Below are positions 1 through 64,000 of a DNA stretch of 64,000 nt, piece by piece. Numbering within the stretch: the stretch's first letter is position 1; each line of letters opens with the position of its first letter. The position numbers and the translations under genes were made by a program. The DNA comes from Cedecea neteri (lineage in GTDB: Bacteria; Pseudomonadota; Gammaproteobacteria; Enterobacterales; Enterobacteriaceae). The notes below the pieces were generated by a model, which had not been told where the DNA came from, ran no database searches, and worked only from the letters and a program-made list of their open reading frames with translations. The stretch lies in NCBI RefSeq assembly GCF_000758325.1, contig NZ_CP009459.1:806001-870000 (forward strand), read 5' to 3'.

Positions 1-107
1 GTTGGAGCTGAAGCAAGGCGGCAAGGGAGGGCATCCCGATGAGCTTACTTCGGTAAGTGATTCGGGTAACTGAGTGCAGCCAACGCGGCTACAGCTTCAA
101 ATAAGAA
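1..107. repeat. ERIC-like intergenic repeat, possibly cut by the window edge
   Basis: The stretch has the ERIC layout: an AAGCAAGGCGGCAAG-type left arm, a central GAGCTTAC...GTAAGTGA dyad, and the conserved GTGCAGCCAACGCGGCTACAGCTTCAA right end. It is diverged from the ERIC consensus but shares order and spacing with the clearer copy at 12236-12348. It lies just beyond the ryhB terminator. ERIC elements are non-coding and can fold as RNA; no specific role is visible here. Confidence 0.6.
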
Positions 108-111
108 GGGC

Positions 112-210
112 AAAAAAAAAGCCAGCACCCGGCTGGCTAAAGTAATACTGGAAGCAATGTGAGCAATGTCGTGCTTTCAGGATGTCTCCGTAGGGGTCTC
201 CCCTGAACGC
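112..210 (-). ncRNA. ryhB: RyhB iron-starvation small RNA
   Basis: Read on the minus strand, the core GCACGACATTGCTCACATTG followed by CTTCCAGTATTACTT is the highly conserved Hfq/seed region of RyhB. It is followed by the terminator hairpin AGCCAGCCGGGTGCTGGCT and a run of nine U. The 5' part has a hairpin (GGGGAGACCCC) where E. coli has a different loop. RyhB pairs with mRNAs of iron-using proteins and lowers their expression when iron is scarce. Its position next to yhhY is the same as in E. coli. The 5' end is set at 210 from the -10 hexamer TATTAT at 222-217. Confidence 0.96.
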
Positions 211-215
211 ATGGC

Positions 216-246
216 AATAATAATCATTATCATTCGCACTTGTAAA
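216..246 (-). promoter_or_regulatory. ryhB promoter with Fur box
   Basis: The 19-mer AATAATAATCATTATCATT (216-234) matches the Fur consensus closely on either strand. On the minus strand it overlaps a -10 hexamer TATTAT (222-217). An 18-bp spacer leads to a -35 of TTTACA (246-241). Fe-Fur bound here would block ryhB transcription, the known control of this sRNA. Confidence 0.85.
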
Positions 247-332
247 GCGTTTTTTGAAAAAAATAGCGTTGACTTGTTGTGCAAAGTCAATGATGTTTAA
301 AAGGTTTTCTATAACTCATTGAGGAGAAAAGG

Positions 333-830
333 ATGAAATCAGTTGTTGTGCGTCACGCCGAACCTGGCGATGCGGAAGCTTTACAGAAAATATATGCCCA
401 TCCGGCGCTTTACCGCGACACGCTACAGCTACCTCATCCTTCTCTAAAAGCCTGGCATGACCGAATTACCGATCCCCGGCCGGGGAGCCGACATCTGGTG
501 GCATGCATCGACGATGAGATTGTGGGGCAGCTAACGCTCACGGTGGAGCAGTCTCCGCGCCGTAGCCACGTCGCCACTTTCGGTATGGGCGTGCATTACG
601 ATCATCAGGGGAAAGGCATCGCTTCGGCTTTGCTTAAGGAAATGGTTGGCCTGTGCGATAAGTGGCTGCGCATCGAGCGCATCGAGCTGACGGTGTATAC
701 CGATAACGCGTCTGCACTGGCGGTGTATCGCAAATTTGGCTTCGAGGTGGAAGGCACCGGGAAGCGCTTTGCGCTGCGCGACGGCGAGTATGTGGATGCG
801 TATTTTATGGCGCGTTTTAAGCCGGAGTGA
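333..830 (+). CDS. yhhY: YhhY-type GNAT N-acetyltransferase
   Basis: A 165-aa single-domain GNAT protein, close to the length of E. coli YhhY, which acetylates the alpha-amino group of some amino acids such as Met and Phe using acetyl-CoA. The acetyl-CoA binding motif is visible as HYDHQGKGIASALL (about residues 88-101). It is followed by the beta-6/7 segment YTDNASALAVYRKFGFEVEG, typical of the family. The start has a strong GAGGAG ribosome-binding site 7-8 bases upstream. It sits beside ryhB as in E. coli, transcribed the other way, and is followed by a hairpin repeat that may serve as its 3' end. Confidence 0.93.
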   Translation: MKSVVVRHAEPGDAEALQKIYAHPALYRDTLQLPHPSLKAWHDRITDPRPGSRHLVACIDDEIVGQLTLTVEQSPRRSHVATFGMGVHYDHQGKGIASALLKEMVGLCDKWLRIERIELTVYTDNASALAVYRKFGFEVEGTGKRFALRDGEYVDAYFMARFKPE

Positions 831-836
831 TTTTTA

Positions 837-922
837 CCCTCACCCCGACCCTCTCCCTAAAAGGGAGAGGGGGAAACAAGCCACAGCCAGTAGTGTTTAT
901 TGCCGCCCTCTCCGTGAGGGGG
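837..922. repeat. CCCTCTCCC-type hairpin repeat between yhhY and ggt
   Basis: CCCTCACCCCGACCCTCTCC then AAAAGGGAGAGGG forms a strong hairpin (837-873). A second, weaker arm CCCTCTCCGTGAGGGG follows at about 905-921. It lies between the convergent 3' ends of yhhY and ggt. The same family occurs at 8372-8464, 14250-14348 and 61850-62422. Confidence 0.8.
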
Positions 923-925
923 CAA

Positions 926-2668
926 TCAATACCCCGCGGTTAAATCATCCACCGAACGTGGATCAGACGCGCCATATAGTTTCCCGTCCGGCGCAATCAT
1001 AATGCTCTGCGTGCTGCCCATCGCAGCCTTCACCTGGACATTTTGCCCCTTCTCTGTCAGTAACCTGAGCGTATCCGGGCTGAAGCCTTTCTCCACCCGC
1101 AGTTCGTCCGGCAGCCACTGGTGATGGAAGCGCGGCGCATTGGTCGCTTCTGCCACGTTCATGCCAAAATCGATGCTGTTGACCACCATTTGTAGCACGG
1201 TGGTGATAATTCGGCTCCCGCCCGGGCTGCCTGTGACCAGCCAGGTTTTTCCGTCTTTCACTACGATGGTTGGCGACATAGAAGATAACGGACGCTTGTG
1301 CGGCCCCACGGCGTTGGCCTCCCCGCCCACCAGCCCGTACACGTTCGGCACGCCCGGCTTAGCGGAGAAGTCATCCATCTGGTTATTCATCAGGATGCCG
1401 GTATTCCCGGCCACGATCCCGGTGCCGAAAGTGGTATTTAGCGTATAAGTCACCGCCACCGCGTTACCGTCTTTATCCACCACGGAGAAATGCGTGGTCT
1501 GGTTACTTTCATACGGCGCCAGGTTACCCGGCTTGATTTCGCTCGATGGGCGAGCCTTGTTGATATCAATTTTCTCCGCCAGCGATTTCGCATACGCCTT
1601 GCTGGTCAGCGCCTGCCACGGCACCTTCACAAAGTCCGGATCGCCGAGGTATTCCGAGCGATCGGCGTAGGCGTATTTTTCCGCCTCGGCCATGATTTGC
1701 AGGGTGTCCGCGCTGCCAAAGCCGTATTTCGCCAGATCGAAGTTTTCGAGAATATTGAGGATCTGCACGATGTGGATCCCGCCGGAAGACGGCGGCGGCA
1801 TGGAGTAGACTTCGTAGCCCCGGTATTCACCGCTGACGGGCTGGCGCTCAATGGCTTTGTAATTGGCCAAATCAGCTTTGCTGATCAGCCCGCCGTTCTT
1901 CGCCATCTCTTCGCTAATCTGGTCGGCAATCGCCCCCTTGTAGAAGGCATCCGGCCCCTGCTCGGCAATCATTTCCAGGCTTTTCGCCAGATTGGCCTGC
2001 ACGAGTTTGTCACCTTTCTGCAGCGGCTCTCCGTCCGCTTTCCAGAAGATAGCTTTGCTGTTGGCGTGATTAGGGATCACTTCCGCCCCGTACTGCTTCA
2101 GGTCGTCCGCCAGCGCGTCGTTCACAATGATGCCGTCCCGCGCCAGTTTGATAGCCGGTTGCACCACTTTATTCAGCGGCATAGTGCCGTACTTTTCCAG
2201 CGCCAGGCTAAAGCCTGCCACCGTGCCCGGCGTACCTGAGGCAAGATGCGAGGTCAGCGACTTCTTGCTGTCCGCATTGCCTTTATCGTCGAGGAACATA
2301 TCCCGGCTGGCTTTTTCCGGCGCCATTTCCCGGAAGTCTATCGCGGTTGTTTTGCCGTCTTTGGTGCGCAGCATCATAAAACCGCCGCCGCCGATATTGC
2401 CCGCCTGCGGGTGCGTGACCGCAAGGGCATAACCCACGGCGACCGCGGCATCCACCGCGTTACCGCCCTGCTTTAAAATATCGACGCCCACCTGAGTCGC
2501 CGCTGCGTCCACCGAAGCCACCATGCCGTGCTCCGCGCGCACCGGATGGTAAACGTCCATTTCCACGCCGTAAGAAACCGGCGGAGGAGCGGCTATCACC
2601 GTCAAACACAGCCCGATTGTCAGGGCCGGAATGGCGACCCAGCGCAAAGTTTTCCACTGCTTTATCAT
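926..2668 (-). CDS. ggt: Gamma-glutamyltranspeptidase, periplasmic
   Basis: 580 aa, the same length as E. coli Ggt. A Sec signal peptide is visible (MIKQWKTLRW, then a hydrophobic core to about residue 26). The autoprocessing site sits in ESNQTTHFSVVD at about residue 391; the Thr there becomes the N-terminal nucleophile of the small subunit. Further conserved segments are GGNAVDAAVAVGYALAVTHP near the N terminus and the lid/active-site segments GPHKRPLSSMSPT and GSPGGSRI. The enzyme cleaves the gamma-glutamyl bond of glutathione and related peptides in the periplasm so that Glu and Cys-Gly can be recovered. It is convergent with yhhY and divergent from yhhA, as in E. coli. Confidence 0.97.
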   Translation of the reverse strand: MIKQWKTLRWVAIPALTIGLCLTVIAAPPPVSYGVEMDVYHPVRAEHGMVASVDAAATQVGVDILKQGGNAVDAAVAVGYALAVTHPQAGNIGGGGFMMLRTKDGKTTAIDFREMAPEKASRDMFLDDKGNADSKKSLTSHLASGTPGTVAGFSLALEKYGTMPLNKVVQPAIKLARDGIIVNDALADDLKQYGAEVIPNHANSKAIFWKADGEPLQKGDKLVQANLAKSLEMIAEQGPDAFYKGAIADQISEEMAKNGGLISKADLANYKAIERQPVSGEYRGYEVYSMPPPSSGGIHIVQILNILENFDLAKYGFGSADTLQIMAEAEKYAYADRSEYLGDPDFVKVPWQALTSKAYAKSLAEKIDINKARPSSEIKPGNLAPYESNQTTHFSVVDKDGNAVAVTYTLNTTFGTGIVAGNTGILMNNQMDDFSAKPGVPNVYGLVGGEANAVGPHKRPLSSMSPTIVVKDGKTWLVTGSPGGSRIITTVLQMVVNSIDFGMNVAEATNAPRFHHQWLPDELRVEKGFSPDTLRLLTEKGQNVQVKAAMGSTQSIMIAPDGKLYGASDPRSVDDLTAGY

Positions 2669-2789
2669 CGTTATATCCTCATTTACCCGGGGAAAGTCCC
2701 CGCTTAAGCCTGGTTCACAAATCCGAAATAATCACCGTGATAAAGGAAACGGAGTAAACTTAAGCAACCCCTGATGGGAGGAGATAACG

Positions 2790-3149
2790 ATGAAAAAGGT
2801 ATGGCTTCTGGCAGCCTTGCTGCCGCTGACCGCGCTCGCACAGCCGCTCAACACCACCAACAACCCTAACCTGCCGGGCTATCAGAACCCGAGCCAGCAA
2901 CGGATGCTGACGCAGATGCAAACGCAGCAATCTCAGCAGCAGGGGATGTTAAACCAGCAGAGACAATCGCAAAATCAGCTTCAGCAACAACAGCTTCAGA
3001 CGCAGTTGAACAACAATCAGCAGCGTGTCCTGCAGTCGCAGCCGGGTATGAACCCGCTGCCGAACACCAATGGTGGGATGCTAAAAGGAAATAACGGCGG
3101 CATGTTGAAGCCAAACAGTTCAACGCTGCCGCCGCCAGTCACGCCGTAA
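2790..3149 (+). CDS. yhhA: YhhA, DUF2756 periplasmic protein
   Basis: 119 aa with a clear signal peptide ([17 protein letters not shown]). The mature chain is rich in Gln and Asn (repeated [10 protein letters not shown] runs, about residues 37-85), followed by a Gly/Met/Pro-rich tail. This is the DUF2756 pattern of E. coli YhhA, found at the same place between ggt and ugpQ. Its function is not known. The low-complexity mature chain suggests an unstructured or surface-associated protein. A GGAGGAG ribosome-binding site lies upstream. Its stop lies only 4 bp from the convergent ugpQ stop. Confidence 0.9.
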
Positions 3150-3153
3150 GGCG

Positions 3154-3894
3154 TTATGCGGAGAAGTCCGGGCCTATCTCGTCGATGCGGTCGGTACAGA
3201 TGGCATCGACGCCCCACTGCAGCAGTACGGCCGCGCGGTGGGGAACGTTCACGGTATAAACCAGAATATAGAGTCCAGCAGCTTTCAATGCCTTCACCCG
3301 GGCCTCATCAAGCAGTTGATGATTCAGGTGAATAGACACGCACTGTAAACGGGTCGTCAGTTCCTGCCAGTCATCACGCCATTCATCCAGCAGCAGACCA
3401 CGAGGCAGTTCAGGGGCCGCAAGCTGTGCCGCTTCCAGCGCCTCAATCTCGAAGGAAGAAAGCAGCGGTGCCGTTTGCCCGGCCCACAGTTCACGGGCAG
3501 CCAGCGCAACCACTTTGCCCGTTTCGGCTTCCAGACCGGTAGTTGGCTTGATCTCGATGTTGGCCATCATGCCGTGCTGTTTACAGCGTTCAGCCACCTG
3601 AGAAAGCAGCGGCAGCGGCTCGCCCGCATATTCACGGCTGAACCAGCTTCCCGCGTCAACTTTCAGCAGATTGTCCCAGGTCAGTTCCCCGGCAATCCCC
3701 CAGCCGTTGCTGGTGCGCTCGAGCGTGTCGTCATGCAGCAAGAAGATTTGCCCGTCGCGCGAGAGCTTGGCATCAAACTCAATCATGGTGTGGCCGTAAC
3801 GCGCCCCGACGTCGATTGCCGCGAGGGTGTTTTCCGGCGCAAGCTTACCGCCGCCACGGTGGGCGACGATTTTTGGATAAGGCCAGTTGCTCAT
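3154..3894 (-). CDS. ugpQ: Cytosolic glycerophosphodiester phosphodiesterase
   Basis: 246 aa, GDPD family. The signature is intact: [15 protein letters not shown] (catalytic His and the Glu/Asn metal site) and [20 protein letters not shown] (metal-binding Glu-x-Asp and second catalytic His). It hydrolyses glycerophosphodiesters, brought in by UgpBAEC, to sn-glycerol-3-phosphate and an alcohol. No signal peptide is seen, as expected for the cytosolic isoenzyme rather than GlpQ. It is the last gene of the ugp operon and overlaps ugpC by 4 bases (ATGA). Confidence 0.97.
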
Positions 3895-4961
3895 AAACGT
3901 TGTCCGTTTTTGCCATCAAAGAAGTGCAGATGTTCTTCCGGCAGGTGAACCCAAAGCGTGGTGCCCGGCTGCGGGCGCTCCTGATGCCCAAGGCGAATCA
4001 CCACTTTTTGGCCGCCCCAGCGGCCGTGGACCAGGTTATCGGCCCCCAGCATTTCAAGGGTTTCCACCACAATCGGGATGCCACCTGCAGCCTGTGAGCT
4101 TAGCGTAATATGTTCCGGGCGGATACCCAGCGTCATCGGGCGGCCAACCCACTGCAGGCGCTGGCTACCGGTCGGCAGCGCATCGCCGCCGTCCAGCTCA
4201 AAGCGTGAGCCGTCGATGCTGATGTTGCCATCCAGCAGGTTCATCGCCGGAGAGCCAATAAAGCTTGCCACAAAGCGGCTCGCCGGGCGCTCGTAAACCT
4301 CGACTGGCGTGCCAATCTGCTCCGCCACGCCTTTGTTCATCACCATCACGCGCTGGGCGAGAGTCATGGCCTCAACCTGGTCGTGCGTTACGTACAGGCT
4401 GGTCGTTTTCAGGCGGCGATGAAGCTGCTGAAGCTCAAGACGCATCTGCACACGCAGCTTGGCATCGAGGTTAGACAGCGGTTCGTCGAACAAGAATACC
4501 GCCGGATCGCGCACGATGGCGCGGCCCATAGCAACACGCTGGCGCTGGCCGCCGGACAGTTCGCGCGGGCGGCGGGTTAACAGTGCGTCCAGCTCCAGAA
4601 TACGGGCGGCTTCCAGCACCTTCTGGCGGATTTGTTCTTTGCCCAGGCCGCGAATCTTCAGGCCCCAGGCCATGTTCTCTTCCACGGTCATGTGCGGATA
4701 AAGCGCATAGTTCTGGAACACCATGGCGATACCACGCTCTTTGGGTTCCATGTCGGTGACGCGCTGGCTGTCGATCCAGATATCCCCGCTGGTCACCTGT
4801 TCCAGCCCGGCGACCATACGCAGCAGCGTAGATTTCCCGCAGCCAGAAGGCCCGACCATCACGATGAACTCACCGTCCGCAACGTCCACGGTCAGCGGCT
4901 GAATCACCTGGGTTTTACCGTCCCAGCTCTTGGTTACTGCCTGTAATTTTAAACCAGCCAT
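3891..4961 (-). CDS. ugpC: ABC ATPase of sn-glycerol-3-phosphate importer
   Basis: 356 aa, MalK/UgpC subfamily. Walker [10 protein letters not shown] is at residues 37-45, the ABC signature [14 protein letters not shown] near residue 135, and Walker [17 protein letters not shown] after it. A C-terminal OB-type regulatory domain is present (from about residue 240). The protein powers uptake of glycerol-3-phosphate and glycerophosphodiesters through UgpAE. It is translationally coupled to ugpQ downstream and starts 3 bp after the ugpE stop. Confidence 0.97.
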
Positions 4962-4964
4962 GGG

Positions 4965-5810
4965 CTATTTCTCACTATCAACCAGACCGCGCACGAAGGC
5001 GCGCTGCATAACTAAAACAATAACAACCGGTGGGACGAGCGTCAGCAGCATCGCTGCCATCACCTGGTTCCACTGCGTCACGCCATCACCGCTGGCAATC
5101 ATGCTTTTGATGCCCGCCACGGCGGTGCCCAAATTGGCGTCGGTGATAATCAGCAGCGGCCAGAGATACTGGTTCCAGCCATAGATAAAGGTGATCACGA
5201 ACAGCGCCGCCAGGTTGGTTTTGGACAACGGCAGCACGATGTCAAAGAAAAAGCGCATCGGCGAGGCGCCGTCGATGCGGGCCGCTTCCATCAGCTCGTC
5301 TGGCAGCGTCATGAAAAACTGGCGAAACAGGAACGTGGCCGTGGCCGACGCCATCAGCGGCAGCGTCAGGCCGGTGTAGCTGTCGAGCATTTTCAGGTTA
5401 GAGATAACCTCAACCGTCGGGAAAATACGCACTTCGACCGGCAGCATAAGGGTGATAAAAATCATCCAGAAGAACAGGTTACGCAGCGGAAAGCGGAACC
5501 AGACGATAGCGAAGGCCGACAACATCGACACGGCGATTTTGCCGATGGTGATCACCAGCGCCATCACCGTGCTGTTAAACAGCATCCGGCCGAACGGAGC
5601 GCTGTTGACCGCCACGCCGTTGGTCCAGATATAGCTGATGTTTTCCCACAGGTGAGTGCCGGGGATCAGCGTCATCGGCGTATCGAAGACGGCTTTGTTG
5701 TCCAGCGTCGCGGCAACAAAGGCCACGTACAGCGGGAACAGAATGACGATGATGCCCAGAATCAGCATGGTGTGGCTGAAAATAGTCAGCCCGCGACGGT
5801 TCTCAATCAT
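4965..5810 (-). CDS. ugpE: Permease of sn-glycerol-3-phosphate ABC importer
   Basis: 281 aa with six predicted membrane segments. The MalG-type EAA loop is seen as [26 protein letters not shown], the contact site for the UgpC ATPase. It pairs with UgpA to form the inner-membrane channel. The length equals E. coli UgpE. Its start overlaps the ugpA stop by 4 bases. Confidence 0.96.
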
Positions 5811-6694
5811 TGGTAGCGCACCTTACGTTCAACGAAGCGGAACTGAACCACCGTCAGGACAATCACCAGCAGCATCAGCACCACCGATTGCGCCGCCGAG
5901 GAAGAGAGATCCAGCCCGGTAAAGCCTTCGCGATAAATCTTGTAGATAAGCGTGGTGGTTGCCTGCACCGGGCCACCGCCAGTTGCCGCGTCGATCACAG
6001 GGAAGGTGTCGAAGAAGGCATACACCAGGTTCACCACCAGCAGGAAGAAGCTCACCGGGGCAATCAGCGGCAGCGAAATAAAGAAGAAGCGGCGCACGGG
6101 GCCAGCTCCGTCAATGGCTGCGGCTTCCACCAGCGAACGTGGAATCGACTGCAGAGCGGCAAAGAAGAACAGGAAGTTGTAGCTAATCTGCTTCCACACG
6201 GACGCGAACACGACCAGGAACATGGCCTGCCCGCTGTTCTGCGCGTGGTTCCAGTTGTAGCCAAACTCTTCCAGCGTGTGGGTAATCAGCCCGCGCCCTG
6301 GGTTGAACAGGAAGATCCACAGCACCGCGGCAATGGCGGGCGCAACGGCATAGGGCAGCAGCATCAGCGTTTGATAAAAACGGCTGCCGCGCACCACATA
6401 ATCCACCAGCGCGGCGAAGAACAGCGAAGCCAGCAGCCCGCAGCCCGCCACCAGGCCACTGAAGATCATGGTGGTATAGAAAGAGTCCAGATAGTAGCTA
6501 TCGTGGAAGAGCTGCACGAAGTTATCCAGGCCAACGAAATGGCTGGACAGACCAAACGGGTCAAGGTTTTGCAGCGAGTACCAGAGGGCTTCGCCCGCCG
6601 GCCAGATAAAGAAAATAACGGTGATGATCAGCTGCGGCAGAACCAGCGCATAGGGTAGCCAACTTGAACGGAACACCGGGCGAGATGATGACAT
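5807..6694 (-). CDS. ugpA: Permease of sn-glycerol-3-phosphate ABC importer
   Basis: 295 aa, MalF-type inner-membrane subunit with about six hydrophobic helices. The EAA loop is [20 protein letters not shown]. It is the partner of UgpE. The start has an N-terminal [20 protein letters not shown] as in the E. coli protein. The gene follows ugpB after a spacer of about 117 bp that holds hairpin repeats, so ugpB may be made in excess over the membrane subunits, as is common for binding-protein operons. Confidence 0.96.
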
Positions 6695-6745
6695 AGGGTT
6701 ACTCGGTTAATGTTAGAACAGGCGTTGCTTTGCCCCTTAGCACAA

Positions 6746-6806
6746 CGCTCTCCTTTCACAGAGAGCGCCGTACTCTCCCCCCTCCCTTTCGGGAGAAGGC
6801 GAGGGT
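6746..6806. repeat. Hairpin repeats between ugpB and ugpA
   Basis: Two hairpins lie in the spacer. The first is CGCTCTCCTTTCACAGAGAGCG (6746-6768). The second is a degenerate CCCTCTCCC-type element at about 6772-6806 (CTCCCTTTCGGGAGAAGGCG core). In this position they could stabilise the 3' end of ugpB mRNA or attenuate readthrough into ugpA. Confidence 0.6.
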
Positions 6807-6811
6807 AGAAC

Positions 6812-8128
6812 TTAAGACTTGGTAGACTGCTCGAAGCGGCGCAGCAGCTGGTTACCACGCTCAACGGAAGCGTCCAGCGCCTGCTGTGGTGTTTTCTTAC
6901 CGGTCCAGACGGACTCCAGCTCTTCGTCAACCACGGTACGGATCTGCGGCATGTTGCCCAGACGCAGACCTTTGGTGAACGGCAACGGTGGCTTGTTCAG
7001 CATCTGGCGAGTTGCGGTGTCCGCACCCGGGTTCTTGTCGTAGAAGCCGTCTTTACGGGTCAGCTCGTAAGCGGCGGTGGTGATTGGCAGGTAGCCGGTT
7101 TTCTGGTGCCATTCAGCGGCGATTTCTGGCTTAGCCAGGAACTGCATGAATTCGGCCACGCCGGTGTAAGTTGGCTTGTCTTTGCCCTGCATAACCCACA
7201 GACTTGCCCCGCCGATGATGGCGTTCTGTGGTGCGCCTTTCACGTCTGCGTCGTAAGGCATCATGCCTACGCCGTAGTTGAATTTCGCGTACTGACGGAT
7301 GTCAGCCAGGGAGCCGGAAGACGCGGTAGTGATCGCGCAGTCACCGTTGTAGAACTTCTCGGTGGACTCATCTTTACGGCCGAAGTAGGTGAAGTCACCC
7401 TTCTTGTTCATCTCTTCCAGCAGCGCGATGTGTTTCACCTGCTCAGGTTTGTTGAACTCCAGTACAGCATCAGTGCCGTCAAAACCGTTGTTTTTGGTCG
7501 CAAACGGCAGACCGTGCCAGGCGCTGAAGTTCTCCAGCTGGATCCAACCCTGCCAGCCGCTGGCGTAGCCACACTTCATGCCCGCTGCACGCAGTTTGGC
7601 GCTGTATTCCGCCACGTCCTGCCAGGTTTTAGGTGGCTGATCCGGGTTCAGACCGGCTTTCTTGAAAGCGTCTTTGTTGTAATACAGCACCGGGGTGGAG
7701 CTGTTGAAAGGCTGGGACAGCAGGTGGCCCGTTTTAGAGTCGGTGTAGTACCCGGCCACGGTCGGGACGAACTGAGATTCGTCGAACTTGATACCGGCTT
7801 CTTTAAACACTTCGTAGACCGGTTTGATAGCCTTGGAAGCCATCATGGTCGCGGTGCCGACTTCATATACCTGCAGGATGGCCGGGGCGTTACCGGAACG
7901 GTATGCCGCGATACCCGCCGCCAGGCTTTGATCGTAGTTGCCTTTATAAACCGGCACAATTTTGTAATCAGGGTGCGTTTCATTGAAACGGTTTGCCAGA
8001 GAATCGACTTCTTTACCCAGTTCCCCGTCCATTGAATGCCAGAAAGGAATCGTGGTAACGGCCATCGCCTGGGAGGCAAATGCCAGACCAAGCGTCAGCG
8101 CTAAAGCTGTGTGTCGTAACGATGTCAT
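6812..8128 (-). CDS. ugpB: Periplasmic sn-glycerol-3-phosphate binding protein
   Basis: 438 aa from the ATG at 8128, the exact E. coli length. An upstream in-frame start at 8197 would add 23 residues that spoil the signal peptide and run into the control region. The chosen start has an AGAGAG ribosome-binding site and gives a classic signal peptide, [20 protein letters not shown] then AMA. The mature part is a family-1 extracellular solute-binding protein ([33 protein letters not shown]). It captures glycerol-3-phosphate and glycerophosphodiesters such as glycerophosphocholine. First gene of the operon. Confidence 0.96.
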
Positions 8129-8203
8129 TCGGTTATCTCTCTTGTTGTGCCGGATGCGCGAAATCACGCGTTTTATGCTCGCGAGGTAACATGACACGCT
8201 CGA

Positions 8204-8232
8204 ATGACAGAAAAATAACGGTTGGATGACGG
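8204..8232 (-). promoter_or_regulatory. Pho box, three 7-mers, upstream of ugpB
   Basis: On the minus strand the site reads CCGTCAT-CCAA-CCGTTAT-TTTT-CTGTCAT. That is three PhoB half-sites at exact 11-bp spacing with A/T-rich or short 4-bp linkers, 76 bp upstream of the ugpB start. A further partial GTGTCAT lies closer to the gene. It fits the known PhoB control of the ugp operon under phosphate starvation. Confidence 0.8.
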
Positions 8233-8371
8233 AATAGTTACAGCGGAGTGAATGAAATGTTTCTTTGTCGACGGGAGATATATTTTTCTTTCTCCCATGT
8301 ATTCCCTGAAAAATTCACGTTGCAGCCAGGCGGTGAGGGAATGATGGAATGGTTACTCACTCTTTATTGTT

Positions 8372-8464
8372 CCCTCTCCCCTTTGGGGAGAGGGTTAGGG
8401 TGAGGGGCAAGAAAGACGGAGTGGCCTGATGCCCTCACCCCAGCCCTCTCCCACAGGGAGAGGG
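8372..8464. repeat. Inverted pair of CCCTCTCCC-type hairpin repeats
   Basis: Copy 1 (8372-8406) reads CCCTCTCCCCTTTGGGGAGA then GGGTTAGGGTGAGGG. Copy 2 (8432-8464) reads CCCTCACCCCAGCCCTCTCC then CACAGGGAGAGGG. They are oriented head to head with a 25-bp linker, a BIME-like arrangement. They lie between ugpB control sequences and the end of the liv operon. Confidence 0.85.
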
Positions 8465-8471
8465 TGCAGAC

Positions 8472-8499
8472 AAAAAACGGCAACCGAAGTTGCCGTTTT
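8472..8499 (-). terminator. Rho-independent terminator of livHMGF
   Basis: On the minus strand the stem CGGCAAC-TTCG-GTTGCCG (stable tetraloop) is followed by TTTTTTG. It lies just past the livF stop codon at 8507. Confidence 0.9.
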
Positions 8500-8506
8500 G
8501 CTTTTA

Positions 8507-9220
8507 TTAGCCGCCTAAGTAAGCGCTGCGCACCGCTTCGTTCGCCAGCAACGCATCGCCGGTATCTTCCAGCACGACGTGGCCGTTTTCCAGCACGTAG
8601 CCCCGGTCGGCCAGCTTCAACGCCTGGTTGGCGTTCTGCTCCACGAGGAAGATGGTCATCCCTTCGCTGCGCAGTTGCTCGATGGTGTCGAAGATTTGCT
8701 GGATGATGATCGGCGCCAGACCCAGCGACGGTTCATCTAACAGTAACAGACGCGGCTGGCTCATGAGTGCGCGGCCTATCGCCAGCATCTGCTGCTCACC
8801 GCCGGACATGGTGCCCGCCCGCTGGATGCGGCGTTCGTGCAGGCGCGGGAACAGATCGTAGACGCGCTTAATGCGCGACTGGAACTGGTCACGTTCGGCA
8901 AAAAAGCCGCCCATCGCCAGGTTCTCTTCCACCGTCATGCGGGAGAAAACGCGACGCCCTTCCGGCACAATTGCCACGGCCTCACGCATGATGCGTGCCG
9001 TGTGCCAGTCTGTAATATCTTTGCCATCAAACACGATGCGGCCGCTGGTCGCTCGCGGGTCGCCGCAAAGCGTACCAAGCAGCGTCGTTTTACCTGCGCC
9101 GTTAGCGCCGATGAGCGTAACAATTTCGCCCTGTTTAATATGCAGACTGACGTCGTGCAGCGCCTGGATTTTGCCGTAGTGGGCGCTCACCTTGTCAAAC
9201 GACAACATTACATTTTCCAT
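8507..9220 (-). CDS. livF: ABC ATPase of branched-chain amino acid importer
   Basis: 237 aa from the ATG at 9220 (MENVMLSFDKVSAHYGK), the E. coli length. An ATG four codons earlier overlaps livG. Walker A GANGAGKTT, signature MSGGEQQMLAIGRAL and Walker B LLLLDEPSLGLAP are intact. With LivG it hydrolyses ATP to drive LIV-I/LS uptake of Leu, Ile, Val and, in E. coli, Phe. Last gene of the livHMGF unit, 1 bp after livG. Confidence 0.96.
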   Translation of the reverse strand: MENVMLSFDKVSAHYGKIQALHDVSLHIKQGEIVTLIGANGAGKTTLLGTLCGDPRATSGRIVFDGKDITDWHTARIMREAVAIVPEGRRVFSRMTVEENLAMGGFFAERDQFQSRIKRVYDLFPRLHERRIQRAGTMSGGEQQMLAIGRALMSQPRLLLLDEPSLGLAPIIIQQIFDTIEQLRSEGMTIFLVEQNANQALKLADRGYVLENGHVVLEDTGDALLANEAVRSAYLGG

Positions 9221-9221
9221 C

Positions 9222-9989
9222 TTAAGCCTCACCCAGATAGGCGCGGATCACATCAGGGTTGTTGCGGATTTGCTCCGGCGTGCCGTTGGCTAACGGCGTT
9301 CCCTGGTTCACCACGTAGATACGGTCAGAAATACCCATGACCAGCTTCATGTCATGCTCAATCAGCAACACCGTGGTGTTGTGGTGATTACGCAGTTCCA
9401 TGATCAGCTCATCCAGCTCATGGGTTTCTTTTGGGTTAAGGCCGGCGGCAGGTTCATCCAGCATCAGGATTTCCGGCTGGGTCACCATGCAGCGAGCAAT
9501 TTCAAGACGACGCTGGTCGCCATAGGCCAGGTTGCTTGCCTGGCGGTTAGCGTGTTCCAGCAGCCCGATACGTTCGAGCCAGGTGGCCGCTCTGTCCAGC
9601 GCTTCGCTCTGGGCGCGACGGAAACCAGGGGTTTTCAGCAAGCCTGCGAAAATACCGGTTTTCAGCTGCTGATGTTGCGCCACCAGCAGGTTCTCAATCA
9701 CCGTCATTTCACGGAACAGGCGGACGTGCTGGAAGGTACGCACCACGCCCATGCGCGCAATCTGCTGGCCCGGTAAGCCTTCCAGATGCTGGTCGCGCAG
9801 CAAAATGGTGCCGCCGGTCGGCTTGTAAAAACCGGTCAGGCAGTTAAACACCGTGGTTTTACCGGCACCGTTCGGGCCGATAAGTGAAACAATTTCCTGT
9901 GGATGCAGCTCGAGCGAGACATTGTTGACGGCCAGCAGGCCGCCGAAACGCATCATCAGACCGCTTACGGATAACAATGGCTGACTCAT
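9222..9989 (-). CDS. livG: ABC ATPase of branched-chain amino acid importer
   Basis: 255 aa from the ATG at 9989 ([17 protein letters not shown]). An ATG 26 codons upstream lies inside livM and adds a low-quality tail. Walker [10 protein letters not shown], signature [15 protein letters not shown] and Walker [16 protein letters not shown] are intact. The C-terminal domain typical of the LivG/BraF subfamily is present. It is the partner of LivF and overlaps livM by 4 bases. Confidence 0.96.
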
Positions 9990-11263
9990 GCCTGCTCTCC
10001 TTTCACTTGCTCTTTCTTCAGCTTCAGATGCGGACGCGTCATCGGCAGCAAGCCTTGTGGACGCCAAATCATCATCAGCACCATCAGGCCACCGAGCACC
10101 AGCATGCTGTACTCGTTCAGGTCACGCATCAGCTCGCGGGAAACCACCAGCAGAATCGCGGCCAGAATCACCGCGAACTGCGAGCCCATCCCGCCCAGCA
10201 CCACAATCGCCAGCACAAACGCCGACTCGGCGAAGGTGAAGGATTCCGGGCTGACAAAGCCCTGGCGTGCAGCGAACAACGTCCCGGCAAAGCCCGCGAA
10301 CGCGGCGCTGATGGTAAACGCAGTCAGCTTGATGCGGGTTGGGTTCAGGCCCAGTGAACGGCAGGCGATTTCATCTTCGCGCAGCGCTTCCCAGGCCCGG
10401 CCCAGCGGCATACGCAGCAGGCGGTTAATCACGAACAGCGACAGCACCACCAACAGCAGCGCCACCAGGTACAGGAAAATAATCCTGTCGCTTGGGTCGT
10501 AGGCCACGTTGAAGAAGTTACTGAAGGTATCCCAGCCGCCTTCGCGGGCGGTACGGCTAAACTCCAGGCCGAAGAAGGTCGGTTTTGGGATCTGGCTGAT
10601 GCCGTTCGGGCCGCCGGTAATATCGGTGTTGTTCAGCAGCAGGATACGGACGATCTCACCGAAGCCCAGCGTCACGATCGCCAGGTAGTCACCGCGCAGA
10701 CGTAGCACCGGGAAGCCAAGCAGGAAGCCCGCGGCAGCAGCCACCAGCCCCGCCAGCGGCAGGCAGGTCCAGAAGCCCAGGCCGTAATAGTGGTTCAGCA
10801 ACGCAAAAGTGTAAGCGCCGATAGCGTAGAAGCCGCCATAGCCCAGCACCAGCAGGCCAGATAGCCCCACCACCACGTTCAGCCCCAGGCCGAGGATGAT
10901 GTAAATCATGGTTAATGTAGCAATGTCCACGGTGCCGCGTGACACCAGGAACGGCCACGCTACAGCGGCAACCAGCAGCGCCACCAGAAACAGCTTCTGC
11001 TTAGCCGTGGAGCCATCCAGCGCCGGCAGCACAAACTTCGGCCCGGACACTTTCTTCATGCCCTTCTGGAACAGCGGGCGCAGCAGCTGGAACACCAGCA
11101 CCGCAGCGGTGCCGATGAAGACCCATTCCCAGCGCACGGAAGGCGCGCTGTTCACCACCAGTTTGGTGCCGTCCAGGCTAAGCTGAACGCCCATAAATAC
11201 CGATGCTAAAACGAAGAACATGGCCGCGGAGAGCAGCGAAAAAACAATATGCATCGGTTTCAT
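9986..11263 (-). CDS. livM: Permease of branched-chain amino acid importer, long form
   Basis: 425 aa, as in E. coli. About ten hydrophobic segments. The N-terminal extension of roughly 90 residues is typical of enterobacterial LivM. The transmission-loop region is seen as [20 protein letters not shown]. It forms the channel with LivH. Overlaps both livG and livH by 4 bases, consistent with tight translational coupling. Confidence 0.96.
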
Positions 11264-12186
11264 ACTTTCTCAACCTCCGGACGACCCAGGATCCCGGTAG
11301 GCATCACCAGCAGCACCACAATCAGCAGCGCGAAGGAGACGACGTCTTTATATTCCGTGCTCAGGTAGGCTGAAGTCAGCGCTTCGGCAACACCGAGGAT
11401 CAGGCCGCCAATCATGGCGCCAGGAATACTGCCGATACCGCCAAGTACCGCTGCGGTAAAGGCTTTCATCCCGGCCATAAAGCCGATGTACGGGTTGATG
11501 ACGCCGTAGAACTGGCCCAGCAGTACGCCAGCCACTGCCGCCATTGCGGCACCAATGACGAAGGTAAGCGAGATAACGCGGTCGGTATTAATCCCGAGCA
11601 GGCTGGCCATTTTCAGGTCTTCAGCACAGGCACGGCAGGCGCGGCCCATGCGGGAATAACGGATGAACAGCGTCAGCGCCAGCATAGCCAGGAAGGTCAC
11701 AACCCAGATAACCAGCTGCATGGTGGTGATGGTGGCGGTGAAATTATCGCTCGCCCCCACAATCCACTGGCCGTTAAACAGGCTTGGCAGCGCGATGTCG
11801 CGCGAACCTTCCGTCAGGCTGACGTAGTTTTGCAGGAAGATGGACATCCCGATGGCGGAAATCAGGGCGATCAGGCGCTTGGAGTTACGCACCGGCTTGT
11901 AGGCGACGCGCTCAATGCTCCAGCCGTAGGCGCTGGCGATGATAATGGCGCCAATAAAGCCTGCGCCTACCAGCATCCAGCCCACATCAATTCCGAGCAT
12001 CATTAGCGCGGCGATGATCATGAAAGAGACGTAGCTGCCGATCATATACACTTCGCCGTGGGCAAAGTTGATCATGCCAATAATGCCGTACACCATCGTG
12101 TAACCGATGGCGATCAGCGCGTAGGTACTGCCCAGCGTGACGCCGTTAAACATCTGCTGCAGGAAGTAGAGAAACTGCTCGGACAT
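11260..12186 (-). CDS. livH: Permease of branched-chain amino acid importer
   Basis: 308 aa, eight or so membrane segments. Family motifs are [20 protein letters not shown] near the N terminus and [20 protein letters not shown] for the ATPase contact loop. It partners LivM. It is separated from livK by about 170 bp with an ERIC element, so livH expression may depend partly on readthrough from livK. Confidence 0.96.
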
Positions 12187-12235
12187 AACTTAACCTTTCC
12201 AAACCCGTATGGACGGGATATTGAACCCACTCTAA

Positions 12236-12348
12236 ATAATTCGAGTCGCAGGAAGGCGGCAAGCTTGCTCATCCTCAGGAGCATACATAAGTATGTGACT
12301 GGGGTGGGCATGTGCAGCCAACGCACCTGCGGCTTGAAGTATGACGAG
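12236..12348. repeat. ERIC element between livK and livH
   Basis: The central inverted repeat with CATACATAAGTATGTGACTG then GGGTGGGCA matches the ERIC consensus (AAGTAAGTGACTGGGGTGAG). It is flanked by the conserved GCAGGAAGGCGGCAAG left arm and GCAGCCAACGCACCTGCGGC right arm. About 113 bp, inside the liv operon. It would be transcribed and could form a long RNA hairpin affecting livK versus livHMGF levels. Confidence 0.9.
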
Positions 12349-12356
12349 TGGTCGCC

Positions 12357-13466
12357 TTATTTGGCGACGGTGGACGACCCATCGGCGTGCCACTGGAAGA
12401 CACCGAATTCAAATCCTTTCAAATCGCCTTTCTCATCCCAGTTCAGCGGCCCAATCACGGTGTTCGCACCGTGTGCTTTTAAATCTTTCACCAGCGCAGC
12501 AGGATCTTTGCTGCCGGTGCGGTCCATGGCGGTGGCCAGAGACTGAACTGCCGCGTAGGTGATCCACACATACGGGCCGCTCGGGTCTTTCTTCGCCGCT
12601 TTCAGCTCATCAACGATAGCTTTGTTGGCCGGATCCTGGTCATAGCGCTTAGGCATAGTCACCAGCATCCCTTCGCCAGCAGTGCCAGCAATGTTGGACA
12701 GAGAAGCGTTACCCACGCCTTCTGGCCCCATAAACTGAGTTTTCAGACCAACGGCGCGTGCCTGACGCAGGATCTGCCCCATTTCCGGGTAGTAACCGCC
12801 GTAGTAAACGAAGTCGATATTTTCTTTTTGCAGACGCGCCACCAGGGTGGAGAAATCTTTGTCGCCAGCGGTGATCCCGTCGAAGAACACGATGTTCGCG
12901 CCACCTTTTTTCAGGCCGTCCTGTACGGAACGCGCCAGGCCTTCGCCGTACTGCTGCTTATCGTGGATGATCGCGATACGCTGCGGCTTAACGTGTTCCA
13001 GAATATATTTGGACGCCGTTGGGCCCTGGGAAGAGTCGAGGCCAGCGGTACGCATGATCATGCCGTAGCCGCGCTGGGTCAGCTCAGGGTTAGTCGCGCC
13101 CGGAGTGATCATCAGGATGCCTTCATCTTCATAGATGTCGGAAGCCGGCTGGGTGGAAGAGGAGCACAGGTGGCCGATAACGTATTTCACGCCGTCGTTA
13201 ACGATTTTGTTGGCAACCGCCACGGCCTGTTTTGGATCGCAGGCATCGTCATATTCAACGCCAACCAGCTTGTCGCCTTTGATCCCGCCTTTGGCGTTGA
13301 TGTCTTTGATCGCCTGGCGAGCGCCGTTAAATTCCATGTCGCCCCACTGCGCAACCGGGCCTGACATTGCCCCGACAACAGCGACTTTAATATCACCCGC
13401 GGTTGCCGCGTGAGACACGGCCAGCGCCACCAGCCCGGCCAATAATGTCTTCGCGTTCATCTTCAT
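12357..13466 (-). CDS. livK: Leucine-specific periplasmic binding protein
   Basis: 369 aa from the ATG at 13466 ([20 protein letters not shown], signal peptide ending ATA), the E. coli LivK length. Upstream in-frame starts would lengthen the signal region. The mature chain is a type-I periplasmic binding protein beginning [21 protein letters not shown] in QWGD and the segments [16 protein letters not shown] match LivK and tell it from the paralogue LivJ (QYGD). It delivers leucine to LivHMGF. Confidence 0.95.
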
Positions 13467-13864
13467 TCGTTCCATCCCCATAACTTGGTTAAAAAGCACT
13501 CAGTACCTTTTATAATCAATGACCATTTTTATCAGTGCCTTTAAGGAGTTAGCGGTAAAATTTACAATTTATCAGGCTAAACTCTCTATTTTTCAGGCGA
13601 TTAAGTAGAGATAATATTCTGTATTTCGCCATAGTTAAACAAAAAAAAGCACCAAAATCAGCATAAAATAGCGGTACAAAGAGCCGAACAATTCACTGGA
13701 TTTTAGTGCTTTATCCTGGTCAGGATTCAATCTGCCGCGTTAAAGGCTGGCTTACCTTTACGCTAAAAAGTAATCAACTGCTGAACGGCATAAAAAAGAT
13801 AAAGCGTCTGAGGCAAATAAATTGGTTACACTCGGGGTTTTCCCGCTTTTTGGTTAGGTCACTT
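13467..13864. other. Divergent control region livK / panM
   Basis: About 400 bp without a gene I would accept. It is AT-rich near 13500-13690 (runs such as AACAAAAAAAAGCACC). It must hold the livK promoter on the minus strand and the panM promoter on the plus strand. The liv genes are known to be Lrp-regulated in E. coli, and the AT-rich tract would suit Lrp, but I see no site sharp enough to mark. An open frame from 13706 runs into panM, but its first 53 codons look non-coding. Confidence 0.5.
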
Positions 13865-14245
13865 ATGAAACTCACTATCATTCGTCTGTTTGAGTTTAGC
13901 GCTCAGGATAAAATTGACCTCGGTAAGATCTGGCCGGAATATTCCAGCGGTTCGCTGACCCTTAGCGACAATGAAAGGATCTACGCCGCAAAATTTAACG
14001 AGCGCCTGCTCGGCGCGGTGCGTGTCACGCTCACAGGGGATGCCGGAGCGCTGGATTCTCTGCGCGTCCGTGAAATTACCCGCCGCAGGGGCGTGGGGCA
14101 GTATTTGCTGGAAGAGGTTATGCGGGATAACCCGGCGATTAAACACTGGTGGCTGGCGGATGTTGGCGTTGAGGATCATGCAGTGATGACGGCGTTTATG
14201 CAGGCTTCCGGGTTCCGCGAGCAGAACGGCGGCTGGGGGAAGTAA
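13865..14245 (+). CDS. panM: PanD maturation/regulatory factor PanM (PanZ)
   Basis: 126 aa from the ATG at 13865 (MKLTIIRLFEFSAQDKIDL), matching the 127-aa E. coli protein. A start at 13706 would add 53 residues not found in the family. It has a GNAT fold with the CoA-binding stretch SLRVREITRRRGVGQYLLEE. PanM binds the aspartate decarboxylase zymogen PanD, triggers its self-cleavage to the active pyruvoyl form, and in a CoA-dependent way limits it, so beta-alanine and pantothenate supply are matched. It sits between livK and livJ as in E. coli. Confidence 0.94.
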   Translation: MKLTIIRLFEFSAQDKIDLGKIWPEYSSGSLTLSDNERIYAAKFNERLLGAVRVTLTGDAGALDSLRVREITRRRGVGQYLLEEVMRDNPAIKHWWLADVGVEDHAVMTAFMQASGFREQNGGWGK

Positions 14246-14249
14246 GCGG

Positions 14250-14348
14250 CCCTCACCCTAACCCTCTCCCCAAAAGGGAGAGGGAATAAACAATGTTCCC
14301 CGTCGGCCGTTTTCCCCCTCTCCCTCTGGGAGAGGGCCGGGGTGAGGG
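14250..14348. repeat. Inverted pair of CCCTCTCCC-type hairpin repeats
   Basis: Copy 1 (14250-14284) reads CCCTCACCCTAACCCTCTCC then CCAAAAGGGAGAGGG. Copy 2 (14314-14348) reads CCCCCTCTCCCTCTGGGAGA then GGGCCGGGGTGAGGG. Head-to-head with a 29-bp linker, between the convergent panM and livJ genes. The layout mirrors the pair at 8372-8464 and the two edges of the array at 61850-62422. Confidence 0.85.
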
Positions 14349-14387
14349 TTGAGTTGTACTCCGGCCCTCATCGCCCGAGCAAACATT

Positions 14388-14412
14388 AAAACGGCAACCC
14401 TGGGTTGCCGTT
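14388..14412 (-). terminator. Terminator of livJ
   Basis: On the minus strand the stem CGGCAACC-CAG-GGTTGCCG is followed by TTTTAATG. It lies just past the livJ stop at 14419. The stem is almost the same as the livF terminator at 8472-8499. Confidence 0.8.
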
Positions 14413-14418
14413 TGCTGT

Positions 14419-15522
14419 TTATTTTGCGTCAGTGGCTGTGCCGTTGGCATGCCAGGTGAACACGCCGAACTCAAAGCCTTTCAGGTCGCCTTTCTCATCC
14501 CACGACAGCGGCCCCATCACGGTATCCACGGTCGCCCCTTTCAGGTATTTAGAGATTGCCGCCGGATCTGCGCTCTGGTTCAGGCCAGCGGCCAGAGATT
14601 GCAGGGCTGCGTAGGTAGTCCAGACGAATGCACCGCTTGGATCCTGTTTCTTCGCTTTGATCGCGTCCACAATCGGTTTGTTGGCCGGAACCTGATCGTA
14701 GTTCTTCGGTTTGGTTACCAGCAGGCCTTCTGCGGAATCACCGGCGATGTTAGACAGGGAAACGTTCGCTACACCTTCAGGCCCCATGAACTGCGTTTTC
14801 AGGCCAGCGGCGCGGGACTGACGCAGGATCTGCCCCATTTCCGGGTGGTAGCCACCATAGTAAACGAAGTCGATGTTTTCTTTCTTCAGACGGGCAACCA
14901 GCGTGGAGAAGTCTTTCTCACCGGCGGTGATCCCGTCGAAGAACACCACATTAGCGCCACCTTTTTTAAGGCCGTCCTGCACGGAACGCGCCAGGCCTTC
15001 GCCGTACTGCTGCTTGTCGTGGATGACCGCAATACGCTTAGGCTTCACGTGATCAAGAATGTATTTCGCCGCGGTTGGGCCCTGGTCGGAGTCCAGGCCA
15101 GTGGTACGCAGAGTCAGCTTATAGCCACGCGCGGTCAGCTCAGGAGCAGTAGCCGCCGGGGTAATCATCAGAATGCCTTCGTCTTCGTAGATGTCAGACG
15201 CCGGCTGAGTGGAAGAAGAGCACAGGTGACCGATAACGTACTTGATGCCGTCGTTCACCACTTTGTTCGCTACGGCTACCGCTTGTTTCGGGTCACAGGC
15301 ATCGTCATATTTGGTGATAACCAGTTTGTCGCCTTTGATCCCGCCTTTGGCGTTAATGTCAGCCACCGCCTGCTCGGCACCGGTAAATTCCTGATCGCCG
15401 TATTGCGCGACCGGCCCAGACATTGCCCCTACTACCGCGACCTTAATATCTTTTGCCATCGCCGCGTGGCTCATTGCCAGTGCAATGCATCCTGCCAGTA
15501 AGGCTTTACCCGTCATTTTCAT
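14419..15522 (-). CDS. livJ: Leu/Ile/Val periplasmic binding protein
   Basis: 367 aa from the ATG at 15522 ([20 protein letters not shown], signal peptide ending AMA), the E. coli LivJ length. An in-frame ATG five codons earlier is possible. The mature chain starts [20 protein letters not shown], and Y in QYGD with EFTGAEQAV marks LivJ rather than LivK. It binds leucine, isoleucine and valine for the shared LivHMGF transporter. Transcribed separately from livK, with its own terminator. Confidence 0.95.
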
Positions 15523-15727
15523 CCTGAGAGTCCCCATTGTTATGGTTATTGAATTTGTTGTGTTGTTGTTTGTTAGCGCATTATTCTGTTTGTAGGTATA
15601 AGAAAAGCATATGATAGCTAACTCAAGGGCGACAGCCGGCGCTACGGCAGCACACTATGCTAAACATAGCGCCATTTGCGATAATTTGGAAAGACATATT
15701 TGAAGGTTAGATAACGGGAATGTGACA

Positions 15728-15762
15728 AAAAAATAACCGCGCCGGAAAGCCTCCAGACGCGG
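15728..15762 (-). terminator. Terminator of the aminotransferase/permease unit
   Basis: On the minus strand CCGCG...CGCGG encloses an inner TGG/TCC pairing and is followed by TTATTTTTTTG. It lies 18 bp past the permease stop at 15780. The rest of 15523-15727 holds the livJ promoter region; no clear operator is seen. Confidence 0.65.
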
Positions 15763-15779
15763 GGGAGCAAGCCTCGGCA

Positions 15780-17024
15780 TCACCAGCCAGCTGGCAAATA
15801 TCCCAGAGCGGAAGCAACCGCATAAACGGCACTGCAGAGGTAAAGCAACACAATGAAAATCTGGATCAGCGGGTGGGTCATAAACGCCGGGCAGGTCCAG
15901 CCTGGCGTGACATCGCCGCTGCGGCGGGCGCCTTTGATCATCAGGATCGGCATAATCGATAAAATCACCCCGCTGAACACGCCGGCAAAATAGAGCGCAT
16001 TCACGAACGACACCAATCCGCTGTAGGCCAGCACAAACGGCGGGATCGCGACCACCAGCAGCACCATAAAACGCTTCAGCGAAGGTTCATCGTTGCCCAG
16101 GCGGAAGCGGTCAAAGATATTGGTCAGGAAACTCCCGCCCAGCCCCCAGTACGACGTCAGCATGGCGCACAGTGCAAACAGGTTCGCCGAGAAGAATGCC
16201 CACTCTCCCAGCGCTTTCCCCCAGGAAATCGTCGCCACCTCAGAGATATCGTCCAGGCCGTTAAGCATGATCACCGACATCGGCACCAGAGCCAGCAGCG
16301 CGAAGGTCACCACCATGCCAACGATGATGGCTTTCGGGAGCTTTTCGGGCTTATCGGCAAAACCACGCGCCATCTCCGGCACGATGTACTGCGCCGAGAA
16401 GCAGAACACCACCACGTTGAACACCGGCACCATATAAAGCCAGTTGCCTTCCAGCAGGTAGCCGACGCTGGTTGTCTCTTTCAGCAAAGTAGCAATCACC
16501 AGCACCGCGATCATCACCACCATGCCAACGCTAATAAACTTTTCCCCGCGCCCGATGGCTTTCAAACCCATGTACAGCACGCCCGCAGCCGGGATAAAAA
16601 ACAGCACGCTGCCCAGGGCCGGGGAAATACCAAACAAAGAGTGCAGCAGCTTACCGCTGCCAGTCATATAGGCGGTCAACGCCCCGACGCTGTTTACGCA
16701 GACGGAAAGGAACATCATCAGCGCGCCAAAGCGCCCGACGTAGCGCAGCGACAGCCCGCTGAGCTGCAAATGCTGACGGGTACGCAGCGTCGATTCGGCG
16801 ACGTAAAGCATCGTCACGGTGGTCAGACTGCCCACCAGCACCAGCCAGAACAACAGCGGCCAGAAGCCCGCCTTGCTTGAGGCATAGGCGATAGAAAGCA
16901 CGCCCGCGCCAATGTTAGTGCCGACAATCATCGACACGCCTTCAACGAAACTCAGAGATTTTCCGGGGACAGCAGTCCGCTCCCCGCGCGCAACGGCGGG
17001 AGAGAAGGTGGAATTTTCAGACAT
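15780..17024 (-). CDS. HAAAP-family amino acid permease
   Basis: 414 aa with about eleven hydrophobic segments. The N-terminal SFVEGVSMIVGTNIGAGVLS with GTNIGAGVL is the hallmark of the hydroxy/aromatic amino acid permease family (SdaC, TdcC, TyrP, Mtr). The substrate is not readable from sequence. It lies 139 bp downstream of a GABA-type aminotransferase and on the same strand, so it may import the amino donor used there. The pair is absent from this position (livJ-rpoH) in E. coli. The spacer to the aminotransferase has a CCGGCGGTAACGCCCGCCGG hairpin. Confidence 0.85.
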   Translation of the reverse strand: MSENSTFSPAVARGERTAVPGKSLSFVEGVSMIVGTNIGAGVLSIAYASSKAGFWPLLFWLVLVGSLTTVTMLYVAESTLRTRQHLQLSGLSLRYVGRFGALMMFLSVCVNSVGALTAYMTGSGKLLHSLFGISPALGSVLFFIPAAGVLYMGLKAIGRGEKFISVGMVVMIAVLVIATLLKETTSVGYLLEGNWLYMVPVFNVVVFCFSAQYIVPEMARGFADKPEKLPKAIIVGMVVTFALLALVPMSVIMLNGLDDISEVATISWGKALGEWAFFSANLFALCAMLTSYWGLGGSFLTNIFDRFRLGNDEPSLKRFMVLLVVAIPPFVLAYSGLVSFVNALYFAGVFSGVILSIMPILMIKGARRSGDVTPGWTCPAFMTHPLIQIFIVLLYLCSAVYAVASALGYLPAGW

Positions 17025-17163
17025 AATATTTTCCGTATTACTCCGGCGGTAACGCCCGCCGGAAAACAGGGGATATCAGGGTGATAAACCACTTCACGCT
17101 GGGAAAAAACGCTGCGGCCGCCTTGTGTATGGCGGGCTTCCCTGCCGCCGCAAACTACAGGGA

Positions 17164-18429
17164 TTAGCCCTTAAGCACTCTGGACAGAATGGCCAGCGCT
17201 TTGGTGAACTGAGCATCAGGAATGGTCAGCGGATAAAGGAAGCGAATAACGTTGCCGTAGACGCCGCAGCTCAGCAGCAACAGCCCTTGTTCCTGAGCTT
17301 TCAGCTGAACTTCGCGGGTAAATTCTGGCGAAGGTTTCCCGGTCTGCGGATCGTTAAACTCCACTGCGACCATCGAGCCCTGTCCACGTACGTCAACAAT
17401 CGCCGGGCAGCTTTGACGTGCCTGATTCAGCACTTCTTTCAGGTGTTCGCCAAGCTGGGTAGCACGCTTGCACAGTTGTTCTTCTTTGATCACATCCAGC
17501 ACCGCATGAGCTGCCGCAACCGCCAGCGGGTTGCCCGCATAGGTGCCACCCAGACCGCCAGGCGCAGGGGCATCCATCACTTCGGCACGGCCCACAACGC
17601 CGGACAGCGGGAAGCCACCGGCCAGGCTTTTCGCCATCGTCATCAGGTCGGCTTTGACGTCGTAATAGTCCATCGCAAACAGCTTGCCGGTACGCGCGAA
17701 GCCGGTCTGCACTTCATCAGCAATCAGCAGAATGCCGTGGGTGTCGCACAGCTGGCGCAGCGCCTGCATAAATTCAGGTGGCGCCACGTTGAAGCCGCCT
17801 TCCCCCTGAACCGGCTCGAGTATGATGGCCGCAACCTGGTCCGCGGCGATATCGGCTTTAAAGATACGATCCAGGCTTTTCAGCGCATCGTCAGTCGTCA
17901 CACCGTGAGCGGCATTCGGGTAAACCGCGTGGTAGACGGAGCCAGGGAACGGACCAAAACCGATTTTGTACGGTGCCACTTTGCCGGTCAGCGCCATGGT
18001 CATAAAGGTACGGCCATGGAAGCCGCCGCCGAAGGTGATCAGGCCGGGGCGTTTGGTATAAGCGCGGGCGATTTTCACCGCATTCTCAACCGCTTCTGCA
18101 CCGGTGGTGAAGAACGCAGTTTTCGCCGGGCCGTCAATCGGCGCCAGTTCGTTAATACGCTCAGCCAGCGAAACATAGCTTTCATAAGGGACAATCTGGT
18201 AAGCCGTGTGGGTAAAGGCCTGCAATTGTTTTTCTACCGCGGCAATCACTTTCGGGTGACGATGGCCGGTGTTCAGCACGGCAATCCCGGCGGCAAAATC
18301 GATAACCTCGTTGCCTTCCACATCCCACAGGGTGGCGTTCTCCGCCTTCTCTGCGAAATAGCTACACATCACGCCCACGCCGCGCGGCGTGGCCTGTAAA
18401 CGACGCTGATTCAGCTCTGCACTTTTCAC
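17164..18429 (-). CDS. 4-aminobutyrate-type aminotransferase (GabT/PuuE-like)
   Basis: 421 aa from a GTG at 18429, preceded by AGGAG at 8-bp spacing. An ATG at 18480 would add 17 unlikely residues and overlap the shared promoter. It is a class-III PLP aminotransferase. GTYAGNPLAVAAAHAVLD, the PLP lysine in MAKSLAGGFPLSGV, and ADEVQTGFARTGKLFAMDYY are typical. The closest remembered match in length and sequence is E. coli PuuE (421 aa), which moves the amino group of GABA to 2-oxoglutarate. No succinate-semialdehyde dehydrogenase gene accompanies it here. Regulated most likely by the divergent MocR protein. Confidence 0.9.
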   Translation of the reverse strand: MKSAELNQRRLQATPRGVGVMCSYFAEKAENATLWDVEGNEVIDFAAGIAVLNTGHRHPKVIAAVEKQLQAFTHTAYQIVPYESYVSLAERINELAPIDGPAKTAFFTTGAEAVENAVKIARAYTKRPGLITFGGGFHGRTFMTMALTGKVAPYKIGFGPFPGSVYHAVYPNAAHGVTTDDALKSLDRIFKADIAADQVAAIILEPVQGEGGFNVAPPEFMQALRQLCDTHGILLIADEVQTGFARTGKLFAMDYYDVKADLMTMAKSLAGGFPLSGVVGRAEVMDAPAPGGLGGTYAGNPLAVAAAHAVLDVIKEEQLCKRATQLGEHLKEVLNQARQSCPAIVDVRGQGSMVAVEFNDPQTGKPSPEFTREVQLKAQEQGLLLLSCGVYGNVIRFLYPLTIPDAQFTKALAILSRVLKG

Positions 18430-18547
18430 CTTGCTCTCTCCTGTTAAGTCAGTCACTTTGTCGCAACAAATCAGAAACAATGTCGTTTATTTACACAGGT
18501 ATTGGCCCTATAATCGAGTACCAATTCAGTTTATCTGAGGGATCCAA
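18430..18547. promoter_or_regulatory. Divergent promoter region aminotransferase / MocR regulator
   Basis: A TATAAT (18509-18514) on the plus strand suits the regulator gene. ATTGG (18501-18505) and CCAAT (18521-18525) form an imperfect inverted repeat around this -10, and TTTGT-CGCA-ACAAA (18457-18470) is a second small dyad. GabR-type regulators bind this kind of shared region and repress themselves while activating the aminotransferase. Which of these motifs is bound is not known. Confidence 0.45.
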
Positions 18548-20038
18548 TTGCGAGATTTAGTGGGTGATTTGATTCTTGTCAGGCTACAGGCAGAGGCCGA
18601 TATCCTGCTGCATAAGCGCCTGTATAACGCACTACGGCGCTCCATTCTGGATGGTTCATTGCCGCCCCACAGCCGCCTGCCCGCCTCCCGCGACTTAGCC
18701 AGCGAACTCAGCATTTCCCGTAACACTGTGTTAACAGTTTATGAGCAGCTTATGACCGAGGGGTACGTTTCATCCCGCCAGGGCAGCGGGACTTTTGTTG
18801 AAAAAACGCTGCCGGATCGCTTCACCTCCACGGGCAGCTTTGGCGAAGGCGGCACAGCTCCGGCACCTGAGGTGTCGATTTCCCGTCGCGGCCAGCATCT
18901 TCTTTCGCAGGTGAGCGCCAGCCCGCGCCAGTGGGGAGCCTTTATTCCCGGCGTGCCGGACGTCAACGCCTTCCCTCATCCGCTATTCAGCAAGATCCAG
19001 GCACGCATCAGCCGCCGCCCTAAGCCGGAGCGCCTGAGCTATAGCTGCAACGGCGGTACGCCAGAGCTACAGCATGCGCTGGTCGACTATCTGCGTGTCT
19101 CGCGGGGCGTAAACTGCCAGGTCGACCAAATCCTGATCACCGAAGGGATCCACCAGGCTATCGATCTGGTCACCCGGATGTTATGTGACAGAGGCGAACT
19201 GGCATGGATCGAAGAACCTTCTTATTGGGGGATTCGCCATGTACTGACGATGAATGACGTGCGGGTTACGCCGCTTACCGTCGATGAGAACGGCCTTTGC
19301 CCGCCGGAGAAAGTTACCGAGACGCCGCGCTTAATCTTCGTCACGCCATCTCATCAGTACCCGCTGGGGGCGGTGATGAGCCTGGAGCGCCGCCAGCGCC
19401 TGTTGGCACTTGCCCGCCAGCACGGCAGCTGGATTATTGAAGATGATTACGACAGCGAATTTCGCTTTTCTGGCCAGCCTATTCCGGCGTTGCAGGGGCT
19501 GGTCACCGACGCGCCGGTGGTCTACATCGGCACGTTCAGTAAAACGCTTTATCCGGGGTTAAGGCTCGGCTATGTCGTGCTGCCTCGCCCGCTGGTCAAT
19601 GACCTGAAAACCGCCCATGCGGAGCTGTATCGCGGCGGCCATTCCCTGATTCAGCAGGCGCTGGCAGAGTTTATTACCGCCGGGCATTATTCGGCCCATA
19701 TTCGCCGGATGCGCCTGCTTTACGGCCGCCGCCGTGCCTTCCTGACCGATCTGATCTCCCGCCACTGCGGGCCAAAGGCGCTGTCAGATTTTAGCGATAA
19801 CGCCGGGCTGCATCTGATTTTAAACCTGCCGGATGAAGCCGATGATGTGGCGATTGCTGAGCGCGCCAACGCCCGCAATATTCTGGTGCGGCCCTTGTCA
19901 CGGTATTACCTGACCGAACAGCGCAAGAAAGGATTATTGATGGGATTTGCCAGCCTGCCGGAGAGCGAAATGGAAGCGGCTTTTACCGCGTTGCTGGCAT
20001 GTATGCCGGAGCATAAAAAGCAAAACGCCCCAGCATAA
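18548..20038 (+). CDS. MocR/GabR-type transcription regulator with aminotransferase domain
   Basis: 496 aa from a TTG at 18548 with GAGGG 6-7 bp upstream. A GTG at 18560 is an alternative. The N-terminal GntR winged helix is PLPPHSRLPASRDLASELSI-type (about residues 37-57), followed by the recognition segment SRNTVLTVYEQLMTEGYVSS. A fold-type-I aminotransferase-like domain follows, with FVTPSHQYPLGAVMS, IIEDDYDSEF and the PLP-lysine region IGTFSKTLYPGLRLGY. In GabR, PLP plus GABA act as effector. Divergent position next to a GABA-type aminotransferase supports the same role here. Confidence 0.88.
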   Translation: MRDLVGDLILVRLQAEADILLHKRLYNALRRSILDGSLPPHSRLPASRDLASELSISRNTVLTVYEQLMTEGYVSSRQGSGTFVEKTLPDRFTSTGSFGEGGTAPAPEVSISRRGQHLLSQVSASPRQWGAFIPGVPDVNAFPHPLFSKIQARISRRPKPERLSYSCNGGTPELQHALVDYLRVSRGVNCQVDQILITEGIHQAIDLVTRMLCDRGELAWIEEPSYWGIRHVLTMNDVRVTPLTVDENGLCPPEKVTETPRLIFVTPSHQYPLGAVMSLERRQRLLALARQHGSWIIEDDYDSEFRFSGQPIPALQGLVTDAPVVYIGTFSKTLYPGLRLGYVVLPRPLVNDLKTAHAELYRGGHSLIQQALAEFITAGHYSAHIRRMRLLYGRRRAFLTDLISRHCGPKALSDFSDNAGLHLILNLPDEADDVAIAERANARNILVRPLSRYYLTEQRKKGLLMGFASLPESEMEAAFTALLACMPEHKKQNAPA

Positions 20039-20049
20039 AGTGGGGCGTT
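20012..20049 (-). terminator. Terminator of rpoH
   Basis: On the minus strand AACGCCCCA-CTTTATGC-TGGGGCGTT is followed by TTGCTTTTTATG. It ends rpoH and overlaps the 3' end of the MocR gene read the other way. Confidence 0.8.
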
Positions 20050-20073
20050 CTCGGTGCGACGGGCGTATCGGCG

Positions 20074-20928
20074 TTATGCTTCGATAGCGGCGCGCAGTTT
20101 TTTCATCGCGTTCTTTTCAAGCTGACGAACACGTTCGGCGGAAACGCCATAGCGGTCGGCAAGTTCCTGCAGCGTGCTTTTGTTGTCTTCGTCTAACCAG
20201 CGCGCGCGAATAATCTGCTGGCTGCGCTCATCCAGGCCCATCATCGCATCGCTCAGTTTGTCTGCGGCGTGAGATTCCCAGTTGTCGTCTTCAATGCCGT
20301 CGGCAAAGTTGGAAGACTTATCCTGCAGGAAGAGCACCGGCGCCATCGGCTGGCCGTCAGCGTCGTCGTCATTGGACATGTCGAAAGTCATATCCTGCGC
20401 CGCCATGCGTGACTCCATCTCAAGCACGTCTTTGCTGGATACGCCAAGCTCGTTGGCCACCATTTCGACTTCGTCCTGATTAAACCAGCCCAGACGCTGC
20501 TTGGTTTTACGCAGGTTAAAGAACAGCTTACGCTGTGCTTTGGTGGTCGCGACTTTCACAATACGCCAGTTACGCAGCACGTATTCATGAATTTCAGCCT
20601 TGATCCAGTGCACCGCAAAGGAGACCAGGCGAACACCCACTTCCGGGTTAAAACGGCGTACTGCTTTCATCAGGCCGATGTTGCCTTCCTGGATAAGGTC
20701 TGCCTGCGGTAGGCCGTAGCCGGAATAGTTACGCGCAACATGAACAACAAAGCGCAGGTGAGACAGGATCAGCTTTTTCGCTGCTTCCAGATCGCCCTGG
20801 TAATGCAGCTTTTCAGCCAGCTCCTTCTCTTCCTCAGCCGTTAACATCGGCCAGGCGTTTGCAGCCCGGATATACGACTCCAGGTTACCAACAGGGGCTA
20901 AAGCTAAATTTTGCATTTCTTTGGTCAT
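20074..20928 (-). CDS. rpoH: Heat-shock sigma factor sigma-32
   Basis: 284 aa, as in E. coli. Region 1.2 begins [20 protein letters not shown]. Region 2 has [40 protein letters not shown] and the -10 recognition part [20 protein letters not shown]. The RpoH box [18 protein letters not shown], involved in chaperone/FtsH control, is intact. Region 4 ends with [20 protein letters not shown]. It directs RNA polymerase to heat-shock promoters. The first codons in E. coli form an RNA thermometer; the start region here is similar, but I have not folded it. Confidence 0.98.
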
Positions 20929-21183
20929 TCAAACCCTCTCTTAGAGACTAAGTACGGTTTGCCATTCAAGTGGCTGAGGCGCACCGACAACACGTCAGGC
21001 CCAGACCGTACCCTTCACTGTACTCTCAGACAGTGATGTTATCCACAAGTTCAATGTAAAGCTGTGAATAGATTACACACAAAGTGTGACGGTTATTGCA
21101 GCATCGCAGGGGGCACTACGGTGTCAAACGCACTCCCTGCTGACGACGTTATCGTAGCAGGGAATGAGTATATCAAAAACTTT
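20929..21183 (-). promoter_or_regulatory. rpoH promoter region with DnaA box
   Basis: 255 bp between ftsX and rpoH. A perfect 9-mer DnaA box TTATCCACA lies at 21039-21047. E. coli rpoH has DnaA boxes within its multi-promoter region, so this is a conserved layout. TGTGAATAGATTACACA just beyond it resembles a CRP-type dyad. I cannot place each promoter with confidence. Confidence 0.65.
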
Positions 21184-22239
21184 TTACTCCGGCGTAAAGC
21201 GGCGTAAATGTTGAACAGTGGCAAGCCAGGCTGCCAGCCAGCCGATCATCGACGAGACCAGCAACAGCAGCAGGCATTCATCAAAGCCCAACCCGCTGAT
21301 ATCAAACTTAGTCCCGAACACCTGCGCCACTTCCGTCACCGCCGAAGAGAGACGCATCACCAGAACCTCAGACAGGATCAGCGACAGGAACGCACCGCTA
21401 AAGCCCAGCAGCGCGCCGCCATACAGGAACGGACGCAGAATAAAGCCGTCGGTTGCCCCGATAAGCTTCTGCACGTTGATGGTGTCGCGGCGGGCAAAGA
21501 TGCTCAGACGCACCGAGTTACCGATAACGAGGAACACTGCGGCAACCATCAGGATGCCGATCATCGCCGCCACGCGCCCGACCAGCCCGGTCAGCGCCGC
21601 CAGGCGGGCAAACCAGCTGTCGTCCATGCGCACTTCATCAACGCCGTGAATCTTCGCCACGCGGTCACGCAGCGTATTCAGGTGGTCCGTGCTCTGGAAA
21701 TCCAGTTTAGGGTTCACCACGGCCACGGCGGGCAGCGGGTTCTCTTCCAGCATATCCAGCGCGCCGCCAAAGCCCGACCAGTTACGGAACTCGCCCAGCG
21801 CTTCCTCGCGGGAGAGGTAGTTGACTTTATCCACGCCCTCCTCCGCCTGAATCGCGCCCACCACCTGCTGCGCGGCGTTATCGTCCAGCGCCTTATCGAG
21901 GTAAACGGTGATTTGCGGGGATGGATAATATTGCGTCGCCGCCTGGTTCACGTTCTTGTAAACCATGTAGCAGACGCTCGGCAGCGTCAGGGAAATGGCA
22001 ATCACCATTACCGTCAGGAAGGTCGCCAGCGGCTTGCTCTTCAGATCCTGAAGCGCGCCTTCCCAGGCGTAGCGGAACTGCTCATTCACGCCACCTTTCA
22101 GGGATTTGCTTTTGGACTGCGGCCCCTTGCCACGTTTTTTCACCGAACGGCCAAGGTCACCTAACTTACTCAGTTGGTTGATTTTATCCAGCTTGTTGCT
22201 GAAGCGCTTGATATGGTTGAGCGCACTGTGTTTATTCAC
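21184..22239 (-). CDS. ftsX: Cell-division ABC-transporter-like permease FtsX
   Basis: 351 aa from a GTG at 22239 with GGAGG 8 bp upstream. An ATG at 22254 (adding MEAWQ) is possible but lies closer to that same GGAGG. The N-terminal cytoplasmic tail is basic, then four membrane segments with a periplasmic loop ([14 protein letters not shown]...WFARLAAL) that in E. coli contacts EnvC. FtsX with FtsE controls amidase-driven septal wall splitting. Overlaps ftsE by 8 bases. It matches E. coli FtsX over its length except for a divergent N-terminal tail. Confidence 0.95.
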
Positions 22240-22900
22240 CTGCCAGGCCTCCATGCAAATGGCCGTCGCTGAGGGTCAACATTCGGTAATTGCGACGCGA
22301 GATAAGCCCCATGTCGTGGGTCGCCATCAGTACCGTCACGCCCACGCGGTTAAACTCTTCGAACAGGCGCAGAATACCTTCCGACAGCGCATCATCAAGG
22401 TTCCCGGTCGGTTCATCCGCCAGCAGTACAGCAGGTTTATTTACCACGGCGCGAGCAATACCCACGCGCTGCTGTTCACCGCCGGAGAGTTGGATAGGAA
22501 AGTTCTTCGCTTTGTCCAGCAGGCCGACCTTATCTAATGCCGCAGACACGCGGCGGCGAATGTCTTCGCCGCTGGCACCCGCGATGATCAGCGGGATAGC
22601 CACGTTGTCGTACACGGTTCTGTCCATCAGCAGGTGGTGATCCTGGAAGATCATCCCAATCTGACGACGCAGGAACGGCACTTCACGGCTCTTCAGGCGG
22701 CTAATGTCATGCCCGCTGAAAAAAATCTTCCCATCGCTGGGCCGTTCGATACCGCAGATAAGCTTGAGCAGAGTACTCTTCCCTGCGCCAGAATGGCCGG
22801 TCAGAAAGGCCATCTCGCCTGGTTGCATATGGAAGGTGACTCCCTGCAACGCTTGTCTCCCACCGAGATAGGCTTTACTGACGTGTTCAAAGCGAATCAT
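22232..22900 (-). CDS. ftsE: Cell-division ATP-binding protein FtsE
   Basis: 222 aa. Walker [10 protein letters not shown], signature [15 protein letters not shown] and Walker [14 protein letters not shown] are intact. The start [21 protein letters not shown] matches the E. coli protein. ATP hydrolysis by FtsE is relayed by FtsX to EnvC and the AmiA/AmiB amidases at the septum. It starts 2 bp after the ftsY stop. Confidence 0.97.
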
Positions 22901-22902
22901 TG

Positions 22903-24573
22903 TTAATCCTCTCGGGCAAAAAGTGCCTCTATAAAGTCGCCCGCATTAAACGGTCGTAAATCAGAAATTTGTTCGCCGACGCCAATGTAGCGAATCGGAA
23001 TGCCGAACTGGTCTGCCACAGAGAAGATTACGCCACCCTTGGCGGTACCATCCAGTTTGGTCAGGGTGATGCCCGTCAGCCCCACCGCTTCGTGGAACAG
23101 TTTAGCCTGGCTTATCGCATTCTGACCGGTGCTGGCGTCGATGGTGAGCATAACCTCATGCGGGGCATCTTCGTCCAGCTTTTTCATAACCCTGACAATT
23201 TTCTTCAACTCTTCCATCAGGTGCGATTTATTCTGCAAACGCCCTGCGGTATCGGCAATCAACACATCGATGTTACGCGCCTTCGCCGCCTGAATAGCAT
23301 CGAAGATAACCGAAGCGGAGTCCGCGCCGGTGTGCTGGGCTACAACTGGAATATTGTTGCGCTGGCCCCAAACCTGCAGCTGCTCAACCGCTGCCGCACG
23401 GAAGGTATCACCTGCCGCGAGCATCACGGATTTGCCCTGCTGCTCGAACTGGCGCGCCAGTTTGCCAATAGTGGTGGTTTTACCCACGCCGTTCACGCCA
23501 ACCATCAGGATAACAAACGGCGTTTTACCTTCCACAATCAGTGGCTCGTCCACTTTGGCGAGGATTTCGCTCATCTCTTCTTTCAGCAGGCCGTACAGCG
23601 CTTCCGCATCACGAAGCTGCTTGCGGCTGGCGCCTTCGGTCAGGTTGGCGATGATTTTCCGGGTTGTCTCAACCCCAACGTCGGCAATCAGCAGCTGCTC
23701 TTCCAGCTCTTCAAACAGATCATCATCGATTTTCTTGCCGCGGAACAGACTGATAAATCCGGAACCGAGGTTTTGTTTGGTTTTGACCAGGCTGCGCTTG
23801 AGGCGAGCGAAGAAGCCCTCTTTGGTCGGCTTTTCCTGCTCTTGCTGCACGGCAACCGGAGCTGCCTCTTCGACAGCCTCTTCTTCCGGCTCTTCATCAA
23901 CCGCTTCTTCAGCCACGGCTTCATCTTCAACGGCAGCTTCGTGCGCGAACAGCGCTTCGGCTTCAGCCACTTCTTCGTTGACGATCTCGTCCTGCTCGGC
24001 CTGCCACTCGTCAGGCTGCTCTACATTTTCGGCGACGTCTTCCGGCAACGGCAGCGTTTCATGCTCCACGGCCGCAACAGGCTGCTCAATGACTTCCGGC
24101 TCTGCCACAACAGCCGCAGGTTCAATCACCTCAGGCTCGGCAACTGCTTCGGGTTCAACAGCGGGTTCTGGCTCGATAACTGCCACTGGCTCTGGTTCAA
24201 CAACCGGTTCAGGCTCGATAACCGCCACAGATTCTGGTTCAGCCACGACCTCTGGCTCAACGGTCGCTTCCGGCTCAGGAATCATTTCCGGCTCGGCAGT
24301 CAGCGCTTTTTCTTCCACCTCTTCTACGAGCTGGGCGTTAACCTCCACGACCTGCTCAGCAAACTTTTCGGACTCCTCCAGTGAGTGCTCACTAACTAAA
24401 TCCTGCTGTTCCTGCCCGGCAGCCTGAGGCTGCTGAGGTTCATCCTGCGCGGGGGCTTGCTCAGTAACCGGTTGTTCTTCTATTACTTTTTGTTCTGCTT
24501 CGACGTCCGGCTGCTGCTCTTTCTGGCCAAATCCCAGCCAGGAAAAAAAGCCACGTTTTTTCTCTTTCGCCAT
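22903..24573 (-). CDS. ftsY: Signal-recognition-particle receptor FtsY
   Basis: 556 aa, longer than the 497 aa of E. coli. The first 16 residues (AKEKKRGFFSWLGFG) are the membrane-targeting helix. Residues 20-255 form the acidic A domain, expanded here with many repeats of VxEPEPV type. The NG domain follows. GTPase motifs: G1 GVNGVGKTTT, G2 DTFRAAAVEQL, G3 DTAGR, G4 TKLDGTAKGG. FtsY docks ribosome/SRP complexes at the membrane and, with Ffh, hands the nascent chain to SecYEG. First gene of ftsYEX. Confidence 0.97.
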   Translation of the reverse strand: MAKEKKRGFFSWLGFGQKEQQPDVEAEQKVIEEQPVTEQAPAQDEPQQPQAAGQEQQDLVSEHSLEESEKFAEQVVEVNAQLVEEVEEKALTAEPEMIPEPEATVEPEVVAEPESVAVIEPEPVVEPEPVAVIEPEPAVEPEAVAEPEVIEPAAVVAEPEVIEQPVAAVEHETLPLPEDVAENVEQPDEWQAEQDEIVNEEVAEAEALFAHEAAVEDEAVAEEAVDEEPEEEAVEEAAPVAVQQEQEKPTKEGFFARLKRSLVKTKQNLGSGFISLFRGKKIDDDLFEELEEQLLIADVGVETTRKIIANLTEGASRKQLRDAEALYGLLKEEMSEILAKVDEPLIVEGKTPFVILMVGVNGVGKTTTIGKLARQFEQQGKSVMLAAGDTFRAAAVEQLQVWGQRNNIPVVAQHTGADSASVIFDAIQAAKARNIDVLIADTAGRLQNKSHLMEELKKIVRVMKKLDEDAPHEVMLTIDASTGQNAISQAKLFHEAVGLTGITLTKLDGTAKGGVIFSVADQFGIPIRYIGVGEQISDLRPFNAGDFIEALFARED

Positions 24574-24754
24574 TTGCGACTACACTCCTCGCTGTTAATT
24601 CATGGCACAGACCCGATTCTGCTTGCCACGGGCATAAAAAATAGTGCGTTAGTCTATCACTTTCCCGGCGCGGCATCACGCCAGTGGATTAAGGTTTCCT
24701 GGCCGGACGAGCGCCGCTAGAATAACCGCAAAATTTAGCATCGCAGTGAGAGCA

Positions 24755-25342
24755 ATGAAGAAACCTCAATCCTCTGGTTCCGGCCAGATCCGCATCATCG
24801 GCGGCCAATGGCGCGGCCGAAAACTCCCGGTCCCGGACAGCCCAGGCCTGCGCCCGACGACAGACCGCGTGCGTGAAACGCTTTTCAACTGGCTGGCTCC
24901 GTCGATGGTGGATGCTCATTGCCTCGACTGTTTTGCCGGCAGCGGTGCACTCGGGCTGGAAGCACTCTCTCGCTATGCCGCCAGCGCGACGCTGATTGAA
25001 ATGGATCGCGCTGTCTCCCAGCAATTGCAAAAGAACCTCGCGACGCTAAAAGCCAGCAATGGCAAAGTGCTCAACGCCAATACGCTGAATGTGCTCGCGC
25101 AGCCCGGCACGCCGCACAACGTCGTCTTTGTCGACCCGCCGTTCCGTAAGGGGTTGCTGGATGAAACGCTCAGCCTGCTCGAGAAAAACGGTTGGCTGAC
25201 GGATGACGCGCTAATCTACGTAGAAAGTGAAGTGGAAAATGGTCTGCCAGCGGTGCCTGCCAGCTGGGCGCTGCACCGTGAAAAAGTCGCCGGTCAGGTG
25301 GCTTATCGCCTGTTTATTCGTGAAGCTCAAGGAGCCGCATAA
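24755..25342 (+). CDS. rsmD: 16S rRNA (guanine966-N2)-methyltransferase
   Basis: 195 aa from the ATG at 24755 (MKKPQSSGSGQIRIIGGQWR). A GTG at 24746 lies in the ribosome-binding region. SAM site LDCFAGSGALGLEALSR, and the catalytic motif IV seen as FVDPPF, typical of N2-guanine methyltransferases. It modifies G966 in the 30S assembly intermediate. Divergent from ftsY as in E. coli. Its stop overlaps the next start (TAATG). Confidence 0.96.
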   Translation: MKKPQSSGSGQIRIIGGQWRGRKLPVPDSPGLRPTTDRVRETLFNWLAPSMVDAHCLDCFAGSGALGLEALSRYAASATLIEMDRAVSQQLQKNLATLKASNGKVLNANTLNVLAQPGTPHNVVFVDPPFRKGLLDETLSLLEKNGWLTDDALIYVESEVENGLPAVPASWALHREKVAGQVAYRLFIREAQGAA

Positions 25343-25617
25343 TGCCGATTCTGATTAACTTTGGCCGCCTGCTGATGCTTTGCGTCTGGGGCTTTCTGAT
25401 CTTTAACCTGGTTCACCCTTATCCGCGCCCGCTGAACATTTTCGTTAACGTCGCGCTGATCTTCATGGTGATTATGCACGGCCTGCAGCTCAGCCTGCTG
25501 AAAGCCACGCAGCCCAAAGACGGCCCGGCGCTGGCCCGCGGTGAGCAAATTAAGATTTTTGTTTTTGGCGTGTTTGAGCTGCTGGTCTGGCAGAAAAAGC
25601 TCCGTCAGGGCAAGTGA
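25342..25617 (+). CDS. yhhL: DUF1145 membrane protein YhhL
   Basis: 91 aa with two membrane helices (about residues 6-25 and 33-55). Matches the length and position of E. coli YhhL, whose function is not known. Translationally coupled to rsmD by a 1-base overlap. The tail is basic (WQKKLRQGK), so the C terminus is likely cytoplasmic. Confidence 0.9.
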   Translation: MPILINFGRLLMLCVWGFLIFNLVHPYPRPLNIFVNVALIFMVIMHGLQLSLLKATQPKDGPALARGEQIKIFVFGVFELLVWQKKLRQGK

Positions 25618-25619
25618 GT

Positions 25620-25976
25620 TTATTCGGGGACGAAGCTGACAAAGCGCGTCCCCTTGTAACTCAGCGTACCTCTATCTCCCACCGATACCGCATGGTATTC
25701 CGCCGCTTCAACGCGCATTTTCATTTCCATCCCGCCGCTCTGTGGCGCAAACCAAACCTCATAGCGGATCGAGTCTTCCGGCGGAGTGACTTCACGCTGG
25801 CGCGAGCGTCTATCATTGGACGGTTTTTCACGTTTGGTCGCCACCACCACTTTTTTCACGCTGAGCGGCGCGGCATCGTTTTCGATATTCTCGCGGCGCT
25901 GCTGAAAATAGCGAAAAGAAGCGGCCACCACGATGACCACGACGATGGCGATAATGAAAACTGGGGGCTTGCTCAT
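25620..25976 (-). CDS. yhhM: DUF2500 membrane-anchored protein YhhM
   Basis: 118 aa from the ATG at 25976 (MSKPPVFIIAIVVVIVVAAS). A longer frame to 26036 adds 20 residues that are not in the E. coli protein. One N-terminal helix, then a DUF2500 domain with KREKPSNDRRSRQREVTPPE and a YHAVSVGDRGTLSYKGTRFV end. Function unknown. Convergent with yhhL, 2 bp apart. Confidence 0.9.
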   Translation of the reverse strand: MSKPPVFIIAIVVVIVVAASFRYFQQRRENIENDAAPLSVKKVVVATKREKPSNDRRSRQREVTPPEDSIRYEVWFAPQSGGMEMKMRVEAAEYHAVSVGDRGTLSYKGTRFVSFVPE

Positions 25977-26097
25977 GGCTTTTTCTCTAATTGTCAGACA
26001 CTTTTCAGCATAACCCTGGCGCCGCGCCGTTGTCATCTGCGCCGCTTAGCCACTAGACTGAACGGTGTTACGCCAACAATTAAAATAAGGATATGCC

Positions 26098-26724
26098 ATG
26101 CTTTGGTCATTTATTGCTGTTGCGTTATCGGCCTGGATTTACATTGATGCATCCTGGCGCGGCTCCACCTGGCAGCGCTGGCTTTTCAAGCCGCTCACCC
26201 TGCTGCTTCTGCTGCTGCTGGCCTGGCAGGCACCGATGTTTGAAGCGACGGGCTACCTGATTGTGGCGGGCCTGCTGGCAACGCTGGTCGGCGATGCGCT
26301 CACGCTATTGCCCACTCAACGCCTGCTTTACGCCGTGGGCGCGTTCTTCCTTTCGCACCTGCTGTACACCATCTATTTTGCCAGCCAGATGAGCTTAGCC
26401 ATTTTCTGGCCGCTGCCGCTGGCTCTGCTGATTATTGGCGCGCTGCTGGTCGCGACTATCTGGACACGGCTGGAAGCGCTGCGCGTGCCCATTCTGACGT
26501 TTATCGGTATGACGCTGGTGATGGTCTGGCTTGCCGCCGAGCTTTATTTCTTCCGCCCGACGGCCCCGAGCTTCTCCGGGTTTGTGGGGGCCAGCCTGCT
26601 GCTGCTGGGCAACATTGTCTGGCTGGTCAGCCACTACCGTCACCGCTTCAGAGGCGACAGCGCCATTGCCGCCGCCTGCTACTTTGCCGGGCACTTTATG
26701 ATTGTCCGCGCCCTGTATATCTGA
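26098..26724 (+). CDS. yhhN: TMEM86/YhhN-family membrane protein
   Basis: 208 aa, the length of E. coli YhhN. About eight hydrophobic segments. The family motif is visible as [10 protein letters not shown] (about residues 62-71). In animals, TMEM86B of this family is a lysoplasmalogenase; the bacterial substrate is not established. RBS AAGGA lies 6 bp before the ATG. Confidence 0.9.
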
Positions 26725-26726
26725 GG

Positions 26727-28097
26727 TTAACGCCTGTCTTCCGCCAGGGAGGCAGGTTCCAGCCTGCGGGTTTTGCCGTAGATAATGGTCAACACCGCAG
26801 GCACCGTAAACGCCACCGCGATAGCAATCACCTCATAAATCATCTTCGATTCCGGCCCGCTAAACAGCCCCAGCTCGAACACGTTCAGCACCGGCAGGAA
26901 GCTATAAGTTTTCACACCCAGGAGGCCGGTAATCCCGCCGCCCAGCGCTGCGCCAATACAGCCGAAAACAAACAACATGCGGTATTTCAGGTTCACGCCG
27001 TACAGCGCCGGTTCGGTAATACCGAAGAAGGCGGAGAGCGAAGCGGAAATCGCAATCTGCTTATCTTTCAGGTTGCGGGCAATAAAGATGGCACCGAACA
27101 CCGCCCCAAACTGCCCCATTACCGCCGACATAAACATCGCCATAATGGTGTCGTAGCCGTTGACCTGAATATTAATCAGCGCCAGCGGAATAATGCCCCA
27201 GTGCACGCCAAACACCACGAACAGCTGCCCAATCCCCGCTAACAGCGCGCCGGAAATCACCGGGCTGAGGTTGTACAGCCATGCATAGCCGTTGGCGATA
27301 CCGACGCCAACATAATCAGCCACCGGGCCAATCACGGTAAACACCACAAAGCCGCTGATGATCAACGACAAACACGGCACAAACACCAGCGCAGCAATTT
27401 CCGGGATCACCTTTTTCAGCCAGCGTTCGACGTGGCTCAGGAACAGCACGGCAAACACCGCAGGGATCACCGCCCCGCCGTAGATTTTCACGTTCAGCGC
27501 CAGGCCCATAACGTGGAAGGCACCGGGCACGCTGGCATCCGTCAGCGGGAAAATCATCGCCGCCGTCAGCGCCAGGGCGCTAAATTTATTGGCCTTAAAG
27601 CGTTCCGCTGCCGTCACCGCGATAAACAGCGGCAGCATGACGAAAACGCCGCTGGAGAGCGCATTGAACACGGTGAATACATACGAATGGGTATCCACCA
27701 GGTTCATTGTTTGCAGCAAAACCACAATCCCTTTCACCACCCCCACGCCCGCCAGTACGCCGATGTAAGGCGTGAAGATAGCGGAAAGCGTGGCCAGCAG
27801 GCGGTTAATCATCGAGCCCTGCGGCGCAGAGGCTTCTTCTGAGAGCGGTTCCCCCATTTGCGCCGTAATAGCCTGAAAGACCTTTTCAACTTTTGGCCCA
27901 ATCACAATCTGGAATTGCCCCGGGTTTTCAACCAGCTTTACTACCTCCGGCAACTTATACAGCTCATCTTTATTGATCTTACTTTTATCTTTGATAGTAA
28001 AACGCAAACGGGTTGCGCAGTGGGTAAGATGCTCTATATTTTCTGCCTCGCCGACATGCTGAATTATCTGTCGGGCAAGTTGACTGAAGGTAGCCAT
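26727..28097 (-). CDS. PTS EIIBC permease, beta-glucoside/sucrose family
   Basis: 456 aa from the ATG at 28097 (MATFSQLARQIIQHVG). An N-terminal EIIB domain has the phosphorylated cysteine in THCATRLRF (Cys27). It is followed by a PTS_EIIC membrane domain with about ten helices and the GITEPALYGV motif typical of the Glc family. There is no EIIA domain, so phosphate must come from another EIIA such as Crr. The substrate is unknown. It is the second gene after the SIS-domain enzyme and shares its LacI operator. The gene stops 2 bp from yhhN. Confidence 0.9.
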   Translation of the reverse strand: MATFSQLARQIIQHVGEAENIEHLTHCATRLRFTIKDKSKINKDELYKLPEVVKLVENPGQFQIVIGPKVEKVFQAITAQMGEPLSEEASAPQGSMINRLLATLSAIFTPYIGVLAGVGVVKGIVVLLQTMNLVDTHSYVFTVFNALSSGVFVMLPLFIAVTAAERFKANKFSALALTAAMIFPLTDASVPGAFHVMGLALNVKIYGGAVIPAVFAVLFLSHVERWLKKVIPEIAALVFVPCLSLIISGFVVFTVIGPVADYVGVGIANGYAWLYNLSPVISGALLAGIGQLFVVFGVHWGIIPLALINIQVNGYDTIMAMFMSAVMGQFGAVFGAIFIARNLKDKQIAISASLSAFFGITEPALYGVNLKYRMLFVFGCIGAALGGGITGLLGVKTYSFLPVLNVFELGLFSGPESKMIYEVIAIAVAFTVPAVLTIIYGKTRRLEPASLAEDRR

Positions 28098-28153
28098 AAT
28101 CATTCCTCAGTAGCAAGGTAGGGACGTTATTATTGTGTAGGGAACACTGAGTC

Positions 28154-29224
28154 TCAGGCGTAATCACCTGGCTTCGTTTTACTTTTTACGGACACGCCAA
28201 AATCGGTAAAGATCCGCTGCGGCAGATTATTGCCCTTTGCCTCAGCAATATGGTGAGCCAATATCTGGAAAGGGATAACCATGATCAGCGGGGCAATAAA
28301 CTCATCAACATCAGCTTTCACCGCCAGCGTGCGCGGATCGTTATCCTCACCTAATTTGATGGTGTACACGTAGTCGGTATATTTCTGCTCATAGGCTTTC
28401 AGCAGTAATAAGCGCTCACGAGCCACGCCCGGCGTATCAATAAAGAACATCCGGTGGTTGCCGTTCACTTCGAAATAAGGCCCGTGCATAAACGCCTCCA
28501 GCTCAACGCCCTGGGAAGGCACGCGAATCGTCTCGGCAAACTTGGTTTCCATCTCTTTGATAACGCCGACGCTCGGCCCATAGCCAATTGAGGTGAAGCG
28601 CGGGGAAGCAGTCAGCTCGGTCTGCCATTTGGTGAAGAAAGCTTCGGTGTCGGCAATCACGCCCGGAATCGATTTCACCGCAACATCCAGCTTTTGCAGC
28701 TCAGCCGCTTCCTGTTCGGCGCTGATTTTTCCACTGCGGCGAGCGGCAAACACGCCCAGCAGCATAAATTTCAGGATCGTAGCAACGTACCCTTTGGTGA
28801 CGTAGCCGACGCGTTCCTCACCAATTTCGATATCGATAACGTGGTCCACGGCGCGGGCAAGTTCGCTCCCGGTTTTGCTGGTGATGCCCAGCGTTTTGAC
28901 CGGGCGAGTCTGGCGAATATGCTGGATCGCATTGATGGTAGAGGTACTTTCCCCACTCTGGGAAACGCCTATTACCAGATCGGTGGCTTCACTGAATTTT
29001 TCGTAATGCTGAAAGTGGAACGGCTCTTCGACGGAGATACGCACATCGGCCAGCTTTTCCACGTAGTATTTCGCGCTATTGATCGCGTTAATGCTGGAGC
29101 CTGTGGCCAGCACCAGCCACTCTTTCTGCCCACCGAGCACCGGAAGATCGGACGGATAGCGAGACAACATGGCGCTTAACGTCGCCTGCTCTTCATGGAT
29201 GTAGGTCATCATTGTCGGTTTCAT
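28154..29224 (-). CDS. Two-SIS-domain sugar-phosphate enzyme (deglycase/isomerase-like)
   Basis: 356 aa from the ATG at 29224 with AGGAG just upstream. Two SIS domains: the first has LATGSSINAINSAKYYVEKL and VIGVSQSGESTSTINAIQ, and the second begins near YGPSVGVIKEMETKFAETI with EAFMHGPYFEV. This is the layout of the GlmS isomerase half and of the FrlB/GfrF fructosamine-6-phosphate deglycases. A role in splitting or isomerising an amino-linked sugar phosphate delivered by the adjacent PTS is likely. The exact substrate is not known. It is separated from the PTS gene by 56 bp. Confidence 0.8.
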   Translation of the reverse strand: MKPTMMTYIHEEQATLSAMLSRYPSDLPVLGGQKEWLVLATGSSINAINSAKYYVEKLADVRISVEEPFHFQHYEKFSEATDLVIGVSQSGESTSTINAIQHIRQTRPVKTLGITSKTGSELARAVDHVIDIEIGEERVGYVTKGYVATILKFMLLGVFAARRSGKISAEQEAAELQKLDVAVKSIPGVIADTEAFFTKWQTELTASPRFTSIGYGPSVGVIKEMETKFAETIRVPSQGVELEAFMHGPYFEVNGNHRMFFIDTPGVARERLLLLKAYEQKYTDYVYTIKLGEDNDPRTLAVKADVDEFIAPLIMVIPFQILAHHIAEAKGNNLPQRIFTDFGVSVKSKTKPGDYA

Positions 29225-29241
29225 CGGCTCTCCTGTAATCA

Positions 29242-29265
29242 AAACCTGAAAACGTTTTCAGGTTT
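29242..29265. promoter_or_regulatory. Perfect 24-bp palindrome, LacI-family operator
   Basis: The half-site AAACCTGAAAAC is followed by its exact reverse complement, with the central CG of LacI/GalR operators. It lies 17 bp upstream of the SIS gene start and downstream of the lacI-type regulator stop. A bound repressor would block the SIS-PTS transcript. Confidence 0.85.
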
Positions 29266-29386
29266 AAGCTAGAGGAGTCCGATAAGGCTTGTCAACGCCA
29301 GATCGCGCAACTGTTAACGGGATCAAAAAATAACGTGGAGGGAAAGGAACGGGCAGATGACTGGAAAAGAGATCCGCCGTTGAAAT

Positions 29387-30433
29387 CTAACAGGATTCGC
29401 CGTTCAGCAGCGTAAGAGGGATTTTTTCGACTGCGATACCGGCAGCATTCTCATTCAAAATAGCCATTAACCTTGTCATCACCTCTTTGCCAATCAAAGC
29501 ATTCTGGTGGTCAACGGTGGTAATGCGGGGAATAAAATACTCACTACCCGGGAAATATTCACAGCTCACTATGGCGATATTATCTGGCACAGACAGATTG
29601 TGGTCTTTTAGCGCACGGATCGCGCCTTTGGCGACATGATCGTTAATTGCCACAATAGCATCCGGCAAGATTTCATTCGTTGAAATCAGCGTTTCAATTG
29701 CCTCATAGCCATGCTGTAAATAAAAGTTATTCAGCACAATAAAACTATTTTCTACCGACAATTTTGCCGCTTCCAGCTCGGCCCGAAATACCGCTTCGCG
29801 CTCGCGAGTAATATACACATTCTTTGACCCACCGATAAAACCAATGCGCCGGTAACCTTTCTCAATCAGGTGGCGAGTCGCTAAGCGCACGCAGCCCGCC
29901 TGATCCCGTTCAACGCAGGCATATTCTACCCCCGGCAGCTGGCGCCCCACGACCACAACCGGCACGGTAGCGATCAGCTTTTTCAACTCCTGAAGGTAGG
30001 TTTCGCCGATATCGTTGTAGTCGATATTGCCGCCGAGAATGATCACGCCGTCTATCTGGCTGTCGGTAATGGAATTAAAAATATGCTCTTCGGGCACCAC
30101 CGGCGCTTCTCGGGAGGCTTTGTTCGCCGATTGGGTGTCGTACAGCGTGACCTTGTAGCCCAGCCGCAAACTTTCGTGCTCAATCTGCGCCACCAGCATC
30201 ACAAAGTAGGGGTTACTGATATCGGAAACGACAATCGCCAGGGTCTGGGTTTTCTTGGAAATCATCCCTCGCGCCAGCAGATTAGGGCTGAAGTTATGCT
30301 CCTGAATCACTTTTTCAACCCGGCTACGCGTTTTGTCCGCCACCCAGCTGTTTTTGTTCAGCACCCGGGAGACAGTGGCGATAGACACCTGCGCCAGCTC
30401 CGCAATATCCTTGATTGTCAGTGGTTTTTTCAT
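29387..30433 (-). CDS. LacI-family repressor of the SIS/PTS genes
   Basis: 348 aa. The N-terminal helix-turn-helix IKDIAELAQVSIATVSRVLN is intact, with a hinge helix NLLARGMISKK. The periplasmic-binding-protein-like effector domain starts TLAIVVSDISNPYF. It lies upstream of, and on the same strand as, the genes with the palindromic operator, so that site is the obvious target. The effector is probably a phosphorylated form of the PTS substrate. Divergent from zntA, marking the left end of the accessory PTS block. Confidence 0.92.
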   Translation of the reverse strand: MKKPLTIKDIAELAQVSIATVSRVLNKNSWVADKTRSRVEKVIQEHNFSPNLLARGMISKKTQTLAIVVSDISNPYFVMLVAQIEHESLRLGYKVTLYDTQSANKASREAPVVPEEHIFNSITDSQIDGVIILGGNIDYNDIGETYLQELKKLIATVPVVVVGRQLPGVEYACVERDQAGCVRLATRHLIEKGYRRIGFIGGSKNVYITREREAVFRAELEAAKLSVENSFIVLNNFYLQHGYEAIETLISTNEILPDAIVAINDHVAKGAIRALKDHNLSVPDNIAIVSCEYFPGSEYFIPRITTVDHQNALIGKEVMTRLMAILNENAAGIAVEKIPLTLLNGESC

Positions 30434-30550
30434 CGATTCATTCTCATCCCGACCTGCGGATAATACTAGGGGAAGCGCCGCAGGGAAGCAAAGGCCAATC
30501 CAGAAAACAGCCGCCCCTCAGCCAGAAACATGCGGTGGTAAAAAAGACGC

Positions 30551-30582
30551 TTGACTCTGGAGTCAACTCCAGAGAGTAACAT
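30551..30582 (+). promoter_or_regulatory. ZntR-type promoter of zntA
   Basis: -35 TTGACT (30551-30556) and -10 TAACAT (30577-30582) are separated by 20 bp. This overlong spacer is the mark of MerR-family promoters. The spacer holds the dyad CTCTGGAGT-CA-ACTCCAGAG (30555-30574), nearly the same as the E. coli ZntR operator. Zn-ZntR would twist the DNA to activate zntA. Confidence 0.93.
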
Positions 30583-30617
30583 CGGTAATGAGAAAATTAT
30601 CATTACCGGAGGGCGCC

Positions 30618-32834
30618 ATGCTCAACACACCTCAAGACGGCAAAAAGCCACCGCAGTTTGCGTTTGCCAAACTAAGCCCGCTGCAGGCGGAAGGAGGCCC
30701 CTCCTGCTGCGCCGATGACGCCTGCTCTGCACAAAAACCGGAGCCAGAGATTGCCGACAACGGCAGCCGCTACAGCTGGCACGTCGCGGGGATGGACTGC
30801 GCGGCCTGCGCACGCAAAGTGGAAAATGCGGTGAAACAGGTGAGCGATGTGCAGCAAGTTCAGGTGGTATTTTCTACCGAAAAACTGCTGGTCAGCGCCT
30901 CAAGAGACATTCGCAACGACGTAGAGAAAGCGGTCAAGGCGGCAGGCTACACGCTGAACGACGCCAGCGCCCCGAAGCAGGAAAAAAGCAGCAGCCTGCA
31001 AGAGAACCTGCCGCTGATCCTGCTTATCGTCCTGATGGTCATTAGCTGGGGGCTCGAGCAATTCAACCATCCGCTCGGCAACCTGGCGTTTATCGCCACC
31101 ACGCTGGTTGGCCTGTGGCCGATTGCGCGCCAGGCCGTGCGCCTGATTCGCAGCGGCAACTGGTTCGCCATTGAAACGCTGATGAGCGTCGCCGCAATCG
31201 GTGCGCTGTTTATCGGCGCAACCGCCGAGGCGGCGATGGTGCTGCTACTGTTCCTCATCGGTGAACGCCTCGAGTCCTATGCCGCCAGCCGTGCACGCCG
31301 CGGGGTAAGCGCCTTGATGGCGCTAAAGCCGGACGTCGCTATTCGCCTCCGGGACGGCGAGCGCGAAACCGTCGCGCAGGCCGATCTTCGCCCAGGTGAC
31401 GTGATTGAAGTCGCCGCCGGGAGCCGCTTACCCGCCGACGGCCGCCTGCTCAGCGGCTTTGCAAGCTTCGACGAAAGTGCCCTAACCGGGGAATCCGTGC
31501 CGGTAGAGCGCCAGCAGGGCGAAAAAGTCGCCGCAGGCAGTACCAGCGTAGATCGCCTTGTTCAGCTGGAGGTCATTTCCGAGCCCGGCGACAGCGCCAT
31601 CGACCGCATCCTGCGGCTGATTGAAGAAGCAGAGGAACGCCGCGCGCCTATCGAACGCTTTATCGATCGTTTTAGCCGGATTTACACGCCAATCATCATG
31701 CTGCTCGCGCTGCTGACCGCCGTCATCCCGCCGCTGTTCTTCGGCCAGGGCTGGGAACCGTGGATCTATAAAGGCCTGACGCTGCTGCTGATCGGCTGCC
31801 CATGCGCGCTGGTTATCTCCACGCCTGCAGCAATTACCTCTGGTCTGGCCGCCGCCGCTCGCCGAGGCGCGTTGATTAAAGGCGGAGCCGCGCTGGAACG
31901 CCTCGGTCAAATCCAGCAAGTCGCTTTCGATAAAACCGGCACCCTGACGGCAGGAAAACCTCAGGTTACGGCCATTGCGGTGGAAGAAGGGACAGAAGAA
32001 GATCAGCTTCTGGCGCTCGCCGCGGCGGTTGAACAAGGCTCCACCCACCCGCTGGCACAGGCTATTGTCAACGCGGCACAACAACGCAACTTGCCTTCTG
32101 TCGCCGCAGAAAATCACCGCGCGCTCGCCGGGGTTGGCGTGGAAGCCAGCATTCAGGGCGAAACGCTGCTGCTCAGCTCCCCGTCCAAACTTGACGACCA
32201 GACACTCAGCGAAACCTGGCAAAGGCGTATCGCGAAGCAGGAAGAAGAAGGCCAGACGGTGATCGTAGTGCTGCGTGAGGGTCAGCTGCTGGGCACCATC
32301 GCCATGCGTGACACTTTGCGCAGAGATGCGCGTGAAGCGGTGACGGCACTTCACCAGCTAGGGATTCAGGGCGTGATGCTGACAGGGGATAACCCGCGCG
32401 CGGCGGCGGCAATAGCCAACGAATTGGGCATTGATTACCGCGCCAGCCTGCTCCCGGCAGACAAAGTGGCGGCGGTGAACAAACTCAATGCCACCGCGCC
32501 GCTGGCAATGGTCGGCGACGGCATCAACGATGCCCCGGCGATGAAAGCAGCCACCATCGGCATCGCGATGGGCAGCGGCACCGACGTCGCGCTGGAAACC
32601 GCAGATGCCGCCCTGACCCACAACCGCCTGACCGAGCTGGCAGGTATGGTGCGGCTCGCCAGAGCCACTCATAACAACATTCGCCAGAACGTGACGATTG
32701 CGCTGGGGCTGAAGGGGATTTTCCTGATCACCACTCTGCTCGGCCTGACCGGCTTGTGGCTGGCGGTGTTGGCGGATTCAGGGGCTACCGCACTGGTCAC
32801 GGCAAACGCCATTCGCCTGCTGCGGAAGAAATAG
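30618..32834 (+). CDS. zntA: Zn/Cd/Pb-exporting P-type ATPase
   Basis: 738 aa from the ATG at 30618 with GGAGGG upstream. An ATG at 30588 would fall at the transcription start. The N terminus has a Cys-rich stretch (SCCADDAC, residues 29-36) and one metal-binding domain with GMDCAAC (Cys61, Cys64). Then come TGES of the actuator, the membrane CPC motif in GCPCALV, the phosphorylation site DKTGTLT, and GDGINDAPAM. It pumps Zn, Cd and Pb out of the cytoplasm. Regulated by ZntR through the 20-bp-spacer promoter upstream. Confidence 0.97.
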   Translation: MLNTPQDGKKPPQFAFAKLSPLQAEGGPSCCADDACSAQKPEPEIADNGSRYSWHVAGMDCAACARKVENAVKQVSDVQQVQVVFSTEKLLVSASRDIRNDVEKAVKAAGYTLNDASAPKQEKSSSLQENLPLILLIVLMVISWGLEQFNHPLGNLAFIATTLVGLWPIARQAVRLIRSGNWFAIETLMSVAAIGALFIGATAEAAMVLLLFLIGERLESYAASRARRGVSALMALKPDVAIRLRDGERETVAQADLRPGDVIEVAAGSRLPADGRLLSGFASFDESALTGESVPVERQQGEKVAAGSTSVDRLVQLEVISEPGDSAIDRILRLIEEAEERRAPIERFIDRFSRIYTPIIMLLALLTAVIPPLFFGQGWEPWIYKGLTLLLIGCPCALVISTPAAITSGLAAAARRGALIKGGAALERLGQIQQVAFDKTGTLTAGKPQVTAIAVEEGTEEDQLLALAAAVEQGSTHPLAQAIVNAAQQRNLPSVAAENHRALAGVGVEASIQGETLLLSSPSKLDDQTLSETWQRRIAKQEEEGQTVIVVLREGQLLGTIAMRDTLRRDAREAVTALHQLGIQGVMLTGDNPRAAAAIANELGIDYRASLLPADKVAAVNKLNATAPLAMVGDGINDAPAMKAATIGIAMGSGTDVALETADAALTHNRLTELAGMVRLARATHNNIRQNVTIALGLKGIFLITTLLGLTGLWLAVLADSGATALVTANAIRLLRKK

Positions 32835-32871
32835 TTTTCGAGAGATAACGGGGCGCGAACATGCGCCTCGT

Positions 32872-33117
32872 TTAATGGCTCTTACGCAGCAAATAGCGGT
32901 AAGGCAGCGCGTCGGTTTCGCTGGCCACCAGCTCGTGTTCCATAAAACGGCAGAAACCGGGGATATCGCGCGTGGTGGCCGGGTCATCGGCTATCACTAG
33001 CAACGTTTCGCCAACGGGCATATTGCGCACGGTTTTACGCACCATCATCACCGGCTCCGGGCAGCGCAGGCCTAGAGCATCCAGCGTGTGGTCAGGGGTT
33101 GCGAACAAATCGGTCAT
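32872..33117 (-). CDS. tusA: Sulfurtransferase TusA
   Basis: 81 aa, the E. coli length. The active-site cysteine lies in [10 protein letters not shown] (Cys19). TusA takes persulfide sulfur from IscS and passes it to TusBCD for 2-thiouridine at the tRNA wobble base, and it also feeds molybdenum cofactor assembly. Convergent with zntA and divergent from yhhQ, as in E. coli. Confidence 0.97.
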
Positions 33118-33291
33118 AACTCTCTCAGGTCGTCAAAAACCGCGCTAGTTTACGCCGGGTAAAATCTGGCGCAAGCCGCGTGAACGATTGCGTTAAAATT
33201 AACCATTGCATTGAGAAACTAAAGCAGTATCATCCCCGCGCTTTACATTTTTGACTGGGTTCCCTCACCCCACTACTAAAAAGGCTACAAC

Positions 33292-33957
33292 ATGATGCAG
33301 TTCAGCACTCGCCAGCGCACTAACGCGCTGTTTTGGCTATCGCTTTTTCATTTGCTGGTGATCACCTCCAGTAACTATCTGGTTCAGCTTCCGGTCTCCG
33401 TCTTCGGGTTTCATACTACCTGGGGCGCCTTCAGCTTCCCGTTTATCTTCCTCGCGACTGACCTCACGGTGCGTATTTTCGGCGCTCCGCTGGCCCGGCG
33501 GATTATTTTCGCGGTGATGATCCCGGCGCTGGTGATTTCTTACGGCATCTCCTCTCTGTTTTACATGGGAAGCTGGCAGGGCTTTGAAGCGTTAATGCAC
33601 TTCAACCTGTTTGTGGCCCGTATCGCGGTTGCCAGCTTCATGGCTTACGCGCTCGGCCAGATTCTGGACGTACACGTATTTAACCGCCTGCGCCAGAATC
33701 ACTGCTGGTGGCTGGCGCCTACGGTGTCCACGCTGTTCGGTAACGTGAGCGATACGTTGTCATTCTTCTTTATCGCCTTCTGGCGCAGCCCGGACGCCTT
33801 TATGGCCCAGCACTGGGTGGAAATCGCCGTCGTTGATTACTGCTTCAAAGTGCTCATCAGCCTGATTTTCTTCCTGCCGATGTACGGCGTTCTGCTGAAT
33901 ATGCTGTTGAAACGCCTCGCAGATAAATCTGAAATCTCCGCGCTGCAGCCTGGTTAA
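33292..33957 (+). CDS. yhhQ: Queuosine precursor transporter YhhQ
   Basis: 221 aa with about six membrane helices. The family hallmarks are seen in TWGAFSFPFIFLATDLTVRI and STLFGNVSDTLSFFFIAFW. E. coli YhhQ salvages the queuosine precursors preQ0 and preQ1. Start ATG at 33292; the next codon is also ATG, so the exact start may be 3 bases later. Followed 72 bp later by dcrB. Confidence 0.94.
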   Translation: MMQFSTRQRTNALFWLSLFHLLVITSSNYLVQLPVSVFGFHTTWGAFSFPFIFLATDLTVRIFGAPLARRIIFAVMIPALVISYGISSLFYMGSWQGFEALMHFNLFVARIAVASFMAYALGQILDVHVFNRLRQNHCWWLAPTVSTLFGNVSDTLSFFFIAFWRSPDAFMAQHWVEIAVVDYCFKVLISLIFFLPMYGVLLNMLLKRLADKSEISALQPG

Positions 33958-34029
33958 ACGCGGGCTGAATATCTTGTGTTAAGATGCAAGGATTGGCCTT
34001 TTGGCTTGCTAACGGAAAGGAAGAACGCG

Positions 34030-34587
34030 ATGCGCAAACTGGTAAAATATGTCGGTATTGGCCTGCTGGTAGTGGGTCTTGCCGCCTGTGATAATAACGA
34101 CAGCAAAACCGCCACCACCGGCGCGCCGGAAGCCAGCAGCGCCAGCGGTCAGCCAGTTGAACTGCTGGACGGCAAGCTGAGCTTTGCCCTGCCAGCGGAC
34201 ATGAGCGATCAGAGCGGCAAGGTGGGCACCCAGTCCAACAACATGCACGTTTATTCTGATGCAACCGGCCAGAAAGCAGTGATCGTGATTGTCAGTGACA
34301 ACCCGACTAGCGACCTTGCCACGCTGGCAAAAGGCCTGGAAGAGCAGCAGCGCGCGCGCGACCCGCAGCTTCAGGTGGTGACCAACAAATCCATCGAGAT
34401 TAAAGGCCACACCCTGCAGCAGCTGGACAGCGTGATCTCCGCCAAAGGGCAGACCGCGTACTCCTCCATCATCATTGGCAAAGTGGACGATAAACTGCTG
34501 ACCATGCAGATCACGCTGCCTGCGGATAACCAGCAGCTGGCGCAGACCAACGCAGAAAACATCATCAACACCATCGTCATCAAGTAA
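34030..34587 (+). CDS. dcrB: DcrB lipoprotein
   Basis: 185 aa from the ATG at 34030 ([20 protein letters not shown]), the E. coli length. The frame extends to 33976 but that adds 18 non-conserved residues. The lipobox LAAC is clear, with Asp next to the Cys. The mature domain is DUF1795-like ([16 protein letters not shown]). In E. coli it is needed for entry of phages C1 and C6 and affects envelope lipoprotein processing. RBS AAAGGAAG upstream. Confidence 0.95.
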
Positions 34588-34604
34588 TCGCCGCGCGATA
34601 CATC

Positions 34605-34636
34605 AATGGCTCCGCCTGTGCGGGGCCATTTTTTTC
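34605..34636 (+). terminator. Terminator of dcrB
   Basis: Stem AATGGCTCCGC / GCGGGGCCATT with a CTGT loop, followed by TTTTTTCC. It lies 18 bp past the dcrB stop. Confidence 0.85.
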
Positions 34637-34717
34637 CTTCATTTTCAGACAGACCGCCGCCGTCGCCCTGCCAGGAAGCACTACACTAAAAGCACCTTTT
34701 CCCGATCGGACGTCTGC

Positions 34718-35767
34718 ATGACAGCTCTACAACCTGATAAGACCGGCCTGCATATTTTGCTCAAACTCGCGGCCCTGGTGATTATTCTCGCCGGGATTCA
34801 CGCCGCAGCCGACATCATCGTTCAGCTCCTGCTGGCCGTATTTTTCGCCATTGTTCTCAACCCGCTGGTGACCTGGTTTATGCGCCGTGGCTTTAATCGC
34901 CCGCTGGCGATTGCCATCGTGGTGCTGGTCATGCTGGTGATGCTCACTTTGCTGGTCGGCGTGCTGGCAACGTCGATGAATGACTTCATGGAGCAGATGC
35001 CGCAGTTCAACAAACTGCTGACGCAGAAAGTGCGTGAAATCGAACATGCGATGCCGTTTTTGCACCTGCCGCTGTCGCCGGAACGCCTGCTGCAAAAGCT
35101 GGACTCCGACAAGCTGATGACCTTTGCCACAACGCTGATGACAGGGCTTTCTGGGGCGATGGCCAGCGTGCTTTTGCTGGCGATGACGGTGATTTTTATG
35201 CTGTTCGAGGTGCGTCATGTCCCTTATAAACTCCGTTTTGCGCTGGCCAACCCTAAGCTGCACATCGCCGGCATGCACCGCGCGTTGAAAGGCGTCACCC
35301 ACTACCTGGCGCTGAAAACCTTTATCAGTTTGCTGACCGGCATTGTTATCTGGCTGGGGCTAAAGCTGCTGGGCGTGCAGTTTGCGCTGATGTGGGGCGT
35401 GCTGGGCTTCTTGCTCAACTACATTCCCAACATTGGGTCGGTGATCTCCGCCGTGCCGCCGATGATTCAGGCTCTGCTGCTTAACGGCACCTATGAAATG
35501 CTGATGGTCGGGGCGCTGTTCCTGGTGGTACACATGGTGCTGGGGAATATTCTGGAACCCCGAATGATGGGGCGTGGGCTGGGGATGTCGACCTTTGTCG
35601 TATTTCTCTCCCTGCTCTTCTGGGGCTGGCTACTCGGCCCGGTGGGCATGCTGCTCTCGGTACCGCTCACCAGCGTTTGTAAAATCCTGATGGAATCCAC
35701 CCAGGGCGGGGCGAAACTGGCGATCCTGCTGGGCCCCGGCAGGCCGAAAAAACGCCTGCCGGGATAA
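34718..35767 (+). CDS. yhhT: AI-2E family membrane protein YhhT
   Basis: 349 aa, the E. coli length. Around seven or eight membrane segments. The family's C-terminal signature is clear: FLLNYIPNIGSVISAVPPMI and GNILEPRMMGRGLGMS. Function in enterobacteria is not firmly known; relatives act as exporters or Na/H antiporters. E. coli has yhhS between dcrB and yhhT; it is missing here, and the two genes are only 130 bp apart. Confidence 0.93.
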   Translation: MTALQPDKTGLHILLKLAALVIILAGIHAAADIIVQLLLAVFFAIVLNPLVTWFMRRGFNRPLAIAIVVLVMLVMLTLLVGVLATSMNDFMEQMPQFNKLLTQKVREIEHAMPFLHLPLSPERLLQKLDSDKLMTFATTLMTGLSGAMASVLLLAMTVIFMLFEVRHVPYKLRFALANPKLHIAGMHRALKGVTHYLALKTFISLLTGIVIWLGLKLLGVQFALMWGVLGFLLNYIPNIGSVISAVPPMIQALLLNGTYEMLMVGALFLVVHMVLGNILEPRMMGRGLGMSTFVVFLSLLFWGWLLGPVGMLLSVPLTSVCKILMESTQGGAKLAILLGPGRPKKRLPG

Positions 35768-35772
35768 TCCGG

Positions 35773-36414
35773 TTACGTTTTATCGCGCCCGGCGAGGCTG
35801 CTTAACATCGCCTCGCCAATGGCCACTTTGCCTTTGGCCATCAGCCCCTGCGCGGCCCCGGCCTGATCCTCACGTTTCTTGTTCTGCCCGAGCTTGGTCT
35901 TGCCGACAAGCGAGGCCAGCGGGATTTCTATCCCGACAATCGCTTTAAGCATTGAGTCGATAAACGCCGGGGGCGCATCGCTCACCTGCCACGGCATTTC
36001 CATCTGCGCCTCCTGCTGGCGCGTCAGACTGGTTATTTGCCGCAGCACAAAATCCACATCGTCCCGCACCGCAATCCTCCCCCGCGCCTGCACGGTCTGG
36101 TAGTTCCAGGTCGGCACCTCTTTGTGGTGCTCCTGCTTGCCCGGATACCAGCTCGGGGAGATATAACCTTGTGCGCCACGGAACACCACCAGTACGTCCT
36201 GCTCGGGCTGAAGGCCGCGCCACAATGGGTTCGCGCGGGCAATATGCGCGCGGAGCGTGCCGAATTCCCCCTCATCAGGGCAAAGCTCAAAGGGGATATC
36301 AAACGCTTCCAGCATACCGTCGATTTGTACAACCAACAGGCCCAGGGGATTGGCCTGAATAAGCCCTTGCAGCACAGCAATATCGGGCTCCTGAAAAGGG
36401 CGAGGCATATACAT
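35773..36414 (-). CDS. PaiB-like FMN-binding split-barrel protein
   Basis: 213 aa from the ATG at 36414 (MYMPRPFQEPDIAVLQ), the usual PaiB start. The longer frame to 36507 would overlap the divergent promoter and gene. The FMN-binding split barrel is visible: NPLGLLVVQIDG, LRAHIARANPLWRGL and HKEVPTWNYQTVQARGRI. The C-terminal helix region has EIPLASLVGKTKLGQNKK, typical of the family. B. subtilis PaiB was first described as a regulator of sporulation and protease genes; the enterobacterial role is unknown. Divergent from a MocR-type regulator. Confidence 0.85.
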   Translation of the reverse strand: MYMPRPFQEPDIAVLQGLIQANPLGLLVVQIDGMLEAFDIPFELCPDEGEFGTLRAHIARANPLWRGLQPEQDVLVVFRGAQGYISPSWYPGKQEHHKEVPTWNYQTVQARGRIAVRDDVDFVLRQITSLTRQQEAQMEMPWQVSDAPPAFIDSMLKAIVGIEIPLASLVGKTKLGQNKKREDQAGAAQGLMAKGKVAIGEAMLSSLAGRDKT

Positions 36415-36492
36415 GGACAGACCTTCATTCGCGGTAATTTTGCCCAGCTTATGTTCAAAGTGGTTTATGATAAAGAACCAGATAATAGCAAT

Positions 36493-37998
36493 ATGACCGA
36501 GCCACAATTCATGTCACGTAAAGCCCGAGCCGTAGATATTCCCGCCATTGGCGAGCTTGACCGCCGCAGCGGGCAGCTTAGTTTGCAGCTAGCCAAAGCG
36601 CTGAAAAACGCCATTCACAAAGGCGAGCTGAAAAGCGGCGACCTGCTGCCCTCCACCCGCGTGTTGTCGGCGGCCCTTAGCGTGGCGCGCGGCACCGTGC
36701 TGGAGGCATTCGAGCAGCTGGTAGCGGAAGGGTTCCTTGAGTCAAAACACGGTTCCGGCACCCGAGTGGCCTACGCCCCGGAAAGCCCGCAGCCCGAACC
36801 GGCAGCTCGTACAGCGGCAGCCATCCCGCTTTCTGCCCAGGCGCAGGCCTTTGCCAGAGTAGGCGAACAGCTAAAAACGCTGGCGCCTAAGCCGTTTGCC
36901 GTCTCTGTTCCGGTTGGGGATACCGCGCCGGACGACGTGTGGCGCAGGCTCGGCAACCGCATTCGGGCGCGGGGTGCCGGTGCCCCGTCGGGCTATGCCG
37001 ATCCGCAAGGCGTTCTGGTTCTGCGTGAGGCTATCTGTGAATACGTCAGAAAGTCGCGCTCGGTGCGCTGCACCCCGGAGCAGGTCATCATTACTTCCGG
37101 CAACCAGCACGGCCTCTACCTGACACTGCAAATCCTGCTGGAAGCGGGCGATGCCGTCTGGATGGAAGAGCCGGGCTACCCGGGGGCGACCTCTCTGTTT
37201 GAGACGATGTTCCGCGACCGCAACATGGTCAGAGTCGCCGTGGACGACGAAGGGCTGGACGTTGAGTTGGGGAAAAAGCTGGCCCCCAACGCCCGCGCTG
37301 CGTTTGTCACGCCCTCGCACCAATACCCGTTGGGCATGCCGCTCAGCATGTCGCGCCGTGCCGCATTGCTGGAATGGGCGCAGGCCAACCAGGCCTGGAT
37401 CATTGAAGACGACTACGACAGCGAGATGCGCTACGCGGGTCACCCGTTCCCGGCGCTGCAGGGCCTGGGGCCGGAGAACGTTATCTACCTCGGCACCTTC
37501 AGCAAAATCCTCTTTCCGTCGCTGCGCCTCGGCTACGCCGTGGTGCCTCAGCAGCTGGTTTCCGCCTTCTGCGGGGCGCGAATTCTGATGGACAGGCAGC
37601 CGCCGGGGGCAGACCAGCACGTGCTGGCGAGCTTTATTTCGGAGGGGCATCTCGACCGCCACCTGCGCAAAATGCGAGGTGTTTATGCTGAAAAACGCCG
37701 CGTGTTAATGGCGGCGGTAGAACAATACATTTCCCCGGACGTGGCCTGGCTTCAACCCTGCGACCAGGGCATGCACATGGTGCTTTGGCTGCGTCAGGGC
37801 CTGGACGACCATCAGGTTGTGGAGCGGGCAATGCAGGCCGGAATCGCCGTTCGCGCGGTGTCGCACATGTTTACGCCTGAAAAACAGAAGTCCGGCATTC
37901 TGCTGGGCCTCGGTGGCTACAGCGACGAAGAGATCGTTCGCGCCGTGCAGCGTCTGAATGAAGTGCTATGCTCAAGTGCATCCCTGATTACGCCATGA
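36493..37998 (+). CDS. MocR-family transcription regulator
   Basis: 501 aa from the ATG at 36493; an ATG at 36511 is also possible. An open frame reaches 36037 but lies antisense to the PaiB-like gene and is not plausible. The GntR helix region is GDLLPSTRVLSAALSVARGT. The aminotransferase-like domain has FVTPSHQYPLGMPLS, IIEDDYDSEMRYAG and the PLP-lysine site LGTFSKILFPSLRLGY. PdxR-like members sense PLP. The divergent neighbour is a PNPOx-fold FMN protein, which would suit vitamin B6 or flavin control, but that is inference. Confidence 0.87.
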   Translation: MTEPQFMSRKARAVDIPAIGELDRRSGQLSLQLAKALKNAIHKGELKSGDLLPSTRVLSAALSVARGTVLEAFEQLVAEGFLESKHGSGTRVAYAPESPQPEPAARTAAAIPLSAQAQAFARVGEQLKTLAPKPFAVSVPVGDTAPDDVWRRLGNRIRARGAGAPSGYADPQGVLVLREAICEYVRKSRSVRCTPEQVIITSGNQHGLYLTLQILLEAGDAVWMEEPGYPGATSLFETMFRDRNMVRVAVDDEGLDVELGKKLAPNARAAFVTPSHQYPLGMPLSMSRRAALLEWAQANQAWIIEDDYDSEMRYAGHPFPALQGLGPENVIYLGTFSKILFPSLRLGYAVVPQQLVSAFCGARILMDRQPPGADQHVLASFISEGHLDRHLRKMRGVYAEKRRVLMAAVEQYISPDVAWLQPCDQGMHMVLWLRQGLDDHQVVERAMQAGIAVRAVSHMFTPEKQKSGILLGLGGYSDEEIVRAVQRLNEVLCSSASLITP

Positions 37999-38017
37999 AC
38001 CTGGCAGGAGCCTGATT

Positions 38018-38623
38018 ATGCTGACCTATTTAGAAAAAAATGAACCTGAAGAAAGCGCCACCCCCGCCAATGCGTCAGGGCTGATGCAGCAAAAAATGCT
38101 GGATTCCCGCTCGATTATTATCTCCGGCGAAATCACCCAGGCGATCACCAAAGAGGTGGTTGCCCAACTTTTGCTGCTGCAAAGCATCAACGACAAACCC
38201 ATCAAGCTGTACCTCAACAGCCAGGGCGGCCACGTTGAGGCGGCGGACACCATTCATGACGTGATCAAATTCATCAAGCCGGAAGTCCATATCATCGGCA
38301 CCGGCTGGGTTGCCAGCGCCGGGATCACCATCTTCCTCGCGGCAGACAAAAAACACCGCTATTCGCTGCCAAACACGCGCTTTATGATCCACCAGCCGCT
38401 GGGCGGCGTGCGCGGCCAGGCCACGGACATTGAGATCGAAGCCAGAGAGATCATTCGCATGCACGATCGCGTGAACAAGATGATCGCCGAGGCCACCGGG
38501 CAGCCGCTGGAGAAGGTGAAGCAGGACACCGATCGCAACTACTGGATGTCGCCGAAAGAAGCCATCGACTACGGCATTGTCGGCAAAGTCATTACCAGCT
38601 TCTCCGAGCTGAATATCGACTAA
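38018..38623 (+). CDS. ClpP-like serine protease paralogue with Ser-His-Asn triad
   Basis: 201 aa, ClpP fold. Lining it up on E. coli ClpP, Ser100 (in WVASAGI) and His125 (MIHQPLGG) sit 25 residues apart as in ClpP. The third position, 49 residues after the His, is Asn174 (in DTDRNYW), where standard ClpP has Asp (DTERDRF). Listeria ClpP1 also has Asn at this place and is conformationally restrained. No clpX-like gene is next to it. It lies 19 bp after the MocR stop and may be co-transcribed. This is a second ClpP, as clpP itself lies beside clpX elsewhere in enterobacteria. RBS CAGGAG precedes the ATG. Confidence 0.85.
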   Translation: MLTYLEKNEPEESATPANASGLMQQKMLDSRSIIISGEITQAITKEVVAQLLLLQSINDKPIKLYLNSQGGHVEAADTIHDVIKFIKPEVHIIGTGWVASAGITIFLAADKKHRYSLPNTRFMIHQPLGGVRGQATDIEIEAREIIRMHDRVNKMIAEATGQPLEKVKQDTDRNYWMSPKEAIDYGIVGKVITSFSELNID

Positions 38624-38631
38624 CGCCTGAG

Positions 38632-38655
38632 AAACCGCCTTCACCGGCGGTTTTT
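38632..38655. terminator. Bidirectional terminator clpP-like / eamA
   Basis: AAACCGCC-TTCACC-GGCGGTTT followed by TTCTTTC on the plus strand, with preceding A residues giving a weaker U-run on the minus strand. Lies between convergent genes. Confidence 0.8.
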
Positions 38656-38659
38656 CTTT

Positions 38660-39562
38660 CTAGCGAGAAAAGCGCTTAGCGCCGAACACGCAAACCAGCA
38701 CGCCAAGCATCACGGCGATCATCGACGTATGCACTTCTTCATGAAGCAGCAGCCCGGCAAGCAACAGGCCAAAGAAGGGCTGCAGCAATTGAAGCTGTCC
38801 GACAGCGGCAATCCCGCCCAGCGCCAGACCGCGATACCAGAAAATAAACCCTATCCACATGCTGAACAGCGACACGTAGCCCAGCGCAAGCCAGGCCGGA
38901 GCACTGATAGCGGCTCCCGTAGCCGGAACGTTAAAAGCAGCGGCTACGGCACTAAGTGGCAGAGAAATCACTAACGCCCACGAAATCACCTGCCAGTCGC
39001 CCAACCGCCGGGTCAGCACCGCCCCTTCGGCATAGCCCAGCCCGCACAGCGCAATCGCCCCCAGCATCAACGTATCGCCCTGCCAGCCGCTGACCGAACC
39101 GTGGCTTAGCGCAAACCCCGCCACCAGCGCAGCACCCGCCAGAGAAAACAGCCAAAAAGCCGCTTTTGGCCTTTCACCTCCGCGCAGCACGCCAAAACAG
39201 GCGGTCGCCAGCGGCAACAGGCCGATGTAGACCAGCGAGTGTGCCGAGGTCGTGTGCTGCAGTGCCAAAGCCGTCAGCAGCGGGAAACCCAGCACCACAC
39301 CGACGGCCACCAGGCAAAGCGGCAACCAGTCTCCCCGCTGCGGCCGTGGCTGCCGCAAAATCAGCAGCGTACCGGCCGCCAGCAGCGCCGCAAGCGTGGC
39401 CCGTATCGCCGTCAGAAAAAGGGGATCAAGCTCCAGCACCGCAACGCGCGTGGCAGGCAGCGAGCCGCTAAAAATAAGCATCCCCAAAAAGCCGCTGATC
39501 CAGCCTCGGGTTTGCGGGTGAGTTGTCGGCTGACTTAGCGGCAATGCGCTTCGATTTTGCAT
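38660..39562 (-). CDS. EamA/DMT-family exporter
   Basis: 300 aa with ten hydrophobic helices in two EamA repeats (about residues 18-145 and 158-295). TRVAVLELDPLFLTAIRATLAAL and FWYRGLALGGIAAVGQLQLLQPF are typical of drug/metabolite transporters that export amino acids or metabolites. The substrate is not known. The 285 bp to the next gene hold no further gene I can support; they contain the promoter for the small operon that follows. Confidence 0.85.
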   Translation of the reverse strand: MQNRSALPLSQPTTHPQTRGWISGFLGMLIFSGSLPATRVAVLELDPLFLTAIRATLAALLAAGTLLILRQPRPQRGDWLPLCLVAVGVVLGFPLLTALALQHTTSAHSLVYIGLLPLATACFGVLRGGERPKAAFWLFSLAGAALVAGFALSHGSVSGWQGDTLMLGAIALCGLGYAEGAVLTRRLGDWQVISWALVISLPLSAVAAAFNVPATGAAISAPAWLALGYVSLFSMWIGFIFWYRGLALGGIAAVGQLQLLQPFFGLLLAGLLLHEEVHTSMIAVMLGVLVCVFGAKRFSR

Positions 39563-39847
39563 GGTGACTCCAGATCCTCAGATTGGCCTCCTATTCTGCT
39601 CAAAGCCGCCATAGCAGACAGATCCACAATGAACAAGAATCACCAGGCCAGCAAAAAAATCACTCACCAAAGAAGAAAATCTATCTTGGCAGTCAAGATT
39701 AAGTCATTTGTTAACCCTGACACTGATTCACATAATGCCCCAACACGGAGAGGCAAGCGGCAGCCTTTTTCTTCTTCGCTCTGTCGCTTTTCTCCCTCAT
39801 TTCCGCTCGTGCAACGGCATGAGCCACACAACAAGAGGCAGTGAACC

Positions 39848-40129
39848 ATGGCTTATTTGCAAATCACCCTTGATATCAGCGCGCAGAATCGCGCCGCAGC
39901 AGCGGGCGTTTACCAGCAGTACAAAGCGGCCTTCCTGACCACCATCGACGGTGCAGTCTCCAAAGAACTGCTGATCCGCGAGCAGGACGTCCAGGTGCTG
40001 CACGGCTTTAACACCGCCGCCCAGGCCGAAGCCTATCTGGGTTCTGAATTGTTTACCCGCGACGTGGTTGAAGCCCTGAAGCCGTTTCTGAACGCCGCCC
40101 CTGAAGTCCGCATTTATAGCGTCGCCTGA
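39848..40129 (+). CDS. Small dimeric alpha-beta-barrel-like protein, function unknown
   Basis: 93 aa, no signal peptide and no membrane helix. The pattern of a first strand (YLQITLDIS), a helix (NRAAAAGVYQQYKAAFLTTI), strands and a last strand (PEVRIYSVA) looks like the ABM/ferredoxin-like fold of small monooxygenase or NIPSNAP-type proteins; I do not recognise the exact family. It starts a small operon with the AhpD-like gene 19 bp later. RBS AAGAGGCAG upstream. Confidence 0.7.
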   Translation: MAYLQITLDISAQNRAAAAGVYQQYKAAFLTTIDGAVSKELLIREQDVQVLHGFNTAAQAEAYLGSELFTRDVVEALKPFLNAAPEVRIYSVA

Positions 40130-40148
40130 GATTAACTGAGAGGTTTGT

Positions 40149-40493
40149 ATGTTGCTGAACTGGAATGAACATCGCGAAGAATTACTGGGTGTGGTGGGTG
40201 ATTACGCGAAGCTGCAGCCGGAGTTTATGAAAGGGCTGATGAAGATGGACGCGGGCGCTTCCGCCATGGGCCACCTGGACGCCAAAACCCACGAGCTGAT
40301 TGCGCTGGCGGTGGCGATCACCACCCGCTGTGACGGCTGCCTGTCGGTACACGTTAAAGCCGCCGCAAAACACGGTGCAACCCGGGAAGAGATTGCCGAA
40401 GCGCTGGCGGTCGCCATTTCGCTGAACACCGGGGCGGCGCTGACCTATACCGCTCACGCCCTGGACGCGTTCGACGCGCTGCCAAAAGCCTGA
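40149..40493 (+). CDS. AhpD-like carboxymuconolactone decarboxylase family protein
   Basis: 114 aa. The CxxC pair with the downstream His is clear: TTRCDGCLSVHVKAAAKHGA (Cys61, Cys64, His68), with acidic residues upstream in the KTHELIALAVA helix. This is the AhpD/YciW-like peroxidase or disulfide reductase motif rather than the true decarboxylase active site. It lies second in a small operon and is followed by a strong terminator. Confidence 0.87.
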   Translation: MLLNWNEHREELLGVVGDYAKLQPEFMKGLMKMDAGASAMGHLDAKTHELIALAVAITTRCDGCLSVHVKAAAKHGATREEIAEALAVAISLNTGAALTYTAHALDAFDALPKA

Positions 40494-40500
40494 GCCTAAG

Positions 40501-40529
40501 CGGCATCCTTCCTGAGGATGCCGTTTTTT
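40501..40529 (+). terminator. Terminator of the AhpD-like operon
   Basis: Stem CGGCATCC-TTCCTGA-GGATGCCG followed by six T. It ends 15 bp before the alcohol dehydrogenase start at 40545, whose RBS lies directly after it, so some readthrough or RNA-level effect on that gene is possible. Confidence 0.92.
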
Positions 40530-40544
40530 CACTGGAGAAAGCAA

Positions 40545-41555
40545 ATGACCTACAAAGCGATGCAGGCCAGCGGCAACGGCAGCCTGGAACTTGTCGAGTG
40601 CTCCATACCTGAACCTGACGCAGGCGAAGTGCTGATAAAAATAGAAGCCTGCGGCATCTGTGGCGCTGACGGCGGCGTTATCGACGGTACGGAAAAGAAC
40701 GTGGCTTACCCGCGCGTGCCGGGACATGAAGTTGTCGGCACGCTGATCAAACTCGGCAGCGGCGTACCGTCCGGCCTGCGTGTTGGGCAGCGGGTTGGCG
40801 TCGGCAGGCTTGGCGGGCACTGCAATGAATGCGATGCCTGCCGCCGCGGCGAGTTCACGCTTTGCAGTCATCAACCGGTCGTCGGCAGTTCACGGGACGG
40901 CGGCTATGCCGAAATGATGCTGGCGAAGGCGACCGGCCTTGTGGCGATCCCGGATACGCTAAGCGCAGTGGCCGCCGCGCCGCTGCTTTGCGCCGGAATA
41001 GCCACCTTTAACGCGGTGCGTAAATCAGGCGCTCAGCCTGGGGATAGCATCGCAGTCCTCGGCATTGGCGGCTTAGGCCACCTGGCGGTGCAATATGCCG
41101 CCAAAATGGGCTTCCGGGTTATTGCCATCGGGCGTGGGGGCGATAAAGCACAGGCTGCGCTAACGCTGGGTGCCAGCGATTATCTCGACAGCAGTCAGGA
41201 CAATCCTGTCGAAGCACTGAAAAAACTCGGCGGTGTAAAAGCGATCGTTACCACGGTCACGGACAACGCTATTGCGTCCTCTTTGCTGCCCGCCCTGCAG
41301 CCCAAAGGCAAGCTAATGGTGCTCGGGGTCGGCCAGCAGCCGCTCATGCTTTCTCCGGGTATGCTGGTTGGCCGGGAGCTGTCCGTCGAAGGTTCGCTGA
41401 CCGGCACGCCGTATGAAACGGAAAGCGCCCTGCGTTTTAGCCTGCTGAACAACGTGCAGCCGATGACGGAAATATTCCCGCTGGCGCAGGCCAACGAAGC
41501 GTGGCAAAAAATGAAGTCCGGCAAGGCACGATTCCGCATCGTGCTGACGATGTAA
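40545..41555 (+). CDS. Zinc-dependent medium-chain alcohol dehydrogenase
   Basis: 336 aa from the ATG at 40545 with CTGGAG upstream; an upstream ATG at 40518 lies in the terminator. Catalytic zinc ligands: Cys in EACGICGADGG and the GHEVVG His-Glu. Structural zinc Cys cluster: HCNECDACRRGEFTLC. The Rossmann fold has AVLGIGGLGHLAVQYAA. It oxidises an alcohol or reduces an aldehyde with NAD(P)H; the substrate is not known. A diverged copy of its last codons (HIVLTM) sits at about 50061-50078, on the other side of the AT-rich island. Confidence 0.9.
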   Translation: MTYKAMQASGNGSLELVECSIPEPDAGEVLIKIEACGICGADGGVIDGTEKNVAYPRVPGHEVVGTLIKLGSGVPSGLRVGQRVGVGRLGGHCNECDACRRGEFTLCSHQPVVGSSRDGGYAEMMLAKATGLVAIPDTLSAVAAAPLLCAGIATFNAVRKSGAQPGDSIAVLGIGGLGHLAVQYAAKMGFRVIAIGRGGDKAQAALTLGASDYLDSSQDNPVEALKKLGGVKAIVTTVTDNAIASSLLPALQPKGKLMVLGVGQQPLMLSPGMLVGRELSVEGSLTGTPYETESALRFSLLNNVQPMTEIFPLAQANEAWQKMKSGKARFRIVLTM

Positions 41556-41568
41556 AACCCGGCGTCCA

Positions 41569-41650
41569 TTTTTAATTTAAAAATTTTCTGCCTGATTTTC
41601 AGTCTCGCGTGACCTCTCTGAAGCAGTACTTCTTGTGACTCACCTTCAGG
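41569..41650 (+). repeat. 82-bp direct repeat, copy 1, left edge of island
   Basis: Identical over 82 bp to 50094-50175. Copy 2 continues into the TonB-dependent receptor start (ATGACGATAAAA). Copy 1 continues as ACGATAAACC after losing 11 bases that include the ATG. It therefore looks like a truncated copy of the receptor gene leader, stranded next to the dehydrogenase gene. Weaker similarity extends left into the last dehydrogenase codons. Confidence 0.95.
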
Positions 41651-41751
41651 ACGATAAACCTGATAGAGCCAGCCCAAGACGGTACTAAGCCTGTTATTTT
41701 TCACGGCCCTGGTAACCGGGCCGGGGAAATTTTGGATAGGCATGGCTCACA

Positions 41752-42612
41752 TTAACTATTCTCAACGTGAAGATAAAGATAGGTATTGATATCTGTTTGC
41801 TGTTCGCGAGCAAGAGAGAAATACTTCATATAAGCAATATCTTTATGTTTTTCAGCAAGAACAAGTTCTTTTTTCTTACACATTTCTTCGCTGTAGCCCG
41901 ATACATGGGGTATATGAACCGTGAAGCATTGTTTAGCAAAATAAAATTTACATCCTATTTTTTGCAATCGTATTCCCAGGTCAATATCTTCCCCACCCCA
42001 GCTGTTAAATGTTTCGTCAAACAATCCAACGCGATAAAAAGCATCTCTTGAAACACAGACGTTTCCTGTCCATAATATATCGCCGAATACCTTCCACCTA
42101 TCATGATTACTTAAGTCATAGCCTAATAAATCAAACCGTGGATCGCGCATATCTATCACTCCCCGTTCATTAAACAGGGCCAACGTCCTATCGTCAAAGA
42201 CATAATCTGTTGAGTGCAGAATAGATAAAATATCTTCATCATGATTAAAAGCAAAAATTTTCCCTAAAAAAACATCAACATCCTGATTTTTATCAAAATA
42301 ATTAAGGTAATTGTTAATGAAATGGTTATGACAGACAAGGCCACTGTCAAGAAAAACAATATATTCACCCTCAGAGATCGCCGCACCGATATTTCGAGCC
42401 TTTGCAGCCCTAAAGCCTTTATCCTGATGATAAAAATATCTGACAAAGGTGAACATATCGCAGACAGTCCGGGTATCATCCATTGAACCATCATCAACAA
42501 CAACTACATCGAAACTATTACTGTCGTTCATCTTCTGGACAGCCAGACTATTCAATGTTCGGAGTAAAGCATCCGAGTCATTATAGGTAGGTATCACAAC
42601 GCAAATTTTCAT
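41752..42612 (-). CDS. GT2-family glycosyltransferase
   Basis: 286 aa from the ATG at 42612 with AAAGGA upstream; a frame to 42648 adds 12 unlikely residues. The GT-A fold starts MKICVVIPTYNDSDALLRTL. The nucleotide-binding DDG (residues 40-42) and FLDSG at about 88-91 are visible. WGGEDIDLG at 205-213 is the conserved acceptor-side motif of galactosyltransferase-like GT2 enzymes. No membrane helix, so a soluble enzyme. Last gene of the island operon, 47 bp after the GNAT gene. Sugar donor and acceptor are not known. Confidence 0.88.
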   Translation of the reverse strand: MKICVVIPTYNDSDALLRTLNSLAVQKMNDSNSFDVVVVDDGSMDDTRTVCDMFTFVRYFYHQDKGFRAAKARNIGAAISEGEYIVFLDSGLVCHNHFINNYLNYFDKNQDVDVFLGKIFAFNHDEDILSILHSTDYVFDDRTLALFNERGVIDMRDPRFDLLGYDLSNHDRWKVFGDILWTGNVCVSRDAFYRVGLFDETFNSWGGEDIDLGIRLQKIGCKFYFAKQCFTVHIPHVSGYSEEMCKKKELVLAEKHKDIAYMKYFSLAREQQTDINTYLYLHVENS

Positions 42613-42659
42613 ATTCAATTCCTTTAAAATAGTAAAAACTCCCGACAAAGATAATATTA

Positions 42660-43163
42660 TTAATACGTTCTACCGTTAAAATTTATCATCCCACGCAGCT
42701 GATTATTGATTACACAGCGCAACATCGCGCCATTATACAAATAGGTATTCCATCTATTATCAAGCACGTCAAAATAGTAGATTGGCAATACCAAATCATG
42801 ATATCCTGACTTTTTATAAATTTCTGTCTGGTACGCAAAAAGGAATGAGTAATAAATACTTTCTTTCTTAAGATGACCATGAATGACAGACAGCATTTTT
42901 GTCGCCAGACCTTGTCTTTGAAATTCTGGAGAAACTGCAACATCACCTATTATTCCAGCGATAAATGCGTCGCCTTCATTGTACATTTCTCTAACATACA
43001 AAGCAGCATGGGCAATAATTTCACCGTGATTTTCGGGATGACGAATGATGACTCGCAACATTAACTCTGGCGTGATAACAAGATCCTTATCGCTACCAAA
43101 TGAAGACTTTAAAAGAAAACAAGTGCCGTTATAGTCTTCATTTTTATATATCTCAACGTTCAT
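42660..43163 (-). CDS. GNAT acetyltransferase, AAC(2')/NodA-like layout
   Basis: 167 aa, one GNAT domain. Strand beta-4 IIAHAALYVREMY is followed by GIIGDVAVSPEFQRQGLATK, the acetyl-CoA loop. The order IIAHAA...VAVxPEFQRQGL recalls aminoglycoside 2'-N-acetyltransferases and NodA more than ribosomal-protein acetyltransferases; this is from memory, not alignment. In an operon with a deacetylase and an exporter it could cap an amino group for self-protection or tailoring. Gap of 42 bp from the MATE gene. Confidence 0.78.
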   Translation of the reverse strand: MNVEIYKNEDYNGTCFLLKSSFGSDKDLVITPELMLRVIIRHPENHGEIIAHAALYVREMYNEGDAFIAGIIGDVAVSPEFQRQGLATKMLSVIHGHLKKESIYYSFLFAYQTEIYKKSGYHDLVLPIYYFDVLDNRWNTYLYNGAMLRCVINNQLRGMINFNGRTY

Positions 43164-43205
43164 ATCCCCTCCTTGCTAAATACAGTTTACGTTTAACTTT
43201 ATCTA

Positions 43206-44525
43206 TTAGCTGGCGTTATACAGATTAACAATCCATTTTTTTGATTGTACACGATAGCAGTAAACAATACTTTTTAATGACTCCTCAATCACATAAAATG
43301 AGAACACAATCGTTAAACTGAAGTCAGGCATATTACTGTAATAGAAAAGCATTGGAAAACAAACCAACCACATAACTAATGTATCCGTCATAAACACAAA
43401 AAAATTATCTAATCCTGACTTCAATACACCGCTGGATAGCAAGATATTCAATGAACGCAACAACACAAACAATGCAATCAACGGATAAGCGTAATGATCT
43501 ATCTCGTCATAGTTTATGATGTTAAAGTAAATAAAATTAAATACAGATAGTAGTGCAATAAATATCACTAAAACCATAAACATAAATGCTGTTAATACAA
43601 TCGTAATATCGTAATTTGAAACTGAATTACTGACAATTTTTTTAGCTAAAGATATAGAATAATAATTTGAGAATCCAGCAGGCGCGGTGAAACAAAAGCT
43701 GATCCAGGGAATCATCAGGCTATAAATAAACATCTCTTCGTAGGCTATATTAAGTATTAACTTATAAATCATATAACCATATACAACCCACATTAAACCA
43801 TTGAAAAAATACGGCAATGTTTTCATAAAAACAGCGCATGTTATTTTTATTTCCACATTCTGTTTGATACTTATAAAAAATGCTTCACGGCAACACTTCA
43901 TTAGCGCAAATAATAATATTTTTAGCAACTTAGCAATTACAGAAGCCACTGCCACACCGGCAACCCCAGAAATAAAAGGCAGGTTGCACAACAGCCCAAA
44001 ATAAATGCTTAGCATAGCATTAGAGATAACTTCAACACATGTCAAATATAAACATTTACGCGACGATCCAGAATTGTAGAGATAGAGATCAATAATACTA
44101 CTAAAAGCATACAAAATAGTTATAGCGGGAAAATAATAAAGATATTCATTGAGCTGTTCATCTACAGAAGGAATAGACGTAAAATTCTGATAAAAACCTC
44201 TAAACACGACAAATGAAATAACTATAATAATCGCAGAAAATATCGACAACTGAGAAATACTTTTAAGATGACGAAAAAAGAATACCTTATCCTTATCATA
44301 AGATTGACTTAAAAATGAGCTGGCGCCAAATGTTAAAGCATAAATTAAGGTAAAAAAAGACCCTAAGATAATACCTACAGAAGAGCCAGCAATCGCCTGA
44401 TCTTTACCTAGCAAACTAAGGACTGTACTATCAACTAATGGTAAAGAAAAAACCAGCATTGTCTGCATGATGAAGTTTAAAGAATTTCTTATATCGTGAA
44501 ACACGCTACTTAATATGGTATTCAT
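43206..44525 (-). CDS. MATE-family efflux transporter
   Basis: 439 aa with about twelve hydrophobic helices. The late motif LRSLNILLSSGVLKSGLDNF matches the R-x-x-x-x-L-x-G-x-L-R-G-x-x-D pattern of MATE exporters. These use a Na or H gradient to expel drugs or cell products. In this operon it is the likely exporter of the pathway product. Its start overlaps the PIG-L gene by 20 bases. Very AT-rich. Confidence 0.82.
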   Translation of the reverse strand: MNTILSSVFHDIRNSLNFIMQTMLVFSLPLVDSTVLSLLGKDQAIAGSSVGIILGSFFTLIYALTFGASSFLSQSYDKDKVFFFRHLKSISQLSIFSAIIIVISFVVFRGFYQNFTSIPSVDEQLNEYLYYFPAITILYAFSSIIDLYLYNSGSSRKCLYLTCVEVISNAMLSIYFGLLCNLPFISGVAGVAVASVIAKLLKILLFALMKCCREAFFISIKQNVEIKITCAVFMKTLPYFFNGLMWVVYGYMIYKLILNIAYEEMFIYSLMIPWISFCFTAPAGFSNYYSISLAKKIVSNSVSNYDITIVLTAFMFMVLVIFIALLSVFNFIYFNIINYDEIDHYAYPLIALFVLLRSLNILLSSGVLKSGLDNFFVFMTDTLVMWLVCFPMLFYYSNMPDFSLTIVFSFYVIEESLKSIVYCYRVQSKKWIVNLYNAS

Positions 44526-45180
44526 ATAGCGTCTCTTTGCATTCTGTCGCGGACTGATGAAAATTGATTACTTCCGCTAAGATATCATCACCAACCTGTA
44601 AACCTTTTTCATACTTTTTCACTATTTCAATTTTATGTTCTAAATTGAATGTTATATCAATAACCGGAGAAAAAAACGCATCACACCATTTCCCTTTATT
44701 ATTATAGGGAATATCCCGATAAAAATAGATATTCTCGCTATTACCCACATATTTCCGACCCAACAAAGAAAGCATTACATGATCTTTATGATCGCCATAC
44801 CCCATGGGGAACAATATAAGATCATACGTTTCCATATGAATTAATTCATTTATATCTTTTTCTATTTTTTCCAGATCGTTGATGAAATCTTTATCAGGAA
44901 GTTCGTCTTTACCCATAAAAACGTCATCCCAAGAAAAAACCGGTAATTTTTGTGAAATATCTGGAATGGGAAAATAAGTAATCTGACCATTATTGAGCAA
45001 ATTTCGCTCTTCAAAAGTTCTATCAATATTTACTAATAGATTATTACTATCATTATAAACCCCGCAGAAAACATTAATTATATGAATACTATTCGATTCA
45101 TTTTTCGATAAGAAAGACAATAACCCGCCACAAGATAAAGCTGCATCATCAATATGTGGAGAAAATATGCACACCTTCAT
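44506..45180 (-). CDS. PIG-L (LmbE-type) N-deacetylase
   Basis: 224 aa. The zinc motif PHIDD (Pro8, His9, Asp11, Asp12) and the third ligand region GYGDHKDHVM (His131, His134) are intact. So is the GG turn after the motif (SCGG). The family removes N-acetyl groups from GlcNAc-type sugars: MshB, bacillithiol BshB, and NeoD/BtrD of aminoglycoside paths. Overlaps both neighbours (4 bases with the GT4-like gene, 20 with MATE). Probably unmasks a free amine on a GlcNAc residue added by one of the transferases. Confidence 0.9.
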   Translation of the reverse strand: MKVCIFSPHIDDAALSCGGLLSFLSKNESNSIHIINVFCGVYNDSNNLLVNIDRTFEERNLLNNGQITYFPIPDISQKLPVFSWDDVFMGKDELPDKDFINDLEKIEKDINELIHMETYDLILFPMGYGDHKDHVMLSLLGRKYVGNSENIYFYRDIPYNNKGKWCDAFFSPVIDITFNLEHKIEIVKKYEKGLQVGDDILAEVINFHQSATECKETLYEYHIK

Positions 45181-46121
45181 AAATAGCCTCTAATAGTATT
45201 TATAAAAGAGAATGGACCCGAGACTAATTCAATTATTCTACGCTGATTAGTCCTAACAATTTCATTTCGTTTTCTGTCAGATAAACTCTCATAATAATGA
45301 ATAGCATTTTGTATCGATGGTACAGATAAGTCACTAAGATAGTGAGGGAGATACGTTATTTCCTGATAGCTTAATGAATGAGGGACAATAGGAATGACAC
45401 CAAGAAATAAGCTTTCAATAACTCCGTAGCCATAAAGTTCCTCCCTCGACGGGAATATGGCATATTTATGAGAAGATAATTTATTATAGTAGCTATCTTT
45501 TCGTTCACCAAAAATTATATCAATACTGTCATCTGCTTCATTAAACTCTCTAATAATATCATATCCTTTCTCATAAGAAGGTCGGCCGCAATAACACATT
45601 CCTTTTCTATCAGATCTTGCATATTGTGCACTAATATCGGGTAAGTTACCCAAGGGCAACCAGCAAAAAATTGACTTCTCGGCCAGATTTTTATGCACTT
45701 CAGTAAATTGTCTCAGGGCAAATTGAGAGGGCAAAATAATGACATCCAGATACGATAACAAGCTATTCTCATATTGCAATACCCGTTGATAGTCTTGAGG
45801 ACTAAGCTGATAGCTAAAACCATACTGCTGAAATTCCCCCCCATTGACCAAGCCAATCAGTTTGCAGTCCGGATAGTACATTTTTATAATTCTAAAATCG
45901 ATAAACGTCGTATCGATAAAAATAGCGATAGAGGCATTAGACAAAACATCGCTTGAAATGATTTCAGCAGTTGTTCTTGATTTATTTATTAAAAAACCGC
46001 CTGAAGATAGATCTACATCCCGATCGATGCATATAATCTTATCATTGAAATCTGACTGAATGGCATCAAATATATTCTTTGTCCAATCCGTGTTATTTAG
46101 CCAAGGAAATATAATCTTCAT
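45177..46121 (-). CDS. GT4-like glycosyltransferase
   Basis: 314 aa, GT-B type. The C-terminal half holds the donor-site pattern EELYGYGVIE with Glu228 and Glu236 as the EX7E pair, followed by a GVIPIVP strand, as in GT4 enzymes. GRPSYEKGYDII at 179-190 is the usual GRLxxxKG motif. No membrane helix. The N-terminal acceptor domain is short. Overlaps both neighbours by 4 bases. GT4 members include the aminoglycoside GlcNAc transferases (NeoM/BtrM type). Confidence 0.83.
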   Translation of the reverse strand: MKIIFPWLNNTDWTKNIFDAIQSDFNDKIICIDRDVDLSSGGFLINKSRTTAEIISSDVLSNASIAIFIDTTFIDFRIIKMYYPDCKLIGLVNGGEFQQYGFSYQLSPQDYQRVLQYENSLLSYLDVIILPSQFALRQFTEVHKNLAEKSIFCWLPLGNLPDISAQYARSDRKGMCYCGRPSYEKGYDIIREFNEADDSIDIIFGERKDSYYNKLSSHKYAIFPSREELYGYGVIESLFLGVIPIVPHSLSYQEITYLPHYLSDLSVPSIQNAIHYYESLSDRKRNEIVRTNQRRIIELVSGPFSFINTIRGYL

Positions 46122-47779
46122 AGTATGTTATCCATTTTGGTTAACAATGAACACTTGCATATATATGATACAAGATATCTGGCATTATAATTCCCGATAA
46201 CATATTGCAGCAGTTGTGTATAATTAAAATGCTGAATCACTGATTTAATTTCAGTTGAAAAAAGATTTTCTATATCGGAAATTATCTTATTAAGCGCCTC
46301 AATCCTCTCTTCATATTCATCCTGATTAGATACCTGCTCTAACTTATGAAGATGTTGATATAAAACATTTAAAAATATTCTGTAGGCTCTCCTGTCAAAT
46401 GCAATAGTACTCGTTTTTATTTTCAGCAAAATTTTTATTGCATCAATAATATCACTTTCACTCTTCCAATCGTCGTACAAGGCCATGGGAACCAGAAAAG
46501 GGCTTTTCCTGGTAAATATTTCAGCTATTGATTGAACAGAAAATAAATTAAAATAAGACATTCGATAAATAGTAATACATGGAATCTGTCGTTCAATACA
46601 GGCATGAACTACTGCCGTATCAGCACTGATACAAATATCACATTGATCATTAATAAAAGCACCCAGCTGATTCAGATTTTGCATCGCGTCACAAAATCTA
46701 TACTCAGCGCATACACCAAGATCAATGAATGATTTAATCCATTCTTTTTCTTTATTTTGATTGAGTCCTCGCGAAATATAAAAAACGGCCCCTTCTATAG
46801 TTTCTGATAAAGAATAAATAAGATTAGAGATCATTTCAGGTGTAAGGTCCCTTTTTTCTTTCGAGGTGAACGGATTAATAAATACTACTTTCACATTCTT
46901 GGGCAGCTTACGTTCACCCATCCTCATCAAAGCATCATCATTATTAATAAAAGGAGAACAGCAGTCCTGCATATAATCTTCTATACCTTTATCAATAAGA
47001 ATAGGGTCACTTTTATGGTATTTAAAATGAAAAAGCTCATTACTTTTACGAGAAAAATAACTATTTCTTCCATTTAGTATGACTTTAAACCTATTATTAA
47101 CAGAAAGCCTTTGAAGAATCTCGCATGTAAACGTGCTATTGACATCAATAAAATCAGAGATAACGATCAGATCGTAGTGTTCAAAATTACAAGTTTTTAA
47201 CTCTTCATATTCATAAAAGGTCAATTTATTGTGATGATGTAAGTGTTGATAGCTCCGCGTGTATACATCAACTTCTAGCGCATGAAAACTGCTTAAAAAA
47301 GCTTTAGGGTAATAGAGGCTAATAAACGAGTCGCCAATATTAGTTCCATTATCATGATTATGCGGATCAACATAGAGCATTTTATTTACCAGCCCAATAT
47401 CTTTTCTTACCTTTTTATAAAATTGCTCAATGCTATTTTCTATATTATAGTGGTAGATTAATTTATCAGCCAATAATGTACTCAAATAGCTTTTATGTTG
47501 TAGTTCTCTAATGATATCTCCTCTTACAATATATCTGTAACGGTTGTCAGCACTGAAATCACTATCTATTTTCAATACCAAATGGCCAATTGGAAAAGGA
47601 AACCCAATTGTCACATTCACGACGTCTGAGCCTGAGGATTTACCTTCATCATTAGCCGCAAGTAAAAGGGATTCATCAACTTCAATAAATGAACAATCAA
47701 GTTTATTACCCAATAAAGAAATACGCTCTCGATTTTTGATAATTATATGCTTAACCTTTTCTTCAGTTATCTGTTCCAT
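46118..47779 (-). CDS. GT9-like glycosyltransferase with long N-terminal extension
   Basis: 553 aa. The C-terminal half has features of the GT9 (heptosyltransferase-like) fold: NPFTSKEKRDLTPE (302-315) and ISADTAVVHACIERQIPCIT (384-403), which matches the D-T-A-x-x-H-x-A loop. About 130 N-terminal residues and a further helical tail after 460 are not part of that fold and I do not recognise them. The N-terminal part could bind a partner or an acceptor. It follows the radical SAM gene after 4 bp and overlaps the next by 4. Confidence 0.65.
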   Translation of the reverse strand: MEQITEEKVKHIIIKNRERISLLGNKLDCSFIEVDESLLLAANDEGKSSGSDVVNVTIGFPFPIGHLVLKIDSDFSADNRYRYIVRGDIIRELQHKSYLSTLLADKLIYHYNIENSIEQFYKKVRKDIGLVNKMLYVDPHNHDNGTNIGDSFISLYYPKAFLSSFHALEVDVYTRSYQHLHHHNKLTFYEYEELKTCNFEHYDLIVISDFIDVNSTFTCEILQRLSVNNRFKVILNGRNSYFSRKSNELFHFKYHKSDPILIDKGIEDYMQDCCSPFINNDDALMRMGERKLPKNVKVVFINPFTSKEKRDLTPEMISNLIYSLSETIEGAVFYISRGLNQNKEKEWIKSFIDLGVCAEYRFCDAMQNLNQLGAFINDQCDICISADTAVVHACIERQIPCITIYRMSYFNLFSVQSIAEIFTRKSPFLVPMALYDDWKSESDIIDAIKILLKIKTSTIAFDRRAYRIFLNVLYQHLHKLEQVSNQDEYEERIEALNKIISDIENLFSTEIKSVIQHFNYTQLLQYVIGNYNARYLVSYICKCSLLTKMDNIL

Positions 47780-47783
47780 TTAA

Positions 47784-48695
47784 TTATCCTGCTCCGTAAT
47801 TTATGTTCGGCCAAATTGTGCACTCTGTAAAACAAGGGCATTTATTCATAATTTGTCTTGTATATTTAGGCTGTATATCGTCGATAAACCCCAGAGGTTT
47901 ACTCGCATGAATGCAGGGCACTATTTCTCCTGAGCTTTTTATCGTTGCAAATTTTTCCCCTGCACAACAATTCAATACGCCATCTTTTATCAGAATATTT
48001 TCATTATGCTCAAGATAGTTCAGTAATGCATAAAAATAAGCATTTTTATGATTTCCTTTCAGATAATCAATGACTAGTGCTTTTAACTTATCGCTAATTG
48101 AAAATGCAAAAGGATCTGTATCACTATTTTTATAGTACACGGAACTTTCAGCAATCCTGAATGTAAAATAGACGTCTTTTTCCGCCACAAGATCTAAAAT
48201 GAAATTAAAATCTTTAACTTCAGTCTCCGCTGAGAGCGTTGTACTTATGCCAATGCCTGTGAGTGGTGACATTTCATGAACGTAATCCAGTATTTTAATG
48301 GCTTTCAGATAAGCACCCTTACCTCGAAGTCTATCGTTTTTTTCAGGTGCACCATCTATTGATACCAAAATATTGAATTTTTTACCCGTGTTGGCAAATG
48401 CGTCTATCGCCTGAGAGACTTTTTTTAAGGATGATCCATTAGTCGTCAGATATACAGTCTCAACGGATTGGATATTTATAACTGTTTTAATAATATCAGT
48501 AAACTTAGGATGTAGCGTAGGCTCCCCTCCAGTAATTGATATCTCTCTAACATAGCGATTAATATCTTTACTAAGAAACTCAGCTATTTTTGATGGTGAA
48601 ATAAACTCCAGCTGTTTATTCTTCCATATATTGCAAAAAGTGCACCTTGCATTGCAGTTATTATTCACAATAATATTCAGTGTTTTCATACACAC
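47784..48695 (-). CDS. Radical SAM enzyme with SPASM/twitch-like C terminus
   Basis: 303 aa from a GTG at 48695 (GAGAG 5 bp upstream; ATG at 48689 is the alternative). Cx3Cx2C for the SAM-cleaving 4Fe-4S cluster: Cys14, Cys18, Cys21. GGEPT (56-60) follows. The C terminus has six cysteines (243, 244, 261, 286, 288, 292) suited to an auxiliary cluster. Such enzymes oxidise or epimerise sugars (BtrN, NeoN) or act on peptides; no precursor peptide is seen nearby. First gene of the operon. Confidence 0.9.
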   Translation of the reverse strand: MCMKTLNIIVNNNCNARCTFCNIWKNKQLEFISPSKIAEFLSKDINRYVREISITGGEPTLHPKFTDIIKTVINIQSVETVYLTTNGSSLKKVSQAIDAFANTGKKFNILVSIDGAPEKNDRLRGKGAYLKAIKILDYVHEMSPLTGIGISTTLSAETEVKDFNFILDLVAEKDVYFTFRIAESSVYYKNSDTDPFAFSISDKLKALVIDYLKGNHKNAYFYALLNYLEHNENILIKDGVLNCCAGEKFATIKSSGEIVPCIHASKPLGFIDDIQPKYTRQIMNKCPCFTECTIWPNINYGAG

Positions 48696-49014
48696 AATAG
48701 CTCTCCCAGGAAGATCTGAAATAAATTTTTAGACCGTCTCCAGATAAATAAAACACTTTACTTTCACCAATTCTTCCTATTTGTTACCTAGTTTTTCCTG
48801 AAAGCTCAGATCCTACGGTCTTCCTCCAGGAAAATGACTTTTTAGAAAAAAAGCATACTATTAGTGTGGATTTTTTCGGGAGTTTGGCTAGAATCTATGA
48901 AAACCAACTTTTATAGGGAACTTTCGGTTTAAAACATAAGCACTAAGATTCTAAAATATCGCTAATACTGAATCTTCATTTCTGGAAGAATTTAACTATA
49001 TGTGAGGTGTGTTT
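48696..49014. promoter_or_regulatory. Divergent promoter region of the island operon and MelR-like gene
   Basis: About 320 bp, AT-rich. It must hold the promoters of the seven-gene operon (minus) and the regulator (plus). MelR binds 18-bp asymmetric sites in the E. coli mel region; I cannot pick them out here by eye with confidence. Confidence 0.5.
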
Positions 49015-49962
49015 GTGGATAAAGGTACAGTGCAAAGAGAAAAAAACGTGCAAAAACATGTGGCTTCATACTATACAGAACTCACTGCAAGTCCTTTACC
49101 TTCATTATCTACACCACACAACCTTACGATCACGTTAGGCCAGCAGGAAACAAGTAACTACGGTATTTGGCATAGGCATATCGAAGTTAATATACCCTTT
49201 GATGCCCCGATTGAATTGCAAATTAATAATAATATTGCCACCATAGCGAAAGGTCAGTTATGTGTATTCTGGGGTAGCCTCCCACACAGGTTAACCCAAC
49301 CCAATAAAGGTAACAGGATTGCTGTTATATACATACCAATGCATTTATTTCTTTCATGGCCACTCCCTTTTTCAATGGTCAATAATATTACCAATGGAAC
49401 AATGCTTACCTCTATTTCCACCGACCAATTGAGTATTCAAGAAGCAACCCGTTGGTACCGTGATACGCAAAGCGATTCAGAATGGATTAGACAGCTTGCG
49501 GTGGGTGATATTGCAAGAATGATGCAAAGATTTGGTACATTGGGGTGGGAAGCGAAATTCAGCAGAAAAAACACTCCCACATTAAAAAGACAATTATCAA
49601 AACACTCTCTTTGTTATGTTAGTCAGATTCTCGAATATATTGCACAAAATTTTGATAACAACCTCAGCATACAGGAAATATCAGATCATGTACGACTTAA
49701 TCCACATTATGCTATGGATATCTTCCAAAAAATCATGCAAATGACGATTAAAAATCACATCACATATGTAAGACTAAACCACGTTAAAGTCCTGCTAAGT
49801 GAAACCGACCTGCCTATTTTAGATGTTGCCCTGCATGCCGGTTTTCAATCAACCAGTCGGTTTTACAGTGTTTTTAATAAACATGTTGGTATCCCACCGG
49901 GGAAATACAGAACGCTCAGTAAAAGCAGAACCTATAATCCTATACGCACAGGCATTAGCTAA
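49015..49962 (+). CDS. MelR-like AraC-family regulator
   Basis: 315 aa from a GTG at 49015, chosen since GAGG lies 7 bp upstream; GTG at 49009 is too close to it. The N-terminal cupin-like part (WHRHIEVNIPFDAPIELQIN, MHLFLSWPL) and the C-terminal double helix-turn-helix (NNLSIQEISDHVRLNPHYAM, LDVALHAGFQSTSRFYSVFN) match remembered E. coli MelR along the whole protein. MelR senses melibiose and activates melAB. No melAB is present here; the divergent biosynthetic operon is the apparent target, so a sugar may be the inducer. Confidence 0.88.
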   Translation: MDKGTVQREKNVQKHVASYYTELTASPLPSLSTPHNLTITLGQQETSNYGIWHRHIEVNIPFDAPIELQINNNIATIAKGQLCVFWGSLPHRLTQPNKGNRIAVIYIPMHLFLSWPLPFSMVNNITNGTMLTSISTDQLSIQEATRWYRDTQSDSEWIRQLAVGDIARMMQRFGTLGWEAKFSRKNTPTLKRQLSKHSLCYVSQILEYIAQNFDNNLSIQEISDHVRLNPHYAMDIFQKIMQMTIKNHITYVRLNHVKVLLSETDLPILDVALHAGFQSTSRFYSVFNKHVGIPPGKYRTLSKSRTYNPIRTGIS

Positions 49963-50093
49963 TTAGCTTGATTTACGCCACCAAGTACGGCGATGCCATC
50001 GCCCGCTCTACTACAAAAAGATAAGCTGATTGTGCTCAGAGTCTGACAACATGCAGTTTCACATCGTGCTGACGATGGAAAACTAGCCACCAG

Positions 50094-50175
50094 TTTTTAA
50101 TTTAAAAATTTTCTGCCTGATTTTCAGTCTCGCGTGACCTCTCTGAAGCAGTACTTCTTGTGACTCACCTTCAGG
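50094..50175 (+). repeat. 82-bp direct repeat, copy 2, right edge of island
   Basis: Identical to 41569-41650. It forms the leader of the TonB-dependent receptor gene whose ATG is 8 bp further on. Directly upstream, 50061-50078 encodes a diverged copy of the dehydrogenase C terminus (HIVLTM, then read through to a TAG). The leader must contain the receptor promoter; as the sigma gene is linked, it may be a FecI/HasI-type promoter, but no -35/-10 is certain. Confidence 0.95.
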
Positions 50176-50183
50176 GATACATC

Positions 50184-52736
50184 ATGACGATAAAAAATAA
50201 CGGAAAGGCTACGGCCATTTCCGACGCGAGCCAACCTGCACAGCTCCCTCGCGCCCCACTAGCGTCTGGCATCGCCTTATCCGGCCTGCTGGCGCTGGCC
50301 GCCGGTTTACCCACGTTTTCCTGGGCGGCAGAAGCCACCTCAGCGGCCAGCCAGGCATTTTCCGTGCCTGCCGGGCCCTTGAGCAGCGCTCTGCAAACGC
50401 TGGCGAATGATGCCAACGTAATGCTGGTCTTCACCCCGGATCAAACGTCAAATAAAACGACCTCAGGTCTCAAAGGGACTTATTCCGTACAAAGCGCGTT
50501 TGATCATCTGCTGGCGGGCAGCGGCCTGAAAGCCGTGCGCGACGGCAATAGCTATCGGCTTGTTTCCCTGCCGACAGCCTCCGGCGAGACCGCGCCGATT
50601 CTTGTGCCTGAGCTTTCCGTGCTCAGCGGCCTGGATGACAGCGTCGTAGCCGGGCGCTCAACGCTGAAAAAAGAGAATATCGAGCGCATTCAGGCCGATA
50701 ACGTCGCCGCCCTGCTGGATAAACTGCCGGGTGTCTCTTCCGCGGGTTCACCGCGCCCCGGCGGGCAAAGCCTGAATATCTGGGGCATGGGCGGCATGGA
50801 AGACATCAAAGTGACGCTGGACGGCGCGCCCAAAGGGTTTGAGAAGTACCGCCAGGGCTCGGTATTTATCGAGCCAGAGCTCATCAAACAGATCGACGTC
50901 GATAAGGGTCCGTTTAACCTCGCCAACGGCAACGGTGGCTTCGGCGGCAGCATTAAAATCGTCACCAAAGACGCGGCCGACCTCTTGCAGCCCGGTGAAA
51001 ACTTTGGCGGCATGCTGAAGTACGGTTTCCACACCAACGACAACCAGAATATCTACAGCGGCGCGCTGTACGGCAGAACGCCGGAAGGCTTTGCCGACGG
51101 CATGCTCTACGCCAGCAAACGAGACGGCGGCAATATTACCCGCCCGGACGGCACGCACTTTGATTATTCCGCTAACCGGCAGGGGACCTGGCTTGCCAAA
51201 ACCAATCTCTACCTGACCGACGCGCAGACGCTGACGCTTTCGGCCATGCATTCGGAATCCACCGGCTGGCAGCCCTTCGCCGCCAAGCGGGACGAAATTG
51301 CCGCCCCGAGCCAGGCGGATGTCGACAAATACGGGTTAGACGAGGCCTGGCGCAGAAAGCTGGTGTACCGCAACCAGACCGACGAAAACTATTCCGTGAA
51401 GTGGAACCTGGCCCCGGCAGACAAGCCCTGGCTGGATCTGACGCTGAACTACGCTTATTCCAAAACCAAACAGCATGATACCCGCCCTGACTCCGCCGGA
51501 GCCTCCAGCTATTTGGGCTCGCTCGGCAATGAGAGCTGGGTGGATTACAAAGACAACCTGGTGGAAGTCAGCAACAAGAGCCGCTTCAGCACCGGGCCGG
51601 TGGATCACCTGCTGGAAATCGGCGCAAGCTGGCATAAAAACCAACGCGATGCGCTGATGTACTATCCGGGCTACAAGAAGAATGCCGCATACAACTACGG
51701 CTACTTCCAGCCGTATTACATGCCCGCCGGGGAGCAGCAAACGCGCGGCCTGTATCTGCAGGACAGCATGACGCTCGGCAGCGTCACCGTGACGCCGGGC
51801 GTGCGCTACGACAGCGTCACCAACACCGGCGAGCCAAACATCGCCCGGATGTACAACAGCAGCGATCCTAAAGTCGGCCACGACTACAGCAGCAAAAACT
51901 ACCACGGCTTTACGCCTGCGCTGGGGCTGGTCTGGAAGGCCACGCCGAATGTGTCGCTGTTTGCCGATGTCACCCGCACATGGCGAGCGCCGACTATTGA
52001 TGAGCAGTACACCGTGCAGTACGCGCTGTCTAACGTGTCCGGCTCCAGCCGCGACCTGAAAGTGGAAACCATCAACAGCGTTCGCGGCGGGATGATCCTG
52101 AACTTCAATAATCTGCTGGCGGACGACGACAGCGTCCAGATTCGCACCACGCTATTCCGCAACCGTGGCAAAGACGAAATCTTCTACCGCCGCGGCGTGC
52201 TGTGCGAGGCGCAGTCGGTGAAAAGTGGTGCTAACTGCGGTTCTCCGCTGTCGAACTACCGTAACCTTCCGGGCTACACCATCCAGGGGCTGGAGATCGA
52301 GTCGTTTTACGACAGCCGCCGTATTTTCGGCAGTTTCTCTTTCTCTACCATTCGTGGGCAGCGTGACGCTTCCCCGCGCGACCCGTGGGGCAACCAAACC
52401 TGGATCGCAGAAATTCCACCGGTCACCGCCCACACCACGCTGGGCGTAAAAGCCCCGGAGTGGAACATGACGTTCGGCTGGACCATGGATATGGTGCGTA
52501 AACAGGATCGCTCCCCGCAGGATGGCGACCCGTTAGCGGGCATCTGGGCGTTGCCAAAAACCAGCGGCTACGCGCTGCAGGGCCTGTTTGCTTCCTGGCA
52601 GCCGGAGCAGGTGAAAGGCATGGAAGCCCGCATTGCCGTCGACAACCTGTTTAACACCGACTACTACCCGTACCTGGGTGAATCCGTGTCCGGTATCGGC
52701 CGCAACGTTAAGTTGAGTATTTCTCAGAAATTCTAA
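50184..52736 (+). CDS. TonB-dependent outer-membrane receptor with STN signalling domain, HasR-like
   Basis: 850 aa from the ATG at 50184 (MTIKNNGK). The signal peptide ends about LPTFSWAAE. The STN (secretin/TonB N-terminal) domain follows with FSVPAGPLSSALQTLANDAN (about residues 60-140). Then a TonB-box region, plug and beta-barrel ending in SISQKF. The barrel has TWRAPTIDEQY, similar to the FRAP box of heme receptors, and a Cys pair (LCEAQS, NCGSPL). Heme or hemoprotein uptake is most likely; a siderophore is possible. The STN domain would signal through the FecR- and FecI-like proteins next door. Confidence 0.82.
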   Translation: MTIKNNGKATAISDASQPAQLPRAPLASGIALSGLLALAAGLPTFSWAAEATSAASQAFSVPAGPLSSALQTLANDANVMLVFTPDQTSNKTTSGLKGTYSVQSAFDHLLAGSGLKAVRDGNSYRLVSLPTASGETAPILVPELSVLSGLDDSVVAGRSTLKKENIERIQADNVAALLDKLPGVSSAGSPRPGGQSLNIWGMGGMEDIKVTLDGAPKGFEKYRQGSVFIEPELIKQIDVDKGPFNLANGNGGFGGSIKIVTKDAADLLQPGENFGGMLKYGFHTNDNQNIYSGALYGRTPEGFADGMLYASKRDGGNITRPDGTHFDYSANRQGTWLAKTNLYLTDAQTLTLSAMHSESTGWQPFAAKRDEIAAPSQADVDKYGLDEAWRRKLVYRNQTDENYSVKWNLAPADKPWLDLTLNYAYSKTKQHDTRPDSAGASSYLGSLGNESWVDYKDNLVEVSNKSRFSTGPVDHLLEIGASWHKNQRDALMYYPGYKKNAAYNYGYFQPYYMPAGEQQTRGLYLQDSMTLGSVTVTPGVRYDSVTNTGEPNIARMYNSSDPKVGHDYSSKNYHGFTPALGLVWKATPNVSLFADVTRTWRAPTIDEQYTVQYALSNVSGSSRDLKVETINSVRGGMILNFNNLLADDDSVQIRTTLFRNRGKDEIFYRRGVLCEAQSVKSGANCGSPLSNYRNLPGYTIQGLEIESFYDSRRIFGSFSFSTIRGQRDASPRDPWGNQTWIAEIPPVTAHTTLGVKAPEWNMTFGWTMDMVRKQDRSPQDGDPLAGIWALPKTSGYALQGLFASWQPEQVKGMEARIAVDNLFNTDYYPYLGESVSGIGRNVKLSISQKF

Positions 52737-52745
52737 TGTGTTACC

Positions 52746-52769
52746 CGCAGCGCCAGCTCTGGCGCTGCG
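52746..52769 (+). terminator. Possible terminator of the receptor gene
   Basis: Perfect stem CGCAGCGCC / GGCGCTGCG with a 6-base loop, 10 bp past the stop. Only TTCTCGTT follows, so the T-run is weak. Confidence 0.55.
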
Positions 52770-52810
52770 TTCTCGTTGCCCGCAAAAATACATTAATACT
52801 TCGCAATCTC

Positions 52811-52855
52811 TTGACATAAAAATATTGAAATGAAAATAATAATGATTATCATTTC
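52811..52855 (+). promoter_or_regulatory. Fur-controlled promoter of the FecI/HasI-like sigma gene
   Basis: -35 TTGACA (52811-52816), 18-bp spacer, -10 AATAAT (52835-52840). It is overlapped by a strong Fur box, AATAATAATGATTATCATTT (52834-52855 region). The outer arms ATTGAAATGA / TCATTTCAAT add a long dyad. This fits iron repression of the sigma/anti-sigma genes. Confidence 0.85.
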
Positions 52856-52898
52856 AATGTTTATCACGCCCTGATACCGATCAATGGTGAGTCACATC

Positions 52899-53396
52899 AT
52901 GTCCCGTTCCCAACAGGTTGCGCAGCAGCTTTACTGCGATCATCAGCGCTGGCTTTACCACTGGCTTCGCAATAAAGTCGGCTGCCCGGAACAGGCGCAG
53001 GATCTGACTCAGGACACCTTTATTAATATTCTGGTCAGCCCCGATCTGGCCTCCATTCGCCAGCCACGTCCTTTTCTTGCCACGGTCGCCAGACGGCTGA
53101 TTGCCAACCATTACCGCCGCAAGAAAATCGAAGAGGCCTGGCTGGAGGCGCTGGCGACTCAGCCGGAAATGGAACACCCTTCCCCTGAAACCCGGCTGTT
53201 GATTCTGGAAGTGCTGGAACAGATTGATGCGGCGCTGGACGGCCTGCCGCCGCAGGTGCGGGAAGCCTTTTTGCTGGCCCACCTGCAGGGGATGCGCTAT
53301 AGCGATATCGCCGAGCGCCTGCGCGTTTCCAGCAGCTCCGTGAAGCAGTATCTTCAGCGCGCCAATCTGCACTGCTTCTTCGCGCTCAGCTCATGA
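52899..53396 (+). CDS. FecI/HasI-like ECF sigma factor
   Basis: 165 aa from the ATG at 52899 with GGTGAG 7 bp upstream; an ATG at 52884 is less well placed. Region 2 has QRWLYHWLRNKVGCPEQAQD and LTQDTFINIL. Region 4 has QIDAALDGLPPQVREAFLLA and the helix-turn-helix YSDIAERLRVSSSSVKQYLQ. It belongs to the iron-starvation ECF group. On ligand binding by the receptor, FecR-type protein would free it to transcribe the receptor gene. Overlaps the next gene by 4 bases. Confidence 0.92.
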   Translation: MSRSQQVAQQLYCDHQRWLYHWLRNKVGCPEQAQDLTQDTFINILVSPDLASIRQPRPFLATVARRLIANHYRRKKIEEAWLEALATQPEMEHPSPETRLLILEVLEQIDAALDGLPPQVREAFLLAHLQGMRYSDIAERLRVSSSSVKQYLQRANLHCFFALSS

Positions 53397-54382
53397 CCTC
53401 CCATCCTTTTATTGACCAAAACGGGCAAGCAATCGACCGGGACAGCGCCTACGCCGCGGCTTCATGGCTGACGCTGATGATGTCGGACGACGTTAGCGAG
53501 CAGGATAAAGCCGACTGGCAAAAATGGCTGGCGGCCAGCAGTGAAAACCAGCGTGCCTGGCAGCATGTCGAGGCGGTTTGCGCCAGCTTCCGGCAGGTTG
53601 ACGGCAAACTGGCGCGGCAGAGCCTGTCTTCATTAAAAAACAGCAGCAGGCGTCGGGCGCTAAAAGGATTAGGCGCTCTGCTGCTGGTCGGGGGTTCGCT
53701 GGAATGGGGACGACAGCAGCACGGCTGGGAAGCGTTCATCGCCGATTACCGCACCGGGACGGGCGAGCAGCGGCAGGTTGAGCTCAGCGAAGGCAGCCGC
53801 CTGCTGCTGGACACTCAAACCGCGCTGAACGTGCATTTTACCGGGCAACAGCGCCAGATTGAGCTGCTCGGCGGCGACCTGCTGATTACGACCGGGCAGA
53901 AGGAAAAGCTGGCGGCATGGCCCCGGCCTTTTAGCGTGACGACGCCACAGGGCAAAGTGCTCGCGCTGGGCACCCAATTCCGGGTGAAGCTGGAGCCGGG
54001 GCTTACCCGCGTGGCGGTTTACCACGGCGCAGTCCGGCTTTATCCGCGCAGCTCAGGCCTTGCCGGGCTACAGCTCGCGGCGGGCCAGGGCGCGTGGCTA
54101 AGCGGGGCGGGATCCGGGGGCCTGCACGGCGGTGAAAAAGAGCCTGGCTGGGTGCACGGCAAACTGCTGGCCGACAATATGCCGCTGGGCGATTTCCTGC
54201 GGGAAGTTAATCGCTACCGCCCCGGCGTCCTGCGCTGCGACGAAGATATTGCGGCCCTGCGGCTGTCCGGCGTTTTCCCGCTGGCGGATACTGACCAGAT
54301 TCTGGCTGCGTTACCCCGCGTCCTGCCTGTCAGAATAAATACGTTATCTCGTTACTGGGTCAGCCTTTCACGCAGTGAATAA
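53393..54382 (+). CDS. FecR/HasS-like anti-sigma factor
   Basis: 329 aa. A cytoplasmic DUF4880-type part (AASWLTLMMSDDVSEQDKAD, QRAWQHVEAVCASF) is followed by one membrane helix (about residues 88-105, GLGALLLVGGSLEW). Then the periplasmic FecR domain: YRTGTGEQRQVELSEGSRLL and TPQGKVLALGTQFRV. It senses the receptor STN domain and controls the sigma factor. ATGA overlap with the sigma gene shows coupling. Confidence 0.93.
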   Translation: MTSHPFIDQNGQAIDRDSAYAAASWLTLMMSDDVSEQDKADWQKWLAASSENQRAWQHVEAVCASFRQVDGKLARQSLSSLKNSSRRRALKGLGALLLVGGSLEWGRQQHGWEAFIADYRTGTGEQRQVELSEGSRLLLDTQTALNVHFTGQQRQIELLGGDLLITTGQKEKLAAWPRPFSVTTPQGKVLALGTQFRVKLEPGLTRVAVYHGAVRLYPRSSGLAGLQLAAGQGAWLSGAGSGGLHGGEKEPGWVHGKLLADNMPLGDFLREVNRYRPGVLRCDEDIAALRLSGVFPLADTDQILAALPRVLPVRINTLSRYWVSLSRSE

Positions 54383-54515
54383 TGCTTCGTAACAGGGTAA
54401 TCCATGTCAGTTGTCTCGTTATTCATGTCAGCCTGCCCCTTTGGGCGTTTCGCGTGTCCTCTCTCTTATCCCCACTGAAACAACAGCCCTTAGCCCGGCT
54501 GCGGAGTATTTTGTC

Positions 54516-55313
54516 ATGCCTTCTACCCTGCCGATAAGACAGCCTTTTCCTGCCTGGTCCGACGGCCTGCCTCCCTCACGCCGCAGCATCGGGCTGGTGC
54601 TGGCGCTCTTGCTGCACGCGGGCATTTTTCTCTGGCTGACCAACCGGCCCACGCAGGAGCAGCCGGCCACCGCGCCACCGCCGATTGCGCTGATGATCCT
54701 CCCGACAGACGATCCGGCCTCTGTCGCCACGCCAGCAAAGCAACCCGATAAGATCAAGCAGACCCAGTCGGCGGCACCTCAGGAAAAGGCCGAGTCGAAG
54801 GAGGAGGTGAAGAGCGTGGAGGCCCCGAACCCGGAGATCGTTGTGGCCAAAAAAGTGCGCCATAAAGTCATCACCAAACCTCAGCCGGTTAAGCCGCACG
54901 ATGCGGAAGTGCCGCCAGCCCCTGCGCCACCTGCACCTGAAACCCATGCCCCAGCCAGCCACCCGCAGCAAAGCGCCGGCAGAGCAGGAAGCAGCGCGGT
55001 GAGTGCCCCCAGCCCAGGCGAAGTGAACTGGGTCGGGCTGCTGCGCCAGCGGCTCGACCGCTTCAAACGCTACCCGGCTCAGGCTTTACGCCAGCAGGCG
55101 CAGGGCGTGGTTTACCTGAGCCTGACGCTGAACCGGGAGGGCCAGGTCCTTAGCGTGGCGCTGGAAAAAAGCAGCGGCACACCAACGCTGGATCGGGAAG
55201 CCCTTGCCCTGCCGACTCGTGCGGTTCCGCTGCCCGCCCCCACGGACGATATCGCCCCAGGCCAGGCGCAAATAACCCTCACGCTGCCGATCCGGTTCGA
55301 TCTCCGCCAGTAA
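54516..55313 (+). CDS. TonB paralogue (HasB-like)
   Basis: 265 aa from the ATG at 54516; upstream frame to 54411 adds 35 unlikely residues. One N-terminal helix IGLVLALLLHAGIFLW (His in the TonB S/H position), then a Pro/Lys-rich periplasmic spacer (residues 60-170). The C-terminal TonB domain has RLDRFKRYPAQALRQQAQGV and SSGTPTLDREALALPTRAVP. It likely energises the linked receptor with ExbBD, as HasB does for HasR. Starts 133 bp after the FecR-like stop. Confidence 0.9.
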   Translation: MPSTLPIRQPFPAWSDGLPPSRRSIGLVLALLLHAGIFLWLTNRPTQEQPATAPPPIALMILPTDDPASVATPAKQPDKIKQTQSAAPQEKAESKEEVKSVEAPNPEIVVAKKVRHKVITKPQPVKPHDAEVPPAPAPPAPETHAPASHPQQSAGRAGSSAVSAPSPGEVNWVGLLRQRLDRFKRYPAQALRQQAQGVVYLSLTLNREGQVLSVALEKSSGTPTLDREALALPTRAVPLPAPTDDIAPGQAQITLTLPIRFDLRQ

Positions 55314-55320
55314 ATTCCTT

Positions 55321-55351
55321 TGCTCAATGCTCGATAATGCAGCATTGAGCA
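55321..55351. promoter_or_regulatory. Perfect 11-bp inverted repeat and CGAGCA motifs upstream of the PRT gene
   Basis: TGCTCAATGCT and AGCATTGAGCA flank a 9-base loop. It could act as a terminator of the TonB gene, though no T-run follows, or as an operator. Between 55410 and 55460 the hexamer CGAGCA occurs three more times (AATCGAGCATT, AATCGAGCAAC, AACGAGCAATG). Repeats of this kind upstream of a DeoR-controlled operon suggest binding by the DeoR-type protein encoded at 56872-57636. Confidence 0.5.
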
Positions 55352-55481
55352 TCACCTTCCTGTGCGATCGTTTTTGATCACAAAAAATACGCTAATATCA
55401 CGCTAACATTGCACAATCGAGCATTCGATCTTATTTTAATCGAGCAACAACGAGCAATGACATTTTAGCGAGGATGCAGCA

Positions 55482-56000
55482 GTGAGAAACAATCATGTAG
55501 GACACATAGTGATGAATGAGTCGACGATTGCCGATGGCGTCACCAAAGTCGCCCGGCAGTTGAACAGTCGCTATCACGAAGCGGTAGTGATCACGGTCGT
55601 GCCCGGTGGGATCCTGTTTACCGCCGATCTGGTCAGACAGTTAACTTTCGATATTTCAATGGACTATATTTCCTGCCCGCACACGCCCGGCGACAGAAAT
55701 AACAGCTCTACCATCGTTTACCACGACAACATTGGCATCAGGGGGAAAGACGTAATCCTGGTGGATGACGCCATTGAGTCCGGCGGCACCATGAAGCGGC
55801 TGGTCGAGCATTTAATCGATCATTACGCCCCGAAATCACTCTCCATTGCCACCTTATTTGTGAAGCCTGGTCGCGTAGAGATCCCCGTGGAGCAATGTTA
55901 TGCCTACATCATGGACAACGACGATCTGCTCATTGGCTACGGCATGCCGTGGCAAAACAAGTACCGCAACCTGCCGTTCGTTTCAAAACTAAAAATATAA
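55482..56000 (+). CDS. Type-I phosphoribosyltransferase-domain protein
   Basis: 172 aa from a GTG at 55482; an ATG at 55512 is an alternative. The PRPP-binding loop is VILVDDAIESGGTMKRLVEH, with the two acidic residues that hold ribose. The N-terminal strand VVITVVPGGILFTADLVRQL resembles hypoxanthine phosphoribosyltransferases. It is distinct in sequence from E. coli Hpt and Gpt. The natural base is not known. It is followed by a HAD phosphatase 34 bp later, so a nucleotide-salvage or sugar-phosphate path is likely. Confidence 0.82.
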   Translation: MRNNHVGHIVMNESTIADGVTKVARQLNSRYHEAVVITVVPGGILFTADLVRQLTFDISMDYISCPHTPGDRNNSSTIVYHDNIGIRGKDVILVDDAIESGGTMKRLVEHLIDHYAPKSLSIATLFVKPGRVEIPVEQCYAYIMDNDDLLIGYGMPWQNKYRNLPFVSKLKI

Positions 56001-56034
56001 ACGCCTACAGAACACTTACCGATGGGATAACAAC

Positions 56035-56841
56035 ATGATAAAGCTAATTATTACCGACCTGGACGGCACTTTTCTCAATAGCCACGGCGACTATGACCGT
56101 GAATTATTTGCCCAAACCCACCGCTTAATGGCCGAGCAAGGCGTCCATTTTGCCGCCTGTACCGGCAAGCAGTGCCAGCGGGTAGAAGAGCTGTTCACCG
56201 ATTACCGCGAGGATTTATGGATCATCGGCGACAGCGCCACACGCATCAAAAGAAACGGCGAATATGTCTACGAGTCGCTGATCAATAATGCGCTGGGATT
56301 ACGCATTATCGACACGCTGGAGGCCGCCAGCGACAGCCACGTGATTGTTGCCTGCGGCAGCGAAAGCGCGTTTGTTCGTAAAGACGTGCCGCAGCGGCTG
56401 CAGGACAAAATGCGCCAGTCCTACGCCAGCCTGGCGCTGGTGGACTCTTTGGCCGAACTCGAGTGTGATTTCGTGAAGATCAGCGTCTATGACGAAGTCG
56501 GAAACTGCCCGCAGACTCGCCCGGTTCTCAGGCCGTTTGAGCAGGATGTCTACATCGTGGTGTCCGAAGCAGCGTGGATAGATATTGCCGATTACGGCGT
56601 TCATAAAGGAACAACGGTGCAAAGGCTCCAGCAGTTACTGAACGTCAGCCCGGCGGAAACTCTCGCCTTTGGCGACGGGTACAACGACCTGGAGCTGCTG
56701 GCCCAGGCGGAATACAGCTTCGCGATGCGTAATGCGTTTGAAGAGACCAAAGCCGCGGCCCGATTTATTACCGGCAGCAATGATGAAAGCGCGGTCCAGA
56801 ACACGATAAAAAGTCTGCTGGCGCTGCAAAGCAAAGTCTGA
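56035..56841 (+). CDS. Cof-type HAD phosphatase
   Basis: 268 aa. HAD motif I is DLDGTFLNS (Asp8, Asp10), motif II begins CTGKQCQRVEEL, motif III has HKGTTVQRL and motif IV GDGYNDLELL. It has the C2B cap of the Cof/YidA/YbiV group, which dephosphorylates sugar phosphates, PLP or flavin precursors. Here Gly-Lys replaces the more usual Gly-Arg in motif II. Co-transcribed with the phosphoribosyltransferase gene. Substrate unknown. Confidence 0.9.
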   Translation: MIKLIITDLDGTFLNSHGDYDRELFAQTHRLMAEQGVHFAACTGKQCQRVEELFTDYREDLWIIGDSATRIKRNGEYVYESLINNALGLRIIDTLEAASDSHVIVACGSESAFVRKDVPQRLQDKMRQSYASLALVDSLAELECDFVKISVYDEVGNCPQTRPVLRPFEQDVYIVVSEAAWIDIADYGVHKGTTVQRLQQLLNVSPAETLAFGDGYNDLELLAQAEYSFAMRNAFEETKAAARFITGSNDESAVQNTIKSLLALQSKV

Positions 56842-56845
56842 AGAA

Positions 56846-56865
56846 AGGCGGCATACATGCCGCCT
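56846..56865. terminator. Bidirectional hairpin between HAD gene and DeoR gene
   Basis: AGGCGGCATACATGCCGCCT forms a perfect stem, followed by GTTTCTCT on the plus strand and preceded by AAGAA. Between convergent genes. Confidence 0.65.
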
Positions 56866-56871
56866 GTTTCT

Positions 56872-57636
56872 CTAGCCCGCGATTTCAATCCGCAAATTAA
56901 CGCCGCCGAAATCGGCAATTTTGGTTTCGGCGCTGACCACCGCAATATCAATGTCTTCGCAGGGCGCCACTTTGTAGCGAGCCACCTGGGACATTTTATT
57001 GGCCGTCACGGCGGCGATCACCTCGTTGCTCTGGCTCAGCACTTCCCGTTTAAAACAGGCATCTTCGTAATAAACCGCGCTCAGACCAGCCTGCGGGTCC
57101 AGCCCGCACACGCCGATAAAGGTCTGATCGAAAACCATACCACGCAGCTGATTGACCGTGTCGGAACCCAGCGTGCTGCCAGTCAGCGGGTTAACTTTGC
57201 CACCCAACAGAATCAGCTCACCGCGCGTGCGCCCGCTCAGTGCCGCAGCAATCTGCGGGGAATTGGTGACAATGGTGAGATCCAGCTCTTCGGGGATAAA
57301 TTCCACCATCGCCAGATAGGTTGAACCGGCGTCGAGAAACACACAGGTATTGGCTTTGATCATCCCGGCGCACTTCCGCGCCACCTGGGTTTTCTCACCC
57401 ACATCCTGGGACACGCGCGTTTCGAAGCTGGCAGACTGCTGGAACTGGCTGATGGCGCCGCCGTAGACCTTTTTGCACAGGCCACGACGCGCCAACTCCT
57501 GCAGATCCCGGCGGATGGTGTGCTCGGACACACCCAGCTTCCGCGCCACATCGGCCCCGATCACCCTGCCCGTTTCGGTCAGGATCTGGTGGATCATCGC
57601 CTGGCGCTGTTCAGGCAATGCGTCATAATCAGTCAC
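56872..57636 (-). CDS. DeoR-family transcription regulator
   Basis: 254 aa. The N-terminal helix-turn-helix is VIGADVARKLGVSEHTIRRD, followed by the DeoR signature RRGLCKKVYGGA. The C-terminal DeoRC sensor domain has FLDAGSTYLAMVEFIP and TNSPQIAAAL. These regulators sense phosphorylated sugars. It is convergent with the PRT/HAD operon and probably controls it through sites near 55321-55460. Confidence 0.9.
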   Translation of the reverse strand: MTDYDALPEQRQAMIHQILTETGRVIGADVARKLGVSEHTIRRDLQELARRGLCKKVYGGAISQFQQSASFETRVSQDVGEKTQVARKCAGMIKANTCVFLDAGSTYLAMVEFIPEELDLTIVTNSPQIAAALSGRTRGELILLGGKVNPLTGSTLGSDTVNQLRGMVFDQTFIGVCGLDPQAGLSAVYYEDACFKREVLSQSNEVIAAVTANKMSQVARYKVAPCEDIDIAVVSAETKIADFGGVNLRIEIAG

Positions 57637-57708
57637 GTTTAGCCCTTAAATAGCTGCAATTGTGCATAACATATCACAATCTATCATCGGCACTCGAAAA
57701 GCGGTGCG

Positions 57709-58902
57709 TTAGCCTTCAACCAGCGCCTGCGCGCACGCCCAGGCGGAGCTCCAGGCCCACTGGAAGTTATAGCCGCCCAGCCAGCCGCTGACGTCCATCA
57801 CTTCGCCGATAAAATAAAGGCCTGGGGCTTTTTTGGCTTCCATGGTGCGGGAAGAGAGTTCATTGGTGTCCACGCCGCCGAGGGTCACTTCCGCCGTGCG
57901 GTAGCCTTCGGTGCCGTTCGGCTGCACGCGCCAGGCTTGCAGGGTGTCAACCAGCTCGCTTTGCTGGCGGCTGTTAAGCTGCTTCAGCGTCACGTCCGGG
58001 ATTTGTCCCAGCTGTTGCAAACACTCGACCAGACGTTTAGGCAGCACCATCGCCAGCGTGTTTTTCAGGCTCTGATTTGGGTGCGCTTTACGCTGCTCAT
58101 TGATAAAAACGTCCAGGTCTGTGTCGGGCAGCAAGTTGACGCTGACGAACTCACCCGGCTGCCAGTAGCTGGAAAGCTGCAGCACCGCAGGGCCAGAAAG
58201 GCCGCGATGGGTAAACAACAGGCTTTCGCGGAAGCTGACGCCGTTTTCTGCGGTGATGACGGACGGCACAGAGACGCCGGACAGCACCTGCAGCTGTTCG
58301 AGCAAAGGTTTATGCAGCGTGAACGGCACCAGGCCCGCACGGGTCGGCAGTACCTTCAGGCCAAACTGCTCGGCGACTTTATAGCCGAACGGCGTCGCAC
58401 CCAGCCCCGGCATCGACAGACCGCCGCTGGCGATAACCAGTTTCGCGCCCTGTACGCTGCAGCCGTTGAGCTGCAGGGTGTAACCCTGCTCGTCGCGTTC
58501 AATATTCAGCACTTCGCTGCGCAAGCGCATCGTCACTTTGCCTTTCTCGCATTCGGCCACCAGCATATCGACCACCTGCTGGGCAGAATCGTCGCAGAAC
58601 AGCTGCCCAAGGGTTTTCTCATGCCAGGCGATGCCGTGCTTGCCTACCATGTCGATAAAGTCCCACTGGGTGTAACGCGCCAGCGCAGATTTACAAAAAT
58701 GCGGGTTCTGGCTCAGATACGCCGCAGGCTCGACATAAAGATTGGTAAAGTTGCATCGCCCGCCGCCGGACATCAGGATTTTCCGGCCCGGTTTTTTACC
58801 ATTATCAATCAGCAATACGCGGCTGCCCGCCTGCCCGGCAACCGCCGCACAAAACATTCCCGCTGCACCCGCACCTATAATAATGGCATCAAACTTTTCC
58901 AC
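57709..58902 (-). CDS. yhiN: HI0933-family flavoprotein YhiN
   Basis: 397 aa. N-terminal FAD-binding GAGAAGMFCAAVAGQAGSRV and the family-specific GKKPGRKILMSGGGRCNFTN. The C terminus has GEVMDVSGWLGGYNFQWAWS. The position next to pitA, divergent, is as in E. coli. Predicted NAD(P)/FAD-dependent oxidoreductase; no substrate is established. Confidence 0.94.
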   Translation of the reverse strand: MEKFDAIIIGAGAAGMFCAAVAGQAGSRVLLIDNGKKPGRKILMSGGGRCNFTNLYVEPAAYLSQNPHFCKSALARYTQWDFIDMVGKHGIAWHEKTLGQLFCDDSAQQVVDMLVAECEKGKVTMRLRSEVLNIERDEQGYTLQLNGCSVQGAKLVIASGGLSMPGLGATPFGYKVAEQFGLKVLPTRAGLVPFTLHKPLLEQLQVLSGVSVPSVITAENGVSFRESLLFTHRGLSGPAVLQLSSYWQPGEFVSVNLLPDTDLDVFINEQRKAHPNQSLKNTLAMVLPKRLVECLQQLGQIPDVTLKQLNSRQQSELVDTLQAWRVQPNGTEGYRTAEVTLGGVDTNELSSRTMEAKKAPGLYFIGEVMDVSGWLGGYNFQWAWSSAWACAQALVEG

Positions 58903-59131
58903 GACCGACTCCCGACTATGCTTAAGGCAACGGATTGTAAAGACCTGAGGCTGGTCGCACCAGCTTTAAGGTGAATAACAAATGCAGGTGATTGATAAAC
59001 AAAATGTAAATCATTCCACCTGTGCGCCAGATGGCGACTAAAATCAAAAAAAGTCCAGATTTCACTTTGCCGCGGTGGAGGTTGTCTTACATAATGCGCC
59101 GCGTTCATGTCCTCAAAATGGCGTAACGTCT

Positions 59132-60628
59132 ATGCTACATTTGTTTGCCGGCCTGGATCTTCATACCGGGCTTTTACTTTTGCTTGCTCTGGCATTTGTG
59201 CTGTTCTACGAAGCCATTAATGGTTTCCACGATACGGCCAACGCAGTAGCAACGGTAATTTATACCCGCGCTATGCGATCGCAACTTGCGGTGGCAATGG
59301 CTGCGTTGTTTAACTTCTTCGGCGTTCTGCTCGGTGGGCTGAGCGTGGCCTATGCCATTGTGCATATGCTGCCTACAGATCTGCTGTTAAACGTAGGGTC
59401 TTCTCATGGTCTCGCCATGGTGTTCTCTATGTTACTGGCCGCTATTATCTGGAACCTCGGCACCTGGTATTTTGGTCTGCCGGCCTCCAGCTCCCATACG
59501 CTTATCGGTGCCATCATCGGTATCGGTTTGACCAACGCGCTGCTGACCGGCACCTCGGTTGTCGACGCGCTGAATATCCCAAAAGTCATTGGGATCTTCG
59601 CTTCCTTAATTCTGTCCCCGATTGTCGGGCTGGTGATAGCCGGTGGGTTGATTTTCCTGCTGCGTCGTTACTGGAGCAACACCAAGAAAAAGCAGCGTAT
59701 TCACCTGACGCCTGCGGAACGTGAAAAGCAAGACGGCAAGAAAAAGCCGCCTTTCTGGACGCGTATCGCGCTGATCCTGTCCGCTATCGGCGTGAGCTTC
59801 TCTCACGGCGCTAACGACGGCCAGAAAGGCATCGGTCTGATTATGCTGGTGCTGATTGGCGTCGCACCGGCGGGCTTCGTGGTTAACATGAATGCTTCCG
59901 GCTACGAAATCACCCGTACTCGCGATGCGGTGAACAACGTCGAAACTTTCTTCCAGCAACGTCCTGACCTGCTGAAGAAAGCCACCGGCACGGAACAGCT
60001 GATCCCTTCTCCGGAAGCGGGCGCGACTGAACCGGCTCAGTTCCACTGCCACCCGGCCAACGCGATTAACGCGCTGGACCGCGCGAAGCTAATGCTGACC
60101 GACATCGAAAGCTACGACAAGCTCACCATTGAGCAACGTAGCCAGCTGCGTCGCATCATGCTGTGCATCTCCGATACCACCGATAAAGTGGTGAAGCTGC
60201 CTGAAGTCAGCGCCGACGACCAGCGCCTGCTGAAGAAACTGAAAGGCGACATGCTTAGCACCATCGAGTACGCGCCGGTCTGGATTATTCTGGCGGTGGC
60301 TCTGGCTCTTGGTCTGGGTACGATGATCGGCTGGCGTCGCGTGGCGACCACCATCGGTGAGAAGATCGGTAAGAAAGGCATGACCTATGCGCAAGGGATG
60401 TCCGCGCAGATGACTGCCGCTGTTTCTATCGGTCTGGCAAGCTACACCGGGATGCCGGTTTCCACCACCCACGTGCTCTCTTCCTCCGTGGCGGGGACAA
60501 TGATCGTGGACGGCGGCGGCCTGCAGCGTAAGACGGTAACCAATATCCTGATGGCATGGATATTCACCTTACCGGCTTCGATTCTGCTTTCCGGCGGGCT
60601 GTACTGGATTGCGCTGCGCTTCGTGTAA
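59132..60628 (+). CDS. pitA: Low-affinity phosphate/metal-phosphate symporter PitA
   Basis: 498 aa from the ATG at 59132 ([16 protein letters not shown]), close to the 499 aa of E. coli. A GTG-like upstream frame from 59075 is not conserved. Two PiT repeats: [18 protein letters not shown] and [12 protein letters not shown], with [14 protein letters not shown] and [11 protein letters not shown]. It carries neutral metal-phosphate with protons and is a main Zn and Mg entry path. Follows yhiN divergently with a 229-bp spacer. Confidence 0.96.
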
Positions 60629-60643
60629 GCCGTAGCCAAAGAA

Positions 60644-60675
60644 AAAGCGGGTCAGGAAACTGGCCCGCTTTTTTT
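60644..60675 (+). terminator. Terminator of pitA
   Basis: Stem AAAGCGGGTCAG-GAAA-CTGGCCCGCTTT with one G-U pair, followed by TTTTTATGC. A GNRA-type loop and a long T-run make it strong. Confidence 0.92.
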
Positions 60676-60703
60676 ATGCTTGTCCATAACGCTGCCCTAC
60701 AAA

Positions 60704-61039
60704 CTAGTGCCAGATAATTAATCCAACCAGGCTAATCACCACCAGACCACACAGCGAACTCGTCAGAATAAACTGGCGGCGCAGGCGCTCACAGCGGCGA
60801 ATAAACTCCTCATCATGATGATCGACATAGCGCTGGCCGTAAATGTAACGCACCAGCCTGACCTGCTTGCTGGGTTGACCATGTGAGGTGAAAAAACCGC
60901 CGCCATCAACGTACTGATACAGCAGTGGATCGCACCCACGCAGCACCACCAGTAACGCGCGCAGTGAAGAGTAATAGCGCGCCATATTCACGACACAAAC
61001 TACACAAAGCGCCCAGAACAGCGCGACGGTGCTGATCAT
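60704..61039 (-). CDS. uspB: Universal stress protein B
   Basis: 111 aa from the ATG at 61039 ([20 protein letters not shown]), the E. coli length. A longer frame to 61141 adds 34 residues not in the family. Two membrane helices at the ends (residues 2-20 and about 89-110). In E. coli, sigma-S controls it and its loss makes cells sensitive to ethanol in stationary phase. Divergent from uspA as usual. Confidence 0.94.
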
Positions 61040-61405
61040 GTACCCCTCCCGGCGAAGCCCTCGAAGCCATTGCTTCGGGACAACCGCTCTCCCCGAAAAC
61101 CTTGTCAGACAATCCTGCAACGAATAACCGATACAGGTCACAGATCTCTTCCCGCCCGGCTCATTTAATAGTGTAGGAGATCCCTTAATTTTTTTACCAC
61201 CGCGTTAATCTTTATCAAAGTGGCCGCATTCATTTTTCGCTTGAATGTGATTAAGGGATGGCGCATTGTCGGGCTGAAGAAGGTTCGATAAAAGCGAAAT
61301 ACCATCTACAATTGAAGTCTTTAGATCGGGTGACCGTAGCTCATGCCGCTACGGTTTAAAAGATGACGGCGAGAGTCATCGATAACTTATGGAAGGAGTA
61401 ACATT
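61040..61405. promoter_or_regulatory. uspB-uspA divergent control region
   Basis: 366 bp. A site TTAAT-CTTT-ATCAA (61205-61218) matches the FNR consensus TTGAT-N4-ATCAA at 9 of 10 positions. ATCCCTTAAT (61180-61189) and ATTAAGGGAT (61250-61259) form an inverted repeat with a 60-bp gap that encloses the FNR-like site. CCGTAGC-TCATGCC-GCTACGG (61333-61353) would form a hairpin in the uspA 5' leader. GGAAGGAG precedes the uspA start. No gene is seen in the region. Confidence 0.55.
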
Positions 61406-61843
61406 ATGGCTTACAAACACATTCTGATCGCGGTTGACCTCTCCCCTGAGAGTAAAGTCCTGGTAGAAAAAGCCGTCTCAATGGCTCGGCCTTACAACGC
61501 GAAAGTTTCCCTGATTCATGTCGATGTGAATTACTCCGATCTGTATACCGGGCTGATTGATGTCAATCTGGGCGATATGCAGAAACGCATTTCCGAAGAG
61601 ACTCACCACGCGCTCACCGAGCTGTCTACCGGGGCAGGTTACCCGATTACCGAAACCCTGAGCGGCAGCGGCGATCTGGGCCAGGTGCTGGTCGATGCCA
61701 TTAAAAAATACGATATGGATCTAGTGGTTTGTGGTCACCACCAGGATTTCTGGAGCAAGCTGATGTCCTCTGCGCGCCAGCTGATCAATACCGTGCATGT
61801 GGATATGCTGATTGTTCCGCTGCGTGATGACGAAGACGAGTAA
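61406..61843 (+). CDS. uspA: Universal stress protein A
   Basis: 145 aa, one residue longer than E. coli UspA. Starts [20 protein letters not shown]. The C-terminal half has [20 protein letters not shown] then DMLIVPL. It lacks the full G-2x-G-9x-G(S/T) ATP-binding motif, as UspA does. A cytosolic dimer induced by growth arrest and many stresses. It is followed at once by the long tandem-repeat array, which begins 7 bp after the stop. Confidence 0.97.
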
Positions 61844-61849
61844 CATTTT

Positions 61850-62362
61850 CCCCTCACCCTAACCCTCTCCCCAAAGGGGAGAGGGGACTGAATTGCGGTA
61901 AGCATTAACCCCTCACCCTAACCCTATCCCCAAAGGGGAAAGGGGATTGAATTGCGGTAAGCATTAACCCCTCACTCTAGCCCTTCTCCCCAAAGGGGAA
62001 AGGGGATTGAATTGCGGTAAGCATTAACCCCTCACTCTAGCCCTCTCCCCAAAGGGGAAAGGGGATTGAATTGCGGTAAGCATTACCCCTCACTCTAGCC
62101 CTCTCCCCAAAGGGGAAAGGGGATTGAATTGCGGTAAGCATTACCCCTCACTCTAGCCCTCTCCCCAAAGGGGAGAGGGGACTTGAATTGCGGTAAGCAT
62201 TACCCCTCACTCTAGCCCTCTCCCCAAAGGGGAAAGGGGATTGAATTGCGGTAAGCATTAACCCCTCACCCTAACCCTCTCCCCAAAGGGGAAAGGGGAT
62301 TGAATTGCGGTAAGCATTAACCCCTCACTCTAGCCCTCTCCCCAAAGGGGAGAGGGGACTTG
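61850..62362. repeat. Nine-copy tandem array of a 58-60 bp hairpin repeat
   Basis: Units start at 61850, 61909, 61968, 62028, 62086, 62144, 62203, 62262 and 62321. Eight are complete, the ninth loses the tail. Each has a CCCTCACYCTARCCCTCTCC arm, CCAAAGGGGARAGGGG closing the hairpin, and a unit tail GAATTGCGGTAAGCATTA. Differences between copies are few (CACCCTAA or CACTCTAG; GAGAGG or GAAAGG; TTAA or TTA at the joint). Period changes of one base come from small indels. This is a recent expansion of the hairpin family found singly at 837, 8372, 8432, 14250 and 14314. Confidence 0.97.
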
Positions 62363-62384
62363 ATAGAGCACAAGCCTTTGATTT

Positions 62385-62422
62385 TCCCCCTCTCCCTTCC
62401 AGGGAGAGGGTCGGGGTGAGGG
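62385..62422. repeat. Inverted hairpin copy closing the array, abutting DUF559 gene
   Basis: CCCCCTCTCCCTTCCAGGGA then GAGGGTCGGGGTGAGGG lies in the opposite orientation to the nine tandem units. It ends on the base before the stop codon of the DUF559 gene. The layout array-plus-inverted copy equals the pair at 14250-14348 with one arm amplified. Confidence 0.9.
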
Positions 62423-62761
62423 TCACAGCTCACTCAGATCCTGCAAAATCACCGTCAACACCCCCTCCAGATTCTCCCGCAGCTCGTTATTCCAGAATCG
62501 CCTCACCCGCCACCCTTGCTCATTCAGATACTTCGTTCTTCGTTCATCATAGCCCCTTTGCATCTCATGCTGCCCGCCGTCCAGTTCGATCACCAGGCGA
62601 GCAGCGCAGCAGGCAAAGTCCACGATATAAAGCCCAATCGGATGCTGCCGCCGAAACTTATACGTGGCAAAACGCCTGCTGCGGAGTTGATACCACAGCA
62701 AGTTCTCTTCGGGAGTCATCTGCCGCCTGAGCTGGCGGGCATAACGTCGGATCGGCTGCAT
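62423..62761 (-). CDS. DUF559 endonuclease-like protein (Vsr/PD-(D/E)XK fold)
   Basis: 112 aa. Conserved features: TPEENLLWYQLRSRRFATYK (N-terminal helix with EExLW), FRRQHPIGLYIVDF (Asp48), the core IELDGGQHE (Glu59, Asp61, His65) and a final strand WRVRRFWNNEL. This is the DUF559/MTES-like branch of the very-short-patch-repair endonuclease fold. The true role is not known. No methylase gene is next to it. The hairpin repeat array touches its stop codon. The gene is separated from rsmJ by 81 bp and is not at this site in E. coli. Confidence 0.88.
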   Translation of the reverse strand: MQPIRRYARQLRRQMTPEENLLWYQLRSRRFATYKFRRQHPIGLYIVDFACCAARLVIELDGGQHEMQRGYDERRTKYLNEQGWRVRRFWNNELRENLEGVLTVILQDLSEL

Positions 62762-62842
62762 GGCCTACAACATGCCAATGCAGCCGTAAAGTGGCGAGGG
62801 GAAGCAATCTCTTCTGCGAGGTACTTTCCAGCGTTTTAGTAA

Positions 62843-63595
62843 TTACTCCGGCGTCCCGGCGTAAATATCAAACCGATGCCCTTTGGTCACCACCGCATTC
62901 TGCGTGGCAACGTCGGCAAGCGGCGGTGCGTAGTCCGGGCGCTTCACAACGACCCTTTTCTTCGCCAGCGCTCTGGCCGGGGCCAGCAGCCCGTCCGCGT
63001 CCTCATCCGGCCCCACCAAAGACTGGAAAACACGCATCTCTTTCTTCACCAGCGCGCTTTTCTGCTTGTGGGGGAACATCGGGTCGAGATAAACCACGTC
63101 CGGTCTCGGCGTAATATCGCTGAGCGCCGTCAGGCTTGAGGCATGAATGAGCTGCAATCGCTCCTGCAGCCAGCCGCCGATTTCCGGATCTTCGTAGCCA
63201 CGGCGCAGGCCGTCATCGAGCAGCGCGGCCACGACAGGATTACGCTCCAGCATCCGCACGCGGCAGCCGACGGACGCCAACACAAACGCATCGCGCCCCA
63301 GCCCTGCAGTTGCGTCTACAACATCCGGCAGATAGCTGCCTTTAACGCCCACGGCTTTTGCTACCGCTTCGCCACGTCCGCCGCCAAACTTACGGCGGTG
63401 CGCCATCGCCCCAGAGACAAAATCAACGAAGATGCCGCCGAGCTTTGGCTCGTCGCGTTTGCGCAGCTCCAGCCTTTCAGGCGTCAGCACCAGCGCCATC
63501 AGCGCCTCTTCATCATGCTCGAGCTGCCAGCGCTCGCTCAAAACAGATAAGGCGCCGGAGTCGGCGCCTGCTTCAGTCAGTAAACAGATTTTCAC
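62843..63595 (-). CDS. rsmJ: 16S rRNA (guanine1516-N2)-methyltransferase
   Basis: 250 aa, the E. coli length. The SAM-binding region is [20 protein letters not shown] and the catalytic motif is seen as [19 protein letters not shown]. The N-terminal part has the family's [20 protein letters not shown]. It methylates G1516 of 16S rRNA. Downstream of prlC with an 8-bp gap, as in E. coli, so likely co-transcribed with it. Confidence 0.96.
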
Positions 63596-63603
63596 GTGGT
63601 GGC

Positions 63604-64000
63604 TTAACCCTGAATACCGTAGTGATCCAGCATCGCGTCCAGCTGCGGCTCACGCCCGCGGAAGCGTTTGAACAGTTCCATCGGCTCTTCCGAACCGCCA
63701 CGGGTCAGGATGTTGTCGAGGAACGACTGGCCAGTTTCACGGTTGAAAATGCCCTCTTCTTCGAAGCGAGAGAAGGCATCCGCCGCCAGCACGTCGGCCC
63801 ACAGATAGCTGTAGTAGCCCGCCGCGTAGCCGCCGGCAAAGATGTGGCTGAAGGCGTGCGGGAAGCGGCCCCAGCTCGGCCCCGGCACCACGGCAACCTG
63901 TTTCTTAATTTCGGCCAGCGTCTGCAGCACTTTCGCGCCCTGCTCCGGGTTGAATTCCGCATGCAGGAGGAAGTCGAACAGGCCGAACTCCAGCTGGCGC
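63604..64000 (-). CDS. prlC: Oligopeptidase A, C-terminal part only
   Basis: About 131 residues of the C terminus are in the window; the gene continues past 64000. The segment [20 protein letters not shown] is the conserved substrate-binding Gly-His-Tyr region of M3 thimet-type peptidases. The HExxH zinc site lies upstream, outside the window. PrlC degrades signal peptides and other short peptides in the cytoplasm. It ends [17 protein letters not shown], as in E. coli. Confidence 0.95.

Follow-up and report, generated by a model that had tools for sequence, protein, structure and literature searches.

What does the radical SAM enzyme encoded at the head of a small operon in Cedecea neteri act on, a sugar or a peptide, and what does the operon around it produce? 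The gene lies within a stretch of 64,000 nucleotides (GCF_000758325.1, contig NZ_CP009459.1, positions 806,001 to 870,000), which is referred to here as the window. Radical SAM enzymes that tailor sugars have been described in a few antibiotic pathways.

The radical SAM enzyme

The minus strand is open over 303 amino acids from 48695 to 47784, and the translation of the plus strand is stop-ridden; the coordinates given in the preliminary description are exact, the correction being the strand. The protein matches PF04055 (Radical_SAM) with 73.8 bits against a Pfam cut-off of 29.5, which places it in the radical SAM superfamily. Its cysteines stand at residues 2, 14, 18, 21, 243, 244, 261, 286, 288 and 292. 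The CX3CX2C motif of the SAM cluster near the N-terminus (C14/C18/C21) and the cluster of exactly six cysteines at residues 243-292, both described earlier, are thus recovered, and C243, C261 and C286/C288 (C292) are the auxiliary-cluster cysteines. All 12 of 12 aligned proteins share C14, C18, C21, C243, C261 and C288, and at least 90% of them have C286, so the pattern is not due to chance. The C-x17-C spacing is common to the window enzyme and all 12 of its relatives.

The SPASM/twitch motif CX9-15GX4C, as defined in the excerpt of PMC6231123 that we used, is present as C243-x12-G256-x4-C261. The second half of a full SPASM domain (CX2CX5CX3C) is absent and PF13186 is not matched; CxCx3C (286/288/292) stands in its place, and one auxiliary cluster, as in a twitch domain, is therefore expected. 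By these motifs the protein is classed as a twitch-type and not a SPASM radical SAM enzyme. The first pair of this second half is CxC in the window enzyme and CxxC in the relatives, with the exception of one CxxxC (G923). The enzyme starts at the barrel, with no RRE-type N-terminal part.

The operon

The gene had been called the first of a glycosyltransferase operon, which holds once the operon is read on the minus strand. The seven genes run in the order radical SAM, 553-aa GT9-like, GT4-like, PIG-L, MATE, GNAT and GT2, with gaps of at most 42 bp and several overlaps of 4-20 bp (Table 1). The view that the neighbourhood holds sugar enzymes only needs a small correction; it overlooked the MATE exporter and the GNAT acetyltransferase, which are also in the operon.

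Table 1. Features of the AT-rich island of the window and of the operon that it carries
Feature	Coordinates	Strand	Basis
Twitch-type radical SAM enzyme, 303 aa	47784..48695	-	GTG start, GGGAG upstream; PF04055
GT-B-like protein, 553 aa, GT9-like at residues ~294-413	46118..47779	-	intermediate homologue only
GT4-like glycosyltransferase, 314 aa	45177..46121	-	motif and weak profile only
PIG-L/LmbE-type N-deacetylase, 224 aa	44506..45180	-	PF02585, 40.4 bits (cut-off 28.2)
MATE-type exporter, 439 aa	43206..44525	-	Pfam and NCBIfam matches, both below cut-off
GNAT acetyltransferase, 167 aa	42660..43163	-	PF13527, 56.8 bits
GT2 glycosyltransferase	41752..42648	-	PF00535, 86.9 bits
Divergent AraC-family regulator, MelR type	49009..49962	+	NF007693, 337.7 bits (cut-off 253)
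AT-rich island, ~8.4 kb	41651..50061		34.6% GC against 58-59% in the flanks
Left direct-repeat copy, ~114 bp	41537..41650	+	94% identical; bounds the island
Right direct-repeat copy, ~114 bp	50062..50175	+	94% identical; bounds the island

The 553-aa protein has no direct Pfam or PDB match, and its intermediate homologue (L083) belongs to PF01075, the heptosyltransferase family (GT9). Only weak partial matches to it were found in 294 genomes of the family and 299 of the phylum, its own genome counted, and its single-sequence structure prediction, with a mean pLDDT of 35.6, was set aside. The GT4-like and the PIG-L protein were each searched in 196 other genomes of the order, and neither has a close homologue there; full-length homologues of the MATE-type exporter occur in 26 other genomes of 104 (E <= 1e-6). 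The GNAT protein is weakly AAC(2')-like (AAC(2') models at 5e-5; PDB 1m44 at E 0.0032), a likeness and not a membership, as its scores of ~22-23 bits compare with NCBIfam cut-offs of 375-400. The true start of the GT2 gene is likely the ATG near 42612.

The MelR-type regulator gene starts 313 bp from the radical SAM gene and runs in the opposite direction. The host has its own MelR beside melAB-like genes (L114:4353-8398), 44% identical to the regulator of the island, which may be under galactoside control. A promoter and terminator scan gave fewer sites than were found in shuffled sequence and was not informative.

The island

The island is a piece of foreign DNA. The direct repeats that bound it are identical at 108 of 115 positions. 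In G001, G003 and G005, three of the other genomes of the genus, the site is empty and both flanks abut; four more have the right flank but lack the left-hand adh gene. The island is therefore missing at this site from all seven of these genomes. One copy of the repeat was observed at the empty site of the three. No tRNA lies at the island edge in the window, no integrase was seen for the island, and no second copy of it was found in the genomes searched. A scan of the genome contigs returned one weak match.

Relatives and their loci

At E <= 1e-13, relatives besides the own genome were found in five of 394 genomes of the order and seven of 398 genomes of the phylum, and all 12 neighbourhoods were opened. 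They are 24-33% identical to the window enzyme. Surface-polysaccharide loci hold eight of the 12 (G047, G091, G501, G575, G584, G827, G828 and G923); these locus calls were made partly with Pfam and otherwise by eye, with the neighbours of G735 left out on account of longest-ORF calling. According to Pfam, PF01943 flippases adjoin G047 and G501 and stand one gene off from G828, G827 has an ABC exporter gene beside it that encodes a Wzt_C domain, a glycosyltransferase gene adjoins G923, and an EpsG-type protein is encoded near G584. A polysaccharide pyruvyl transferase domain, PF04230, is fused to the radical SAM part in G091 and G827 (Pfam) and, by alignment to these, in G047, G575 and G584, and it is the next gene in G501. 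A GT2-type gene adjoins G790, G716 and G831 (the last two judged by eye), and the G790 locus also carries carbamoyltransferase, epimerase and methyltransferase genes (Pfam). Five radical SAM loci of the next tier, MoaA excluded, served as a small control judged by eye; none lies in a polysaccharide locus, and one (L091) carries a glycosyltransferase-like gene.

In a 34-row tree, with eight further rows left out, the window enzyme joins six PF04230-linked rows with a support of 87/70, which is below the limit for starring. These six and the window enzyme, along with the remaining relatives and the phage-encoded proteins, are split from the MoaA-like and plasmid rows at 95/88. The window enzyme thus appears to belong, weakly, with the PF04230-linked clade. 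The radical SAM–PF04230 proteins of O-antigen/EPS loci are its nearest sequences and have the same layout of auxiliary-cluster cysteines, whereas the window enzyme is free-standing, carries CxC rather than CxxC, and stands beside MATE, PIG-L and GNAT genes; PF04230 is neither fused to it nor matched by the next gene, that of the 553-aa protein.

The five fusions of a radical SAM/twitch part to PF04230 lie at L023:13111-15438, L024:2612-4945, L040:8180-10675, L041:7492-9879 and L043:3209-5488. At L042:8199-10534 the radical SAM and PF04230 parts are encoded by two genes that overlap, with a Wzx flippase gene on one side and a GT4-like gene on the other.

The open-licence literature yielded no paper that links radical SAM enzymes to these loci or to pyruvyl transferase; the absence is weak evidence because only open-licence PMC was covered. 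Nor did open PMC literature bring up the gene set, its association with MATE, PIG-L and GNAT genes, or the branch linked to pyruvyl transferase.

Surface polymer or small exported product

The loci of the relatives bring up a role in the modification of a surface glycan, in which a side oligosaccharide would be built on the LPS core or an envelope glycan, the MATE-like protein would act as a flippase for a lipid-linked intermediate, and the radical SAM enzyme would epimerise or oxidise a carrier-bound residue. The nearest relatives do lie in O-antigen/EPS loci beside PF01943 flippases. The operon encodes a GT9-like protein, a type typical of LPS core synthesis, and the best-scoring NCBIfam model for its GT2 protein describes an EPS enzyme, with 125 bits where the cut-off is 370. 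However, Pfam detects no PF01943 flippase among the seven operon proteins, nor any polymerase, ligase or initiating transferase; by this measure they do not make up a Wzx/Wzy locus, and the transporter is MATE-like.

The plasmid relatives of the GT2 protein also speak against a surface glycan, since those opened lie mostly in natural-product-type loci. Twelve records were obtained at E <= 1e-12 and five were opened (pELP1.10 by way of its MATE match). The best record, S. marcescens pELP1.10 (34% identity over 291 aa), also gives the highest-ranked plasmid match of the MATE exporter (26%, over half its length), and carries a four-gene set of GT2, hexapeptide acyltransferase, HAD phosphatase and MATE. 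The relative on NBC_00441 stands beside condensation domain, AMP-binding and P450 genes, that on Agrobacterium S7/73 beside other glycosyltransferase, methyltransferase and epimerase genes, that of Martelella beside a PKS, and that of BB1-1-1 beside aminotransferase and MFS genes. A MATE relative on the K84 plasmid (22% identity) is accompanied by EPSP-synthase-like, GT4-like and HAD genes. Since a GT2 relative is paired with a MATE protein on the Serratia plasmid and others lie in natural-product-type loci, a small (amino)saccharide that is exported is a better fit than a polymer at the cell surface, and the modification of a surface glycan appears rather unlikely. The chance that the product is a small exported compound is put a little below even.

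Profile and fold matches

When the window sequence alone was searched against the PDB, MoaA (2e-8), CteB and SkfB were matched, followed by tetraether synthase, SpeY, viperins and BlsE; BtrN was not matched. Entries 5wgg/5why, which the search output labels as a sactipeptide-biosynthesis protein with a radical SAM domain, are taken by us to be CteB, and 7wzv is named SpeY in the structure-search output. With the family profile, SkfB (1e-28), CteB (1e-21) and BlsE (4e-15) were matched, and BtrN was reached at 1e-6 through the auxiliary domain only; a profile of this domain by itself gave CteB (1.5e-5), anSME (1e-3) and BtrN (0.0021). The predicted model of the enzyme has a mean pLDDT of 70.8, with most of the auxiliary part below 50. 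Its best Foldseek match is SkfB, and its fold Z scores are 21.6 for BlsE, 20.7 for SkfB, 20.5 for SuiB and MoaA, 15.4 for BtrN and 13.0 for SpeY. The best sequence and fold matches overall are MoaA, SkfB, CteB, BlsE and SuiB, and these matches do not decide between sugar and peptide. Networks of the SPASM/twitch subfamily are described in the excerpt of PMC6231123 as poor at predicting function.

BtrN, the butirosin dehydrogenase (PDB 4m7s/4m7t), resembles the window enzyme in having a single twitch domain after the radical SAM core. According to the excerpt of PMC9012708, its substrate is the sugar-like 2-deoxy-scyllo-inosamine, from which two electrons are removed, probably to the auxiliary cluster, which is fully ligated. 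The likeness is, however, confined to the auxiliary domain, the fold score of BtrN falls well short of that of the top match, and the island carries no cyclitol-forming gene.

The top fold, BlsE, is a cytosylglucuronate decarboxylase, and it points to another role, in which the enzyme would act on a nucleotide-sugar or on a non-sugar aglycone (e.g. a nucleoside or an amino acid) and the glycosyltransferases would act later. The first place of the radical SAM gene in the operon is in keeping with this, as is the profile match to BlsE. Its fold score is, however, within 1-2 of those of SkfB, SuiB and MoaA, its NCBIfam score of 39.8 bits is far below the cut-off of 400, and Pfam detects no nucleoside-handling gene in the island; action on a nucleotide-sugar or aglycone is accordingly held to be distinctly improbable.

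Search for a precursor peptide

The matches to SkfB (6efn) and CteB (5wgg), the top profile matches of the family, raise the question of RiPP maturation, in which a ribosomal peptide, encoded elsewhere or missed, would be modified and then glycosylated. The best profile and fold matches of the window enzyme include those of the SkfB, CteB, SuiB and PapB type. SkfB is itself a twitch enzyme, and the CxC ligand pair of the window enzyme recurs in SkfB and PqqE (PMC6231123, excerpt). These peptide enzymes have, however, ~90-100 residues ahead of the aligning part, the alignment to SkfB beginning only at its residue 104, whereas the window enzyme begins at the barrel; some RiPP enzymes lack an RRE. 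The NCBIfam RiPP models among the matches shown all score far below their cut-offs (e.g. PapB, 61 against 340 bits), which does not place the protein in a RiPP-enzyme family. The operon further holds a PIG-L enzyme and three glycosyltransferases, an unusual company for a RiPP cluster.

Open reading frames of 18-110 codons with less than half overlap with the eight genes were collected from both strands of 41400-50300. None of those in 48696-49008 or in the intergenic gaps is preceded by a Shine-Dalgarno-like site, and no precursor gene is thus seen beside the enzyme in the leader or the gaps. The only small frame flagged for such a site lies outside these regions, at 50124-50234, and a 31-codon frame without it (48661-48756) overlaps the start of the radical SAM gene. 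The earlier statement that no convincing small peptide gene is present therefore survives the repeated search. Among the relatives, the radical SAM genes are flanked by 24 and 4 bp (L023) and by 14 and 1 bp (L024), and that of L042 overlaps both of its neighbours, leaving hardly any room for an adjacent precursor gene. RiPP maturation is, on these counts, very unlikely.

A decayed or non-functional acquired operon, which its presence in only one of the genomes searched and its 34.6% GC within a 58% GC host region could suggest, is scarcely credible, given eight intact reading frames, tight spacing and intact catalytic cysteines.

Proposed substrate and pathway

The lack of an adjacent peptide gene and of an RRE, the relatives in polysaccharide loci and the tree support a sugar better than a peptide as the substrate, and the substrate is probably a sugar. 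This supports in part the preliminary description, which had favoured a carbohydrate substrate: the absence of an adjacent precursor or RRE and the O-antigen/EPS loci of the relatives speak for a sugar, and the tie to BtrN is a profile match, made through the auxiliary domain only.

The observed gene set, motifs, island and context of the relatives are combined here into a tentative explanation, to which we give somewhat less than an even chance: the island would make and export a small amino-saccharide, and the radical SAM enzyme would alter a C-H bond of its sugar. The MelR-type regulator would turn the gene set on. The GT9-like, GT4-like and GT2 proteins would assemble the saccharide from sugar nucleotides of the host; the island has no aminotransferase, sugar-nucleotide or cyclitol gene, and the host would have to supply the sugar. 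The PIG-L enzyme would remove an N-acetyl group, exposing an amine, the GNAT protein would acetylate the saccharide, as tailoring or as self-protection, and the MATE protein would export the product.

For the radical SAM step, SAM would be cleaved at the [4Fe-4S] cluster of C14/C18/C21, and the 5'-deoxyadenosyl radical would abstract a hydrogen atom from a C-H bond of the sugar. The resulting substrate radical might then be quenched by a cysteine, giving epimerisation as in NeoN and HygY, or oxidised via the auxiliary cluster, giving dehydrogenation as in BtrN and SpeY. NeoN and HygY are aminoglycoside radical SAM epimerases, and epimerisation at a sugar C-H is the reaction proposed for the window enzyme. 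In the excerpt of PMC10991966, Cys249 is the hydrogen donor of NeoN, and HygY is named in the title of a reference as an epimerase of the twitch type whose dehydrogenase activity is latent. Epimerisation has a less than even chance of being the reaction and is slightly preferred because no ketone-using enzyme is encoded in the island; dehydrogenation is somewhat doubtful, and a reaction of some other kind is unlikely. Beyond the four auxiliary ligands, the window enzyme retains C244 and at least one of C286, C288 and C292. A barrel cysteine present in G091, G047, G575 and G584 (+144) and in G501 (+145), and absent from the window enzyme, is a possible hydrogen donor in these relatives.

Several points weigh against this explanation. 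The tree join is not strong, and the RiPP enzymes SkfB and CteB appear as the top profile matches. The CxC of the window enzyme follows the SkfB/PqqE pattern, as far as the excerpt of PMC6231123 describes it, where nearly all relatives have CxxC. The window enzyme lacks the barrel cysteine of the five PF04230-linked relatives, and the island carries no genes for the supply of the sugar. The nearest relatives lie in polymer and not in small-molecule loci, and the likeness of the GNAT protein to AAC(2') is weak.

Sugar-editing radical SAM enzymes are a known kind. A polysaccharide-linked branch, including the pyruvyl transferase fusions, would, if real, carry this chemistry over to the glycans of the bacterial surface and pose a testable question of gene to reaction. 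At 8.4 kb the island seems to be a compact and uncommon pathway to an exported saccharide, and culture supernatants could reveal the structure of that product. A wider conjecture, unlikely as it stands, is that sugars are edited in the course of glycan assembly by a branch of twitch radical SAM enzymes not described before; PF04230-fused members in O-antigen/EPS loci would act on carrier-linked sugars and the free-standing member of this island would serve the pathway of a new exported amino-saccharide, with PIG-L/GNAT and MATE proteins protecting the producer as in an aminoglycoside-like antibiotic cluster of an enterobacterium.

Other radical SAM proteins encountered

A viperin (pVip) assignment was rejected, as the NCBIfam score is 46.9 bits against a cut-off of 180 and the PADLOC pVip match covers the core only (residues 6-164). 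The radical SAM proteins H1-H6 of small Escherichia and Klebsiella plasmids (~27% identity) were set aside as well, since the tree places them with non-polysaccharide rows; no sugar genes are listed on the two of these six plasmids that were opened. Plasmids of 4.8-7.7 kb from Escherichia marmotae and Klebsiella (L028 and L029) carry a lone radical SAM gene of ~295 aa with short hypothetical genes, possibly a peptide-modifying system. At L044:8906-11544, a B12-binding radical SAM gene (PF02310 and PF04055) lies in a polysaccharide locus, with a radical SAM gene of the twitch type and a gene for a PF01943 flippase as its neighbours. Most of the viral contigs L072-L082 carry a phage radical SAM family of ~285 aa that ends in CQRRYD and has a CX5CX3C motif.

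Follow-up and report, generated by a model that had tools for sequence, protein, structure and literature searches.

A DUF559 nuclease gene is linked to BoxC and related hairpin repeats and is a candidate for the enzyme behind their spread

In the chromosome of Cedecea neteri, the stop codon of a gene of the DUF559 family directly adjoins a member of a palindromic repeat family, which raises the question of whether the encoded protein takes part in the spread of the repeat. We analyzed the window, a stretch of 64,000 nucleotides (NZ_CP009459.1, positions 806,001 to 870,000), together with DUF559 loci of other genomes; the features of the window are collected in Table 1. The gene lies between uspA and rsmJ on an Enterobacteriaceae chromosome, with uspB and prlC among the other neighbors in the window. 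Read from the gene, the abutting unit consists of a C-box (CCCTCACCCC), a linker, and a hairpin (CCCTCTCCC..GGGAGAGGG); the stop codon, which reads TCA on the plus strand, occupies 62423 to 62425, and the unit ends at 62422, directly before it. The window contains 22 copies of the arm CCCTCTCCC, where dinucleotide-preserving shuffles lead one to expect 0.40; none of 100 shuffles reached 22. In the whole genome, the strict form of the hairpin is matched perfectly 187 times and the published consensus arms 233 times, compared with 0 for a reversed-pattern control. A preliminary description, made from sequence alone, had stated that a genome-wide palindromic repeat ends at the base before the DUF559 stop codon and that the gene is joined to the largest array of this repeat. 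The first statement held; the 8.7-copy array beside the gene was confirmed, while its rank as the largest in the genome was not established.

Table 1. Coordinates of the DUF559 gene and of BoxC features in the window
Feature	Position	Strand	Sequence or evidence
DUF559 gene (PF04480), 112 aa	62423-62761	minus	ORF and profile match, E 1.2e-42
BoxC unit adjoining the DUF559 stop codon	62388-62422	+	CCCTCTCCCTTCCAGGGAGAGGGTCGGGGTGAGGG
Tandem array of a BoxC-containing 59-bp unit	61850-62363	+	8.7 copies, 95% matches
BoxC unit, first of an inverted pair	8372-8407	+	hairpin, then GGGTGAGGGG
BoxC unit, second of the 8372 pair	8432-8464	+	C-box, then hairpin
BoxC unit, first of a pair with inward hairpins	14250-14284	+	
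BoxC unit, second of the 14250 pair	14316-14348	+	hairpins inward
Solo BoxC unit	837-871	+	C-box and hairpin

The repeat of the window is BoxC, also called the PIT element or, in Escherichia coli, the triplex motif TMECO. The BoxC/triplex consensus, CCCTCNCCC N3-6 GGGNGAGGG N3 GGGNGAGGG, is met by the unit at 62388 to 62422 and by other window units, and the arms, loop, 3-nt linker, and third strand are identical to those of BoxC/TMECO (PMC4666352). A reading of the repeat as a terminator or RNA gene was rejected, with Rfam returning only subthreshold matches to eukaryotic miRNAs that arise from low complexity. Reports of BoxC go back to the 1990s; Holder et al., in a survey of 2015, tied the motif to instability and reported no mobility gene near its sites (PMC4666352). 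It has been an orphan family until now; yet element 9 of that survey, which is the original envM (fabI) BoxC, adjoins ycjD (PMC4666352). The E. coli K-12 gene ycjD carries a DUF559 annotation; its stop codon lies inside a degenerate BoxC hairpin, and an inverted BoxC partner follows about 180 bp beyond. At the sites corresponding to window positions 8372 and 14262, the intergenic DNA of congeners is too variable for site comparison. As a separate observation, two congeners (G499 and G500; loci L260, L261, L268, and L269) have a longer, unlike repeat inserted at the orthologues of these two sites, in the place of the BoxC units or arrays seen in other species; the insert is hundreds of base pairs long and has segments common to both sites.

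The DUF559 protein was modeled with AlphaFold (pLDDT 92), and a sequence profile search was run besides. Foldseek matched the model to the PDB entries 3hrl, a Neisseria DUF559 protein (4e-7), 3r3p, the EDxHD homing endonuclease I-Bth0305I (8.5e-5), and 1vsr, the repair nuclease Vsr (0.05). E19, D48, D61, H65, and D72 are invariant among 37 diverse DUF559 sequences, and the spacing of the first four (29/13/4) equals that of the residues assigned to the active site of VsrA (PMC12907096). By fold and active-site residues, DUF559 is thus predicted to be an EDxHD/Vsr-like nuclease, its cleavage activity being inferred. VsrA is a DUF559 protein of Caulobacter that causes an SOS response in cells without the methyltransferase ScmA; its authors proposed it as a very-short-patch repair enzyme, a role that would entail nicking of T:G mismatches and partnership with a cytosine methyltransferase and that was inferred without biochemistry (PMC12907096). 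Because VsrA is needed for DNA damage signaling in the methyltransferase-less cells, the family is suggested to be active in vivo.

Linkage between the gene and hairpins is not confined to Cedecea. Among 80 DUF559 loci from many phyla, in which pyrimidine-first hairpins were counted, 76 have a hairpin within 150 bp (66 of 79 on the 5' side, 71 of 78 on the 3' side). Hairpin density is 7 to 8 per kb within 150 bp of the gene versus 0.13 to 0.3 per kb beyond 1 kb, or about 40 times background, and purine-first hairpins are far rarer near these 80 loci than pyrimidine-first ones. At least one side has a hairpin within 150 bp at all 26 loci of a phylum sample and at all 40 loci of a paralogue set; fused multidomain DUF559 proteins showed no such linkage (1 of 10). 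Outside Enterobacteriaceae, units usually border both sides of the gene as inverted copies, with the C-box facing it. The arm motif differs by lineage (for instance, CCCTCCCCC, CCTTCTCCC, and ATCTCCCCC), and the same plan recurs: a C-box, a linker or second small hairpin, and a pyrimidine-first hairpin.

Within Enterobacteriaceae, strong matches of the single-domain type occur in 19 of 149 genomes, and the C-box/hairpin unit lies directly 3' of the gene at 17 of the 18 loci tested and 5' at 1 of 18. The window gene conforms to this one-sided arrangement, having a 3' unit and no inverted ends on both sides. These loci are not all independent, because they fall into few conserved contexts, chiefly fabI-sapF and uspA-rsmJ. 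Tandem hairpin arrays are found near 12 of 164 DUF559 genes versus 1 of 130 distant windows. Arrays of the hairpin unit were also observed beside the gene at 5 of the 18 Enterobacteriaceae loci (L001, L005, L006, L010, and L012), and in three genomes of the family (G064, G120, and G141) divergent DUF559 genes have divergent hairpin variants alongside, of the CCCTCCCCC, CTCCCCCTG, and CACCCCTCC types (loci L017, L018, and L019).

The number of repeats in a genome also follows the gene. In 347 Pseudomonadota genomes, we scored strong DUF559 matches (E below 1e-20) and hairpins of the form CCYYYYCCC-N2-8-GGGRRRRGG with a cutoff of at least 10. The cutoff was reached by 86 of 100 genomes with a strong match but by only 20 of 247 without (odds ratio 70, P = 2e-46), and the association remained when stratified within families (z = 8.4). 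In Enterobacteriaceae, at least 10 BoxC hairpins are present in 16 of the 19 carriers, as opposed to 7 of the 130 remaining genomes. GC content as a confounder was rejected, since the reversed pattern was not associated with DUF559 in the same 347 genomes (P = 0.37). RAYT (Y1_Tnp, PF01797) was likewise rejected as the driver of the hairpins, there being no association in these 347 genomes (odds ratio 0.71, P = 0.16, z = 0.28) and no Y1_Tnp match in the genome of the window, which has a single DUF559 gene.

There is evidence against a strict dependence. The 20 hairpin-rich genomes without a strong match (e.g., G201 and G019) could possibly be explained by loss of the gene after amplification; a DUF559 remnant lies beside BoxC in one of the 7 BoxC-rich Enterobacteriaceae genomes counted above, and most of the 20 are unchecked. 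Conversely, 14 carriers have fewer than 10 hairpins, some of them with variants outside the search pattern. The association is present in genomes above 2.5 Mb, and among smaller genomes 1 of 5 carriers reaches 10 hairpins. In other phyla, 409 copies were counted in a Planctomycetota carrier, 41 in one of Nitrospirae, and 40 in one of Dehalococcoidia, while several carriers have few or no hairpins of the searched form. Three genomes of one genus (G324, G356, and G379; family f13, genus g178) have 17 to 19 purine-first matches and no pyrimidine-first ones, which may reflect a separate repeat family.

The preliminary description had further suggested that DUF559 might spread the repeats as RAYT spreads REP units. 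Linkage and co-occurrence support this suggestion, and the enzymatic role is still an inference. Both checks that it had named, the distance of hairpins from DUF559 genes and the lack of repeats in genomes without one, came out positive in the above-described counts, and neither of the outcomes that would have refuted it (no enrichment near the gene; many repeat-rich genomes lacking it) was met.

The units are specific to their genes. Genomes contain up to ten DUF559 matches, and at 40 loci in 11 genomes the two units flanking a gene, 5' and 3', resemble each other far more than they resemble those of its paralogues (0 of 2,000 permutations). Paralogues of the same genome mostly share 35 to 69% identity, with one pair at 93%, indicating that recent duplication is rare. 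As a point against DUF559 as the driver of the units, protein identity and unit similarity are only weakly correlated across loci (Mantel rho 0.15), and for within-genome pairs covariation of enzyme and unit was not significant.

Beyond what had been suggested before, the gene with two inverted ends forms a mobile cassette outside Enterobacteriaceae. We describe it in two genera, labeled Xanthomonadaceae and rhizobial-type by inference from neighboring named loci. In the Xanthomonadaceae genus, a cassette with 42-bp inverted hairpin ends occupies one locus in 2 of 16 species (including G237), and 12 congeners without it have a closed site, with the flanking genes 38 to 127 bp apart; the 42-bp end recurs at about 21 further sites in the cassette-bearing genome, and none is listed in the congeners with closed sites. 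In the rhizobial-type genus, a cassette of 510 to 549 bp (about 525 bp), with DUF559 between 52-bp inverted hairpin ends (87 to 98% inverted match), is present at 17 places. The interiors are at least 81% identical, similarity falls to near random past both ends, and no two copies have both flanks in common. Inverted ends around a gene, many loci, and empty sites are traits of insertion sequences, although the window gene is not two-sided. Pairs with the ends of the cassette and no gene also occur at a site where another genome holds the gene (L287 and L289). No target-site duplication was visible in the flanks of the cassettes or at E. coli hrpB-mrcB, the intergenic DNA being too variable to resolve one. 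The DNA flanking some cassettes (L274, L276, and L285) contains an additional inverted repeat, most marked at L276 (local score of 30 versus a mean of 7.7 between elements); such flanks look as if the cassette might have entered a larger palindrome or mosaic repeat.

Two rival explanations concern the nuclease itself. The main one, which we regard as unlikely, is that DUF559 is a selfish nuclease of the homing type that invades preexisting hairpins spread by other means and copies itself by break repair. In its favor, the EDxHD homing endonuclease I-Bth0305I is among the closest solved relatives, the gene lies between two inward C-boxes where standalone inverted pairs hold a short spacer, and the gene-less pairs at the cassette-occupied site fit it as well; homing accounts for the cassette. 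However, repeat-rich genomes that lack the gene should then be common, and only 8% of gene-less genomes have at least 10 hairpins. Every paralogue has its own unit variant, dispersal of units in the Xanthomonadaceae genus is seen only where the cassette is present, and the dependence of repeat number on the gene is explained less well. The second rival, very unlikely in our judgment, is that DUF559 is a Vsr-like mismatch repair nuclease and that the adjoining hairpins are incidental, as terminators or passive insertions. The fold resembles that of Vsr, and the VsrA proposal points the same way (PMC12907096); but that role is itself inferred without biochemistry, and repair does not predict two-sided inverted units, the co-occurrence with its odds ratio of 70, paralogue-specific ends, or mobile cassettes.

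A third rival holds that units and gene are spread together solely by general recombination and replication slippage at triplex or hairpin DNA, the nuclease being a passenger or a cutter that limits the repeats. Site differences among E. coli strains bear on it. Most are deletions or collapses between repeats (tauD-hemB and alx-sstT), and at hrpB-mrcB strain E1739 lacks the whole BoxC pair; because the tauD-hemB and alx-sstT alleles resemble deletions or collapses, no duplication can be called from these strains. As a side observation, alleles at tauD-hemB, hrpB-mrcB, and alx-sstT (L204, L205, and L207) resemble arm-to-arm collapses within a BoxC pair or deletion at TTGGGGA microhomology, in agreement with the "palindromic effect" of Holder et al. 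Slippage is supported by the tandem gain, loss, and collapse that distinguish intergenic sites, by the instability reported for the motif in a survey that found no mobility gene (PMC4666352), and by the excess of arrays near DUF559 genes. It does not, however, carry a 525-bp cassette with sharp ends to new loci, and it leaves the dependence of copy number on DUF559 unexplained; we hold it, too, to be very improbable.

Our preferred reading, which we consider likely, is that the DUF559 nuclease acts on the C-box and hairpin unit and drives its spread, together with that of its own gene when flanked. The fold and active-site set, the cross-phylum linkage, the co-occurrence, the matched ends, and the multisite block with empty orthologous sites are established computationally; recognition, cleavage, and copying are inferred. 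In the proposed mechanism, the small metal-dependent EDxHD nuclease would recognize the hairpin, which might extrude on single-stranded DNA during replication, and nick at the unit border, and host repair would copy the unit elsewhere; with the gene between two inverted units, the whole cassette would spread too. Hydrolysis alone provides no chemistry for strand transfer, which limits the proposal, and a hydrolytic nuclease would need host repair or replication for copying, for example, at lagging-strand extruded hairpins or triplexes. The DUF559 of Enterobacteriaceae, with its 3' unit and few conserved loci, may be a settled, RAYT-like driver of gene-less copies, namely, dispersed solo units, inverted pairs, and local tandem arrays.

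A bolder reading, which we see as much reason to accept as to doubt, is that there exists a new class of mobile DNA with hairpin- or triplex-forming ends whose only protein is a stand-alone EDxHD nuclease of about 110 aa, and that most of the abundant G-rich palindromic repeats of bacteria, BoxC included, are its gene-less offspring. This class would extend over Pseudomonadota, Nitrospirota, Chloroflexota, Planctomycetota, relatives of Cyanobacteriota, and CPR bacteria. BoxC has been an orphan since the early 1990s, with no mobility function set beside it in the 2015 survey, and DUF559 is the best candidate so far for the enzyme that spreads it, without biochemical evidence that it binds or cuts the hairpin. 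Searches on DUF559 together with palindromic repeats, REPINs, or Vsr-like proteins gave no earlier report of its link to the hairpins in the literature covered, which left out most subscription journals. Since a candidate is present in E. coli K-12 (ycjD, adjoining fabI), where BoxC and related G-rich repeats came from becomes a directly testable question; if the proposal is true, a widespread "unknown" domain gains a function, and an arrangement like that of REP and RAYT evolved a second time, around an unrelated nuclease.

Three known systems invite comparison. DUF559 shares its fold and the corresponding acidic and histidine residues with I-Bth0305I and Vsr, both of which act in mobility or nicking; unlike them, it comes without an extra DNA-binding domain or an intron host, and inverted hairpin units of its own flank it. 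The cassettes resemble insertion sequences and MITEs in having inverted ends around one gene, gene-less derivatives, and empty sites, but they contain no DDE, HUH, serine, or tyrosine recombinase, their ends are hairpins, and DUF559 paralogues within a genome are mostly divergent. There is also a likeness to REPtrons (REP/REPIN with TnpAREP/RAYT), in which palindromic extragenic units, tens to hundreds per genome, also stand singly or in inverted pairs and border the enzyme gene (one-sidedly in Enterobacteriaceae here), copy number tracks the enzyme, and a genome often has several enzyme-unit families (PMC8266576). However, RAYT is an HUH Y1 transposase (PF01797), whereas the present protein is EDxHD/Vsr-like (PF04480); the GTAG/CGTC tag at the foot of the palindrome is missing, and in its place there is the C-box CCCTCACCC, which can pair with the hairpin in a triplex. 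According to PMC8266576, evidence for mobility of tnpAREP is lacking, whereas the DUF559 cassette is itself found at many sites. On the simplest account, gene and units probably constitute a REPtron-like system, its function being inferred, that is built on an unrelated enzyme and lies outside the RAYT family while being alike in its working.
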